A stretch of 64,000 bases of DNA from Tubulanus polymorphus. Its lineage: Eukaryota; Nemertea; Palaeonemertea; Tubulaniformes; Tubulanidae. Both the position numbers and the translations under genes were made by a program. How positions within the stretch are numbered: the first letter of the stretch is position 1; every line of letters begins with the position of its first letter. Shown here piece after piece: positions 1-64,000 of this stretch. The stretch is taken from contig NC_134028.1 in assembly GCF_964204645.1 (NCBI RefSeq), positions 15,921,263 through 15,985,262 of the forward strand, read 5' to 3'. The notes beneath the pieces are model-generated. The model was given only the letters and a program-made list of their open reading frames with translations. It was not told where the DNA came from and searched no databases.

Positions 1-709
1 CATTTCCATAATTTTAACTGGTAATCCTAAAAAGCAAAATGCTGATAGAAGGCACACATTATCTTTCAAAATTATGAAATCACTAAATTAGAACCAACAA
101 TAGAAAATACTTACGTTCTTGTAAATAGAGGTTAGCCTCTATGAGCTTTTCGATTCGTTTTTCGGCATAACCTAGTTGTTGTTTTAGGTTTTTTATCTCC
201 TCTTCCAAAGCTATTGTATCTTTTTTTGTCTGAAATAATAATGTTGGAAATCTATAGTAGATGCCAGGTTTCAGGGTCTATGCCTAACTGGTATGCTAAA
301 TAGGGTCCAAGGAGACCATGCCAAATTGGTAAACAGTTTGAAATGTTAAAAAATCTGATTATTTCAAGACATCACCTTGAAAGACACCACAATGATGCCA
401 TAAGATACACTTTTGCAATCGATTGTGGTTAAAAAATATGCACAGGTACCAATGTTAATTGTGTAATAATTCAATATTCTACTCTCCCCAAGCAAAAACT
501 TGGTAATCCCAAATTCCATGAGAAGAGATGTATTCTATGACAGTGGTATTAATTATCAAATATCAAGACTGTAAAATTAAAGCTCTTCCTAAAAAATCTT
601 TTCAAAGAATAAGCATCATGAATTTCAATGACAAAAAATTACAAACCATAATGAAGCTACAGGTCTCAGAAATCCAAAAATCTGATTTCTTGGGACCGTA
701 AAAATTTGT
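1..709. other. A+T-rich stretch without recognised gene
   Basis: I see no credible coding region, RNA gene or repeat boundary here. Short open stretches on both strands lack family motifs and splice context. Confidence 0.5.
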
Positions 710-758
710 GTGATATCCTATAGAACTTGGATGACATCCAAGTTCTATAGGATATCAC
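710..758. repeat. 49-bp perfect inverted repeat (24-bp arms)
   Basis: Two 24-base arms beginning GTGATATCCTATAG pair perfectly around a single central A. Similarity continues a few bases outward with mismatches. No flanking duplication is visible, so this may be a tiny foldback element or a collapsed MITE. Confidence 0.8.
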
Positions 759-1372
759 GCAAATGTTAAGAATTACATCATGTTATGTATTTCATAGTTT
801 CACAAAAATACAGTCAACATCGCTCAATTTGTATCTCTAGGGAAGAAGCCATTGTGTGTATCGAACAATGACTTTTACCGGCAAATGTGAACGCCTTTTG
901 TGTTTATTCAGAAAAGAAGCCACGCGCGAGTGTGTGAGATCAGCGCCACCCAGCAAATTCAATTCAATTAGTTATTGACTGTGTTTGTTTACACGAAAAA
1001 TCAGGGAAATGTGAGGTTTTCAAATCATTAAAAATGAGATTATACACAACCATCCATTTCAAGATTCGCCGCAATAGCCTTCACCGGATAAAATATGAAA
1101 AAGTTGACCGATATGTCTCAAAGTTCGCAGTTACGCGTTTTACTTATAAGTCCATATCCAACTATTACGGTTTACCACTTCCGCATTGTTTATCGAAACG
1201 TGTACTGCAAATGGCACAAAGCTACGGCACATTATTAAATAGTTTATAGTTTCTGCGAAAAACTTTACGTCGGATCCGAATCCGAAGTGCACGATCTGCG
1301 CTGTGCGATGTAAAACGTTTCCTAGAGCCCCATGACAATCATGGAAGTGATGAAGATGTCACTATATGTGAT

Positions 1373-3114
1373 ATGCCTCGTACCACTAAATGGCGAAGAC
1401 GCCAACAACAACAACAACAACAGCAGCAGCAGGAGGATGAACAGGAACTTGAATCAGGTAATTTAGATTTCTTTAGTTAAGCCTAACTACTGCATGAGGT
1501 CCACTGCATTATTTTAAAAAAAAGTATTGCCAGACTACCAGATAGGTCCAGATTTCACGAAATAGAGACTTTCAAAAAACATGTTCAAAAAATATCCAGA
1601 AATTTTCTGCCATTTGTAGTGTACTTCGTCTAATAAACGATTATTACTAAAGTTGTTTTTTAATTTATGAGCGATAGTTCACGCTTGCATAATGCTAAAA
1701 AAACCGCTCCGTGGACGCTTGGAAACGTGGCTATGATGTCATCACCTATCCATTATCATAACAAAATGTAGGTGGCGCCACGTTACGGGCGGCAAAAGCC
1801 GTTTATCAGCATTACGCGAGCATATGCTAGGTAAACTATCGCTGATAGATGAAAACACAGACCAATTCATGATTTATTGGTGAATGCAAATTGGTTATTG
1901 AACAAATTGATGCATAATATTAACAGATAAATTGATTATAAACAAAATGACGGACCAAAAGGCTGCGCGGAGAGCATGTGTGACAGACAGTAGTGGTAAT
2001 TTTTAAATATTTTCTTGCCAACTAAGCATTCCGAACCCAAGCGTGCTACATGCCTATGGTACGGAAACGATCTTGTCTGGTAACACTGAAAAGGGTCAAA
2101 AGGTTCTTGAAAAGTTGAATGATGGCTTTGTAATTTGAAATATGCTAAGGGAAATGGACATTTTGCCAAGCTGTTTGGGGATATTTCTCTTTAACTTTGT
2201 CTGTGCTTAGTACAAGACATGAATTCAGTGAAGTTACAATGTTGCTTTATTTCCATGTTTAATTAATTTTTTTATAGAAAAAAGTCCTTCCTCATCCTTG
2301 CAACAACTGACACAATCATCTTCTGAGGCTGTTCAAGATGAAGAATGTCAAGCACCATCAATATCCTGTGATGTTGATAATGAATGTAATGCATTTTCAA
2401 GTGATCAATGTGTAAGTCAGCACTACTTTACATTCAAGATGCTTCTATTTGTGATTTAAAGTATCAATACTTGTAAGTTATAAATGCGTTACCTTGTTTT
2501 ATTATACTTTTTCAGAAAATGATGCCCGAGATTGGTGAAATATTCCATGTGATCGAAGAGTTACAAAATCATGATAATTATGCAGAGCAAAATCGAGAGT
2601 TTGGTGTAAGTTTAGTGATATATGTACATAGGCCTACAGTACTAAGATTTTAGTAGCAATTACAGTCAACACCAAATTTTCTAATGAAATCTCACGATTT
2701 GAACTTTTAAAATTAATGCGACTTATGTGAAAATGCAACTTATATACATAGTATAGTTTTATAAGGTATAAAGAAGAAAAAAATAGATCAAAATAATTAT
2801 ACGAATCATGTTACGACAAATTCCATGACGGCTTAAGCGGGGCTGACTGTGTAGTGTTGTGGTAATTGTTACATATAAAGTAAGGGTGAAAATGCCCATT
2901 CATGTGATATTGGCCTCTGTAAACTGGAACACCCTTTTTGTAATCAAGCAATAGATGGTGGGATTATATTGACTGGTCTTTATTTATTGTAAAAAGTAGA
3001 AATATTAAACTTGAAAATGAAATAAGAACATTATGATTTCTTTTGATTTAGCTTGATGAAAATCCAGTGATTGATCAGCCTGTTGTAAATCCAATTAATG
3101 ATGAAAACCTCGAG
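1373..3114 (+). CDS. Upstream exons of EnSpm/CACTA-type (Tnp2) transposase gene
   Basis: Four exons with consistent phases precede the large transposase exon: 1373-1457, 2278-2411, 2516-2605 and 3052-3114. Each is bounded by AG and GT sites (donors GTAATT, GTAAGT, GTAAGT, GTATAT; pyrimidine-rich acceptors such as TTTTTCAG). The chosen start is the ATG at 1373, giving MPRTTKWRRR followed by a glutamine run from CAA/CAG repeats. The frame is open a little further upstream but without an ATG. The exons encode a low-complexity, acidic and serine-rich N-terminal region with no catalytic motif, as expected for the linker before a Tnp2 domain. The first exon-intron junction is phase 1 and the others phase 0. 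The exon chain is my inference from splice signals and an uninterrupted frame; no transcript was available. Confidence 0.6.
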
Positions 3115-3198
3115 GTATATGATTATCGACCATTTTCTCGAACTGATAAAGTGCCCAACTACAATGATTTAATTCTTTTTTGTTTTTCATTTTTATAG

Positions 3199-5255
3199 AA
3201 TGGGGAGTTTGATATGCCTCTCTACGAGGGAGCGAGCATAACAGTCGGTGAATCGGCGCTACTAATACTTTCATACACGTTACGGCATACCTTTTGTTAC
3301 TAATTCAAATTTTGTTGCCTGAGCGATGTAACATTACGTGGACTAAGTTTCTGTTTTTGAAGCAGTTTCAACGAGCGCTTAATCTGCAAGAACTATGCGA
3401 AGTTCATTTCTTCTGCGGGCAGTGTAGCCAATATATAGTACCACAAGGTGCGGACACCGGGGAAAGTTGTGACCAGTGTGGAACCACTTTTAATGAGGAT
3501 GATTCCCTTAAGTTGGGTAATTTTTACATATATCTTCCCCTTGCGACGCAGTTGAGAGAACTTTTTATTGAAGAAAATTTGATGGACGAGGTTTTACATT
3601 ATAAAGCTGAACACACTAACAATGAAAATTATTGTGATCTAATTGATGGAGATCTTCGTAAAACAATACCTGTTCTCCATCAGTTAGATAGCATTTCTTT
3701 ACTATGGAATGCAGATGGTGTTCCAATTTTCAAATCTAGTAAATTTAGTATTTGGCCTATTCAGTGTACAATCAATGAACTCCCTCCTAAGATACGGAAA
3801 AAACATGTTTTATTGTGTGGTCTTTGGTTTGGCACTGAAAAACCAGTTATGAATGGAAATTTCTTAAAACGTTTTGTTGATGAAAGTATTTCATTGGAGA
3901 CAGAAGGTCTTGATTGGGTTGACCAAAATGGTAGAAATCACAATACTAAAATTGTAAATCTTCTCTGTTCCTGTGATTCGCCTGCCAGAGCAATGCTGCA
4001 GCATTTTAAGCAGTATAATGGTTTTTACGGTTGCCCATACTGCCTTCATGAAGGGGAACGCGCAGTAGATAATGGCAATGCCAGAATTTACCCACTTAAC
4101 TACCCGCTGCCCCCTTTACGTAATCCACTTGATACAGTTGCCCATGCGACGGAAGCAATCGAATCTGGCCGTGCAGTGTTTGGTGTCAAAGGACCCTCAG
4201 ATTTGATTTTGCTGCCATCTTTCAACCTGATAGAAAGTTTCACAGGTGAATATTTACACAGTATTTGTTTAGGCGTTATCAGAAAATTCTTGGCTGAGTG
4301 GTGCGAGACCGCAAATGCTGAGTACTATATTGGAAACAAGATTATTCAAATCGATAACCGCCTCCAGTCAATTAAACCTCCAATGGAGGTCACTCGCTTG
4401 CCTCGGAGTCTTGTCGAGAGGAAATTTTGGAAGGGAAATGAATTCAGTGCATTTCGTTTATATTCCCCTGTCATTTTATCTGGTATTTTACCAAATGTCT
4501 ACCTTAGTCATTGGCTTTTATTTGTCTCAGGTATTACTTTATTGAATGGTACTTCAGTTTCAGAAGTTCATATCAGCCAAGCAGACATTATGATAAAAAA
4601 ATTCATTTTGAATATTCCAGATCTTTATCATAGAAATTTATTGACTTTTAATACACATCTTGCTCTTCATTTGCCCGACTGTGTTAGGCGATGTGGACCT
4701 TTATGGTCTACATCATCATTTGTATTTGAAGGGTTTGCCGGGAAACTGAAGAGTTTCATTCATGGTACTCAAGGAGTCCATTCACAAATAACACGATCTT
4801 TCATCTTGTTAAAATTTATTAGCAGGCTTTCAAGTAGGTGTTTAAGGGATGAAACTAGTGCATCTGTTTTGAAATTTTATAATGACCTATTGAGAGGATA
4901 CCCCCTTGTCAAAAATCATGACACTAATAATAATACAACCTTCTTTGGTGCTTGTAAAACCACCAATCTCAATGGTATTCAAAAGTCAGCTATAGAGAGA
5001 TTTTTAGATTTTCAGTTTGAGAAAGATGTTGCACATTTCTTTAATCGCTGTACATATGGCGGTAGATTGTATAGTACTGCATCTTATGATGAAAATAAGA
5101 GACGATGCAATTCGTATGTTTTACATGGTAATAATGTTTTTAAAATTCAAAACATTGTCAAAATTGCACCAACCTGCCAGTGCATTGTAGATTGTGGATG
5201 TGAAACTTATACATTATTTCTAGGCAGTCATATAAATGTTAAAAAGTATTCATAA
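3199..5255 (+). CDS. EnSpm/CACTA-type transposase, Tnp2 domain, one frameshift
   Basis: The large last exon follows an acceptor at 3197-3198 and ends at the TAA near 5255. It encodes a DDE transposase of the Tnp2 (EnSpm/CACTA) type, which would cut and paste its element in the nucleus. Visible signatures are a CxxC zinc-binding pair near the start (CGQC, then CDQC), the conserved block DGVPIFKSS with the presumed first catalytic Asp, an INELPP segment, LLCGLWFG, the block CDSPARA with a second acidic residue, and GCPYCLHEG with a further zinc-like cluster. The exon frame starts NGEFDMPLYEGA and reads into SYTLRH. It is then lost by a one-base frameshift in a T tract at about 3,291-3,296; from 3,294 the next frame is open for 653 codons. 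That long open frame suggests recent activity. Terminal CACTA repeats were not found. Confidence 0.8.
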
Positions 5256-5445
5256 CGAGACGCAGACTGTGGCACTATTGGTAATTATATACTCATGGGT
5301 GATGATGAAGGGCAGCTAAAAGCTGTGTCCCCAGACCAAATTGGGAGGAAATGTATCTTTCTTCCTTCGTTTTTCGAAACTAGATTTAATTATGCATACA
5401 TTCCATTGCCATATGATGTTGAGTGTGATTGACAGGCTTATTTTT

Positions 5446-5475
5446 AGCCCACTTGGACTTAAGTCCCAGCGGGCT
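5446..5475 (+). repeat. Hairpin end of HINE/pearl-like repeat
   Basis: An imperfect hairpin (AGCCCACTTGG ... GCGGGCT) preceded by a T run is followed by ATTGCGTTCAC and a pyrimidine-rich CGTCC stretch. The same arrangement occurs at 5,791-5,821 and 32,733-32,763. I read it as the 5' terminus of a non-autonomous hairpin-ended family. Resemblance to Helentron-associated (HINE, pearl) elements of marine invertebrates is inference. Confidence 0.5.
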
Positions 5476-5554
5476 ATTGCGTTCACTTTTCGTCCTTCCA
5501 TCTGTGGACGGAATCAAGTTATTTTGGGAATTATGAAGATGCTTCAATGGATCA

Positions 5555-5640
5555 TCCTCCCTCGGCAAGGATTCGAACCTGAAGGCATCGGTACACTCAG
5601 CCACGGCACGAACCCTTGCAACACTAGACCGGGTGCGCAG
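5555..5640 (-). repeat. tRNA-derived SINE-like promoter region
   Basis: On the minus strand a box-A-like TGGCTGAGTGTACCGATGCC is followed after a short gap by a box B, GGTTCGAATCC. Together these form an RNA polymerase III internal promoter. The arms do not fold into a convincing intact tRNA, so a degenerate tRNA-derived SINE is more likely than a functional tRNA gene. It lies between two hairpin-ended repeats. Confidence 0.5.
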
Positions 5641-5790
5641 GTACATGCGCAGCTTTGCTGCACGAAAACTTCTGGTACCAATCAGATTGCTCGTTGTATA
5701 ATCAGCCCAAAAACTGGTCCGGCCAGATTCACTTGATAGCCAACTCGCTATCTATTTGTTTGACTTAGTCAGCACTTTTTACATATCTTT

Positions 5791-5821
5791 AGCCCACTTG
5801 GGACATAAGTCCCATCGGGCT
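5791..5821 (+). repeat. Hairpin end of HINE/pearl-like repeat, second copy
   Basis: AGCCCACTTGGGAC pairs imperfectly with GTCCCATCGGGCT and is followed by ATTGCGTTCAC, matching the copy at 5,446. It is a separate insertion, because the sequences downstream of the two copies diverge. Confidence 0.5.
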
Positions 5822-6088
5822 ATTGCGTTCACTTTTTGTCTGTCCATTCGTTGTTTGCCAAAATCGTACTTTTTACACATTTTGAGGAATTTTTGCATGT
5901 AGTAAATAGCTAAAAACTGGTCAAGTGTTTATCAAATTTTGAGTCATACATTTTTATGGACCCCTTATTGAATACTTTTTATTGATTGTTTAGCCTTCAA
6001 CCCAATCAAGACATTTGTCATATATGTATATACTTCAACAACAAAACGTGATACGAGGTTCAATGGTATATCATTAAATGTATCAAAG

Positions 6089-6141
6089 TTATGTTGATAA
6101 AGATTTATTTAATTGATCAATTAAATCTTTATCAACATAAT
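6089..6141. repeat. Imperfect 53-bp palindrome
   Basis: TTATGTTGATAAAGATTT is mirrored by its complement around an A+T-rich centre containing AATTGATCAATT. One arm carries four extra bases. Probably a small foldback or MITE relic. Confidence 0.7.
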
Positions 6142-6459
6142 TTACATTCCACATGCATAGGTCACATGAATTATGATGTAGTTTAGGCCTATTTACAATT
6201 TGATATTGAAATATTCATCTATTGATAGTATTTACTTATTTTCTAAATGGATGATATGCATTATCACCATGCTTTATAGGCCTATGCTATAATTTACTAG
6301 ATGTGATAATATAGATATTTCAGACTATAATTCAATAAGTTTTCACAGTAATCAGTTCAAGTCATTGTCCATCTATTTTATTGATTTTCACTAAACATGT
6401 CACCCAATGTAAGTTTCTCAGTGGTCATGTCATCAAGCTGTCTGACACCAAGTTCTAAA

Positions 6460-7071
6460 GCCACACCAAAAGAAAATCCTGTTTCTGTTCCTGTTCCTGG
6501 GTAGGGCAATCACCAAAATGGGTAGGTAGGTAGAGATTTTTTTTCTTTTTATAGAAAAAAAAATCGTTTATTCTTCTATCAGTGGGCAGGTTGCCGTAAA
6601 TAATTTTTACTGGACTGAATTTTTAGTCAGGAACATGATTAACAACTAGTAGACCACAATAATAAAAGGAAATTGCGATGTTTGTACAATGAACTATAAA
6701 AAAAACTATATTTTGAACATATTTCACGGAATTCCTGGAATTTTACAATCCAAGGTCGCCATCAAAGTCTGATTAGCAAAGTTGTCTGAGCATGGCTGCG
6801 CCATTTCCAGCATCAAATTTTAAATCTGAGATAATAAAATGTTCTTATGATTGATCTTAGTGCTGACATCATGATTTGGTAAAAAAAAATATTTACGAGA
6901 AAGGAGTTTGGTAGTCGGTCGGCCACATATATATTTTTGAAAAAAGTTATTTCACCTAAAATTTTGAAAAAGGGTCGGTAGGCGATTATATTTTATTCTG
7001 AAAATGATTATTTGAAATGGGGAAATATCGGGTCGGTCGGGCCGAGAAACAGGGTTTTCTTTTGGTGTGGC
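6460..7071. mobile_element. 612-bp non-autonomous DNA transposon with 5-bp target duplication
   Basis: The ends are inverted repeats of about 27 bp beginning GCCACACCAAAAGAAAA, with few mismatches. They are flanked by the direct repeat CTAAA at 6,455-6,459 and 7,072-7,076. The interior is A+T-rich, with runs of T and GGTCGG-type repeats and no coding potential. The superfamily is not clear; a 5-bp duplication is compatible with several cut-and-paste groups, including Transib. Confidence 0.7.
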
Positions 7072-7546
7072 CTAAACTGTACTTATGATTCTGTATATAA
7101 AATGATTTAAAATTTAGATAACTATTCTTATTCCGGGATGCATTTAAAAGATTGCCTCATTTTTACCTGTAAGATGTACCACTGGAGTGATTACTAGTTC
7201 CACAACAAGGCTGTCGTTGTATGGACATGAGAATAATAGGCCTAAAAATTAATTAGTAGTAAAAAGTAATTGCCATTAATTAGTAGTTTTGCCTATGAGA
7301 ACATGTGAACTCAATACATGATACGTCGAATTTAAGAAGATTTTACTATTGAATTGAATGTGCAGTTGCTAAATTACATATCATTAATGTAGAAAATTAT
7401 GACAAGTTATCAAGTAAATGCACAGTTACATCAATTAAGACGTCAAATTGAGATTTTAAAATCTATTATACAAATAATTCAATCAAAGTGAGCCATTATT
7501 TGTTCTAAAATGTTAAAATGATAATTACAATGTATTACCAAGTTTG

Positions 7547-8805
7547 CGGTGTTGTCATATCGCGGAAAGACGGAATCGCGGAATTTTCCAAAAACGCGGA
7601 ATTTCTTCATTTTTACTTTAAATAGTAAACGGGTTTTCCCACGGGGATACCCACTGTCGGACAGGGCACCGGACCGATCGATGCAACGAGTTAGGTTCGA
7701 ATCCCATTATTTGCAGGCAATTTTATATGGAATTATTATATTACGATACCGTTGACTGGGCCAAATTCGGTTTTCGTATCTAGTCGACTAGTGGTCAGAA
7801 CTAATAACCGAATGCGCTTGATTTTCGAACTATTTCCGGAATATAGTTCCGACTATCGGACATTCGGTTTCGTTTAGTTCGACTAACTATACTCGACTAA
7901 CTCAGATAACCGAAGGTGGCCCTGGCTGCCACCTGTAGAAGAAGTCAGAATCAAGTGGGGTGAAAGAGACCTGGCACCTAATGTCTATTTCTACTAGGCA
8001 AACTTCGGTTATCGAAGTTCATCGACTTTTTGAGAACTTCAGAAACGAATATTATCAGATAAATATTGGGCACGTTCGCGGTGTCGGACCGTAGTTGTAG
8101 ATGGTTGCAAACATGAAATCCTACGACCAAACAAGTACCGGTTCAAATTCCTTTGAAATTATTATAATTTTACGGCCGTCCAGTACCGGTACCAATAAGA
8201 TTCTTTTGATCCAAATAATCAGCATAGGGACATATATGTTATAGCAGTCACAAAGTAAACATTAAAAAAACGAAACCATTTTATAATCTTTCATATCATT
8301 TAATTCTAAAAGATAAACCACATTGAAATATACATAATGTCTATTTATTTTCGTCTGACATCGATCCAGTTCCACAGTTGTGAGGTAACTCTCAGTTTCT
8401 TAGAATCAATTCATTTCCAATGTTTTAAATCCAGAGACCAGAGTCAAATCTTAACTCGGAAATGAGTCCTGGAGAATGACCCATGGTGTCATCACAAATC
8501 CTACGTTTACGTACCATCGATCTGTATTCCTTCAGTTAATGCAGCGATACTCTGTATCACTGAATTCGCAAAGCACGTATTGCCTAGGTTCTCCATTATT
8601 TGGAACAGTATCGTTAAGTTGTTGACTGGCGATATAATAAATTATCAAATACTAATTCCCGGTGTTGAAAACCTGGGTCCGGTGCCCTGTCCGACAGTGG
8701 GTATCCCCGTGGGAAAACCCCGTTTACTATTTATAGTAAAAATGAAGAAATTCCGCGTTTTTGGAAAATTCCGCGATTCCGTCTTTCCACGATATGACAA
8801 CACCG
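7547..8805. mobile_element. Mutator-like non-autonomous element, 130-bp TIRs, 9-bp target duplication
   Basis: Left arm 7,547-7,675 and right arm 8,676-8,805 are inverted copies starting CGGTGTTGTCATATCG, with only a few substitutions and one single-base indel. A perfect 9-bp direct repeat CCAAGTTTG flanks them at 7,538-7,546 and 8,806-8,814. Long TIRs with a 9-bp duplication are typical of Mutator-like elements (family knowledge). The interior has no transposase. It does carry a box-B-like GGTTCGAATCCC at 7,691 and a weaker copy near 8,142, perhaps from a captured tRNA-like sequence. Confidence 0.85.
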
Positions 8806-8886
8806 CCAAGTTTGGTCTCTGGTGAAATTAACTACATTACCAAGTTAGTAATGATAGACTGGGACATTTTTACCGTATACCCCTGG

Positions 8887-8994
8887 GGCCAGTAGCTCAA
8901 AATTTGTGGGAAAGATAAATGGTGGAAACATTCATTTGGCACCATGTCAACTATTCATTGGTTAACTCTAACCAACTTTTATGCTACTGGCCGG
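8887..8994. mobile_element. Short MITE with CCAGTAGC termini
   Basis: GGGCCAGTAGCTCAAAA at the left is inverted as TTTTATGCTACTGGCC at the right, enclosing about 80 bp. There is no coding capacity. The target duplication is not clear. Confidence 0.55.
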
Positions 8995-9624
8995 GCTAAT
9001 AGATATTTCGAGCCATGGTGGTAATTCTTGTTTGACTTAAGTACACACTGCATTTCTTTAACTTCAGCTGTATATCCACTGTCATATAAAGTGGATTTAA
9101 TTTAGAGTTGTAGAAGGTAATTTACTCCTTATTTAAAATTTGTATGATCAGTGCTGCTATTTACGTGGTACTAGCGGAACATGATTTTTAATTTGTCATT
9201 ACTGATGTGACTTTTTAAGTGAAATCATTTTCATTAAGTGAAATAAATGTAAACGCATAATGAATGTTATTAGGCTTGATTTAATATAATCCTTTGAAAG
9301 AACCTGTATGTCTTGATTGCTTGATTCATATGTTGTTTTCAATTGGAAATATTTATGTTGAAATTAGAAAATAGGAATATATATGATTGTGTGGTTTTCT
9401 TTTGAAATTTCAATAAAGAAATGTAGTTATTGGTTTGATAAATGAAATTAATTGTCTTATTTTATTCCTCTATTTTCGCTGTAAGGACCTAGCTGAGTAC
9501 ACATGTGACAGAATGCTCTTGGAGTCCATTTCCGTTCAATTCGGAAATCTATAAGGGCACTTTCAGTTCATTTACCAGTGAAGTATACTTTCCCTGTAAC
9601 AAAGTGCCTTTTATGAAAAAAAAG

Positions 9625-9935
9625 ACTCAATGAGTACACTTATTGAGTAAAATATTTTGTAAAGTGCACTTTCCTTGTGATGAAGTGCACTAATTTTACA
9701 AAAGCACACTCAACGAGTACACTTATTGAGTGTACTATTTTCAAAAGTGCACTTTCCCTATCATAAAGTGCACTAATTTTGCAAAAGCACACTCAAAGAG
9801 TACACTTATTGAGTGCGCTATTTTCAAAAGTGCACTTTCCCTATCATAAAGTGCACTAATTTTACAAAAGTGCACTCAATGAGTACACTCGGAGTGTACT
9901 TTACCCATTAAAGTGCACTTAAAGTGCACTTTATT
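9625..9935. repeat. 83-bp tandem repeat, about 3.5 units
   Basis: The anchor GTACACTTATTGAGT recurs at spacings of 82-83 bases. Each unit carries the 8-bp palindrome AGTGCACT and short inverted segments (ACTCAATGAGT-like). No open frame spans it. Confidence 0.85.
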
Positions 9936-10818
9936 TTCGTAAGGGTACGGAAAGGATTGTGTTATATACTTGTATTTAGTAAATACCTTGTGCATTTGAC
10001 AATGATCGGTATGTACTGTAGGAAATATAGAGTATTGATGGCATTGATATAGAGGCTGAAGCCCGCGGCCGAATAAAGTAATGTATCCTTTTATTTTGAT
10101 ACCTCGTCGACATAACAGCTTTTCTCCGCTATATCTCTTCGGCGTGTTTCGTTTAGGCCTACGACTCCCCTGTACACTTATGATTTAATATTAGTAAATA
10201 CACGGTTAATTTGATAAAGAAAAATAGGTATTGCTAAACTAACTGCTTGACGCCCGCAGCCAAATCACTGGTAGTAATAAATAAATTTGTACTCGATTTG
10301 ATTCTCATGATGAGGTGAAACTCGCAGCTGATCCCCGGTACGACGATGTAGTGACACCCGTCAATTCGTCGATGTTTACGGCTCGACAGTGCTTTTAAAA
10401 TCTAAAGTAGTAAATTTCCTGTATATCGGTAATACGATTTGATGAGAAAATGGGCTATTGTTAAAATTAGTTTTTAAAAACCGCGACAGAATGTGCAATC
10501 TTTGGGTAATAAATTTGTTAATTTATGCTTGAATTGATAATTGATGTGACAAGAAACGTGCGGTAGATTTCATGTAGATTTCGGAAAGAGGACTTAGAAA
10601 AACATGTCGGCTCTTTGAATGGGGCTCAATTTTCGATGTTTACGGCCCGACAGTGCTTTTGTAACGATGATTCTTCAAAATACGCACGGAGTATTTGTAG
10701 ATCGAAGTGAGCTGAATGATATCAGACGGATTGTATCGACAACAGCGGCAAGGTGACAAAGCCTTTGTTCTTTTAGTAAAAATAGTGTGGAAGAAAATAA
10801 TAATCACGCGGATATGAA

Positions 10819-10850
10819 TAGGGTTTTCTGTGAAATAACAGAAAACCCTA
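10819..10850. repeat. 13-bp stem hairpin
   Basis: TAGGGTTTTCTGT is followed after six bases by its exact complement. There is no poly-T tail or other sign of a terminator. Its role is unknown. Confidence 0.7.
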
Positions 10851-10997
10851 ATAAATGAAGACCTGTGCTTGAAAATATCTGCATCTGGTTTCGATAGTGC
10901 ACACTAGCAGTAGAGGTGACTGTGAAACCACCCGCCTATAAACAGTGACTGTGATAGTAACTCCTACCTTAAAAGCTACTCACAAAACCCCTTTTTT

Positions 10998-11162
10998 TCT
11001 AAAAATTAACTTTTGATAAGTGACCATTTTGAGATCTCTTGCCAGATTCCCTGTTATGAATACACTGTAGCAACATATGCTTCAGATTTGCAGCGATACG
11101 TGACAATAAAAACATGCTATAGATCTCAAAATGGTCACTTATCAGAAGTTAATTTTTAGAAA
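10998..11162. repeat. 165-bp foldback/MITE with 40-bp inverted arms
   Basis: The arm TCTAAAAATTAACTT...GAGATCT (10,999-11,037) is repeated inverted at 11,121-11,160 with one mismatch, around an 83-bp spacer. This fits a MITE or foldback element; no target duplication was identified. Confidence 0.8.
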
Positions 11163-11698
11163 CAATGTGTTTTGTGATTGAATCGCGATGGAATTGAGCG
11201 CAGAAACTCCAACCAATCAGAGACCGAATACATATAGTGCAAATTTTCAAAAAGTAGTCTCTAAGGCAAACCAAACCATCAGCACAGCAGATGAATGGAC
11301 CGAAGATCTAGAAACAAAATTGGTAGAATTACGATGTTAGCGACCCTCTTTATATGATGTTGCAAGCACATTGTATTCAAAACAGAATAAGACAGATAAA
11401 GATCTTACAGAAATAACTTTTCAACTAGAAACATATTTCCCACTAAATCAAAATAATTTGAATTTATTCTCGAAATGGTTATCATGTGACATTCTGAGCT
11501 GGTGCAGTTGCTAGTAATCGTAACCAACATAAGCAGGGAAGCAACTTGGCGGATCTCGTATCCTGCTTATCGGCCTAAATTGCTTGGAATCGGAGCGCAG
11601 TGGACATAAGCTGGGCTGCGATCGTAGTTGCTCTCAGTTGCGTCGCTTCGCCTTTAAGGTTCAGTCTGTGAACAGCTTCAGAACATCAGTGTTGAAAA

Positions 11699-11880
11699 TC
11701 ATGGATGTAAAGCTTGTACCCCATGTACTGCATGGCAAATTTACTTGGCCTATGTCATGAGTTCTTGTGTTCTGTTCGATTGTGACAACAACAGACTGTA
11801 TCCAGTGGCCATGGTACTTATACTTACTGATGTTTTACCTTGATAGTATGGATTGAACACGCATTGCATCAACACAGTTA
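11699..11880 (+). repeat. Dispersed repeat, copy 1
   Basis: This segment (CATGGATGTAAAGCTTGTACC onward, with GACTGTATCCAGTGG inside) is repeated in the same orientation at 14,714-14,875 with moderate divergence. Both copies contain GGCCTATGTCATG. Family unknown. Confidence 0.7.
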
Positions 11881-13093
11881 TTTCCATTGACTTTTCAAGT
11901 TCAAAGGCAATATGCCGATTACGTTTTCAGTTACGATTGGGGCGTCATCTCTACAAGCGAATGTGATTGAGTGTTTGTTGGATTTTTTACGGGAAAATCC
12001 AATGTGGAAACAGATCAAAATGGCAAGCATTTCATTGAACTCAGGATTGTACGTTAGCTTATAATTTGTTGATTTCAATTATAATTCAATGGAGTTCGGT
12101 TTTACTGTTTCTCTTGATTCGAACGATCTTGTACGATTTTGGATAGAATTATGAGCAGTGATAAAAGTAATTGACTAAATAGTAGAAATAATGGGCAATG
12201 GAATGCGCTTAGCTTTTATGGTGCCCTTATGATGTCACTATTGTACTATGAGAATCCCTGCTGAAGCGATCAATAGAGAGCTGACGTGGCTATAGTTGTC
12301 ACATGCATCCCGTTGTAAAACAACACAGATGAGGCTAAGAGATGTGTGCACCGCACGTATTTCAGACGCGGATTCAGACGGTAGCACCATAGGCACGTGC
12401 TACAGTTGCGAAAATGTCTTCATTCCCGAAGTAGAAAAAGGTTTTGTCTTTATTACATTTTATTATTATTCCAAGATTCTGTCTTTATTACCCGAAAAAG
12501 CAGATTTTTTCGAAATTTCAAAATGCCCTTTTTTGTTTCAAAAATGCCCTTTTTATGAGTTGATCTACCCTCGACAGTGATCCCTGGATCCGCCCCTGTA
12601 TTTTGTTCAATACAAGGATGATAGAATATTGAAATTGCGAGTATTATATTAGCTTAATGGATCATAGATTATAATAAGGGGCTATTAATTGATGAAGTGA
12701 TTAGATTTAGAACAAAAAGTTTTTTCAGCATTGTCAGTTGATAGTTTTGATTTGGTACACTATTCTACAGGGCATTATATTGTAATCCAAATTAATTCAT
12801 ATGTAGAAAAATATTTTTTTTAAATATGCACTCAATGATTTCATGGTGAGCCACAGTGTCATTGAACCTTTATCTGTAGTTGGAACATTTTAGTTTACGC
12901 CTAATCCAAAACATTATCGCAAGTTTTATATTCATATCTACCCTCTGTCTCTTTAAAGTCCATAACTTTCTCCCTCTTTGAAATGTGATCATGTTATTGC
13001 TGAACTGAAAAAAGGAGATATTAGACGCCAAAATAGTTTGCTTAATCATTACTGTCTAATCCATAATTATTAGGTGTTATTTTGGTTACTCTG

Positions 13094-13858
13094 ATGATTG
13101 AGTTTAGCCCCATATTAGAAAATAAATGGTTTGATCATCAAATGTGGGTTTTGCTTATATTAGCAGTCATGTTGTCACTATTTCTGATGTCACTCTGGTT
13201 GCTATGGAATTTGAAATTTATGAGTGAGTTTTTAAGAATAATAAAAAAGTATCCTGTGGAAGGGAGGTGTAAACCACCGAAAATGTGATTGAAATCAATG
13301 AAACTTGTTAAATGAATGAACTTTTCTTGATTATTGTTGGCTAAAACTATTGAAAATGTCCTCCTTTGTAGATCAGGGTTATTGGATATCATATGCCTGA
13401 GTAATCCAGACGCAGAGAAATTATATGATGATAAGATATTGGAACAAAAGCGTTTCTACTCTCAAAGGTATGTTATGTTTTTTCATTAGGATCTAGTCAG
13501 ATCCAAGTCCATATCTGCAATTGCTGCTTTAGGGCCAGCCTAACAGATAAGCACTCAGAGGACTTCAGAGGGTTATTTCGACTGTACCTGATCACATATT
13601 CATATGCATACTACCTGGAAACATAACCAATTCTTTGTTGTCTAATTTTGAATATGATTTTCAACAAAATCAGCCAATCCCTTAAAAACCTTGCCTATGC
13701 TGACTTCATTCTGAAAGAAGCTCTTCAAAAAGCTAATTTATAAATATGAACACTGTTGAAGTGGACTAATATTGATGATTTATATTGTTAGTTTTATTGA
13801 ACATATCCCTCCAAGCATTGTTCCAACAATGCTACTGAGGTTTTTATCAGAAATTTGA
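13094..13858 (+). CDS. Putative small single-pass membrane protein, three exons
   Basis: Exons 13,094-13,266, 13,372-13,467 and 13,792-13,858 join in phase (173+96+67 bases) to give 111 residues. The donors are AG|GTGTAA and AG|GTATGT; the first acceptor follows TCCTTTGTAG, and the second (TTGTTAG) is weak. The start at 13,094 gives MIEFSPILENKW; an in-frame ATG at 13,142 is an alternative. Residues of roughly 18-38 are strongly hydrophobic (MWVLLILAVMLSLFLMSLWL), so a membrane anchor or signal anchor is likely, followed by a basic segment and a soluble C-terminus. I do not recognise the family. It is the only candidate host gene I can support and could also be part of a longer gene. Everything beyond the open frames and splice sites is inference. 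Confidence 0.35.
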
Positions 13859-14190
13859 GAACTCTGCGTTCCAAGTTTTACCATCTTTCTTTCTTTGAGG
13901 GCATACTGCATTCAGTTTGTTATCCAATTGTCTTTCCATCTGTCTGTCCAACTCTAAATATGTTGAAATATGTGGTGTGGTTAGCAACTGACTCGATTTT
14001 AGCTCAAAGTCACAGTAAGCCATCTTGTATTTTTCAATGCTTAGCTCATGAAAAAGTTTGAGGAAAATTTATAGATATGAATTTATAAAACTGTGATGGC
14101 GGTAAATTGGGAAATATTGTAATACATTTGTATAGGATTGTACTAGGCGATTACATTGGCGGTGGCGGTATGCGAGGGACAGTAGATCAG

Positions 14191-14327
14191 GGGCCAGTTG
14201 CACAGTCGTGACTTAAGTCCAAAAGTGGTCTTAAATCTTTAGACTGGTCTTAAGTTGTTAGTTTGGCTATAGAACTAATTTGTTCTTAGACTGGTCTTAA
14301 GTCTTAGCCATGACTATGCAACTGGCC
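14191..14327. mobile_element. Palindromic MITE rich in CTTAAG
   Basis: GGCCAGTTGCACAGTC at the left is inverted at the right (GACTATGCAACTGGCC). The interior is filled with GGTCTTAAGT-type repeats that can pair with each other. It is non-coding. Confidence 0.7.
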
Positions 14328-14713
14328 AAAGGGCTTTTCCTGTACATTTTAGATACCAATGTTCATTTCCGATGAAATGTAGGTGGTAGGTGAGGTTGGT
14401 GGTGAATCGGGGGCGTTAAGTCGATGTATGACTGTACATTTTTTTCAGCAGCACATATGGGTATTTACATATATCCGTGCTTACATACTTGCGCGTCATA
14501 CACCACAACTATGTGGTGTATTGATCTATTCACTTTTGCTAAAGCGTGCCTCGCATGTGGCCTAATTAAACTTCCCAAGAAACTGCAAATAATTCTAGCA
14601 ACTGCAAATTCTAAATCTTTAAAATAATGAGTAGGCTTATAATGAAACCTTTATGAATCATGAATGTTTAGACTCTAGCAGTTGGCCTTATGTGGTCGAA
14701 ACAACTGTGGTGA

Positions 14714-14875
14714 CATGGATGCAAAGCTTGTACCCATAGACTGCATAGTCAACTTAATTGGCCTATGTCATGGGTTTGTGGCAGTTTTGACAAGGGCAGA
14801 CTGTATCCAGTGGTGGGCATGGTAAGAAATATACTTACATTTAATTTTAATAGTATGGATTAAACCTGCACCATC
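14714..14875 (+). repeat. Dispersed repeat, copy 2
   Basis: Second copy of the repeat at 11,699-11,880, same orientation, with small indels and substitutions throughout. Confidence 0.7.
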
Positions 14876-14959
14876 ACGTAAATTTAGGAAATTCTATATT
14901 AGGAATTTTGTATCATGTTAACTAATGATAAGTTCTTAATAATTTCATGATGATCCCTC

Positions 14960-16460
14960 ATCAAACGATCCAATTCATCAGCTCCTTCAGGCATAACTTC
15001 ATGTCTGGAGTGAATCAGGTACACTAAATGTGAGAAAAAGTTGATTATCATCAGCATTAACCCTTAACTTGCCGCAAGTCTGTTCGCACGGAACAGAAGC
15101 GAACGAATTTACTGATATTGTTTCTTTTCGAATACATTTAAAAGACAATTTGTCTGCAAGCTCTCGCGTTATAAACGAGCGTTGCGATCCTGTATCGAAC
15201 AGAACATTCGCGTCCACAGAAAACGAATCTGCATATGCGGAACTATGCACAGATGCTACCGCTGTTTCTTGAACCGACGAATTTACACGAGACGAGACGT
15301 AATGCTGACCTGCCGAATTATCGGGAACATTAGACTGCGCTGGCGCAAGCGACGGCGACAGAGAGTCAGGTTGCGATAACGGCGCAGGCGGTTGCGCTGA
15401 CGATTCACTAGACGGATCCCGACCTCTATTTCCTGACGATGCATCTTTCGAATCGCATATACTATGTATGATGGTTGCTCTTACATGTTTTACACCGCGA
15501 ATTCAATTTACAGTCTCTGTTGATGTCCCTGTCAAAGACAATTACGACAAAGCCGTTTTTGCATTATAACTTTCTTCCGAGCAGGAACTGAACTGAATTT
15601 TCTACAGCCTGTCGACGAATGATCTCCCTGACAAAATGCGCACTGATAAGACGATCTACTACTACTTTGACCCCCAGAACCGGTACCAGTAACTTTAAAT
15701 GTAGCAATAGATGGCGATTCTTGCGACGCTAAACTGATACAACCACGCGACTCTAATACTCTAAGCTCTTGAGCCATGTACTCCAATAACCAATCAAAGT
15801 CCCACTCTTCAATTAAATGTACGCGTAATGTTGTCAACAAATGTAGTAGGCAATTGTTCTAATATGCGCGGAACTAGGATTTCACCATACAATTTCGTAA
15901 CTTTACCAAGTGCGGATAAAGATCTGACGTAAGTTTGTATAACATCATAATAATGACGAACAGACACAACAGTATGGTCTGGTGATTTCAAGTTCAATAA
16001 CGCTTTATGATATGCGTTTCCCAGCAAATACGGTTGACCAAAACGAGGTTTTAAAACACACACTGCACTCATATAGTTAGAACCAGAAACCGTAAACCCG
16101 GAAATCGCTGAAGCTGCACTGCCCGATAGCTACACTACCAGATAATTAAATTTATTGGCCTCGCTGATTTGTGGGTTCGCATGCACTGCGGATTCAAAAG
16201 TCCCAGAACCCTTGCCACTTCAGAAAATCACCGTCAAATTTGGGCAAGACGAGTTTCATATGCATATGCACACGCGGCTTGACATGATTGTCACCAGTAT
16301 TAGGAACTGAACCATCAGCCCTATAGTCTGTAAATGTATGAATTCGGGCAACAATTCTATCGATCTTACTGTCCCATTCATCGTACTCAATAAATTCTGC
16401 TGTGGTTTTGGCTTCATCATCCCCGAGGGATTCTAGAAGTTCTCTCGTTGCTTATTTCGA
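14960..16460 (-). pseudogene. Old BEL/Pao gag-protease fragment
   Basis: Read on the minus strand, the pieces line up as BEL/Pao gag then protease. About 16,450-16,200 contains LPKFDGDFLKWQGFWDF, the start of the DUF1759 gag block, cut by a stop and frameshift. 16,072-15,809 continues it. 15,840-15,532 holds a zinc knuckle beginning CAFCQGDHSSTGC. 15,250-14,999 contains the aspartic protease motif LFDTGSQRSF, with the D-T-G active site. The reverse transcriptase and LTRs are missing. It differs clearly in sequence from the element at 18,416-23,667, so it is a separate family and not a duplicate. Several frameshifts mark it as dead. Confidence 0.8.
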
Positions 16461-16739
16461 ACTAACAACATTATTTAACATACGTTACCACACCTCGAGG
16501 GACCAAACTTGAATATCTGAAAAATGAAATTGATTTTATGAATCGAATACACCAGAGACCTATCCCTGTTAAATAAGGTTTAGGAATATGATGTTTAGGA
16601 GGGTTGAATAGCAATAGGCCTAAGCGCCTTCTGTCAGACCTACGCGCATGTTGTTTGTCGCTGCTGATAGACTGAATTCCATACACAGCCTTAGACTTAA
16701 ACCCCAACCTACAACCACCAGTACCAGGTAATTTCCGGC

Positions 16740-16950
16740 CAATGTTTGACGACATAGCCATTTTGCCATAGACAGGATCTGTTACCTTTTTTGCTTCCTT
16801 CTTAACGAATGAAATTAGGTGGCTTAACTTAATAACTGAACCAGTTTCTTTAACTTCATAAACAAGGTTGCACCACCTGGCTTGCAATATATAATATGTG
16901 GGTAGTTTCTGAACCAGCTTCTTCATGTTGTCCGGGTACTCCACCCACAT
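16740..16950 (-). pseudogene. Gag-like retroelement fragment
   Basis: A minus-strand open frame running 16,950-16,471 has an N-terminal part (KLVQKLPTYYILQARWCNLV, then FVKKEAKKVTDPVYGKM) that resembles gag proteins of BEL-like retroelements, with the pattern LP..LQ.RW followed by a FV..EA....DPVYG block. The rest of the frame shows nothing recognisable. It lies just upstream of the gag fragment above and could be its N-terminal part or a separate insertion. Confidence 0.45.
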
Positions 16951-17239
16951 CGGTGCAGAACGATTTTGGCAGTATACGGTGGTGTTTTACTATGCATTAG
17001 AAATGTACATTCATGAGAAAACCTTGCAGTAGGTGGGGGTGGGGGTATATGGGAGGGCGGTATATCGGGGGGTGACTGTAATTATATTTATAAAAACCAT
17101 CAGCAAAGCATCCATGATAGGTCTTAAAACTGCGTAATTTCAAATTCAAATTTATTCTTAGTAAATTGTGCTCAAATCTCATTTAACTCCTCGAAGTCAT
17201 ACTCAAGATGTCGTCTCAGGGCTTCCATTTTCCAGTAAG

Positions 17240-17960
17240 TAAGCTAACACAAAACATCAACTGTTATGTGTTATCTACTTCACAAGAAATAAAAGTGAAC
17301 CAAACGTATTAAAATGAAATGTGTAAACAAGAAGATAATTTCAGAGTTATTATATGACTTTATGTTTTGCGACAGGTTATTTCACTTCCATACTTTCGTT
17401 AAGTTACAGACCCCCTCCACCATACTCAGTGCATATGTATTAATTAAAATTTCCGTGGTGAAATGTTCCAATTTAAGTACCAGAATTTAACTAAACGAAT
17501 GATCGTTGAGTGGCGCCATCTGTATCATAGATTTCTGGACGAATTGCCCCCACTGTTCTCATATTTCATAGAAGAAAAATAGCAATAATCGAGCATATTT
17601 GTTCTTTAAAAAGTTAGGCTTTGTATGGTTGAGGCCAAAAGCTAGAGGCCAGGCCAAACAAATAGAAGGGCCAAACCGAAAGGGCCAGGCCATGTTTTGC
17701 ACTCACCCAACAAAATAATCTTTTTCACTTGAACGTACAATAATATGAACCTGGGATTTCTTCTTATATCCATATTATGCCTTGTTTCTGACCATGTACG
17801 GAACACAGCTTGTTTAGGTCGTTTTGGAAATTCACTGGTCCTGTACATTTTGGATTATTCTGTATATCATTTGATAGTGAAGAAAAGGTGACTTAGTATA
17901 CTACTTTGCGTTACTCTGGTTGGATCATATTTTCCAAGATGACGCAGTTCCGTTGATTTC
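17240..17960. other. Non-coding stretch
   Basis: No gene or repeat boundary is seen. A GGCC-rich patch at about 17,640-17,690 (GAGGCCAGGCC, GGGCCAGGCC) is the only local feature. Confidence 0.4.
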
Positions 17961-17969
17961 AGCCTTTTT

Positions 17970-18300
17970 TCTTTCATAGAAAAATACTGGGCCATTTAAG
18001 CGCCCCATGACTATTAATGCCATTTCCTAACAGCGTGTTTAGTAATCGCTGATGTAGTACCTTATCAAATGCTTTTTCGAAATCTATGAAGACTAATTAA
18101 GGCTTAACAATCGATTTGCCAGAGTGAAAAAACCATCTGTGCCCATCATCCATGGTATCAAGTAAGCCTAATTGACTGTTTGTAGCCCTTCCTTATATAA
18201 AACCGTGTTGACCGTTGAACAGGATTCTAAATTCCCTTCATTGTCATAACATACTGGGGCTGCGTAGACACATTATCCAGAAAAGATCAAGAATACGACC
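17970..18300 (-). pseudogene. Non-LTR retrotransposon (LINE) reverse transcriptase fragment
   Basis: Minus-strand reading gives NGQHGF followed by LLDTMDDG, then VFIDFEKAFDKVLHQRLL, which carries the first catalytic Asp of LINE reverse transcriptases (family pattern .xDF.KAFD.V.H..LL). Stops interrupt the frame twice. The fragment is about 100 residues and abuts the Gypsy integrase piece ending at 18,415. The CR1/L2 or Jockey group cannot be decided from this length. Confidence 0.7.
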
Positions 18301-18329
18301 AAGGCTATGCAGAAAACCCGTTATCACTG

Positions 18330-18415
18330 CTTTGCAGCTATACTTCAGATTGTTATATGAATGACTTTTTTTTATTCCCAATGGTACACCGTATACTTGA
18401 AACCAATTTTTAACC
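18330..18415 (-). pseudogene. Gypsy integrase core, downstream half
   Basis: Immediately beyond the BEL target duplication the minus strand reads WVKNWFQVYGVPLGI, the continuation of the Gypsy integrase core whose upstream half ends at 23,668. The family normally reads AKAWV..WF..YGVP at this point, so the two halves were one domain before the BEL insertion. The frame degenerates towards 18,330. Confidence 0.75.
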
Positions 18416-18596
18416 TGTCAAGACGCTGTAAAAAGGGGGCAAAATCCTTCCCTCGAAAAACTAACACGTTTTCTCTATAAAGGACTGTATTCTACTGACT
18501 ATATAAATCTCCCGTGGTCACCCGTGAGAATGTCCGACCAATGCAGTAACGCATGACTGCGCCCATATATAAATAAATAAACATAAATATCTGACA
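18416..18596 (-). repeat. BEL/Pao LTR (3' LTR in element orientation)
   Basis: 181 bp, with plus-strand ends TGTCAAGACGC and ATATCTGACA. It matches 23,503-23,667 almost throughout and has an extra run (CCCCCTTTTTACAG on the minus strand) near one end. It contains TATATAAA-like and AATAAA-like stretches suited to LTR transcription and processing signals. Confidence 0.9.
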
Positions 18597-18651
18597 TTCT
18601 CCGGGGCCACAAAGAGTTACAAATAAATTTCAGAAATTCGGAATAAATCGA

Positions 18652-19113
18652 TTAATCGCGATCGTCTTCTTCTGATTCTTCATCATGGGCGATTCTTCTG
18701 ATCTTGTCTCGTGCCTTCGTTGCGGCACCTCGTGGTAACCGAGATAGCAACACGTCCGCATCAGAATCGTCTACTTCAGCATCTCGTCCAGACTGTGGAC
18801 GGGACACGTCACCCTCTGTAGCTTCTCGGACCTCCAAAGGATAAAGTTTCGATATGGAGCGATTGGTTGAACCATTCTTAGTACGTAGTGACACGAAACG
18901 TACTAAACTGTCTCTACCATAATGCAGATCTGTAACGACACCCATCTGCCACTTTGACCTTGGCTCTTCATCCTCGATCAGCACAACATCTCCGCAACTT
19001 ATGAATAGTTCATTCTTGCCGGCTTTCTGTTGATAGTATTCACGCAAAGACGTCAAGTACTCTCGCGCCCATCTATTCCAAAAGTGCTGAATAATTACAG
19101 ACAGATGTTTCAA
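18652..19113 (-). pseudogene. BEL/Pao pol C-terminal domain (DUF5641-like)
   Basis: The 153-codon frame contains WNRWAREYLTSLREYYQQK and GDVVLIEDEEPRSKWQMGVV, the usual pattern of the small C-terminal domain after BEL integrases (W..EYL..L, then GD.VL..D...R..W..G.V). An acidic, arginine-rich tail follows. It lies next to the 3' LTR as expected. Its start codon is internal to the former polyprotein and not meaningful. Confidence 0.85.
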
Positions 19114-19141
19114 TCTCGATTCTGCGACACTAGGCTTCAGC

Positions 19142-19690
19142 TCAGTCTGGGTCCACTAATTCCCCCGGGGCCACATACGAATGCGCCAATGAGGTGACAC
19201 GCCTACCAACCATAAGCTGAGACGGAGTTAAAGGATTCTCATCCGACGGGTCTGATGACAAATAGGTTAACGGACGATCGTTCACGACGCTTTCTACTTC
19301 GGTTATGACGGTTCGAAACTCATCGATAGTTAAAAGCGCTCGACCAACGATTTTCTTCAAAACACTCTTCACGACTCCTACTAAGCGCTCCCAATAGCCT
19401 GCGACCCAGGGGGCACGTTTCGGTATGAAATTCCACGATACGCCGTGTTGACTAATAAACTCCTTAGCCTTAATGAACGTAGAAGCATTGTCCGACAATA
19501 TTTTCTTCGGTAGTGATCTTCTCGCAACAAATCTTCTAAACGCGCGAATAAACGATGCAGTTGTTAGGTCTTCTGTCACCTCGAGATGTACACCACGACT
19601 AACCGAACACGTAATAAGACAAATATATGCCTTTCCGATAGGAGACGGAGTTCTGACGTTAAACGGTCCAGCATAATCCAGTCCGGTATA
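19142..19690 (-). pseudogene. BEL/Pao integrase catalytic core
   Basis: The minus-strand frame includes DYAGPF with the first catalytic Asp, then KILSDNASTF with the second, and GYWERLVGVVK with the catalytic Glu, so the DDE triad looks complete. The segment PLTPSQLMVGRR follows, as is usual in BEL integrases. It is separated from the C-terminal domain by a frameshift near 19,130. Confidence 0.88.
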
Positions 19691-19699
19691 AAAGAACGC

Positions 19700-20560
19700 T
19701 GGAACTCAAGCAACTCTATTTACTGATAGCGGCAGAGGATCCGGAAAACGGAACGGACGGCTGTTGAATCTACGACAAATGACACATTGACAGAGGCGAC
19801 TTTTAACCAGTTGATGGATGCACGGCAGTACATCTGATGTATGCACGATACAGTAGAATTTACTCCCAGGTGGAATACCTTCTCATGCACATCTTTTATA
19901 ACGAGATTACTAAATGCATGTAACTTCGGCAGCAGACACGGATATTTCGTAGAAGAAGCAATATCAGCGTTATCGATTCTACCGCAAGAGCGTATGAGCC
20001 CTTCTACGTCCATATAAAGCTGCAATTGACGGATTATCGGAGTTTTGACTTTCACCTGACCACCTGACAATACGGTATGAACATCTGGAAACTCAGAACG
20101 TTGCAAGTCTCTGATCCACGACAATCGCGCTGCTTCTAACTCGGTTTGATCCAAAGGTTCAATAAATCGACGCACCCAGGCGGTCGCGCAACAACTTGCG
20201 GAGACTCGACATCCTAGTCGCATCCACTATTTCAGTCCACATCGGTACCCACTTCCATAGCAGAAATAAATGCTGAATATGGCGACCATGTCGGACGACT
20301 CCCAGAAACCAATCATTTTCATTTTGGTCCATGCCACCATAACGGATTACTATGTAGGTCATCGGTCGACTCACGCGATAATAAATCAGCTGGGTTTTCC
20401 TGCGTTGGACAGAAACCCCATTCAGCATCAGGAATCAAACTCCTGATCTCCTTAACCTTATTAGCTTCAAACGACTTCAATGGTTTCTCAGTAGAAATCC
20501 TGTACAGTACAGATTGGTTGTCTGACCACATGTACAATTTCAACGGTTGACCGATTTCCC
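19700..20560 (-). pseudogene. BEL/Pao RNase H end and integrase zinc-binding region, frameshifted
   Basis: Three short overlapping frames cover this part. 20,543-20,319 carries LYMWSDNQSVLYRI and the segment ENPADLLSR, the end of RNase H. 20,428-20,159 and 20,223-19,720 then carry the region leading to the integrase zinc-binding domain (CGRIDNADI, KDVHEKVFHLGVNS). At least three frame changes are needed to read through, so this region is inactive. Confidence 0.8.
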
Positions 20561-21744
20561 GAATAACGTGACCCTATAACTGCAGCGATAAGTTCCAGTT
20601 GCGGTACTGTCAAAGGTTTGACGGGCGCAACGCGCGGCTTCGACATCAGGAAACTCGACTGCCCTGACTTAACAGGATACCCTACAGCACCATACGACTT
20701 CTCGCTGGCGTCCGCGAAAACATGTAGCTCATAGCTAGATATTGAGTCTATTCCAGTGTCAAACAATTTCCTAGGATAGGATCGGTTCAGCATCGACGTA
20801 ATATTATGAACCGCGGTTATCCATCTACATCTAATTTCGTCTGGTACAGGTTCATCCCAAGAATATCCTGATTTCCAAAGATCTTGCATCAGTAACTTCG
20901 GTGTCACTAAGACCGGCGAGATAAATCCTAATGGATCATAAACTTTCGCTGAATCGCTGTGTATCATACGTTTAGTTACGACATCCTGATCTATAGATGT
21001 AAATTTGACCGAATTCTGCTCAATTTCATCTACGCTTGCATCCCATTTTATACCTAAGACTTTGACTTTTGACGATTTCTCATTGACGCAATCAATTTCC
21101 GCCAAATGCTGAACGTCACGACTATTACTCGTCCACGAACGCAAGTTAAATCCACCTTTGCCTAACAGTTCGCGAGAATTCCTGTAGAAATCAGTTAACT
21201 CTGCCTGACTGTTCATACTACTGATTACATTGTCCACATAAACGTTCCTCTTAATTACGTCACTCGTCACGCTCAGATTCATGTCCAGATGCTTCAGTAC
21301 GGTTGCGTTAAGTATAAACGGCGAACACGTAGCCCCAAATAAAACGACTCGAAACCTGTACGTCACCAACTCACTGTTCGGATCTCCTGCATCTTTCAAC
21401 CAGAGAAAGCGAGTAAAATTCTTATCTTCATCAGCCAATTCAATTTGAAGAAAAGCCTTCTCGATATCAGATACAGCAGCAAACTGTCCTAAACGAAAAC
21501 GCTACAAAATACCCAAGACATCGTTATGAAGAGACGGTCCTGCTTCCAAGCAGTCATTCAAGCTTACGGATGAGTACATCTTACATGAACAATCGAACAC
21601 AATCCGTAATGGCGTTGTCGCTGAATTACGGACGACTTCATGATGTGGTAAATAATGAGAAAGTTCATCACTAGGCATCGCTTCAGGCACCTGCTCAATA
21701 AACTCCCTGCGTTCCTGCTCCTTTATTATGCGGTCATACTTCAA
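20560..21744 (-). pseudogene. BEL/Pao reverse transcriptase and RNase H
   Basis: The frame from 21,744 has LPHHEVVR and RIVFDCSC, the N-terminal RT blocks. A TAG at about 21,500 interrupts it, after which the same frame continues with SDIEKAFLQIELADEDK (first catalytic Asp) and FGATCSPF. The palm motif is YVDN in place of the more usual YVDD. RNase H begins at ELHVFADASEKSYGAVGY. The single stop and the frameshift at about 20,550 are the main lesions. Confidence 0.9.
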
Positions 21745-22310
21745 GCAACGATTCTCTATACAATCTATTAATAGTCGACAAAGTACGTTGGCGCGAGATC
21801 TCGTAATTACTATTCAAAACCGGGTGATCAGCCTTCCATGGAAGTCGCGCGGTGTAACGACCGTGACAGAACGATATTGACTCAGCGCAGTACTGCTCGG
21901 CAGTTAAAGTCTCACAATGAGTATTGTCCGGATGTTCAATGCCGATTGCCTCCAAGTCCCATAGCCTTTGTATGCCTTGCTGGTCGTCAGCATGGTCAGA
22001 CAATAGATTCAAAACTTTGAATGAAGATTCGTTACACGGTTCTTTGACCGGACCGGACAGCAAGTATCCCAGTTTCGATTTAAGAGCAATAGGGCCATCT
22101 CCACTGGAATGTCGTATCACCTCGTCCAAGACAATGCTGTAGTAATGTCGGCTCCGATTAACAACGATATGTTAAAAACATCCGTACCAGTCAAAGGATT
22201 AGCAAATGTCAGTCCACTTAAATACTGATAGTTTTTCACCGAGTGACTCTTGTCTTTAACTGGTGCTGCGATATTAGGTACGACTAATAATTCTAGTTCA
22301 ATTTTTTCCC
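21734..22310 (-). pseudogene. BEL/Pao protease C-terminal remnant and linker
   Basis: Frames 22,575-22,117 (its last part) and 22,129-21,734 give LLIGADITTALSW and KLGYLLSGPV, which follow the retropepsin in BEL polyproteins. The active-site D-T/S-G segment itself is absent: the gag zinc knuckles run almost directly into this part. A frameshift lies near 22,125. Deletion of the catalytic half of the protease explains the missing sequence. Confidence 0.75.
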
Positions 22311-23479
22311 CGGTATGACAAATTGAATAGATTGAATAGACTCGTGTGGTGTTTTCCCTTACAAGAAAGACAACTTTTATTCGATGCGCATTTTCTAATC
22401 TGGTGATTCCCGGATAGACAATTAAAACAAAGGCGCAATTCTTTGGCACGATTACGACGCGCTTCGTTGGTAACGTATACCGTACAATTACTTGCTTTGT
22501 GACTCGACATACAATAATGACACTGCAACGGTTGACGGCCATTTTTACTACCAGTAGGCTTTGTCCCTGAACCAACCACGGTCATGGTAGATATACCCTC
22601 AGTAATTGTTGGCTGACCGGCTTCCAATATCAAAATCTCGTTGTCAATGGCGGACAAAATATCACTCAGCAAATATTCTCGGCTACCGTATTCACGAGCA
22701 ATGTTACGCCTCAATTCCGACGGCATTTTATCCAGAATAATTGGGACTAACAATCCACTGAAATACTCGTCAGATTTCCCATAGGATTTCAAAGTCCTTA
22801 TATACGATTCTAGTTTGTCCGAAAATCGACGTAAACTTACGAACGAATAAACCGGTTTTTCAAGGTCAACAAGCGCTCTCATGTACGCATTCGTTAACAG
22901 GTGCTTTTGGCCATAACGTTTTTCCAAAATACCACAGGCTTCAATATACGCACTGTCCGTCAGTGGTAAACCAGAAATGCAATCTGCAGCCTCACCAACT
23001 AATTGGCTCCTAAGATAATTAAATTTTTGAACGCTTGCCATGTTAGCAGAATGTATCGCGGCTCGAAAACTATCCCAAAATGACGACCATTCAATAATGT
23101 TGCCCGAAAATTGAGGTAGAGTCAATTTAGGAAGATTCACCTTCTGTCTTTCCTTGCTAGTCGACGATTGCGGTTCTTCGACAGTAGGAAAATCCGCAAA
23201 TCTAGCTCGGATTTCGGCGATTCGTATCCGCATGCTTCTCACGTCCTCCTCAGCAGTGACGAAGAATGAATTAAAAGCATCGTCCGTTGCCGACGCCTCC
23301 AGAATTTGCTCGTTGATTTCGACGATCTTAGCAATTCTGTCATTCAGCATTTTAAAATTCTCCGTAATTTTAACGACATCCGAATAGTTCTTCAAATTCA
23401 CTTTTTCTTCTAATTCCTGTGCGTGTTTCGTAAATAACCCACGGTGGGTGTTTCTACTGCGTTCCAATGCAGTCGTCAT
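22298..23479 (-). CDS. gag: BEL/Pao Gag (DUF1759 and zinc knuckles)
   Basis: This open frame starts best at the ATG at 23,479 (MTTALERSRNTH), 24 bases inside the 5' LTR; the frame is also open into the LTR. A helical N-terminal third is followed by the DUF1759 block (LPKLTLPQFSGNIIEWSSFW, then FNYLRSQLVGEA) and by zinc knuckles (CHYCMSSHKASNC, CFNCLSGNHQIRKC, CLSCKGKHH). Gag would form cytoplasmic virus-like particles and bind element RNA. The frame ends soon after the last knuckle because of the protease deletion. It is the best-preserved gene of the element. Confidence 0.85.
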   Translation of the reverse strand: MTTALERSRNTHRGLFTKHAQELEEKVNLKNYSDVVKITENFKMLNDRIAKIVEINEQILEASATDDAFNSFFVTAEEDVRSMRIRIAEIRARFADFPTVEEPQSSTSKERQKVNLPKLTLPQFSGNIIEWSSFWDSFRAAIHSANMASVQKFNYLRSQLVGEAADCISGLPLTDSAYIEACGILEKRYGQKHLLTNAYMRALVDLEKPVYSFVSLRRFSDKLESYIRTLKSYGKSDEYFSGLLVPIILDKMPSELRRNIAREYGSREYLLSDILSAIDNEILILEAGQPTITEGISTMTVVGSGTKPTGSKNGRQPLQCHYCMSSHKASNCTVYVTNEARRNRAKELRLCFNCLSGNHQIRKCASNKSCLSCKGKHHTSLFNLFNLSYRGKN

Positions 23480-23502
23480 AGTCGCTTTTGCCGAGGGACC
23501 AA

Positions 23503-23667
23503 TGTCAAGACGCAAAATCCTTCCCTCGAAAAACTAACACGTTTTCTCTATAAAGGACTGTATTCTACTGACTATATAAATCTCCCGTGGTCACCCGTGT
23601 GAATGTCCGACCAATGCAGTAACGCATGACTGCCCAAATATAAATAAATAAACATAGATATCAGACA
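23503..23667 (-). repeat. BEL/Pao LTR (5' LTR in element orientation)
   Basis: 165 bp, with plus-strand ends TGTCAAGACGC and TATCAGACA. On the minus strand the LTR is followed at once by TTGGTCCCTCGGC, a plausible tRNA primer-binding site (complement of a tRNA 3' end finishing GGGACCA). Confidence 0.9.
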
Positions 23668-24450
23668 TAACCCATGCCTTGGCAACAGTAGTAGTTTTTT
23701 GGTCTCTGGTGGCCACAACTACACAGTACCTGGTAAAAAAATCAGTAATAACTAGTACGTCTTCAATTCCAGCACTTGATTTTTCCAGCTGAGTGAAATT
23801 AACAGCTAGTAACTATAGTGGTTTAGAAGCACCAATACGACCTTTGGAATTTTCACATGGGGGCGTTGCTTACCCTCAAAACAACGTCGACGTCGACAGA
23901 GACTGACATGATTCACAACATCTTTACTCAGTCCAATCAAGAAGAACCTTTCGTGGATGAGCTACATTATTATGAAGAGATTAAATTATTATAAAGAGCT
24001 ATTAACACATCAGAAACTTTAGTAGTTGGCAAGAGAATTTGTAGTATTTCAGTGCCATTAACAGTTTGTACATCTATACAAAATTCCATTAATGAATCTC
24101 CGTTTTTTTTTTTCATCTTGTAATAATCTCTTATGGGCATGATTCAATGTAACACTTAACTGCATTTCAAGAATGTCTCTCACAGGAGCAATAATAGGAT
24201 CACTACATTATTCAACCATAAATTCTTCTACATTACTTGGAATATATCACTAAAAGCTGGAATACCGGATTGAATAGCCATTACTCCAGCATGAACACCG
24301 TTACTAGTCTGAAATGGACGATGAATATCATGATGAATACCTGTGCTACATGAACTCTCAACTAACACACTCATTGCGTTTGTAAACTCGTCATCATCAG
24401 TTTAGTGTGTAGGCCTCCTGGATAGTGCATCTGCTTCTGAAAATCCCTAA
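23668..24450 (-). pseudogene. Gypsy RNase H end to integrase core, upstream half
   Basis: Minus-strand reading gives EADALSRRPTH, the end of a Gypsy RNase H domain, at about 24,440-24,405. A degenerate integrase zinc-binding stretch follows, then LAVNFTQLEKSSAGIEDVLV and ITDFFTRYCVVVATRDQKTT, part of the integrase core, ending at AKAWV beside the BEL element. Several stops occur. The continuation lies on the other side of BEL at 18,415. Confidence 0.8.
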
Positions 24451-24479
24451 AGAAACTTACAGAGTACGAGATTCACTCA

Positions 24480-25020
24480 GATTTGATGAGGTGCTTATGC
24501 TGTATTACCACTACCAGTCACTTTGTTGCCATCTCCTCTGATGAATTAATAGAGCTGACATCAATGAATATATCAGAAAACAGAGACATACTGAAAAATA
24601 GGAAAAGGAAAATTCGTAATACAGCAAAATTCAAGTCCTCAAATAGTGTGCGTCCATGATTCTCTCCTGGTTATTTGTTCAGATTTAATCATAGTTAACT
24701 CATTGAAAATGAGCTTATTGTAAACCGAGAGTGAACTCTAATTCACAACTGTGGAACAGGATCAACGATATTGCAAATATCTAATTAAGACATAATACAC
24801 TAACTATAAATTTCATCTGATTCAACTATCTCTTGTTAGTGCTATAATATATGTCTATAGACCTCAGTTGCAACAGTTACTACGCCAGAAACTATTGCAC
24901 GTGTAATTTCATTAATTTTTACTGGTATCATACTTTTTCTTTTGATTTTTCTTTTGTCCTATAAATTCAGAGATTATGCTAAATATGCTGCATTTATTAA
25001 AATGACAGTGACCCTCTTTT
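24480..25020. other. Non-coding stretch
   Basis: No recognisable coding region or repeat boundary. Probably further degraded Gypsy or unique sequence. Confidence 0.4.
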
Positions 25021-25022
25021 CT

Positions 25023-26315
25023 CGATAATCATTCGTATGCTTAATGCGCTACGCTCGAAACTATTTTTAGCACACTCAAACGCAATTTCATTAGCCTGTA
25101 ATTTCACTACTAATGGGCGAATTGAACGGATTAAGCAAAAAAATATTTCGTAATTTGTTTTCCTTTATGGTGCGCAAAGTTGAAAGCCGTGGGTTACATA
25201 TTTTTTTAGAAATTGACCAAAAAGTTTCAAAAATTCGATTTATTTGAACACGTTTTTTTATGCAGCTTCTTTAACTCTCCAAAATAACACATGTGAAAAT
25301 TCAATGCTATTTGCGTCGGAAGAACTTTATATTGCCAAGATCTGACGCTTGGTTCGGTAGTTATGGGCTTTCATAAACGTAACCCCTCGAAATCTTGGTT
25401 ATATAAAATTGGTGTTGACCCGTTTTTGACTTTCATCATGACGTCATAACATTGAACGAGGTGGATCAGCTGGTGCGCGTTATTTCACAAACAAAATGGC
25501 GGCACGATTGAATAGGTTCATATTCATCATTTCTAGCGTGAATACTGATATTCAAGGCGTATGATATAACGATTTATTGTGTGCGATGTGTTCAATGATT
25601 CATCTAGTTTTGATATCCCGGGCATAAGGTAATGTTGCATCAAGATATCTGACAAAGTGTGGTTTCAAAATAGGGAAATATACTCCGTGTTCAGCACATG
25701 GCTGATTTACTGATAGCATTGAATTTTTAGAGATGAGTCTGATATTTACACGACTGGAATACTTGTTTTATCATCATTAATTGAAGTCATTTTATTAACG
25801 TTCGCATTACAATCGTTTTGGAGCCTGATTATTTGTATTAGATTGTTACCGCGGCACAGTGGAGCGTTCGCATTGAAAACAGTCGTGTACAGTCGCGTAG
25901 GCAATATAGCCTTATACTCTTGTGTTCACTGCGTGTATGTATCAGTTATAGAGTACGCGCGCCACGGTTTAGGTCGCGCATAACAACGATTTGTCTAAGT
26001 GAAGATGGAAGCTACTTAAAGCAATCCTATCGTGAAATTATTAAAAATCATGTCAGCTGATAAACTTTGTTTCGTCAGTAACCGGCACTGACTGGCCTCA
26101 AATTTGAAGAACTTGGGAGCTTCTGTCCTGATTGGTCCGTATGATGAAAATGAAGAAACCTCAGATGAAACCCAGGCTCTCACCAAGCTTGTACCGTATC
26201 TTACCAGGTCACTCAGTTTTAGTTGTTTTACATTATTCAAGGGATGTATTACAATTATGAACATTTGTTCAGACAAAAGGCCCATATCAATTTTTTTAAC
26301 AAGATTTCATTCTCG
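25023..26315 (+). repeat. Long dispersed repeat, copy 1 (interrupted by piggyBac)
   Basis: It begins GATAATCATTCGTATGC and is repeated in the same orientation at 58,337-59,517; the last 49 bases of this copy lie beyond the piggyBac element, at 27,323-27,371. Copies differ by scattered substitutions, and copy 2 lacks about 140 bp near the end. No protein is evident. The shared CRE-like and YY1-like sites suggest a promoter-bearing unit such as a retroelement 5' region, but that is inference. Confidence 0.85.
25439..25503 (+). promoter_or_regulatory. CRE-like and YY1-like motifs in dispersed repeat
   Basis: The palindrome TGACGTCA (25,439-25,446) matches the CREB/ATF consensus, and AAAATGGCGGC (25,493-25,503) matches the YY1 motif often found near transcription starts. 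Both are kept in copy 2 (58,773-58,780 and 58,827-58,837). Function is inferred. Confidence 0.35.
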
Positions 26316-26319
26316 TTAA

Positions 26320-27318
26320 CCCTTACAATACCACTACCGTATGGCATTTGGTGCAAATTGACAAGCTAGCATACCCGTACCGTATGTGATACGGTATCAC
26401 TTAACCCTCATTCTAGAAGGGTATATCTATCAGTATCAGCTGGTGCTGCCATCTGCGTAAAATCCAAGCTGGCAACAGCCAGGAAAAAACAATTTGGCTG
26501 GATGAAACGGTTCAGCAGCTCATATATGATGCTGACAGTGATGCTGGTGACTTGGAATTTGTTAGTGAACAAATTGAGAGTGACAACGAATATGACAGCA
26601 GCAGTTCAGATGATGAGACTTAGTCAGTAAATAGGTTTATAGTGCCGGCAATGATTTTGATGATGAAAATGAAATTAGTGACAATTTTTTTAGACCCTGT
26701 TGATACGGTTGTTATGGCAACGGACACCAATAACAATGATGAAGAACCAGAAACTTTCCGTCCTCAAGGTCACATATATCCAACCTATTTGTCTTATTTG
26801 TAAGCCCAAAGGTTATCAACACCATGGTATACAATGTATCAGTGTCAAATACATAGGTAACAAGTTTCTGAGGCCTGAAATTATACCCCAATGAAACCCC
26901 TTCCATCCGCCCTTCCGACAAATTGGTGTAAAAGTGGGTAAATTAGTGGAAATATAAATTTTTTAGTTCTATTGCTTTGAAATTTTTTCTACATAAAGTA
27001 AGGATATATGGCATACAATTTCAGTTGGAATTGAATAGATCAGTGCATTTTGCTGGGAGACAGAGCAGTTTATCTGAAACTTTTTCGTGAATTTTTTTCA
27101 TGGCGGCCATCTTGGAGTATGTGACCTTGACCTCAAGTTCACTTATACCCACATTATTTATGTCTACTTTGTTGGCCCAAAAGTTATCAACAACATGCTA
27201 TATAATTTTTCTGTGTCAGATACCTTGGTAACTATTCTATGAAGCCTCAAATATACCCCTATAAACCCCTTAGTTCCCTCCAGTACAGTGGCGGACACAC
27301 TATGTGGTATTGAAAGGG
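26320..27318. mobile_element. piggyBac element 1, 999 bp, internally decayed
   Basis: The target duplication TTAA lies at 26,316-26,319 and 27,319-27,322. Terminal repeats are CCCTTACAATACCAC and, inverted, CCCTTTCAATACCAC. TTAA duplications with CCCTT ends are diagnostic of piggyBac. The interior retains a short acidic reading frame (26,498-26,623) but no catalytic domain. The paralogous repeat at about 59,468 has no insertion at this point. Confidence 0.9.
26498..26623 (+). pseudogene. Remnant of piggyBac transposase N-terminus
   Basis: A 41-codon stretch beginning LDETVQQLIYDADSDAG and ending in SSSSDDET followed by TAG has the acidic, Asp/Ser-rich composition of piggyBac transposase N-termini. 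There is no ATG in good position and no DDD catalytic core downstream, so only this end survives. Assignment rests on the TIRs around it and on composition. Confidence 0.55.
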
Positions 27319-27372
27319 TTAAAAGTCAGTTATCATTAGAAGTTCACACTGACCAAAATTGAGTCATTTTTC

Positions 27373-27398
27373 ATGGGCTTGCATGCTTGCAAGCCCAT
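27373..27398 (+). repeat. Hairpin at start of HINE/pearl-like element
   Basis: ATGGGCTTGCA and TGCAAGCCCAT pair with a 4-base loop, preceded by TTTTTC and followed by ATTGCTATCACAC. It sits exactly where the long dispersed repeat ends, as the different hairpin at 59,520 does in copy 2. Confidence 0.6.
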
Positions 27399-28668
27399 AT
27401 TGCTATCACACGGATTGATAACTAGCTTGGGGAGTCAATTACTTTCGTTAGAACCATTCTTTGGCTCTGATATTTATACACATTTAATGCGGTAACAAAA
27501 TCTAGGTTGCTTTCGTATATTGGCTATGACGGTTGTCGTTTTCATTGCTTTATGATTTTGTTTAATCGTTTTTGTTATTTCAGCAGCGCATACCAACCTT
27601 GGTTGAGCGTGCGTGATCAGGCTTGAAATTGGTATTAATGCGCGGCATAGTGCTGCCGGCAATTCAATTCATTCTTTATTGAGACAAAATTTTACCATAA
27701 AACATTTACTTTCACGTTTTTAAAAAACTCTAAATTTTTACTTTCATTGGGTGCTTGCGTTAGCAGCCATTTGTAAAATCTATGTACGAACATTTTTATT
27801 TTTCAGTTTAGATATCTAAAACTTAAAAAGCACTTTTCTGTAAAATAAATTCTGAATTGAATTGAAGACTGGTTCCCTGACTTTTCAAAGAGCCAGGGGC
27901 GGTAGTCTATGGTGGCAATAAACTTTATCGGATGATCGTAGTGGATTGTCATTTGAAGGAAATGTAACTAAAATCTTGCTTAATGTCTGTATTATTTTAA
28001 AAAGAAAAATCGTGGCTCTTATCTATTTTCGTGTTCGCTTCCCTTCACCTGAAGTCACTCGAGTTAGTCACTTTTTTTCTTTCAGCTGTACATTTTTCTA
28101 TGCAAAATCATTTCCACACAATCCGATAAGTAATCTAGCAATTATCAACATGATGATAGATTCCGTTAAGACACTGCAATATTCAAATAACAACTATCCA
28201 AAAGCTTGTACTAACTTGGTCCACGTCTACAATAAAACCATTCCGATTCCCAGTCCCCGTGTGTAACATTTCGTGTAACGATGTAAGACAACACCGATCT
28301 CTTAGCTCTTTTAACAAGAAATCAGTTCAAAGTTCGATTAATTCTACTACAGAAATAACCACCAAGCAAGCTTTCAGTACAACCATGTCAGCAAGCCCAT
28401 TTTTAGAATTTCTTTCTTGTTATATATTCTTTTCTTGTTTAATTTTCAATGAAATAAATTTTTGCATACCGGTAGCCTTTGTGACAGAATTTTTACTTCA
28501 TACCAGTTTGGCGAGCCACTGGACCATTGGTCCTTTATTTCAATTAATCATCACGTTTCTTCCTCCAGCAAACACAACTTAGTTTTTATTTCACCAACAA
28601 TACCAATTTCTCACGCAAACACCAATTTCGTGGCACAAGGCCAAACTGCTACTTCTGTCTATCGTGCA

Positions 28669-28844
28669 TCCCACTTCTGACACCATTTGACGTAACGTGG
28701 GAAATAAATAACTCGAACACAACTGTGTTGATTGATGACACTGTGACAGTAAGTTTATTGATTGCACTAACCAGACCGAATAATATGATAATATCAAATT
28801 TATATCCATACAAGAACTATCTCGCATTTATATTATACACGACA
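28669..28844 (-). repeat. Gypsy-type LTR with primer-binding site
   Basis: The sequence 28,688-28,844 starts TGACGTAACG and ends ACACGACA on the plus strand (TG..CA ends, 157 bp). On the minus strand it is followed after two bases by TGGTGTCAGAAGTGGGA (28,669-28,685), a primer-binding site typical of Gypsy elements. It contains an AATAAA-like signal. No second LTR or pol was found, so only the 5' end of this element is visible. Confidence 0.65.
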
Positions 28845-29600
28845 GCCATCTTGAATTTAAAGTTTGCACAATACAGCCTATAATTCTTAAATGATTTTCA
28901 TAAGATTTAGTGACTGAGTTTTGGCAGGTTAGATGTGCACCCCTATCGAAAATTGAGGTCATCGGCCATCAAATTTGGCTGCCAGGGCGGCTATCTTGTA
29001 TTTTCTGGTAAGCACAATACAGCCTACAATTCTTGATTGATTTTCATGAAACTTAGTATGAGGATTGGGGCAGGTGAGAAGTCCACCCCTATTCTAAATA
29101 GAGGTTACCAGTCATCAAATATGGCCGCCAAAACAGCCATCTTGAATTTTTACATACAGCATAAGGTGACTTGGTTTAACTTAGTGAGTTGGTTTAGGTA
29201 GGTGAGATGTGCACCCCTATTGAAAATGGGAGTCATCAGCCACCAAATATTGCCACCTGGGTGGCCATTTTTAATTATATTGTAACACAATAGAGCATAC
29301 AATTCTTGATGGATTTACATAAAACTTGTTTTGAGGAATGGGGCAGGTAAGATTTTTACCACTATTGAAAATGTCATTGTGCCTCCAGTATGGTAACTGC
29401 AGCAGACATCTTGATTTTCCTGCTAGCATGATATTGCCTACAACTCTTTTACAAGGATTTACATGAAACTTGGTGTGATGATTGGGGCAGCTAAGATGTA
29501 CACCACTTTCGAAAATGGAGGTCATCAGCTATCAACTATGTCCACCAGGTTAGCCATCTTGAATTTCTTGCCCAATACAACCTGGAATATCTGAGATATC
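28845..29600 (+). repeat. Tandem repeat, about 143-bp units (five to six)
   Basis: The phrase GCCATCTTGAATTT or variants recurs at about 28,845, 28,988, 29,135, 29,263, 29,406 and 29,552. Each unit also carries GATTTTCATGAAACTT and a CACCCCTAT motif. Related units occur at 61,590-62,060. Such internal arrays are a feature of pearl/HINE-type elements. Confidence 0.8.
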
Positions 29601-29639
29601 CATGAAACTTAGACATGTTTATTTTGATTCCTACAAAGT

Positions 29640-31600
29640 GGGGAGAATGTATTGCTGGGGGTATTTAAGGGCATTAGGCGAATTCAAGTTTTTTTTTAAA
29701 TCATGTCAGTCAGTTTGTCTGAGACGTAGATAATTTCTTGGAAGTGACTGGATGCTTGGCAGAGTCGTTTGCACAATTTTTAAGTTGTGAAATATCGAGA
29801 TTAGTTTTTGGTGAAATTTTACTGGGTAGTTGCTGAAAAATTGGCAAAAAACAAACGATTTTGGTATGTTTCGGTTGTATGTCAAGGTCAGAGAGTTAAC
29901 ACTGTTGCATTATTCGATAGACATTTTGGGAAAGTCACACTCTGATTAGTTTTTTAGGGCATACTTTAAATTCATTATCACATGAATCCATTATTCAAAT
30001 GGTCATTATTCATCTGTTTCACATAAGAATTGATAGGAGTGTTATCTGCTATTAAAAAAACCACTACAGTTCATATGAGCTTCCTTTTTTGTTGAAATGA
30101 ACATTGAGAGAAATGATATTATCGTTTCAGCTGGAGTAGAGTACTACATTTCATCCAGGACATTCATAAAGCACTACCATATCAAAAAGCTCAGGATTTA
30201 AGCAAGGTAGGTGAAAATTGACTCGCCAAAATATTGTGCCTTCCTTCGATATTTTCATTGGGAAACTGGGTTTAAGTCCCATTTCACTCATCCTCATTTA
30301 GCACCGTATTTATTACAATTTCATCCTTTTCCTATTTCGCCCCCTTCCCAGTTCCTGCACCTTTCTTGCCTCTTTTTGTACATTTTGAAAGAAGCTAGGA
30401 GTTTGACATTGTAATGGGAATATAAGACATTTGCTCTAATGGCACTAATGGCCTGAGATAAACAAATGTGTTTTCACGCTATTTAATCCTTGTAAAACAC
30501 AGCAATACATCACATTGTTATAGAAGGAATCCATCGAAACCATAACAATGAAACCTCATTTTCCAATGAGAAATAACAGTATTAACATGAATGTTTTTAG
30601 GATGAAATACCCTCAGGTGAAATAGAAAAAAGAAAAAAACTGCCTAATTTAGCACCTAATTAGTAATTAAATCACCCTGCTTGTATATCTGTAGTTAATT
30701 CATGTGGACTTGTTAGGTTATAGAATGGACCTGAGAGTAGCTTTCTGTAGAGCATGCTTATATATCATGAAATTGTTCTTCTGTTAATAAACCAACTCAT
30801 CACGAAAAAAGCTTTCTGTTAGCTCTTTGTAGTAAAAATTATAACCACTGAATAAACACAGCTGATATTTTGCCATTAATGCCTCAATAAAATCCTTTCT
30901 AAATATGTCAATACCTTAATCATCTAGTTGTCTAGACTGACTGTCCTCGCGCGTTTAACAAATCCATAATACGTAAACATGTGAAGGGGCTGCACAGGAA
31001 ATCTATATTTAGAATCTGCGATCGCGTGCTTCAGTTCATTCAACAAAGCATAGCATACGTCCTCGATAAAATTAGTCATTGTTTCAATTCATGCACTGTG
31101 TGCTTGTGTTGAGTGATAGATAGGAAGATCAAAGGGGGCTCCTCTTGGGAAACTATTTATTTACAAGTGCATGAAAAGTGGATGTAAGTATGAACTTGTT
31201 GTAGTGATCTATCCTTATCATTAACTCAAGACATAAACAATGAACGATCAACCGCCTGGCAGCAGTTTTGGTCATTAGTCAAAGCTAGAAAATGGTCCTC
31301 AGATGCGCCAAAGCCCCCCGAAATTTCCAAATTTTCTTGGGTGAGGGCCCCCAATCCCTCCCTTAGGGGCTTCGCACTTTGGGTGCTCGCGACTAATAAT
31401 TTTAGCCTAATAATTTTACTTCTATAGTATTTCAGTGTTTTTCAAAAGCCTACGTTTTCATCCCTGTATATACATATAATGTGTACTTTTGCAAGGCATT
31501 TTAGACCAAAGAAGGGTGGTAGGTAATCATTGGTGGCACCAGGAATTTTCTAAGGAGGGGGGGTCGAGTTCGTAATATTAAACTAAGTCGCCGAACGGCG
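29640..31600. other. Non-coding stretch
   Basis: No gene recognised. The end contains CACCAGGAATTTTCTAAGGAGGGGG (split here: CACCAGGAATTTTC then TAAGGAGG) at about 31,536-31,562, which resembles a hAT-type terminus, but no partner end was found. Confidence 0.35.
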
Positions 31601-31679
31601 GAGTGCGCTCAGGTGCAGAACGCATAAAAAGTTTGAAAATCTTTTTAAATCTTTTGCGCTGCGGAAATTTCTGCAAAAT

Positions 31680-32330
31680 CATGTCTTGGAGATACGTTCT
31701 GACGCAATCTACTAGGCCTATTATCAACGAATACGTCGAATACGCTTACTCGAATAGGCTTGCTGAAGATGACGATCTTATGCTGTATGCGTTTGAAATG
31801 GAAAGAGACGATCTATCAGCCTTAAATCCCTTAGATTTCGGTTTGAAAATATCGGATGAGCAGTGTAGATGTATGTTTAGACTAAAAAATAGATATTTTC
31901 AGGCTTAAATAATGCACTGAGATCTGGAGACATATAAATGTGCACATGTGGCTGTATAGTTTATGGACGTTGAGGAGATCAGACAGCATACTTTCTGAAA
32001 TAATTTCAACTGTTCTCAATGATATTTATGTGCGACTGGTTACATAGAGAGGAGTTGTGGGAATTTGCAGAATCCATACACAACAAAGGGGCTCCGCTGA
32101 AAACTGTTTGGGTTTCAGCGATGGGACTGTGGGGCTAATTTGCACAACAATCAATGGTTATGCTACAGCGGTCACAAGGGAGTACACTTTCTGAAATTCC
32201 AATCCATTGTGACTCCCAATTTGTTGATAGTCAATCTCTTTGGCCTGTTGCTGGGCACCGACACAATTCTGGAATGCTTCGATTAAGCAATCTTCTGGAT
32301 GAACTTGAACTATTCGCAATGTAATGTTTA
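31680..32330 (+). pseudogene. PIF/Harbinger transposase pseudogene
   Basis: The first part (31,681-31,908) gives MSWRYVLTQ, then DFGLKISDEQCRCMFRLK, like Harbinger nuclease N-termini (..S...C...FR). After a break, plus-strand frames give SLSEIISTVLNDIYVR, EFAESIHNKGAP, a degraded catalytic segment, then CYSGHKGVHFLKFQSIVTPN and SGMLRLSNLLDELE, split between frames. Harbinger transposases share the pattern GHK..H.LK.Q....PNG and a downstream RRHDS.ML block. Several frameshifts and stops make it inactive. No terminal repeats were located. Confidence 0.75.
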
Positions 32331-32732
32331 CCATCAATTGTAACAAATTCAGGAAGACAAAGGTAGTATAACTTTTGAACTTTTGAAATAACATTCATTT
32401 ATTATGAAAAATATAGAAATATATAGTCGAAACATATCAATTCTCATTATTATTGGTTTTCATTTTTTGGCTAATTGTGCGAGTACTTCCAACAAGGCTT
32501 TTTTGTTGTTCAGCTTCAAATTTTATTTCTTGAAGCTCCTAGCGATTTCTCTCATATTTTTATTCTTTTCCTGTAGGTATTCTCCAATATCAAATTTAAC
32601 TTTCTTATGGGTTTGCTCACCTTCTATAGAACAAAAGTGCATATAGCAAATAAATAATGTTATTGCTTAATTATGGATTCACATTTGAATGTAGGCTTAT
32701 CCTTACTTTTGATGCCTTCTAGTGCTCTTTTT

Positions 32733-32763
32733 AGCCCACTTGGGACTTTAGTCCCAGCGGGCT
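32733..32763 (+). repeat. Hairpin end of HINE/pearl-like repeat, third copy
   Basis: AGCCCACTTGGGAC pairs with GTCCCAGCGGGCT, followed by ATTGCGTTCACTTTTCGTCC and a (GTCC)n run. It is the clearest member of the family seen at 5,446 and 5,791. Confidence 0.55.
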
Positions 32764-32829
32764 ATTGCGTTCACTTTTCGTCCGTCGTCCGTCCGTCCGT
32801 TCGTTTGTACGAATGAACCCTTGTGTAAC

Positions 32830-34760
32830 TTTAATACCTTGTGCAACTTTATAAACAATGTAAATTTCTACAGATGTTTTTATGTTATAAAGTGTTTGAT
32901 TTTCACCAGAATGTTGATTTACTATCTTCTAAAACATATTAATAAGACATAATGACAAAAAATTATCTTAAAATTCTTTTCCGCTGTCAAAATAATTGCA
33001 TAACATTAATGATTCCACAGAAAGTTGCACAATCCCTTGGACAAAAATGCATGGACAGATCTCTATGGACTATGGACATTTTCAGGAAGTGCTGTCCTCT
33101 ACAGGATGATAAAGTTTTTTGATGAGAAAGTTGCAGAAAGCTTTTCACTGAAAGTTACATAGGGATTATTACCTAAAGTTGCAGAAGGCCTCATGGACAT
33201 GATAAAGTTGCAGAGGGCCATGGACAGTTTACAGTGTGTAATGTCTGCACATAATGTTATGTAGTTATGCCAAAATCTACTCACTATAGATTTAATTTCC
33301 TTAATTGGATATTTCCTCTGAACTTTTGACCAATTTTGCATGACGTATTTGAATTTTGAATTTTTGAATTGTAAACAGCTTTCAGATATTGAGTCATACA
33401 TGGTATTATGGGGGATTTATGTCCATTAGGTTGACAATCCATTATTATTATTTTTTAGTTGTCAAGACATTGCAAATAAATCTCATTCAGCCAAAAAGGT
33501 CTATTTAATCTACTCAGCGTAATTCATAGGGAAAGAGCAAATTGATCTGAAGTGTTTGTTCCTGCCGACCACTGTCTGTGTTAATTGAAAAAAAACTGCA
33601 TATATTGTATGTATCTTTGCAATTTGTATAATTTTAAGACGAGAAATGGAGCTTCAGGCTTGTTAGAATGAACAAATCTAATTAAAAAGTGGCAATATTT
33701 TGAGAAAAAATTATCTATTTACCAATTTTTCTTACGAATTACTCTTAGAAGATATTTTGCCTTCTTATTCTACCTCACAAAACACTAATCCAAACTGAGT
33801 GTTTTCATGAGTACTAGTACAAATAGTTTCAACAATTGCTACCAAGGGCAATTTTGAATGCCTATAGCCTGAAATATGATGCTCTCTCGAATGTATGACT
33901 GTTAGGCGGTGCAATCACTATGATGATGATTAGATAGATGTTTTTCTCACGTTTCGAGGTTTTAACTAAATCCTATTATCAATGAAATGATAATTGTAAT
34001 ATAATCGTAATATGATTGTAATATAATCCAAAAAGCCCATGTCAATACGGCATTGAGCTGGCCGTATATTTTCTATAGGTTGAACGCAGATTTGGCGCGT
34101 AGCAAGATAGTACTTTGTACGCTACACTCAACCAGGATGATTGGAGTAATTTATTCACGTATGTGGCCAATTTTTCAATAGTTATTAGCATAAGAAGCTA
34201 CTAAAAAGAACGAAAATACTTATTAGCATTGTTAAACCCTAACTATCAACAATATGTGATGATGAATGTATTTCGCTGACATTAGATAGTTATCGCTGAC
34301 ATTAGATAGTTAGTTGTACACCAAATGGTTAAACTGCTGTTCGCTAGGTAGGAGATTTGGTTCAGAATGGATTTTAAAATATATACAACACAATGATGAT
34401 AGCTTGGAAGCACCATCTTTAAATCATTTTCAGTATCAGATTACTTTAAAGCTGTCTCACTAAGTGCCGAATCATGTGCAAACACCCCGAAAGTGTGGTA
34501 TTCAAGCTAATTTGGTACCGGACAAGTATGTTACTTTGTAAGCCAAAAATCCCAAGTGAAAGCCACTTAAGAGACAATTTCTAAGATAAGACAAAATAGG
34601 TACATAGACAACAATTATTTAGCAGTATGTTTATTCCAGATAATGTATGGAGATAAGACTTTGTTATAGGCCTAGGGTAACCCGTATTAGAGTTGAAAGT
34701 TTTCAGATTTTCTGTGATAATAGCTGATTCTATGTGTCAGTTTCTAAGGTCATTGCATGG
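32830..34760. other. Non-coding stretch
   Basis: No gene recognised. Near 33,120-33,230 the phrase AAGTTGCAGA recurs several times, possibly tandem units of the hairpin-ended element starting at 32,733. A 20-bp exact tandem duplication occurs at about 34,275-34,314. Confidence 0.35.
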
Positions 34761-34767
34761 ATATAAT

Positions 34768-35472
34768 CAGGGGCAGATCTAGGATTTTTCAAGGGGGATG
34801 GCTGACAAGAAACGTAATGAAGAGACTGAAACTAGCTCGAATTTTGAAAAAGCCTCTGGGAAAATGGTGGAATTTGACAGTATTTGTGCGATGGTTTCTG
34901 TGAAAATTATGACAACCTGCTGAGCCGTGGCCAGGATGAGGTGTTGATAATTTTGATGAGATTATTAGGGGAAGCAGGTCATTTTTCAAGTATTTGTCAT
35001 GGTACTGTTTTGGGAAATTTTTGACACAGATTGGGAAAGAAGTCAAATAGTTATGATTGGGAAAATAATCGTTTATCGGATACATATACGGCCAAGCGGA
35101 ATGGGTGGAGATACACTAACTCATCTACAACGGAATGGTCCGGTAAAGTAAGTGCAGATCCGCACCTCTCGTAAATGGTTCAATCAACTGTATTAAATAT
35201 CACTGTTTCACAGTCAAAATGTCATCAGCAATTCAGTACATAAGTGTATTTTATGATATCTTCACCTGGAGATCTCAAACTCGTATTGCTCGTAGCATAG
35301 TACGGCGTCATATGATAGGTATATAATACAATAAAGTTGCAATGCTACTGTTATTTTTGATTCTGAGGCAGCTAATAACATTCTTATTTCATCTTCTTAG
35401 AGGCTATTGACACGAAAAAGCCCCTCGTAGAAAATTTTTATCTCCTATTCACCCCCCTTAGATCTACCCCTG
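34768..35472. mobile_element. 705-bp candidate DNA transposon with CAGGGG termini
   Basis: Ends CAGGGGCAGATCTAGG and, inverted, CAGGGGTAGATCTAAG face each other. Flanks share ATAAT on both sides. CAGGGG ends resemble hAT elements, but no 8-bp duplication is evident, so the superfamily is open. The interior shows no transposase. Confidence 0.5.
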
Positions 35473-35479
35473 ATAATTA

Positions 35480-36770
35480 ATTACCTGTGATTGAAATTGA
35501 AAATTTTACCAGTTTTGAAGATACTATGATAAAACTATGAACTTTCAGGTTTATCATTCATGGAACATCTGTGTTCTTTTATTCATATGATGAGTGATCA
35601 GCCAGTTTCTCTAATAAAAACCTTTTCTTATTAACCACTGGGAATTTTATGTATACCGCATCTGATTAGGTCCTCAGGATTCTTTGTTTTAACATAAGAT
35701 TACATAAGTGTAATATATCAGCAGGCCCTATTCTATGTGAGAGAGGAATTGTTTGATGTGCTTGAGTTCAGATTCTAAATATTAAGAGTGATTGATCTCG
35801 TAGGCTCTAAGGAAGAGATTTGAAGCTACTCCAATTTTAATGTTCTGTTTCAAAGTAACGAAGATATATGTCGGCATGAGATTTGAGTGGGCTTCTGGAC
35901 TTATGTACCCCAATATACAGTCCTATATATGCGACCCAGGTTGTGTATGTCCCTGGTTCCATATTGCGTATTGTGGCTTTTTTTCTTATCTATCCCTCTC
36001 CATTTGTAATTTGTGGTTGGAACATCTATATATACTGACCGAAATTCTTTGGCTTTGCGATAATGATGTGAGATATTTTCTAGCGTAAAGTCAGTTTTAG
36101 CTACGAGCAATCATGATTGCTTGAGGTTTTAGATATCTAGTCTAGAGGATGACATCCATTGATGTTATATACAGTTTGCCTAGCAGACTTTCTTTTCTCA
36201 AATACAACAGCTTTACTTTTACTGATATAAATCACCAATTTCAACCTTTTACAATAAGTAATAGCATATCAAGGTCGTTATTGTTCATGAAAGCTGTTGT
36301 AAATCAAATATTGAATTGTGGTCATGGGAATTTGGCATTATCTACCTCAAGTAATCAAAACCATCTTAATAATTGTAATTTTGTAGTTTCCATTAAGAAA
36401 AATATTTTATATTGAATATACGTACATTTATATGGATTGTTTATCCATAATGATATATGAAACATAAATCGATCTCACTTGAAATAGAAATGGCGACAAG
36501 AACGACTGTGTCCAATAAGAGATGTTTGCATGATCAGTCAGTACTCAGGTTTTATTATGACGCCAAAAAAATTACTCCTTGTTGAGCTTAAAAGTTGACC
36601 CACCCATCTACCCTGTACATTACTTTAAAAAAAATCATGATCAAGCTAAGCACAACAGACCCAGCCCTGAAATGAACTGATTGCAAATTTTATTGCAGTT
36701 TTCAAAAGTGCTTACCCACATGTTAACATGGTTTAGCATGAATCGAATAACCGATTTCCTTGTCATCCAA
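35480..36770. other. Non-coding stretch
   Basis: No family motif in any frame. Open frames of 70-90 codons here overlap on opposite strands and look random. Confidence 0.35.
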
Positions 36771-39700
36771 AATGGATAAGACAAACTATTTATCTAGATT
36801 ACTGTATAAATCTAATACCTGTTGAGGCTTATATATGATGTTCTACATTTTTGATGTGTATATGATATAAAACTTCATGCAAACTAATACAGACCTAATG
36901 TGAAGTAGAATTATTAGGTAAGAGATCAAACATTTGTTATGAGTAGTCAGTTGCAGCGCTTTGATAAAAGTTGTGGCAACAATCACTCAATAAATCATGA
37001 GACCACTAGTTATGATTTCAGTTAAAGTATCCTATAAAATGCTATAATTTTTCACATTTTATTACTCTTTCTTATTGAAAAGATTTGACGACTGGATTTT
37101 CCTGGACACAACAATCTATAGTAAATCTAGGTTATTTTCAAATCAAGTAAAGAGGACGAATATTCTGTGGCCAGCACATTTGACAGATTTTAAGATCAAT
37201 AAACATCATTCTACTTATATTGAAATGATATTGAATTTGAAAACTATATTTATCAGTTTGATGGTGATTAGGTGACCAGTTAACTTTAATTAAATTCATA
37301 CCGCCGAGACTCAGAATTTAGAATGGACCTGGGATGTTTCTGTCCACGCACACAGATTCAGTCCGTTCTAAATATTTGATCATTTAGTCTAAATTGGTTT
37401 GGTTTAAAATGAAACTGGCCCATTCGGAAGAGATGTTTCACTTAAGTGAATGCTTGGTCTCTTCATGGACTAAAACATTTTAGAGTCCATGGTCTGTTCA
37501 GTGAGGTCAAATTTAGACCCTTCTAAAACTATTGTGAATGTGGCTTATAAAACCAACTGGAGAAATGTATGATCTTTTCTATATTGACCCTGTTAAACTT
37601 TCATACATCCATAGACCTAATGAAACTTAATCAGTATGTTAACTTTTTATGGTTTTTCAACCAGGGATATTAACAGAATATCAATATTTTAATAATAGTT
37701 ATTATCTATGAATACTCAATGAAGACATCTAGAATATACAATCTGGGTGGGGATTTATTACTTTGTAACTTTTAGGACTGATTCATGTGAATACAGATCT
37801 TTAATGAAGCTTCAAGTTGCAAGAAATTCTGTTCACATTTTATAATCAGGTTTGGAAAGGTTCTGCTTCAATTCAAAGTGAAGTTGTTTTGTTATTTGTC
37901 GAAACAAATTGATGTTGAGACAAACTGTTCTGTGAACCTATGATCATGGTGATAAAATCTCATTGGGGGCAAATCTATATAATTACTGGGTCAAAGACAA
38001 ACATTCCCACAAGACAGTATTAGTTATATAGTACCACACAACAGCATATTGCTCACACATATGCAGACACATTCTACTGCCAGAAAGTGGAATGAATCTC
38101 CTGGGATTTTGAGGATTTAAATTGGGGACTCAAATGAATTAATATCTCCTCTACGATGAACTATAGTCCTCTGTGTACATGCATATTTGTGACTTAACAA
38201 CAAAAACTCTAGAGTTCATGCAAACTGGTTATTAACTGACTATTAAGAACAATATTTTCCCTTTTAATTAAAGTATGTATTTTGAGGATTTGAATTGTTC
38301 TATTTTCCTTTCACATTTCTATGTGTAAGTAAGTATATATCCATATATCAAATGAAACGAAGGATTTAGAAATGAGGTTCCGTTTATATTGAATTAAAAG
38401 GATTTGTCATTGTTCCTTGCACTCAAAAATGTATAAGTCAAAATATCTATGTAACCATATAAATCTAATGAATGTTGAGGCATCTATTTGATGTGTTTAA
38501 CACTTCCCTACAAGTATATAATAAAGCTACATTTAATTTATAAGGAACGTTAAATTAGACTGATATATCATACTTTAAAGAAAGGATTTGTTGGATATCC
38601 TTGTCGCAAGGAAAATATATGACAAGATATCTACATAAAAGTTTAAATCTAATCTGTGTTCAAGCGTTTATCTGATACTATCCTACATGTAAATGACAAA
38701 TTTCTATTCAATTTAATATAATATGAAGCAGAAGTATTCCCAAATAGGGGGTCAAACATTTGTTCTGGGTAGTCTGTTTGTGGAAACAGTCACTCCTCAA
38801 ATGAAAGATCAGATTAACCCTATTATTTCAAAAAGAATTATCCGATAGAATGCTATTACTTGTAAATGATTCATCAGGGTAATAAAATGTTCTGAATTCA
38901 ATCACCTGTCTATAAAACAAACTACAAAAATTTAAGAAACCTATCATCTCAATATGAGATTGTTTAAATTCTGAGAGCTTTCCAAGTAGGAGTACAATTG
39001 GAATAACAAAATTGATTTTATTTTATTTCATTTCATTTTTCTCTCTATAAATATACTCTATTAAGGCATCTCAAGAATATACGATTTTGATGGTCATTAT
39101 TATACCTGAAAAATACTTGTGTCTTATCCAACGACCTGTGCAACTCTAGGACCGATAATCTAAATACAGTTTCTATGAATACTATACAAACTTCAATCCA
39201 AGAAATTCTATTTGCTTTAAATGATCAGATTCTCTCTTCAGTATCTCAAAAATTTACAATTTGTATGGGTATGAGTTACCCTTGGGAAAACTTATCTTTT
39301 ATCCAAGGACCTGTGCAACTCATGGACGGATATATCTGAATACAGTTTTCTTGAATAATGTGTGAACTCCAACGGTTCAAACAATTCTCTTCATATTGAG
39401 TGATCAGATTTTGATATAAGGTGTTGCTCCTATTCAAAGAAAAGGATCTGTTTTATTTTGTTGTCTTAAAAAATGTATATGACAAAATATTTACATAACC
39501 GTATGAATCTAATTCATGTTCAGGCTTATATGATCTGTTTGACAATTACCTACATGTACATGATAAGTTTACATTCAATTTGATATAATTATAATAGAAG
39601 ATAATTGAAGTAGAAGTATTTCCCAATAGGTGGTCAAACATTTGTTCTGAGTATAGTCAGTTGCAGCGCTTTTATAAAGTTCGTGGAAACAGTCATTCCT

Positions 39701-39885
39701 TAAATAAAAGATAAGATTTACCCCATGATTTCAATTGAAATTAACCAATAGAATGCTATAAATTTTAACATTGTGTCATTCTTTCTAAGGAAAATGTTTC
39801 ATCAGCATAATAAGTTGTGTTAAACTTAATTAAAACTAACTTCACAAAAATCATAGCATTTTCTTTTACAGACTCCATTTGTCCA
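36770..39885 (+). repeat. Diverged units of 744-bp A+T-rich satellite-like family
   Basis: Segments such as GTATGGGTATGAGTTACCCT at 39,263 and the phrase GTCAGTTGCAGCGCTTT at about 36,948 and 39,657 match the younger array at 42,722-44,971. Units here are diverged and irregular. No open frame is conserved among units. Confidence 0.75.
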
Positions 39886-42330
39886 TTTGTACCTTAATAG
39901 TGGCCATAGGACTCTGAAACATCTCAGGCTGTTAGGGAAAGGTTAAATCTAAGTGTACAAAGTTTAAAAAGGGCCTTAGACCCTTGGTTGCGGAGCCAGA
40001 AACTTTGTTGCGCGGCCATACCAGGGCCCTCACGCTGCCATGCAACCACTTTTCCAGGTGTCGGAGGACCCTTTAGAGAGTACCCTTTTTTGACTCTGAA
40101 ATTTCTCGGGTATTAAGAAGGGGTCCTATTGTACGTACAGAACTATTAAAACCTTTGGCCGGGGGACCGTTGAGCCTATGCGTCCCTGCCCAAACCATGA
40201 AAATGAGTGTCGGAGCTCGAGAGCTAAAAAGCTACCCCCTTCTAACTTCTCGGGTGACCCTTTAGAAAATTCTTAGCACCCTCCAATATTTTTTTAGTTA
40301 GGGGAGATCTTATTTAAGGGTACAGGGCTTAAAAAGTACCCTTGACTTATTGGCAGAGCAGAAAAATTTTCCGGGGATGCGTTCCACCCTTTAGAGAGGG
40401 CCTAGGGCTCTAAAACTTCTCGCGTATTTAGACGGGGTCCTATCGTACATATAGAACCATTAAAAGCCTGGGGCGGGGGACTGTTGAGCCTAGGCACCCC
40501 ATGCCCAAACTGCCAAAATGAGTGTAGCAGATAGTTGAAAATACACTAAGATGATCCCGGAAAAGCGATGCCCTTCTAACTAATCAGGTGACCCTTTATA
40601 GTGGCCCTAGGGCTCTGCAACTTATTAGGCACCTAGAAGAGGGTTTAATCTAAATGGGCAAAGCTTAAAAAAAGGCCCTAGACCCTTTGTTGCGGAGCTA
40701 GAAACTTTGTTGCCCTGCCATACCAGGGGTCTCTGGCCGCCGCAGGCCCACGTTTGGGGTGGTCAGAGGAATCTTTAGAGATGGCTCTGAAACTTCTCGG
40801 GTATTTAGAAGGGTCCTATAATACGGAACCATTAAAATCTTGGGGCCGTGGGTCCGTTAAGCCTAGGCACCCAAACGGCGAAAATGAGGGTTGCAGACTG
40901 AAAATACACTTCATTAAGGCCTGAAGGGGACTCACTTAGGGGAAGGTCTAATCGAAGTGTGCAAAGCTTAAAAAAGGCCCTTAGACCATGGGTTGCGAAG
41001 CCAGACACGTCGTGCGGCCATACCAGGGGTCTCTGGCAGCCACACAACCACATTTCGGGGGGGGTCGGAGGACCCTGTAGAGAGGGCCTAGGGTTCTGAA
41101 ACTTCTCGGATATTTAGAAGGGGTTTAGTAAGTATAGTACCATTAAAACCCTTGGCCGGGGGTCTGTTGAGAATATTTTGCTGGGGTCCGATGCACCTAG
41201 TCGTCCCCTGCCCAAACTGCGAGAATGAGTGTCGGAGATAGACTGAAAATACACTACATTGAGACCTGAAAAGCCACCCCCTTCTTACTTCTTAGGTGAC
41301 CTTAATAATGAACCTAGGGATCCGAAACTTCTTATGCGCCTAGGGGAGTGTCTATTATAAATGTGCAAAGCTTAAAAAAGGGCCTTAGACCCTTGGTTGT
41401 GGGGTGAGAAACTTTGTCACGCAGCCATACCAGGGGTCTCTGGCAGCCGCACAACCACATTGTGGGGGGTCGGAGGGCCCTTTAGAGAAGGCCTAGGGCT
41501 CTGAACCTTCTCCGGTATTTAGAAGGGGTCCTATAATATGAATAGAACCTTTAAAACCCTGGGCCGCGGGTCTTTTGAGCCTAGGCGCCCCCTGCCCAAA
41601 CTGCGAAAATGAGTTTTTCGAGATTAAGAGCTGAAAAGGGACCCCCTTCTAACTTCTCGGGTGACCCTTTAGAAAGCTCTTAGCACACTCAAATTTTTTA
41701 GACAGAGGAGGATCGAATCTAAGTGCGCAAATCATTAAAAAGGGCCCTAGACCCTTGGTTGTGGAGCGAGAAACTTTGTCGCGCGGCCATACCAGTGGTC
41801 TCTGGCCGCAGCACACGACCACGAAAAGCGAACCCCTTCTAACTTCTCGGCCGACTTTGTAGAAAGCTCTTAGCACCCTACAATATTTTTTTAGATAGGG
41901 GATGGTCTTATCTAAGTGTACGAGGCTTAGAAAATGACCCTAGACTCTTATTTACGGAGCAGAATTTTTTGCTGGGGTCCGATGAGCCTAGTCATCCCCT
42001 ACCCAAACTGTGAAAATGACTGTTTGAGATAGTTGAAAATACACAATACAACAATACAACAAAAGTTGTGACCTGAAAAGTGACCCCCTTCTTACTTCTC
42101 AGGCGACCCTCTAGGGTTCTGAAATTTCTCAGGTATTTAAAAGGGGTCCTAAGGTAAGTATAGAACCATTAAAACCCTTGGGCTGGGGGTCCGTTTAGCC
42201 TAGGCGCCTCTTGCCAAAACCTCATAAATGAGTGTCAGCGATAGTTGAAAATACATAAGTTGAGACCTGAAAATTGACCCCCATCTAACTTCTCTGGCGA
42301 CCCTTGGCAGGCAAATAAGTTAGGCTCTTA
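39886..42330 (+). repeat. G+C-richer irregular tandem array
   Basis: Repeated phrases (CGGCCATACCAGGGGTCTCT, CTTCTCGGGTATTTAGAAGG, CCTAGGCG.CCC) recur with spacings near 300-400 bases and one of about 700. Composition is visibly richer in G+C than on either side. It interrupts the A+T-rich satellite. The open frames at 40,832 and 41,649 are by-products of the repeat and are not kept from unit to unit. Confidence 0.75.
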
Positions 42331-42721
42331 TCTAAGTGTGAAAATGCACGCACAACCTTCCATTGAGTAGCAGCGCCCCCTATATTTTTGGTTAAATAAG
42401 TAAAATAGGGACTTCAAACAAACTTTTAACGAGTACGACGACTTGAAGAATGTAAAAAAGAGTCGAAATAGCGTCTGCAAAACGGGTTTATCTGAAAACC
42501 GGACATATTTATTAGCTTAAGAAATTTTTGAAAAACTTTGAAAAGCAATGTTGGCCTTTGGTTCCCTAGTCATTTTCTTATTATAGCGATAATAACTAAA
42601 CTAGGGCTAAACTGGATTATTCTTTTCAATCGTTCTTCTCCTATCATAAGTTTTCATTTGACACCGAGTTTTAAAGTTAAACTTCAAAAATAAAAAGTTA
42701 TGGACGTTTTTGTGATTTAAA

Positions 42722-44971
42722 AATTCAATTATTTGTCTATGAAACTAATTTCACAAAAATCATAGAATTTACTTGTACAAAATCATTTTGTCCATAGACC
42801 TTGTGCAACTTTATGAAATTGCTTAATATATATGAGGGCATTACAATTTGGATTGTTTTTGAATATCGGAATTAATTTCATTTTATTGCAATTCTTTTAT
42901 ATAGATATACTCTACTAATGTATCTCTAACAATACAATTTGTATGGGTATGAGTTACCCTTAATCAAAACTTAGTTTTTATCCAAGGACCTGTGCAACTT
43001 TGGGAAGGGAATACAGTTTTCCAGAATAATATTCAAACTCGAACAGTTCAAACAATTCTCTTCATATTGAGTGGCCAGATTTTGATATTAGGTGTTGCAT
43101 CTATTCATAGAAAAAGATATGTCTTATTTCGATGTCTTAAAAGATGTATAAGAAAAATTTTTACATAACCGTATGAATCTTATGCGTTTTCTGGCTTCTA
43201 TTTGATCTGTTCGAAACTTACCTACAGGTACGTAAAAAATTTTAATTCAATTTGATATAATTTGAAGTAGAAGTATTCCCAGATAGGTGGTCAAACATTT
43301 TTTCTGAGTATAGTCAGATGCAATGCTTATATCAAGTTCGTGGAAATAGTTACTCATCATATAAAAAATAAAGATTTACCCCATGATTTCAATCAAAATC
43401 AACCAATAGAATTCTAGAACTTTTGACATTGTTTTACTCTTTCTAACGAAAATCATTCATCAGGGTAATAAGTTGTTTTGAATTTAGTTATTTGTCTTTA
43501 AAACTAACTTCACTAAAATCATAGAATTTTCTTGTATGAAATCAATTTGTCCATAGACCTTGTGCAACTTTATGAAATTGCTTAATTTCTGAGGATTGTT
43601 ATGAAAATATCGGAATTAATTTCATTTTATTGCAATTCTTTTGTATCAATATCCCCTACTAAGGTATCTCTAACAATACAATTTGTATGGGTATGAGTTA
43701 CCCTTAATCAAAACTTAGTTTTTATCCAAGGACCTGTGCAACTTTGGGAAGGGAATACAGTTTTCCTGAATAATATTCAAACTCGAACAGTTCAAATTAT
43801 TCTCTTCATATTGAGTGGCCAGATATTTATATTAGGTGTTGCATCTATTCATAGAAAAAGATATGTCTTACTTCGATGTCTTAAAAGATGTATAAGAAAA
43901 ATTTCTACATAACCGTATGAATCTTATGCGTTTTCTGGCTTCTATTTGATCTGTTCGAAACTTACCTACAGGTACGTAAAAAATTTTAATTCAATTTGAT
44001 ATAATTTGAAGTAGAAGTATTCCCAGATAGGTGGTCAAACATTTGTTCTGAGTATATTCAGTTGCAATGCTTATATCAAGTTCGTGGAAATAGTTACTCA
44101 TCATATAAAAAATAAAGATTTACCCCATGATTTCAATCAAAATCAACCAATAGGATTCTAGAACTTTTGACATTGTTTTACTCTTTCTAACGAAAATCAT
44201 TCATCAGGGTAATAAGTTGTTTTGAATTTAGTTATTTGTCTTTAAAACTAACTTCACTTAAATCGTAGAATTTTCTTGTATGAAATCATTTTGTCCATAG
44301 ACCTTGTGCAACTTTATGAAATTGCTTAATTTCTGGGGATTGTTATGAAAATATCGGAATTAATTTCATTTTATTGCAATTCTTTTGTATCAATATCCCC
44401 TACTAAGGTATCTCTAACAATACAATTTGTATGGGTATGAGTTACCCTTAATCAAAACTTAGTTTTTATCCAAGGACCTGTGCAACTTTGGGAAGGGAAT
44501 ACAGTTTTCCTGAATAATATTCAAACTCGAACAGTTCAAATTATTCTCTTCATATTGAGTGGCCAGATTTTGATATTAGGTGTTGCATCTATTCATAGAA
44601 AAAGATATGTCTTATTTCGATGTCTTAAAAGATGTATAAGAAAAATTTCTACATAACCGTATGAATCTTATGCGTTTTCTGGCTTCTATTTGATCTGTTC
44701 GAAACTTACCTACAGGTACGTAAAAAATTTAAATTCAATTTGATATAATTTAAAGTAGAAGTATTCCCAGATAGGTGGTCAAACTTTTGTTCTGAGTATA
44801 GTCAGTTGCAATGCTTATATCAAGTTCGTGGAAACAGTCACTCGTCATAACGATAAGATTTACCCCACGATTTCAATCAAAATCAACCAATAGGATTCTA
44901 GAACTTTTGACATTGTTTTACTCTTTCTAACGAAAATCATTCATCAGGGTAATAAGTTGTTTTGAATTTAG
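42722..44971 (+). repeat. Young 744-bp tandem array, three units
   Basis: The anchor GTATGGGTATGAGTTACCCT occurs at 42,941, 43,685 and 44,429, exactly 744 bases apart. Sequence between anchors is nearly identical. The array stops abruptly at about 44,971 where the virus-like A+T-rich segment begins. Confidence 0.92.
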
Positions 44972-45058
44972 TATATATTTCATATTAGATTTTATTTTAT
45001 ATATATTATATTCATCCCGAGTAAAAGCGACTTCATATGTATTAAATATATTTTCCAT
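44972..45058 (-). pseudogene. Virus-like gene J, truncated start
   Basis: Starts at an ATG at 45,058 that directly follows the stop of gene I (TAAATG) and reads MENIFNTYEVAFTRDE before it is cut by the satellite junction at about 44,971. Only about 29 codons remain, so nothing can be said about function. Confidence 0.5.
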
Positions 45059-45214
45059 TTAAGAAATAAAATAATTTGTTCCAGCTAAATAAATTTCTAT
45101 ATTAACTAATGAGTTCAAAACTAAATTTTTAGATGTAATATTTTTATTAAAATCTACTGTAGGAATATTATATTTAATTGATTTATTATATTGGAAAGCT
45201 ATTGGAAACCCCAT
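45059..45214 (-). pseudogene. Virus-like gene I, 51-residue open frame
   Basis: An intact 51-codon frame starts at the ATG at 45,214 (MGFPIAFQYN, context TAAATGG) and ends at TAA 45,061-45,059, with the next ATG following immediately. It is rich in Asn, Ile and Leu, with no transmembrane stretch strong enough to call. It may be an entire small gene or the first part of a longer one. Function unknown; placement in the virus-like element rests on composition, strand and spacing. Confidence 0.5.
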
Positions 45215-45230
45215 TTATATAATAAAAAAA

Positions 45231-45330
45231 TTAATAATTAATTAATTCTTTAAATAATTTATCTTGTTCTTCCTAATTTTTTTTTAAATTTATCTATTTC
45301 TTTTATATTAGATTTAATTTTTTCTTTATT
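45231..45330 (-). pseudogene. Virus-like gene H, C-terminal fragment
   Basis: Minus-strand reading gives a lysine-rich helical stretch (KSNIKEIDKFKKK). A frameshift in an A run splits the end between two frames, one of which stops at 45,231. It directly abuts the hairpin terminus of the inserted element. The likely N-terminal part of the same gene lies beyond the insertion at 47,023-47,200. Confidence 0.5.
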
Positions 45331-47022
45331 AGCATTGGTTGACGTCTATGACGTCATGCCAATGCTAGTAAAATGGATCGAAAATAGTAGTACGAAAAAA
45401 TAGCGTCGACTCTTCTCATTTTCATAGTAACTTCAAATTGTCACTCCGTTCACGTAAAACATTAGAAACAGCTGAAAATGACTAAAAAAAATGTTTCAAT
45501 TATTCCCCACAACATAGCGTCGCCAGGTTTCTGATTTAATGGCCCAAAAAGTTATTCGATCGCATTTTTCTCGTTAATTATCTGGTAGATGAGAGCAGAT
45601 TAAACAATCGCGTAGCGATATGTCCGCATTGACATTGGCAGTAAAGAATGGGGAAAACCCTCTTCTGAATAGAAAAACATAAATAATGTACCTCCGGTTT
45701 ATAAATATCACAGTGTTTGGATATAACTGTTATTCCAACTATCAGTATCTATGGGATTATTTGGGATTAATTCTCAGCGTCAGAATATGTATTTCTAGAG
45801 CAGTGGAACGGCAGCCTACTCGTGACCGAAACCCGTATGTGATCGTGCGGGAACGCCTTTACTAAAGTTAAAACCATTTCATGATGACACGAAATGGTTA
45901 ACGGTAGGCTACCACCATGATACGATATCACCAATAAAGATAGATCATTTTATTCAATTTTACCAGAGTTGTTTATTGGAGGAAAATATTATTGTTAAGC
46001 ACGCCGAGAACAACCATGTTGTATTATCAATCAGTTGACTGACATTGTAAAATTCGATTCGGCTATATTCTAATATAAGTTTTCTTTTTAGGACGCCCTA
46101 CCCGCCTGCTGCGCACTCATAAGGCGGTAGCACCCTCTTACGCACTCGGCAGAGATTCGCTTTGTAATGCTCGCCGTGAAAAAATACCTTTTAATTTTTT
46201 TCCATGCGTTAAACAACAGTGATTGAATTTACGCGTTGTTTGTCGTAAATTGCAATATTGCGATGTTTATTTGCCGCTGCTGTAGTTTTTTGGAATTGAA
46301 TCGAGCGGCCTCGGTAGCTCAGTGAGATAAGGCGTGATGCTATTGAATCCACTATCAATGCTGAGTTACAAGTGGGTTCGAGTCCTGCTGGCTGCGAACA
46401 GTGTGCGGGCAACACTTCAAAGGCTGTACCGTCGTGAGGTTAAATGAACAATCCAATAGGAATAGTCTTGGGAAACCAAGATCCAAACGACGTACATAAA
46501 GCCAAACAAACAGAAAGACAAACAAACAATCATCAGCCGGCCTCAGTGACACCAACGCCGGCATCGCTCTCTGCAACGTTTTGCATGCGTACATGCATCA
46601 GAGCTTGGAGCTCTTAAGATCAGAGGGTCTTGCAATTGCATTCAGAAATCGTTCTGTTTTTGTTTTCATTATTCAGTGGGGCCTAACAGTTCATGCGTAA
46701 AAATGGGTTTTTGTATCCAAATCTTGATTGATATAAATATCTTGGCTGGGACATGATGGAAAACATCCGAATAAACTAGTTTCGTCTTTTTAACAGAATC
46801 GCATTAATGAGGTTTAACAGTACAAATAGCCTAGGCTAAATCATTCGGCAGAAAATAAATTCATTTTCAGGAATAAAATCGTACTAGACAAATAGACCTT
46901 TAAGTCTGTGGTCCTCCCAATCAACATCGTCATAGAAGATTTGCCGGCAGATGTAAAACATTATAACCACATAATACCGCAGTATATTCTACCAATGCTT
47001 CAAGGCCCATGGGCCTCTTGTT
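45331..47022. mobile_element. HINE/pearl-like element inserted in virus-like gene H
   Basis: The left end is a hairpin (AGCATTGGTTGACGTC, loop TAT, then GACGTCATGCCAATGCT). The right end is the palindrome GGCCCATGGGCC followed by TCTTGTT. Virus-like, A+T-rich minus-strand coding sequence stops at one side and resumes at the other, so the segment is an insertion. It contains a tRNA-derived SINE at 46,306. The two hairpin ends match the pattern at 59,520 and 62,730. Confidence 0.6.
46306..46630 (+). repeat. tRNA-derived SINE
   Basis: Box A TAGCTCAGTGAGATAAGG and box B GGGTTCGAGTCCTG are spaced as in a tRNA gene (about 46,314 and 46,374). The acceptor and anticodon arms do not pair well, and an unrelated tail of roughly 240 bp follows, so this is a SINE and not a functional tRNA gene. 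The source tRNA cannot be named with confidence. Confidence 0.65.
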
Positions 47023-47202
47023 ACTTTTTATATTTAATTTTGAACTTATTCCGCTTAAAACACTTGATGGTAATCCTAGCACACCAATTGATATAGCTAA
47101 AGGTGTTAATGGTGAAAATATTGTAAAAAATGTAATCACCGAACTAATTGTAACTGAACCACTAATAATAAAATAATATATAATTTTGCTTTTTAAATAT
47201 TT
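47023..47202 (-). pseudogene. Virus-like gene H, hydrophobic N-terminal fragment
   Basis: Read on the minus strand this is a continuous hydrophobic stretch with membrane-like segments (SVTISSVITFFTIFSPLTPL, then ISIGVLGLPSSVLSGISSKL) rich in Gly, Ser, Ile and Leu, followed by basic residues. It would be a membrane protein or membrane-active virion component. No start codon is visible because the candidate insertion at 47,203 begins here. The reading breaks at 47,022 where the hairpin-ended element enters. Confidence 0.55.
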
Positions 47203-48313
47203 TTTGACGCCTTATAAAACGTTACCATTATGAAACCTAAACAATGTTAACCATTCAGCGTCATTTTACAAACGACAACCGTAAATCGATGTGCAAAACG
47301 TCACAGGTTTATGTGTACACATACAAGCTATTTGGCAAAATAATATTGATAAAGATGTAGAATGGCTCCCTTTGATTATATAATGACGTCTATTTGAACG
47401 TCGAAATGTTATATTGCATTGAATATCATGAGAAGACGTATTGTAATAGTAAAGGATGTATGATTATATCAGGAGCGGCAGGCATAAATAGAAATGATAA
47501 GTAAATCGGATTATTCGGTTAAATGGCGGATGTATACACAATTTGGAAGTCTGATATAAAAGTCAGACCCTGACATGGGGATGCTAGTGGAATGACGAAG
47601 CTATCTACAATCTGAGTAGGGCCGGCGTGAATTTCATCGGCGGCTACAAGCGGTCTATATAAAAACGTGTTAACATATAATTTCAATATTCAAATGTTTT
47701 AGAAAATATGTTCGATATAAGGGGTATGCAAGTTTCATGAGATTAGCAATTTATAATAGTATAGCTGTCATATACGGCTCCGTGTCCATTGATGGCATGT
47801 GTATAAGGTGACAATTCAATTCAATACTTTATTGATCCTTATTACATTGAAATTCTGGGATAAAATTTAAAAAACTTACAAATCTTAAAATAAGAAAATA
47901 CAAAATACAAGACACACGGTTAATTCATACAGAATAACATGAATAAGTTCTTTAAATGACAATGTCTACTTCAACCCAGACTCAAGTCTAGGATATCGAG
48001 TGACAGCCAAACCGGGCCCCAGGACCGGGCCGGCTGGCTACACGATATGCTCAACGCCATGATGAAGCAAACATCCAAAGAACTCTTTCTTCAACCATGG
48101 AGGCAATGAAGTTGCAGACCAGCTTAGAGGCAAAAATGAATCGAAGTCGGTCACAAGTTGACAATTTTTTTAAAATTAGACCAGTTGAAGACTGTATCAT
48201 CTACCCAATCGCCAAATCTCATAATTCCCCAAATTTCTTAAAACTTCGATTTCAAATTTGCAATTCCACATTAGCTTCTCCCAGAAATTCTACATTTTTT
48301 CGCAGGCGTCAAA
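47203..48313. mobile_element. Candidate insertion with 10-bp terminal inverted repeats
   Basis: TTTGACGCCT at 47,203 is inverted at 48,304-48,313 (AGGCGTCAAA). The interior is less A+T-rich and unrelated to the virus-like genes. It includes a retroelement-tail-like TTCAATTCAATACTTTATTG at about 47,816 and an unassigned open frame at 48,097-48,324. No clear target duplication, so the boundary is tentative. Confidence 0.4.
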
Positions 48314-48326
48314 TAATTTATTAAAG

Positions 48327-48537
48327 TTAATTTTCTTGTTTCTTTTGAACTTTTAAATCATTTTCAAATTCTAATATTTGTTTTCCTAGATTTGATTATG
48401 GACGAAGACCATATAGGGATCGTCGCTGGTAAAAATTCTGCCATTCAGCGAACAACACCCGTAGTATCTCTACTGCTATGGATATAGTCCCATAATGCTG
48501 TATCGATATAGAACTGATAATCCAATTTGTGATCCAT
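48327..48537 (-). pseudogene. Virus-like gene G
   Basis: Starts at the ATG at 48,537 in TAAATGG context (MDHKLDYQFYIDTALWDYIH). A stop follows after 30 codons, after which the same frame continues for about 26 more; the end (QILEFENDLKVQKKQEN, stop at 48,327) is in another frame. The total would be about 70 residues. Composition is mixed, with a charged C-terminus. The conserved look of the first 50 residues (Trp, Tyr and His positions) suggests a real protein. Function unknown. Confidence 0.5.
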
Positions 48538-48562
48538 TTATTTAACAAAAAATAATATATGA

Positions 48563-48975
48563 TTAATTTGTAAATTTATATGCTACAAATATAACAATAA
48601 CAGTTCCACCTAAAATCCAAATTATTTCATATTTCTTCTGTTCATTACTTGGTGTATAATAATCCGATATTGTAGGTTTATATAGATGTAATTTTTCTTT
48701 ATTTGTTACTGCATTATATAAACTCATTGCCTCATCGACTGACTTAAAATCTCTATGTGAAATATTTTAATTATATAATTCTTTATTAATATAATCCATA
48801 TGATTTTGTCTTTTTCCTCTATATTCTTCTGCAGCTTTATTATATTTCTCTTATGTCTTTTTTGTTCTGATAATGAACCATTTTTATCAATATGTTAAAA
48901 TAAATAACCACCACCTGTAAATGCTAAAGCGTTAACAATTGCCGGTCCTATAATAGTTATAATTGCAGATGCCAT
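48563..48975 (-). pseudogene. Virus-like gene F, protein with membrane segments at both ends
   Basis: The ATG at 48,975 (TAAATGG context) begins a hydrophobic N-terminus (MASAIITIIGPAIVNALAFT) that ends in a premature TAA at 48,897. Beyond it the frame continues, changes register near 48,850 and, after another stop, ends with a second hydrophobic segment (IIWILGGTVIVIFVAYKF) and TAA at 48,565-48,563. The middle is charged and Tyr-rich (KLHLYKPTISDYYTPSNEQK). The architecture is a short protein of about 135 codons with a membrane span at each end, as expected for a small virion membrane protein. Two stops and one frameshift show decay. Confidence 0.6.
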
Positions 48976-49118
48976 TTATTTAGTAAAAAATTACGCATTA
49001 ATAGGAGGAATATATTTTTTTTTTCTAAATAATCAATTGTTAAATTAGATAAAGTTACTGCTAACGTTAATTTTAAAATATCATTGATATTAAATCTATC
49101 AACATTAATGCTTCCCAT
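48957..49118 (-). pseudogene. Virus-like gene E, short hydrophobic protein
   Basis: The ATG at 49,118 follows the stop of gene D without a gap. The first 32 codons (MGSINVDRFNINDILKLTLA ...) look protein-like; a run of ten A residues at 49,015-49,024 follows and the frame then reads through the start of gene F to a stop at 48,957. In another register there is a stop at 48,993-48,991, just before gene F, which would suit the compact arrangement of the other genes. A single-base change in the A run is the probable reason. Confidence 0.5.
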
Positions 49119-49217
49119 TTAAAAAATTTTCTTCAATAACATTGTATAACCAACAGTTCCAACTGATAGTAATGCTATATTATATAATCCATTTATTATC
49201 CACTTATTATCACTCAT
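49119..49217 (-). pseudogene. Virus-like gene D, 32-residue membrane peptide
   Basis: An intact 32-codon frame (MSDNKWIINGLYNIALLSVG ...) runs from the ATG at 49,217 to TAA at 49,119, abutting both neighbours (stop of gene C just before, start of gene E just after). Residues about 8-28 form one hydrophobic span and the end is basic (LLKKIF). A tiny membrane protein is likely. Intactness may be chance, given its length. Confidence 0.55.
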
Positions 49218-49558
49218 TTATTTATCAAAATAGTTACTGTTTTCAAAATATTTAGTTATCTTATTTATAATTATTTCAACATTTATTTCATTACTACTTT
49301 TATGATTATCATATATTTTAGATAATATGTTTTTAATATCATTGATAATTCCATCTTCATTACATCATAATATTCTAAAGATGTTTAAATTAAATCAATT
49401 ACTTTTTCTTTATCATAATTTTCTTTATTAATCATTGATGCTTTGTTAAATGATTTACCTTTTATATCAGTAATTATATCATTTAGTTCAATTCTCATTT
49501 CTTTACCATGTTTCAAATCAAACCCAAAACATATACTCGATCCTACTGTTATATTCAT
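49218..49558 (-). pseudogene. Virus-like gene C
   Basis: Starts at the ATG at 49,558 (MNITVGSSICFGFDLKHGKE) and is open for 57 codons to a TAA at 49,387-49,385. A frameshift near 49,350 then leads into a charged, Asn/Ile/Lys-rich helical end that stops at 49,218, immediately before gene D. Original length was about 113 codons. It is the only early-frame gene here not preceded by TAA. No motif recognised. Confidence 0.5.
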
Positions 49559-49584
49559 ATGTATTATTATAAAAAAATTATCAA

Positions 49585-50150
49585 TTATTCTTTACATGTT
49601 ACAACTAATTCATTTATCACAGGAAAGTTATTCAAATCAATTAAGTATTCATTATGATTTTTAATTTCTAACTTAAAATTATTAAATTGTGAATTGCAAG
49701 GCTTAAAATCACATTCTGTTAAATTATAATTTATTTGCGTTCCAAATTCTTTAAAATTCTTCAATGGTAAAATATTTAATATACTAGAATTACAAGTTGT
49801 ATCTTTAGTTGCTTCGAATGTTTTTGTAGGTTCAATTAAATTACAATAGATATAGAAATGTGTGTAAGGTATTAAGTTTGGTGTAGCATCAATATTTGTA
49901 AAAGATCTATCTAGCGGAATTCCTTTAGTTTAGCTATAGGTTTTTTTACCATAAATTTATGTTTTTCACTACGAGATAACCTTATGTTTATTTTATCAGA
50001 ACTATCACTTTTTAAAAATCTAATATTAAACCCGGAATCACTACCTAATTTGTGCCAGGCTTTTCTATTAATTTTTGTGATAATGTATTTAAATTATATA
50101 ACCCTGGTTTTAAATATATATAGAACCATTCATCTTTATTTTTATTAAAA
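49585..50150 (-). pseudogene. Virus-like gene B, larger structural-type protein fragment
   Basis: Three successive frames cover about 190 residues. The first contains EWFYIYLKPGLYNLNTLSQ; the next SDSGFNIRFLKSDSSDKINI, ending in a stop; the last an open stretch of about 110 codons with SFTNIDATPNLIPYTHFYIY and CNLIEP, ending VVTCKE and TAA at 49,587-49,585. Alternating short beta-prone segments with Asn, Thr and Tyr and a C-terminal strand pattern would suit a jelly-roll capsid or spike protein, but that is inference from composition only. The N-terminus appears to have been lost by deletion next to gene A. Confidence 0.5.
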
Positions 50151-50208
50151 ATTAAAAAGGCTCTGTTGAATAATTTTATTCGATATATTGTAAAATGAGT
50201 TACATAAA

Positions 50209-50460
50209 CTAATATTTACTATGATATCTATCTGGTAAATATCTTCTGAATTTATATTTATTACCTTTTAATCCTTCATATTCTAAGTGAATAACTAATT
50301 TATCACCATATCTATTAGTAATTGTTTCAATATTTGTAATTAGATATTTCTTATGTTATGTTAATTCTGTTAACTTTTTGAATTTATAATCTACAGATTT
50401 GACATTTTTAGTATCTTTAATTCTAGCTAGGAATTCACTGTTTATTTGTTTACTCTCCAT
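50209..50460 (-). pseudogene. Virus-like gene A, first gene at the terminus
   Basis: Starts at the ATG at 50,460 in TAAATGG context (MESKQINSEFLARIKDTKNV). One TAA interrupts it at 50,358-50,356 and the frame continues to TAG at 50,209 (84 codons), including LITNIETITNRYGDKLV and LPDRYHSKY. A homologous decayed copy lies at 63,029-63,325 and extends further (EDIEELCSGDFYCIYKG), so this copy is truncated at its 3' end. I do not recognise the family with certainty; a compact beta-rich domain such as an OB-fold DNA-binding protein is conceivable. Two independent copies support that it was a real gene. Confidence 0.6.
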
Positions 50461-50546
50461 TTATTATACATATTTTTTATTAAAATTGATTTCATTAATA
50501 TAATATTCATTTATATAATGTTCATATATATGAATATTATTAAAGA

Positions 50547-50691
50547 AATAGGGTAAGTGTTTTTTCAGATTAAAGGTTGAAAGGTTGAATGAGTGAGAAA
50601 TGAAAATAAATTTGAGCGTGTGAGAATTTATTTTTTATTTTTTATGAGCTCGACCTTTCAACCTTTGATCTGAAAAAACACTTACCCTATT
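50547..50691. repeat. Terminal inverted repeat/hairpin of virus-like element
   Basis: Arms of 42 bp (50,547-50,588, AATAGGGTAAGTGTTTTTTC onward, and 50,650-50,691) pair with two or three mismatches around a 61-bp A+T-rich centre that can itself fold (AAATAAATT against AATTTATTT). It lies 86 bases upstream of gene A and ends exactly at the break in the Gypsy integrase. Part of the arm (CCTTTCAACCTTTG) has a match upstream of the second copy, at 63,531. Confidence 0.7.
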
Positions 50692-51297
50692 ACTTTTGCG
50701 GATACCGAGGACTCGACCTTGTCAGCTTGAATCCCCAGTCTTTCACAAACTCACGAAACCTTGGCGATGAAAAAGGCACAATATCAGCAACAAATCTTCA
50801 GGAGTACTGTGATGAGCGAAAACACCCTTAGCGTGACGGATGACTTCAGAGGCATCCTTCCTCTGCAGTGGCGCTATCTCAGGATATCTAGAATAATAGT
50901 CACAAATAAGAAGATATCCTTGTTCTTAAACGTGAACAAATCCACCCCAAGTCATTGCCATGGTCTATCCGGGATCTGATATTGTTGTAAAGGCTCCTTA
51001 ACTTGGCGATCCGCAAACTCGAGACAGGAGGGGCACTTGGCCACGAAATCATTGATATCATGATTGAAATTGGGCCAATAGACTGTCTCGTTCAAGCCTT
51101 ACATTTTTCAGCACCCATGTGACCTTTGTGTGTATAACATCTACAATCGTGCGACACATACTTTTAGGGATAACGATTCTTTGTCTGCGCAACACAAGAT
51201 TATCATGAAAATGAAGCTCATCGCGCACATTCCAATACGCGCTGATACTCAGATTGACGTATGACACCCGATCGGGGCCAACCACGTTTAATGGCAT
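50692..51297 (-). pseudogene. Gypsy integrase, truncated
   Basis: 51,297-51,058 carries the region before and in the zinc-binding domain (FHDNLVLRRQRIVIPKSMCR). Then CPSCLEFA gives the CxxC half. The core begins about PDRPWQ, a stop, LGVDLFTFKNKDIFLFVTII, and reaches the segment SSPRYPQ, where Gypsy integrases normally continue SNG.AE. Here the sequence changes to the virus-like terminus at about 50,692. The catalytic Glu and the 3' LTR are therefore missing. Several frameshifts are present. Confidence 0.8.
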
Positions 51298-51508
51298 AGA
51301 TTAACTCAGATATTTCACCATCCTCCTTGACTGCGCATTTTACTTCCGACAGCCTATCGCTACTGAATGGGAGATTCTCCATTTATAGGCTTACCATTAC
51401 CTCAAAGTCCGTATTCTTCTTTCTGTCCGGTAATGGAGCCCGAGATAATGTATCTGGCACATCTTATCTCCCGGAATATACGAAAAATCGAGCATATATC
51501 TTTGTAGC

Positions 51509-51840
51509 TTAATCATCATGCATTGGAGACGCGGCTGCACAATCGGCTTTTAGCATTGATACCAATGGCTTATGATTGGTTTCGACAGATAAGATATCAT
51601 TCCCAATAATATTTTGGTGAAATTTGGAACACGCAAAACATATCGCTAACATTTCATGTTCATTTTGCGCATCATTCCGCTCAGCAGATGCGAGAGGTAC
51701 AGGGACGCGACTGCTACAGGGTGACCACATGACTGCACCACACGGGGTGACCATCTTGGAACAGCCCAGTTGGAGATGTATCCCCCTGAATCCTGACCGG
51801 CTTACCCCCATCATAGAACTTCAGAACAGGCTTGGGTGAC
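51509..51840 (-). pseudogene. Gypsy RNase H domain
   Basis: The frame contains AERNDAQNEHEMLAICFACS and ETNHKPLVSML, the usual Gypsy RNase H end blocks (S..ERNYAQ.E.E.LA, then ETDHKPL); the Asp of the latter is Asn here. A short piece further on (about 51,440) reads PDTLSRAPLPDRK, the linker to integrase. The upstream part is frameshifted. Confidence 0.8.
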
Positions 51841-51847
51841 AACGCAC

Positions 51848-52780
51848 TTAAAATCCTATCCACAGCCTGATCATGCTCATGTTCCCAGTTCCATGCATTA
51901 CCTGTTTTAACAGATCTCGCAATGGCTTCGCGAAATCCGACTCGTGTGGTATATATGACGACAAATATTGAACCATGCCCAATAGTCTTTGCAATGACTT
52001 AACGCAATCAGGTTTCGGCATTTTTGCAATCGCCTCAACCTTGCTCGAATCAGGACGCATGCCCTCAGCTGACATGATATTACCACAATATTTGACATGA
52101 GTCGTTTTGAACTGTAATTTAGCCTTGTTGAAATGCACACCATTTTCACGAGCACCTGCTACGATCATGTCATCACTAATCACCTCGACACCATCAATGT
52201 CACTGAAAATCTCCTCAATTCGTTTTTGCATGACATCACTGGCGGACTTATACCAAACGGCATTCTAAGAAAACGCAATCGTCCCCAGCTTGTATTAAAT
52301 GCATTTAGATATTAAGACTGTTCAGTTAATTGGACGTGCCAATAAGCATTCTTCAAATCCAAGGTACTAAATACCTTTCGCAGTTCTGTATATCTTCGAC
52401 GGTCGGAATTACATGCTTCCGTCTGATCACTTTATGAAGCTGTCTAGAATCAAGGCACAGGCACATTGACCCATCCTTTTTCTCAGTTACTACTAGATTG
52501 CTGACCCTCGCGGAAGGCCTATCAGCTGTCGCAAGGATCTCCATATCGGTCAAGCTATTGAGCTTAGCTTTGAGCTTGTCCCCACGAGGCAGTGGAAAGT
52601 GTCTTGCTGGTTGGTTCAACCGTCGGATGGAGTTCGATATCGTACAACCTTTCTAATTTTCCTACTCCCTCGAACAGATCACCGTTTTCTCGCAGCAGAG
52701 CTTCCTTCGTTAGAGAGCCACTTGACACACCAATGTTATTCAAATGCTTGATGTCAAATAACTCCTCGCAAGCGTCTTGG
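51848..52780 (-). pseudogene. Gypsy reverse transcriptase
   Basis: Frames 52,851-52,564, 52,619-52,353 and 52,231-51,848 follow in order with frame changes between them. Recognised segments are LERLYDIELHP, RVSNLVVTEKKDGSMCLCLD, LRFLRMPFGI and EVISDDMIVAGA, the catalytic block (.DD), then KLQFKTTHVKYCGNIMSAEG and SLQRLLGMVQYLSSYIP, the connection region. At least three frameshifts and two stops make it inactive. Confidence 0.85.
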
Positions 52781-52859
52781 CCAAGGATTGAGATCGACTT
52801 TTGATCCATTACGTAGAACTCGAATTCCTTAGCAATACCAGAGATGAACACTCAAAGCT

Positions 52860-53194
52860 GACGACACCTATCGGTGTAATCTTATTGTTACTAAAATCGA
52901 TCAAAATCGTACTAGTTGGTCAAAGACGATTATTAGGACCACGCACTGATCGATAGATACGATTTGGACATTCGCCCCTGTATCTAACTGAAAGCGAACT
53001 AAATCTTCGGAATTGACTTCCACATTGACTGACCTCTTGTCATCTGCCACCATATCGACACCGGTTATGAACAAAGGCGAGATAAAGAAATCTTCGTCAC
53101 TGCTTGCATCACATCTAGACAACGATTTCGCATTTTTGGGCTTAAATCTTGGCGATGGCGGAGTTGTGGCTTTCTTACCACCACTTAAACACAC
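52860..53194 (-). pseudogene. Gypsy aspartic protease
   Basis: The frame 53,194-52,901 contains VEVNSEDLVRFQLDTGANVQ, with the D-T-G active site of a retropepsin. A degraded stretch down to 52,860 links to the next frame, which carries the end of the protease fold (FEFYVMDQKSISILGQDACE). Confidence 0.8.
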
Positions 53195-53528
53195 CGCAGC
53201 AAAATGATTTCAGCCTTCACACTTGTAAGGGCAATGATTGTAGGGCAATGATCAGCACCCGATTTATGCGATCCACCGCAGTACTTACAGCTGGGCTTCG
53301 ATGAGCCAATTGACTTCGACGATGACAACGATTCACGACTTGATCTATATTGCTGTATGTTATTAATTGGATTTTCTGACGACATAGATTTGGCCTGCAA
53401 TGAGCTATTTCTGCCTGGAATTTCTTTATGATATCCTCCAATTTGTGTTCACTTTGCCCTTCCTCGAAGACAAAAGAACTAGCAATCTCTTGACACTCTG
53501 ACCCCAATGAATGTAAAAGTATAGCCAC
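53185..53528 (-). pseudogene. Gypsy gag C-terminal part with zinc knuckle
   Basis: 53,528-53,217 carries the gag linker (LHSLGSECQEIASSF, FQAEI). The frame 53,400-53,185 continues with a CCHC-type knuckle CKYCGGSHKSGADHC. A frameshift separates the two. The N-terminal gag is not recognisable. Confidence 0.7.
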
Positions 53529-53685
53529 CTGAGTTTTCTCTTACTTCATTTGAGTTCTTACTTCATTTCTGTGTGATATACTCTAAACTGACTCCGCTCC
53601 GCCACTTGGGCCACACCTGAGCAGCGTTCATATGGCTCAAGTCTGGCCTCTCAGCGGGTTTAAGGATGTCCATTTCCACAAACTT

Positions 53686-53830
53686 CTGACACCATGTAGA
53701 CCAAAGACTTCACAACACAGCCATTACAGATATTACACATAGATTTATTCATAAAGGGAAACAGTACAGTTCAAATTATCAGTATAAGTTACATCATCAC
53801 AATGCATATTTGAGTCATTGGGGAAAGCCC
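53686..53830 (-). repeat. Gypsy primer-binding site and part of 5' LTR
   Basis: On the minus strand TGGTGTCAGAAGT (ending 53,694) is a Gypsy-type primer-binding site, directly preceded by TCTACA, the probable LTR end (53,695). An AATAAA-like signal is present at about 53,745. The outer limit of the LTR is not determined. Confidence 0.55.
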
Positions 53831-53859
53831 AATACCACATATATTCATGATTAGTCATG

Positions 53860-54180
53860 CGGTTGTGTGTGATCATTCCATATAATGCTTAGATTGTTTC
53901 TTTTGACGGATTTTCATTAAAATTTCATGGTTCAAATAGAGACATACATGTTTACGCTTTTATCATGATATTTCTGAAAATGATTTAAAAACATGTCCTT
54001 ATTATGGAATTGATTGAAGAACAGGTCTTTTCTAATTATATTTGTAAAGCTGCAGCGTCACGCCCCATGAGGATCTTGTTTCTCATAGGTACTGATTCAT
54101 CTAGATTTCAGTTTAGCCTAATAATTACAAGTCCTGTTTTTATGTCTCATTGGAGCTATAAATTGGATCCGTTTTCTCTA
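53860..54180. other. Non-coding stretch
   Basis: A+T-rich, no recognised gene or repeat. Confidence 0.35.
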
Positions 54181-54194
54181 TCTGCGCGAAGTAT

Positions 54195-54345
54195 TTACGC
54201 GATCGCGTAATGACGTCTTGCACGAGTTGTTACTCCGCGCAGAATAAACCAGCGCGACCTGTGATGAACAGGTGCGCGATCGCGTATTGACGTACTGAAC
54301 GCGCGAGTTCTTCACGCAGAATGAACCTGCACGAGTTGTGATGAA
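54195..54345. repeat. CpG-rich two-unit tandem repeat with CGCGATCGCG palindrome
   Basis: Two units of about 75 bp each carry CGCGATCGCGTA, GACGT and CGCAGAAT. The first unit holds the perfect 16-bp palindrome TTACGCGATCGCGTAA (54,195-54,210), repeated at 56,412-56,427. Confidence 0.7.
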
Positions 54346-54379
54346 CAGATTTGACTTCATTCAATTAATTATGCAGCGA

Positions 54380-56200
54380 ACTGTTAAAACATCAATATTA
54401 ATAAAAGTATGATTTTCCACTATTTGAATTTGTCAAGAAGCGATATTTAGAAACGTTATTTCGCTAATTATCGCTAAAAAAACTAAAGATTTAATGGTTT
54501 TGATTTTATATGCCCAAAGACGATGATTGATTACATTGATGTAGTGTATCAAACTTATAACTTGTAGTGTATCAAAATAGTGATACGGTACGTGAAAAGT
54601 AGCTTAATTACCTTTATCTGTTTATTAACCCTAATGTCATGAAATAATCCTGGTCAATTGATATGATTATATTAGTGCATTCCAACATGTGCCCAAGACG
54701 ATGTCCTAAAGTAAACTGACCCGTTCTGTTCAGGCTCAAGCTGATATTATATTAATTCTATCGTACGCGCGAACTTTATTACATTTTATCGCACGTGAAC
54801 ACGAGCCCGGCACACGAGGCAATTTTTAGTCGTCGTGCTGCGACCGATTTTTATCCCACAAAACGCCGCTTGTTATTATGTTGGTTCTTCCCTTCCACTT
54901 ATCCGCAAAGAATAACCACATATCCCGATTTCTTCGAAAATTTCTCAGCATACTTCGTTGCCTAAGTCTGCAGTCATTTTGTTGAGTCTGTATTCATGTC
55001 GTTAATCGTTGGTCGTTGAGCGTTGGTCTTTTTCCGTTGTAAATGATGTTGTAATTGATTTTAAGTGTTTAAAGTATCAAAGAATACTGTTCAATGTGCT
55101 GAGAAATTGCAGATTTTTATACGGTTCTTAAATCATTGTCTTCAGAATTTCTAGACCAATTAGTTTACACAGGTCTTTTAGACACGATAATTATGAAGAA
55201 ATTAGGGTTCCTGGTACGATTGGCAAACATTGTGCTGGCGTTTTAAAATAAATGGGTGAATGGGATTACTAATTATGCACATACCACAATTTCTGCTTCG
55301 TTTTACGTTTTGGCTACTTATTGTAAGAAAATTACTCCCATTTGAATCTAATTCTAAAGAATTAGGTACCGATTATAATGATTTCATTGTTCGTTACCTC
55401 AGGAGTCAAGTCAACACTGGACCGGTACTTCAGAGTTTAAAAATGCATTTACATAGTAGTTTATACTAGACTTAAAATTAGTTAATGGACGAAATTCGTA
55501 GTAAATGTGTATATTCATAGTAATCAAGTTATAGCCAGTCAGGCGTATTCCATCCGACGGCGCCAGGTGCCTTCAGAAAATAACTTTTTTATTGACCAAA
55601 AAAAAAATCATAATAATTGATTAATGCAAATGATAAATTTCAAATATTTTCATATATATATAATGCAGGAAGGAGAACGAATTTATGGCAAAAATTAGGG
55701 CTTCTGTCTCATGCCGGGTAACTAAGTAAATTCCAAATAGAAATGCTGGCCAACTCATTTTCTTAGCTGTCAGGTCTAAAAATTACTTGTTTGTAGAATT
55801 ATTTGAATACTTTATAAATAGGTGGCCGGCTATGTGTAAAATTAACTTGGGGAAAAATGAGAAATAAGGTATCATTTTTGTCCTATATCCCGCAATAAAT
55901 GAATCCAAAAACTAAAAAATGCTAACTACAGACCACGAAAAGAGATACCTTTTTTATCTTCAATCTGTGGGTGTCTAACGTTAACTGTTCGGTAATGAAT
56001 AATGGTAATTAACAGAATTGTTATTTAATACTCGTCTTTTCTCTCGATCAGTATACGTGTATTAAATGTTCTCTGCTAAACTGTCGTTTTTCTCGTCTGT
56101 TTGTCATTGTCGGGAAATCCTTTGAAAAAAATTGTCACTTGAAATCCCACTCGCCCGAAAAATCATCGCACTAAGTAGAGGTAAAATAAAATCCATGCGT
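54380..56200. other. Non-coding stretch
   Basis: No gene recognised. It lies between two CpG-rich repeat clusters that share motifs, and may be the body of one element. Confidence 0.35.
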
Positions 56201-56217
56201 CCGCAACAGTAGTCTTT

Positions 56218-56427
56218 GATAGTACGAAGTACTGGGTCTAATAACCTCGCGCAACTGATCATTACTATCAGCTGCGCGAAGTACCGGGTCTAATTACCTC
56301 GAGCAACTGATCATTACTATCAGCTGCGCGAAGTACCGGGTCTAATTACCTCGCACAACTGATCATGAAAAAATCCTAGCTGCGCGAAGTAACAACTCGC
56401 GCCACTGATCATTACGCGATCGCGTAA
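56218..56427. repeat. 55-bp tandem repeat, three to four units
   Basis: The phrase GCGCGAAGTACCGGGTCTAA recurs at 54-55 base spacing, each unit ending in a short inverted segment (CTGATCATTACTATCAG). The array ends in the palindrome TTACGCGATCGCGTAA at 56,412-56,427. Confidence 0.85.
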
Positions 56428-56439
56428 CTGGTTCGCACA

Positions 56440-57300
56440 GATCGTCAGTTTCTGACCCTGCTCATTGGTGGCAGGGATACACATTAATGTTCTTCTGGTG
56501 GAAAGGAGACAGTACATTCAATCAATGTGTGCTGACCCCTTGAGACCTTAGAATGATACAGCCCACATGATGGATTTCCCTGGAACGAGTGTGGGGATTG
56601 TGGTGAGACTATGCCCATAATTGCAGCTCCGTTAAACAGTTTTGATATATTATCTCTTGTAGATGAAGGATAAGGAAAGGCAGAATATCAAAGACAAATT
56701 TACTGTAAGTATTTTATGTCATTTCAATCACAGGAGAACATCAGAACAATCATTATTTCATTGTTTAAAAAAGATGACCACCTGTTCTTTCTGTTGAAGA
56801 TATTGGTATTACATGTAATTTTGTCTAAGTACGAAGTGCTAATTGACAACAGCTGCAGCAGTCGTAGTTTTAGCTAGTTCCCCTGCTTTATCATTTCTAG
56901 ATAGGTAAACATGGCTATGTATAGCTGACTTTTGATTCCATAAATCAGATTGAGTAATGATTTACTTAAACATACGTTCTTTTGTATCGTATGTATGGCA
57001 AATGAAATGTTGAGAAGATTTTGTGAGGATGAGTTGAACATCAAAATTGACGAAAAGATTGTAAATTTATCATTGCTCAATGCATTTTATGCATCCGTTT
57101 AGAAAATAACTGATTAAGATTCTTTAATTCTGCAGCACTACATGACCAACTGACCCACCAACCACTGTTGGCCATAACATTCACTCATGTTTGAGTCACT
57201 TACAGGTTACCCTTAAATTCAGAGCTGCCAACCATTGTTATTTTTCCGTAAATTGTGTGAAAGATTTTTCTGGCTAAACAATTATCCCCGGTTCTTAAAG
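56440..57300. other. Non-coding stretch
   Basis: No gene or repeat boundary recognised. Confidence 0.35.
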
Positions 57301-57304
57301 TAAA

Positions 57305-58085
57305 CTTCCTTTGTTGCATTTCAATTTTGACATTCCTTCTGATTGCATTATCGAATTGATTGAAGTTTGCACTTTGAACTCCTTCTTCAGTTTTGATAAT
57401 TCATATTTCGAACAAGTTTTTGGCATGGCTATGGGGACTGTGCTTAGTCCAATTCTAGCGAATCTATTCCTTAAACACGTTGAATTTGAATTACTATTTC
57501 TTTACACAGATACTCCCCCTAAATTTTGGTTACGATACGTTTGATGATGACGATATTTTCTGGATCATACCTGCATTATTTTTCATTCACTGCCCATAGC
57601 ATTGCACTTAATGTTGCCCACGGCTTATTTCTTCCTGCATTTAGGACTTGTGACCCCCTATTCTTGGATGATGAACTAACCCAGATCAAGACTTCTCAAT
57701 AAATTAGCGTACCTGATGACAATTTGAATAAAGCTCTCTTGAGAGCCCGTCGTTCCCATTTTTATAATTATCAAGTGACCCGCGGGCAAGCAGCCTATTG
57801 TTGTACCTTTGTTCGTTTTCTGGAAAAATCTAAAACCTCCCACCATCTCTTAAACAAACACCTCATTTTTACTTATAACAACAAACTTAGTCATAATCTT
57901 ACCCATAACTCCCCCAAAACTGGATCCCTGAAGATTGGTGTATATAAATTTACTCAATTAACCTGTTCTCCTCTGTTTATATACCCCTGTTTTTAGTCAA
58001 TATCTCACACCTGACGATGATCTCTAGGGTGACATCGAAACGTCGTGTTCTTATATTTTAGATTGTTTGAATAAATAAATTCTCG
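57305..58085 (+). pseudogene. Penelope-like element, reverse transcriptase fragment
   Basis: The first frame (to 57,544) carries FEQVFGMAMGTVLSPILANL and FLKHVEFELL, the Penelope RT pattern Q..G.AMG.PLSP..A. The catalytic Y-V-D-D motif follows at once but is split by a one-base frameshift at 57,538-57,546. Later frames give PDDNLNKALLRARRSHFYNY (thumb and linker region) and, near 58,000, LTPDDDL, a stop and GDIETS, the typical tail. A GIY-YIG nuclease domain is not visible. The 5' part is missing, so this is a truncated copy. Confidence 0.75.
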
Positions 58086-58089
58086 ATTT

Positions 58090-58336
58090 TAAAAATCCTT
58101 TAATTCGTACATAGTGGGTTTTTATCTTATTTTCATCTCCAAATTTCCTGCTTCTCGTGTGCACCCGTTATATTAATTCCCTATATTGTTTGCCATTATT
58201 ATCGCTTGCTTGTTTCCAATCACTCACTGATTATCGCCTTTCATATTCCTTCTCTTTGTTATTATCTGATTATCCCCTAGTTTGTCCTCATTTTTTTTGC
58301 TCGCGTTAGCGATCCTATGTCAACGGTCTGGCCGAT
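58090..58336. other. Non-coding stretch
   Basis: Pyrimidine-rich sequence between the Penelope fragment and the dispersed repeat; it may contain the Penelope 3' flank. Confidence 0.35.
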
Positions 58337-59517
58337 TGATAATCATTCATATGCTCAGTACACTACCCTCGCAGCTATTTTAAGCACACTCAAACGCAAT
58401 TTCAGTTGCCTGTAATTTCACTACTAATGGGGGAATTGAGTATATATAAAGTATATATCATAATTGGTTTTCTTTATGGTGCGCAAAGTTGAAAGCCGTT
58501 GGTTTCATATTTTTGGAGAAATTTACCAAAAAGTTTCAAAAATTCGATTTATTTGAGCGCGTTTTTTTAAGCAGCATCTAACTGTAAAAAATAACACATA
58601 ACTGTAACTGTAAAAAATAACACATTTGAATATTCAATGCTGTTTGCGTTGGAAGAACTTTATTATTGCCAAGATCCAACGCTTGGGTCGGTAGTAATGG
58701 GCTTTCAAAGACGAAACCCCTCAAAATCTTGGTTATAAAAGATTTGTGTTGACCTGGTTTCGACTTCCATCATGACGTCATAACATTGAACGAGGTGGAT
58801 CAGCTGGTGCGCATTATTTTACTAACAAAATGGCGGCACGATTGAATAGGTTGATATTCATCATAGCGCGAATACTGATACTCAAGGCGTGCGATCAACA
58901 ATTTATTGTGTGCGGTGTATTCAATGATTCATCTAGGTTTTAATATCCCGTGCATAAGGTAACGTTGCATCAAGATATCTGACGAAAATGTGGTTTCAAA
59001 ATGCGGAAATTTACTTCCGTGTTCGCCACACGGCTGATTTACTGATAGCATCGAATTTTTTTTAGAGATGAGTCTGATATATACATGACTGGAAATACTT
59101 GTTTTATCATCATTAATTGAAACATTAGCGATCTGGTTTGGAGCCTGATTATTAGTATTAATTTGCGGCACAGCGATGAGTGTTCGCGTTGGAAACAGTC
59201 GCGTACAGTCGCATAGGCAATATCGCCTTATACTCTCGTGTTCACTGCGTGTTTGTATCAGTTACAGAGTACGGTGTAGGTCACGTGTAACAACGATTTG
59301 TCTGAGTGAAGAATGTAAGCTACATAAAGCAATCCTATCGTAAAATTATAAAAAATCATGTCAGTCGATAAACTTTGTTTCGTCAGTAACCAGCACTGGC
59401 CTCAAATTGGGATGTATTTTGTTCAGACAAACGGCCCATATCAATTTTTTGAAGATTTCATTCTCGTTAGAAGTCAGTTATCATTAAAAGTTCACACTGA
59501 ACAAAATTGAGTCTTTT
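58337..59517 (+). repeat. Long dispersed repeat, copy 2 (no piggyBac)
   Basis: Matches 25,023-26,315 and 27,323-27,371 in the same orientation. It keeps the TGACGTCA (58,773-58,780) and AAAATGGCGGC (58,827-58,837) sites. A short duplication AACTGTAAAAAATAACACAT occurs at about 58,580-58,625. At the point of the piggyBac insertion in copy 1 it reads CTCGTTAGAAGTCAG, an empty site. Confidence 0.85.
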
Positions 59518-60695
59518 TTAGCTCCGCTATGACCGAAGGTCAGCTAATGGGTTAGGCTGTGAGTCATCGTCCGTTCGTTCATGCTTGCGTCTGTCAACTA
59601 TTTCTTCAAATCGCTACTAGTCCTACAGTTTTAATCAGATCAATTCCAAATTTGGCATGAATGTTTTATGGACCAAAGCCTATGAAGTGACTAAGCCATT
59701 TTTTGGAATCGTCCCGCAGGGGGCGCCCCTGGGGGTGGAATTTCTATTTCTTCAAATCGCTACTAGTCCTACAGTTTTAATCAGATCAATTCGAAATTTG
59801 TTATGAATGTTCCATGGACCTAGACCTATAATGTTAGAGAGCCATTTTTACCTTCATGACGTAGTCATTATAAGATGGTAGTGAGTCGATGACGTCATTT
59901 TCGTGTCGCCACTTATAACTTGTTGGTGGGAGTTCAGAGGAAGATTTGTCAAAAGAATAAATGCTTTAATCTTATTAATGCATTGTGAAATTTCGCTTTT
60001 TAAAAATATTTCCCTAAATTATTAGAAAATGCCAAAAGTAAGACCGTGGGAAAGTTTTTATGGTTGAATGGGCGAATCACGGCGGCAGAGTGCATCTGTG
60101 ATAAGGCGGAAACAGTTCCATGTGAAGGCAAAGCTTTTAAATGATTAGACCGTCGGAGGTGGTTTATTAACATTTTTCAATTATAGTGCTGCTATTTTCC
60201 CAATCAAATTGCTAGATTTCGATCGTTTCTCATAAGTCAACACTTGTAATTCAAGTGTGATTTTGATGTGTGTAGGGATACATCGTGACTAGCGTATTGA
60301 ATGGGGGCGCCATGTTAAAGCTGTGCGTCGATCGTTGAATAGTGGAATTATAGGGTTGAATTATTTTGATTGTATCCATACAAAGTTTATAAAAGGTGAG
60401 TGTCAAAAAACGGTCCATTACAGTCCCCTAATTTATGGGGAGAGACGCTCTTAACCTGCAAAACCGTGGACTGTTTCGTGTTATCGTTTGCCTACGTGAC
60501 TGACCTTGCTTGAGCGTTCGCTGCCGACGCGCCGCTTCAAAGTTATGAATAAAGTATTATACAACTGATTGTTAATGGCATAAAACAAATTAACCTTTAA
60601 AGAAAGGTACCTAGTGTCTGACATTCTACTGAAAAATTCCGGATTGATTCACCACATAGTTTTTTCATAGCGGGCATAGTATATGAATCAATTAA

Positions 60696-61313
60696 CCCTT
60701 TGGAACTTGGATTATTTTACAACAATGCACTGAGCAGGACTGAATTAATTTTGGGTAAAAAAAAGGAAACAAGTAGCTATTTACCAAGCCTTGTAACTCA
60801 TAAACCAGTAGAGTTAGAGCTTCACTGTAAATGGTAGGTTTGTAATACTCTTTTCAAGGTTTCTTTTGATATATAGCATTTAGTAATCCTGATTCTATGT
60901 AATCATCGTCAGTATCTGGCCCGTATCCGACATCCTCATCTTCTGAGCCTTCGTCGGCAATCAGTTCGAGGATTTCTTCATCTGTCAGAAATTTCCGAGG
61001 CATGTTTAGCAAAATAAACAATGCGAAAGACACACGTTGTCTGTTTCCTGGTTGTTAAATCTACGAAACCGCCACCTGCCGATTCAACGCGAATTTCTTG
61101 AGAATTTTTAATTGTATGCTATGAGTTTGTGTACCGAAATGACTTCATTGGAGAGTTCCCAAGGCGCATACTGCTTGTCGTTACTAAATTTAAAACTTTC
61201 ATTGTGCTATAGCCGATACAAGGCAAAACGTCGACCTCTCGCAAATTTGCGAGATCAGTCCATTCGGCGTCATTTCGTTCTCTCGCAAATTTGCGAGAGC
61301 CGGTTCCAAAGGG
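60696..61313. mobile_element. piggyBac element 2, 618 bp
   Basis: TTAA duplications lie at 60,692-60,695 and 61,314-61,317. Terminal repeats are CCCTTTGGAAC at both ends, inverted. Near the right end the palindrome TCTCGCAAATTTGCGAGA occurs twice (61,237-61,254 and 61,281-61,298). The only gene left is the 49-residue N-terminal frame on the minus strand. Confidence 0.88.
60854..61003 (-). CDS. piggyBac transposase N-terminal remnant, 49 residues, open
   Basis: The ATG at 61,003 begins MPRKFLTDEEILELIADEGS, followed by an acidic run (EDEDVGYGPDTDDDYIES) and a stop at 60,856-60,854. This is the acidic N-terminal region of a piggyBac transposase; the DDD catalytic core and cysteine-rich end are deleted. 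The frame has no internal stop or frameshift. It is probably a by-product of internal deletion; a role such as modulating transposition is only conceivable. Confidence 0.65.
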   Translation of the reverse strand: MPRKFLTDEEILELIADEGSEDEDVGYGPDTDDDYIESGLLNAIYQKKP

Positions 61314-62764
61314 TTAAGATGATTGACAGATGCGGGTGCGGTTGTACCAGCTGATGAAGACGTTCATTGTAATAAATAATTTTTACCACGTGCGTGATGA
61401 AAATAGGGACATCAAACTAAGAAGCACTGAATATTTTAATTACATGTGATTTGAATAGGCATCTGTGCTGGTTTTTCAAAAAGTCTAATCATAATTGACT
61501 CCTATTGTATAGGCCTAAGCTAGGCCCTCCAGAATTGAATTGAATTCGACACAGCATCGCCTGTAATTTGCGATGAATCTTTTTGAAAATAAGCTTGAAG
61601 ATTGGGTCTGGCGAGATGTCCACCCCTATTGTAAAAATATGTCATCGGTGATCAAATATGGCTGCCATTGGGGTGGCCAACTGGAAATTCTTGTTTGTAC
61701 GATGCAGCCTGCAATTCTTGATGGTTTATCACAAAATTTGGTGTGAGGATCAGGGTAGGTAAGCTGTCCATGCCTATAGTGTTTGGAGGTCATCGGCTTT
61801 CAAAGATGGGCGCCAGGTCAGCCATCTTGAATTTCTAGCACGAAACGGCCTGCAATTCTTGATGCATTTTCATGATACTATGTGTAAGAATTTTGGTAGG
61901 TGAAATGTCTACCCCTTATCGAAGATTGAGTTCAAGTATAGCCACCAGAGGATTGCCATCCATCTGGATTTCATTTAAGCACGATGCCTACACCAATTCC
62001 TGATACATTTTTTCATGTAGTGTGACCTTTGGGGCAGCTAAAATGGGCTTATCTTTTCATGTAAGGTATATTAACAGAAAATGAACATAATCGTCACATA
62101 GCCTATACTATCTTAACTATTTTAAAACTTGTTACATCGTTACAATGTCAATCTTTCAGTAAAACTTTGAATACTAAATCTTCTTCTACTGCATCATGAA
62201 GGTATAAGGGCCGTGGGCCTCCTGTTTGGATTCGTCCCCCAGGGGCGCCCCTGGGGGTGGAATTTCTATTTCTTTAAAACGCTACTTGTTCTACAGTTTT
62301 AATCAAATCAATTCCAAATTTGGTATGAATGTTCTCTGGACCTAGGCCTATAAAGTTACAGAGCCATTTTTTGGATTCGTCTCCAGGGGCGCCCCTGGGG
62401 GTGGAGTTTCTATTTCTTCAAATCGCTACTAGTCCTACAGTTTTAATCAGATCAATTCCAAATTTGGTATGAACGTTTCATGGACCACGGCCTATGAAGT
62501 AACGGAGCCATTTTTTTATTCATCCACCAGGGGGCTACCCTGGGGTGGAATTTTTATTTCTTCAATTTGGTATTAGTCCTACAGTTTTAATCAGATCAAG
62601 TCCAAATTTGGTATGAATGTTCTATGGACCAATAACTACAGTACAGAGCCCTTTTTGGATTTGGCCAAAAGGTGGCACCCCTAGGTATGCAGCTTTATTT
62701 CTTCAAATCACACAGCGGGGCTATATAAGCCGATAGGCTCCTTGTTTATATATTTTCTTCTCAT

Positions 62765-62992
62765 TTAATTTGAATGTGGTTCATAATATCTTTCTTCACT
62801 AAATGATTGATTACATGTATCACATTTATGTAATTCTTTTTCATTCTTTAATTCTTCTAATTTAGTTTCTAATATATCATCTTTATATTCTAATTTCAAT
62901 TAATTTTCTGAGGTATCATTATGTCTTGCTTTTTGAGATTTATCTATATTAATTTTACATGTTGGACAGTAGTACTTCTTAAATGCTTCCAT
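62765..62992 (-). pseudogene. Virus-like copy 2: small zinc-finger protein gene
   Basis: Starts at the ATG at 62,992 (MEAFKKYYCPTCKINIDKSQ) and stops at 62,765 after 75 codons, with one internal TAA at codon 31. Two zinc-finger-like units are visible: C-P-T-C followed by a His 12 residues later, and CDTCNQSFSEERYYEPH near the C-terminus. A lysine/glutamate-rich helix separates them. Another ATG (MRRKYINK) follows the stop directly as TAAATG before the junction at about 62,748. Small zinc-finger proteins are common in DNA viruses. This gene has no counterpart in the first copy, where the region seems deleted. Confidence 0.55.
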
Positions 62993-63028
62993 TTTAATAA
63001 CAAATTTATTATTAAAATGGATTTTATT

Positions 63029-63325
63029 TTATTCGAAATCATGATGCCCTTTTTCATTCTTACCTTTATATATGCAATAGAAATCACCAGAACATAATTC
63101 TTCAATATCTTCACTAGATAATCTATGAAATCTGTCTGGTAAAAACGTTCTGAATTTATATTTATTTCCTTTTAATCCTTCATATTCTAAATGGAATACT
63201 TATTTATCCCCATATCTATTAGTAATTGTTTCAATATTTGTAATTAACTATTTCTTAAAAATTCATAATTCTGTTAACTTTATAAATTTATAATCTACTG
63301 ATTTAGCATTTGTGGTATCTTTGAT
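63029..63325 (-). pseudogene. Virus-like copy 2: homologue of gene A
   Basis: Minus-strand frames match gene A at 50,209-50,460 (LITNIETITNRYGDK, LEYEGLKGNKYKFR, LPDRFH) and extend it by about 30 residues (EDIEELCSGDFYCIYKG) to a TAA at 63,029. Three in-frame stops and the loss of the start region show decay. The longer C-terminus reveals what is missing in the first copy. It lies just upstream of the zinc-finger gene. Confidence 0.6.
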
Positions 63326-63399
63326 TCTAGGAATGATTTTTTATTCTCACTGTGTACTTGTACTATCTGTGTACTGTGTACTATCCCTTTTAATAACAA

Positions 63400-63560
63400 A
63401 TTTTGTATTAAAATTGATTTTAGAAATTTCAAATTTCATAAATATGATATTCATATAGATGATATTCATAAATACGATATTCATATATATGGAATTCATA
63501 TATATGGAATTATTAGAGTTATTGTATATAACCTTCAACCTTTGTTATCAAACAACTTAT
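63400..63560 (-). repeat. Terminal flank of virus-like copy 2
   Basis: Tandem ATATTCATA and CATATATATG units precede gene A', as a related CATATATATG stretch precedes gene A at 50,530. A match to the terminal repeat (ACCTTCAACCTTTG) follows at 63,531. The sequence beyond 63,560 is unrelated to the element, so an end lies near here. The 63-codon open frame across the units is a product of the repeat. Confidence 0.45.
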
Positions 63561-64000
63561 ATACAATTAATCCCGTTCCTCAAAAATTATTTTGATAGAA
63601 ACCGCTGTCTAGTACCGAAAATATGTTTTATAGACCCAAGGAACTTCGTAACAGCTTTCTCCTCACAAATAACAGAGTTAAAAAGGGAAACCACTTATAC
63701 CACATAACCGCATAAAAGTTACACATTATACCTCATTAAACCACATAATTTTGTATCATTTTACTTAATCAATTTTCACCCCGCATAAGTCGTCATCGAA
63801 TTAGTTGTATCATCATATTTCTCGTGTGATTATTTTGGTCCCGATTTTAATCATCTTTAAACCTTTTAACTCGTACTTCATATTTATATTCCCGTCAAAA
63901 AACGTTCCCTGTATTGACATAATAGCCAAGTTGCTTTAGACGACTGGCGCCCGCCATAAAGGTCTTTGAGAGTAAGCAAACCATCAGCTGGCGCCACCTA
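63560..64000. other. Non-coding stretch to window end
   Basis: No gene or repeat recognised. Confidence 0.35.

Follow-up and report, generated by a model that had tools for sequence, protein, structure and literature searches.

The A+T-rich block at positions 44972–50694 of the window, the 64,000-nucleotide stretch of Tubulanus polymorphus DNA analysed here, is very probably a dead terminal piece of a Maverick/Polinton, a virus-like DNA element that integrates. It belongs to a known kind of element and represents a new family. Polintons/Mavericks are 15–20 kb in size, and they are marked by terminal inverted repeats (TIRs) starting with AG and by a 6-bp target duplication. Their characteristic genes encode a retroviral-type integrase, which often bears a chromodomain, a type B DNA polymerase that works by protein priming, a viral packaging ATPase, a single jelly-roll penton and an adenovirus-type cysteine protease. 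The related copy on C1 is 17,992 bp long, has AG...CT ends and 463-bp TIRs with three mismatches, and is flanked on both sides by TGCAAC, a 6-bp target duplication (one of one element tested).

None of the genes for polymerase, integrase, ATPase or capsid lies in the fragment itself. In the C1 and C7 copies, the genes found in the window stand alongside an integrase, an ATPase, a capsid-like gene and a type B DNA polymerase (PolB). Related copies carry further genes that the window lacks. These encode a 490-aa protein containing a coiled-coil-like stretch, a 263-aa protein, the capsid-like protein and PolB; the opposite strand carries the integrase and the ATPase together with a gene judged HNH-like by eye and two unknown genes. 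The genes of the C1 copy are partly broken, with PolB and the ATPase in pieces. The first-pass annotation, made from the sequence alone, had read the block as an endogenised Polinton-type element, and the genome bears this out, since same-genome copies with PolB and a packaging ATPase beside the window's gene set were indeed found. Its further proposal of an undescribed lineage without hallmark genes is rejected, since the C1 and C7 copies carry them; the fragment breaks off at 44972, and its end type seemingly is not the polymerase-bearing one in its subfamily.

The hallmark genes were named from Pfam matches. The integrase (L014:6299–7213) matched rve at 2.3e-9, above the cut-off, and chromo at 6.7e-5, just below it; its NCBIfam matches were of transposase type, all below the cut-off. 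The ATPase (L014:7206–7532) matched Pox_A32 at 2e-6, above the cut-off. PolB frames occur in L009, L010 and L016; of 7990 scored, 5341 were relatives, and one of these (P0132, 49% identical to the query) matched DNA_pol_B_2 at 1.3e-9, above the cut-off. The capsid-like protein had 925 relatives among 3416 candidates. At full length, the capsid query had no Pfam hit at E 0.01; Capsid_N was matched by 15 of 32 aligned relatives (best 1.1e-4) and, below the cut-off, by the first part of another capsid-like copy (0.0016). No adenovirus-type cysteine protease was recognised by Pfam among the frames scanned, a set from which several short frames were left out. In the parts of PMC4028283 consulted, a protease is given as identifiable in 74% of Polintons.

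The block was queried against the same genome (267.8 Mb, 77 contigs), in which a TTAGG pattern gave two arrays, neither of them at a contig start. On its lower side the block stops at a tandem array of 744-bp units (42722–44972), which lies outside the element and ends the fragment, and on its upper side at 50694, the first TIR base. The G+C content is low, 21% at 49001–50000, as the A+T richness first noticed implies. The genome search splits the block, as the segments 45326–47022 and 47200–48341 each match many loci independently and the remaining sequence matches few, for example C1:12836097–12839569 and C7:9527168–9530616. Thus the block is a mosaic rather than the one compact element first described: about half of it consists of two later repeats, and the remainder does hold viral-type gene remnants. 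Of its ORFs of 40 aa or longer, 15 are on the minus strand and eight on the plus strand; five of the 15 lie inside the first repeat and two inside the second. The gene remnants are on the minus strand by homology, as had been claimed, but with eight plus-strand ORFs also present this one-strandedness is visible only after homology is applied.

The gene remnants were delimited by tblastn with frames of L009, L010 and L014 as queries. The minus-strand remnants correspond to longer frames at other loci of the genome (best E 9.7e-58), and from 50460 down to 44963 they comprise p117, a 252-aa gene, p110, p73, p142, p53, p94 and the beginning of p462, in the same order and strand as in L009 and L010. 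These are eight recognisable Maverick genes, all broken or cut, instead of the "at least ten" counted earlier.

The p117 remnant (50221–50460, minus strand, as are all those that follow) covers residues 1–84 of 117 with 75% identity (E 7e-36); comparison with L010 shows that its end was deleted along with the start of the next gene. That gene, at 49588–50222, has a broken frame, matched by tblastn to the p184 and p129 pieces (best E 9.9e-58), and is intact as a 252-aa frame in L063. The p110 remnant (49230–49558; E 2.9e-42) is also broken in frame. The p73 remnant (48999–49217, start placed by eye) has been split by decay into two short frames, one of them the p40 piece (E 3.9e-17), and its counterpart is a 73-aa frame in L063. 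The p142 remnant (48566–48975; E 2.6e-52 and 1.8e-21) is broken in frame and has hydrophobic segments at both ends. The p53 remnant (48339–48389; E 7.5e-8) adjoins the second repeat. The start of p94 lies at 47023–47172 (E 2.6e-24, nucleotide match to L009 87%), its tblastn match extending spuriously into the first repeat; the end of p94 is on the far side of that repeat (45234–45325; E 2.6e-6) and also matches L009. The p462 remnant (44963–45211) covers residues 4–87 of 462 at 58% identity (E 4e-20) and is cut by the satellite array. The two products first described as having membrane segments are p94 and p142, in which hydrophobic segments were confirmed by eye, without a predictor. Stop codons abutting the next start are likewise seen, but the junctions at 45059/45058 (p462) and about 49119/49118 (p73) fall within single genes in L009 and L063 and so reflect decay, not gene borders.

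The first repeat (45326–47022, about 1.7 kb) is non-coding, having only short frames, and the second (47200–48341, about 1.14 kb) is not part of the Maverick, as judged from its wider copies. For the first repeat, the best 40 of 346 candidate copies, scored over its final 300 bases, are all 96–100% identical; for the second, the best 40 of 620, scored over its initial 300 bases, are all 98–100% identical. At this site the first repeat is missing from L009, and the second from L011, L061, L062 and L063. Both repeats were inserted later than the Maverick, and the satellite array truncates the fragment. Among 30 loci picked by identity to the first repeat, eight, the window included, have Maverick protein matches within 3.3 kb, and a ninth (L026) has the TIR motif. 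A preference of this repeat for Mavericks is not claimed, as Mavericks are abundant and both lie mostly mid-contig, by eye from their coordinates.

The Maverick has many copies in this genome. For the start of the capsid gene, all 150 scored matches were 92–100% identical (best 150 of 1391 first-look candidates), and 144 of these best 150 had no stop in the matched part; for a 184-aa piece of the 252-aa protein, all 150 were 76–100% identical (best 150 of 1661 candidates). Among six capsid genes picked from the best matches, every one of the 15 pairs diverges most at the third codon position. This position is also the most divergent in three of three pairs of p142, in the one pair of the 252-aa gene and in eight of ten pairs of p117. 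Between the window pieces and related frames it differs most in six of eight, the exceptions being p110 and p462.

The 252-aa protein is a penton candidate by analogy. A check for a jelly-roll fold gave a model of mean pLDDT 32.9, built from only three sequences, its low confidence being due to the few homologues; Pfam gave it no useful match, and a PDB sequence search returned two urease-accessory chains (0.075 and 0.079). The capsid query had no match in the PDB sequence search. The p462 protein, with 142 relatives among 7996 scored, yielded a model with a mean pLDDT of 73.4 whose confident parts are helical and which had no match at E 0.001 in the PDB or among viral models; a search of p462 against a phage collection gave nothing useful. 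A viral contigs collection scanned with the capsid, PolB and a capsid alignment gave no relative, and PHROGs gave weak matches solely to families of unknown function. A related PolB frame in L016 matched LAGLIDADG_3 at 4.8e-7, above the cut-off; the match lies inside an intein-like insert at the DTDS motif, with the frame broken and intein motifs recognised by eye, and NCBIfam added one weak match for the intein frame. Homing-endonuclease inserts in polinton polymerases are already reported in the parts of PMC11071308 consulted.

The inverted-repeat terminus described earlier was confirmed: the inverted repeat at 50542–50696 is the start of the element's TIR, whose outer part is palindromic. 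In the window this part (50542–50694, minus strand) begins with AGTAATAGGG at 50694 and has its counterpart at L012 7068–7286, at 84%. As single-stranded DNA, the 153 bases of the window terminus fold at -42.9 kcal/mol (z = -15), a value that none of 200 shuffles equalled; the C1 terminus, a palindrome of 269 bases, reaches z = -22. When the C1 TIR served as query, an opposite-strand self-match of 80–87% was present in all of the best 40 of 1968 candidates; these matches are 92–100% identical and thus close kin. With the TIR–p117 query of L043, which stands for the type seen in the window, it was present in 18 of the best 40, and many of the others had no outer arm or had lost it.

Over the first 48 bases, the identity between the two arms of one terminus is 0.83 in C1, 0.88 in the window, 0.90 in L016, 0.77 in L012 and 0.81 in L043, and the cross-arm identity between elements is 0.62–0.83. 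Own arms are the most alike in the window and L043 (two of five) and share the top value in L016; in C1 and L012 the outer arm is more like that of a relative than like its own partner. The outer arms of C1 and L016 are 0.90 alike. The pattern over these five termini suggests that the palindrome arms may have been kept matched over time. A search of the literature, at the level of titles, found no report of palindromic or hairpin ends in Mavericks or Polintons.

Related copies differ in gene order next to the TIR. Copies of the C1 type run TIR, PolB, p117, 252-aa gene; in the window p117 follows the TIR directly and PolB is gone; in L012 the TIR stands immediately before the 252-aa gene. A query of TIR, p117 and penton start from L043 found 22 of the best 40 loci (2608 candidates) covering part of the TIR, p117 and the penton start, ten of which extend to the outermost 20 bases. 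With the TIR–p117 query, a second leader copy came after p117 in 17 of the best 40 matches (2039 candidates), at a distance of at most 15 bp in 16 of them and of 89 bp in one, on C9. The second leader runs into PolB in both places that were read further, L007 and a second Maverick scrap of the window (62774–63451, minus strand), which is made up of leader, p117 and the beginning of PolB; neither place showed a palindrome. Four facing pairs with one end of each kind occur within 60 kb, at 22.3 (on C6), 32.7, 38.7 and 50.1 kb, against 0.10 expected under a rough null (places moved 0.2–4 Mb, random strands) in which none of 5000 shuffles reached four; no ends of the same kind face each other within 60 kb. 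In the subfamily of the window, p117 thus seems to adjoin both TIRs, with PolB at the opposite end, a gene order put together by coordinates only, from best-40 match lists and separate ends. The polymerase is probably absent from the window because this subfamily keeps PolB at the other, lost end.

Three other readings were weighed. The block could be the remains of a different lineage of small DNA viruses that had neither polymerase nor capsid genes, a reading left room for by the first-pass annotation and compatible with the bare fragment and with the helical core of p462, matching nothing in the PDB or viral models; this is very improbable, being contradicted by the C1 and C7 copies, which hold the same genes beside all four hallmark genes. 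The window copy could instead derive from a shortened element that was already without PolB and was mobilised by full copies, given that PolB stands between TIR and p117 in the C1 type and that L012 demonstrates deletions near the TIR. We regard this as unlikely, for the arrangement of TIR, p117 and penton start recurs in 22 of the best 40 loci, and the 17 of the best 40 matches in which p117 precedes the PolB leader, together with the four facing pairs, point to the opposite-end arrangement.

The palindromic termini, for their part, could have no role and stem from one inverted duplication inherited beside the family's ends. We give this reading a substantial chance, somewhat short of even: own-arm identity is highest in just two of the five termini, and the L043 query shows the self-match in fewer than half of its best loci. 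Against it speak the retention of the palindrome in every one of the best C1-type termini, close relatives as they are, the folding of the window and C1 termini far beyond their shuffles, and the arms that differ in sequence among subfamilies yet pair. The fuller picture, a Maverick lineage with long hairpin ends kept paired by replication, a protein-primed polymerase, p117 by both ends and PolB on the integrase side, is put forward tentatively, and taken whole we consider it doubtful.

For the Maverick/Polinton fragment itself, the mode of propagation can be sketched by analogy with the family. The integrase would insert the linear element DNA, PolB would copy the element from its TIRs, presumably by protein-primed synthesis, and the ATPase and capsid proteins may package the DNA and form particles; the palindromic termini might serve replication or end protection. 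The pPolB described in the consulted parts of PMC11071308 carries terminal-protein and OTU-like domains.

The element shares with Polintons/Mavericks (Polintoviricetes) the integrase, packaging ATPase, PolB, capsid-like gene, 18-kb size, TIRs and 6-bp duplication, and its gene set agrees with that of the Polintons in PMC4028283 and PMC11071308, as far as these were consulted. It differs from them in its palindromic TIRs, in apparently having p117 by both ends and a far-end PolB in one subfamily, and in the lack of a recognised protease. To our knowledge, large TIR palindromes, a small gene by both ends and an intein-like polymerase insert were not previously familiar features of Mavericks. Adintoviruses, also elements of animals, likewise have genes for integrase, PolB and capsid. 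Parvoviruses have hairpin ends. Bidnaviruses carry a Polinton-derived pPolB, according to the consulted part of PMC11071308. The likeness to bidnaviruses and parvoviruses concerns the termini only, whereas the element described here is 18 kb long with integrase and packaging ATPase. The genomes of wasps and ants hold large, varied Maverick populations (PMC6035795, seen in part), as does the present one.

This analysis settles the nature of a puzzling one-strand gene block. The subfamilies seem to differ in which end bears the polymerase, which shows how fossils of a known element can be without hallmark genes. The well over one hundred open-frame copies of the capsid gene make this genome a rich natural record of Maverick invasion, and the palindromic termini are of interest for the question of Polinton replication and end protection.

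Repeat 2, one of two younger repeats nested in the Maverick (Polinton) fragment, occupies positions 47200-48341 of the window, between the small Maverick genes p94 and p53, and the same p94/p53 interval holds it in two other Maverick copies in the genome, C1 (L009, 3632-4772) and C7 (L010, 4752-5902). The three copies of the repeat are 95% alike, whereas its flanks reach only about 87%, and the common site may reflect either a single old insertion, followed by exchange among the copies, or repeated insertion at one T-rich site.

At 8 of 30 loci, protein matches place the other nested repeat, repeat 1 (45326-47022, about 1.7 kb), inside or beside Maverick sequence, and a further such locus, L026, was recognized through its terminal inverted repeat motif. 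This co-occurrence may reflect a preference or mere abundance.

The main fragment is terminated by a 744-bp tandem array (42722-44972), weaker relatives of which are located at 36.9-39.8 kb. A second Maverick scrap (62774-63451), on the minus strand like the main fragment, includes the leader preceding the polymerase B gene, p117, and a zinc-finger-like polymerase start. Minus-strand frames at 16471-23515 and 50952-52619 resemble retrotransposon remnants.

At locus L016 (959-2460, minus strand), the polymerase B carries an intein-like insert with a LAGLIDADG domain at the DTDS motif, and its reading frame is broken; a similar insert end is present at about 300-1000 of L004. Polinton polymerases with homing-endonuclease inserts have been described previously (PMC11071308). 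Outside this genome, two partial proteins from records named Bartonella, P0127 and P0285, presented 61% identity to the Maverick polymerase B and 55% to the capsid, respectively, which likely represents a bacterial assembly contaminated with host DNA.
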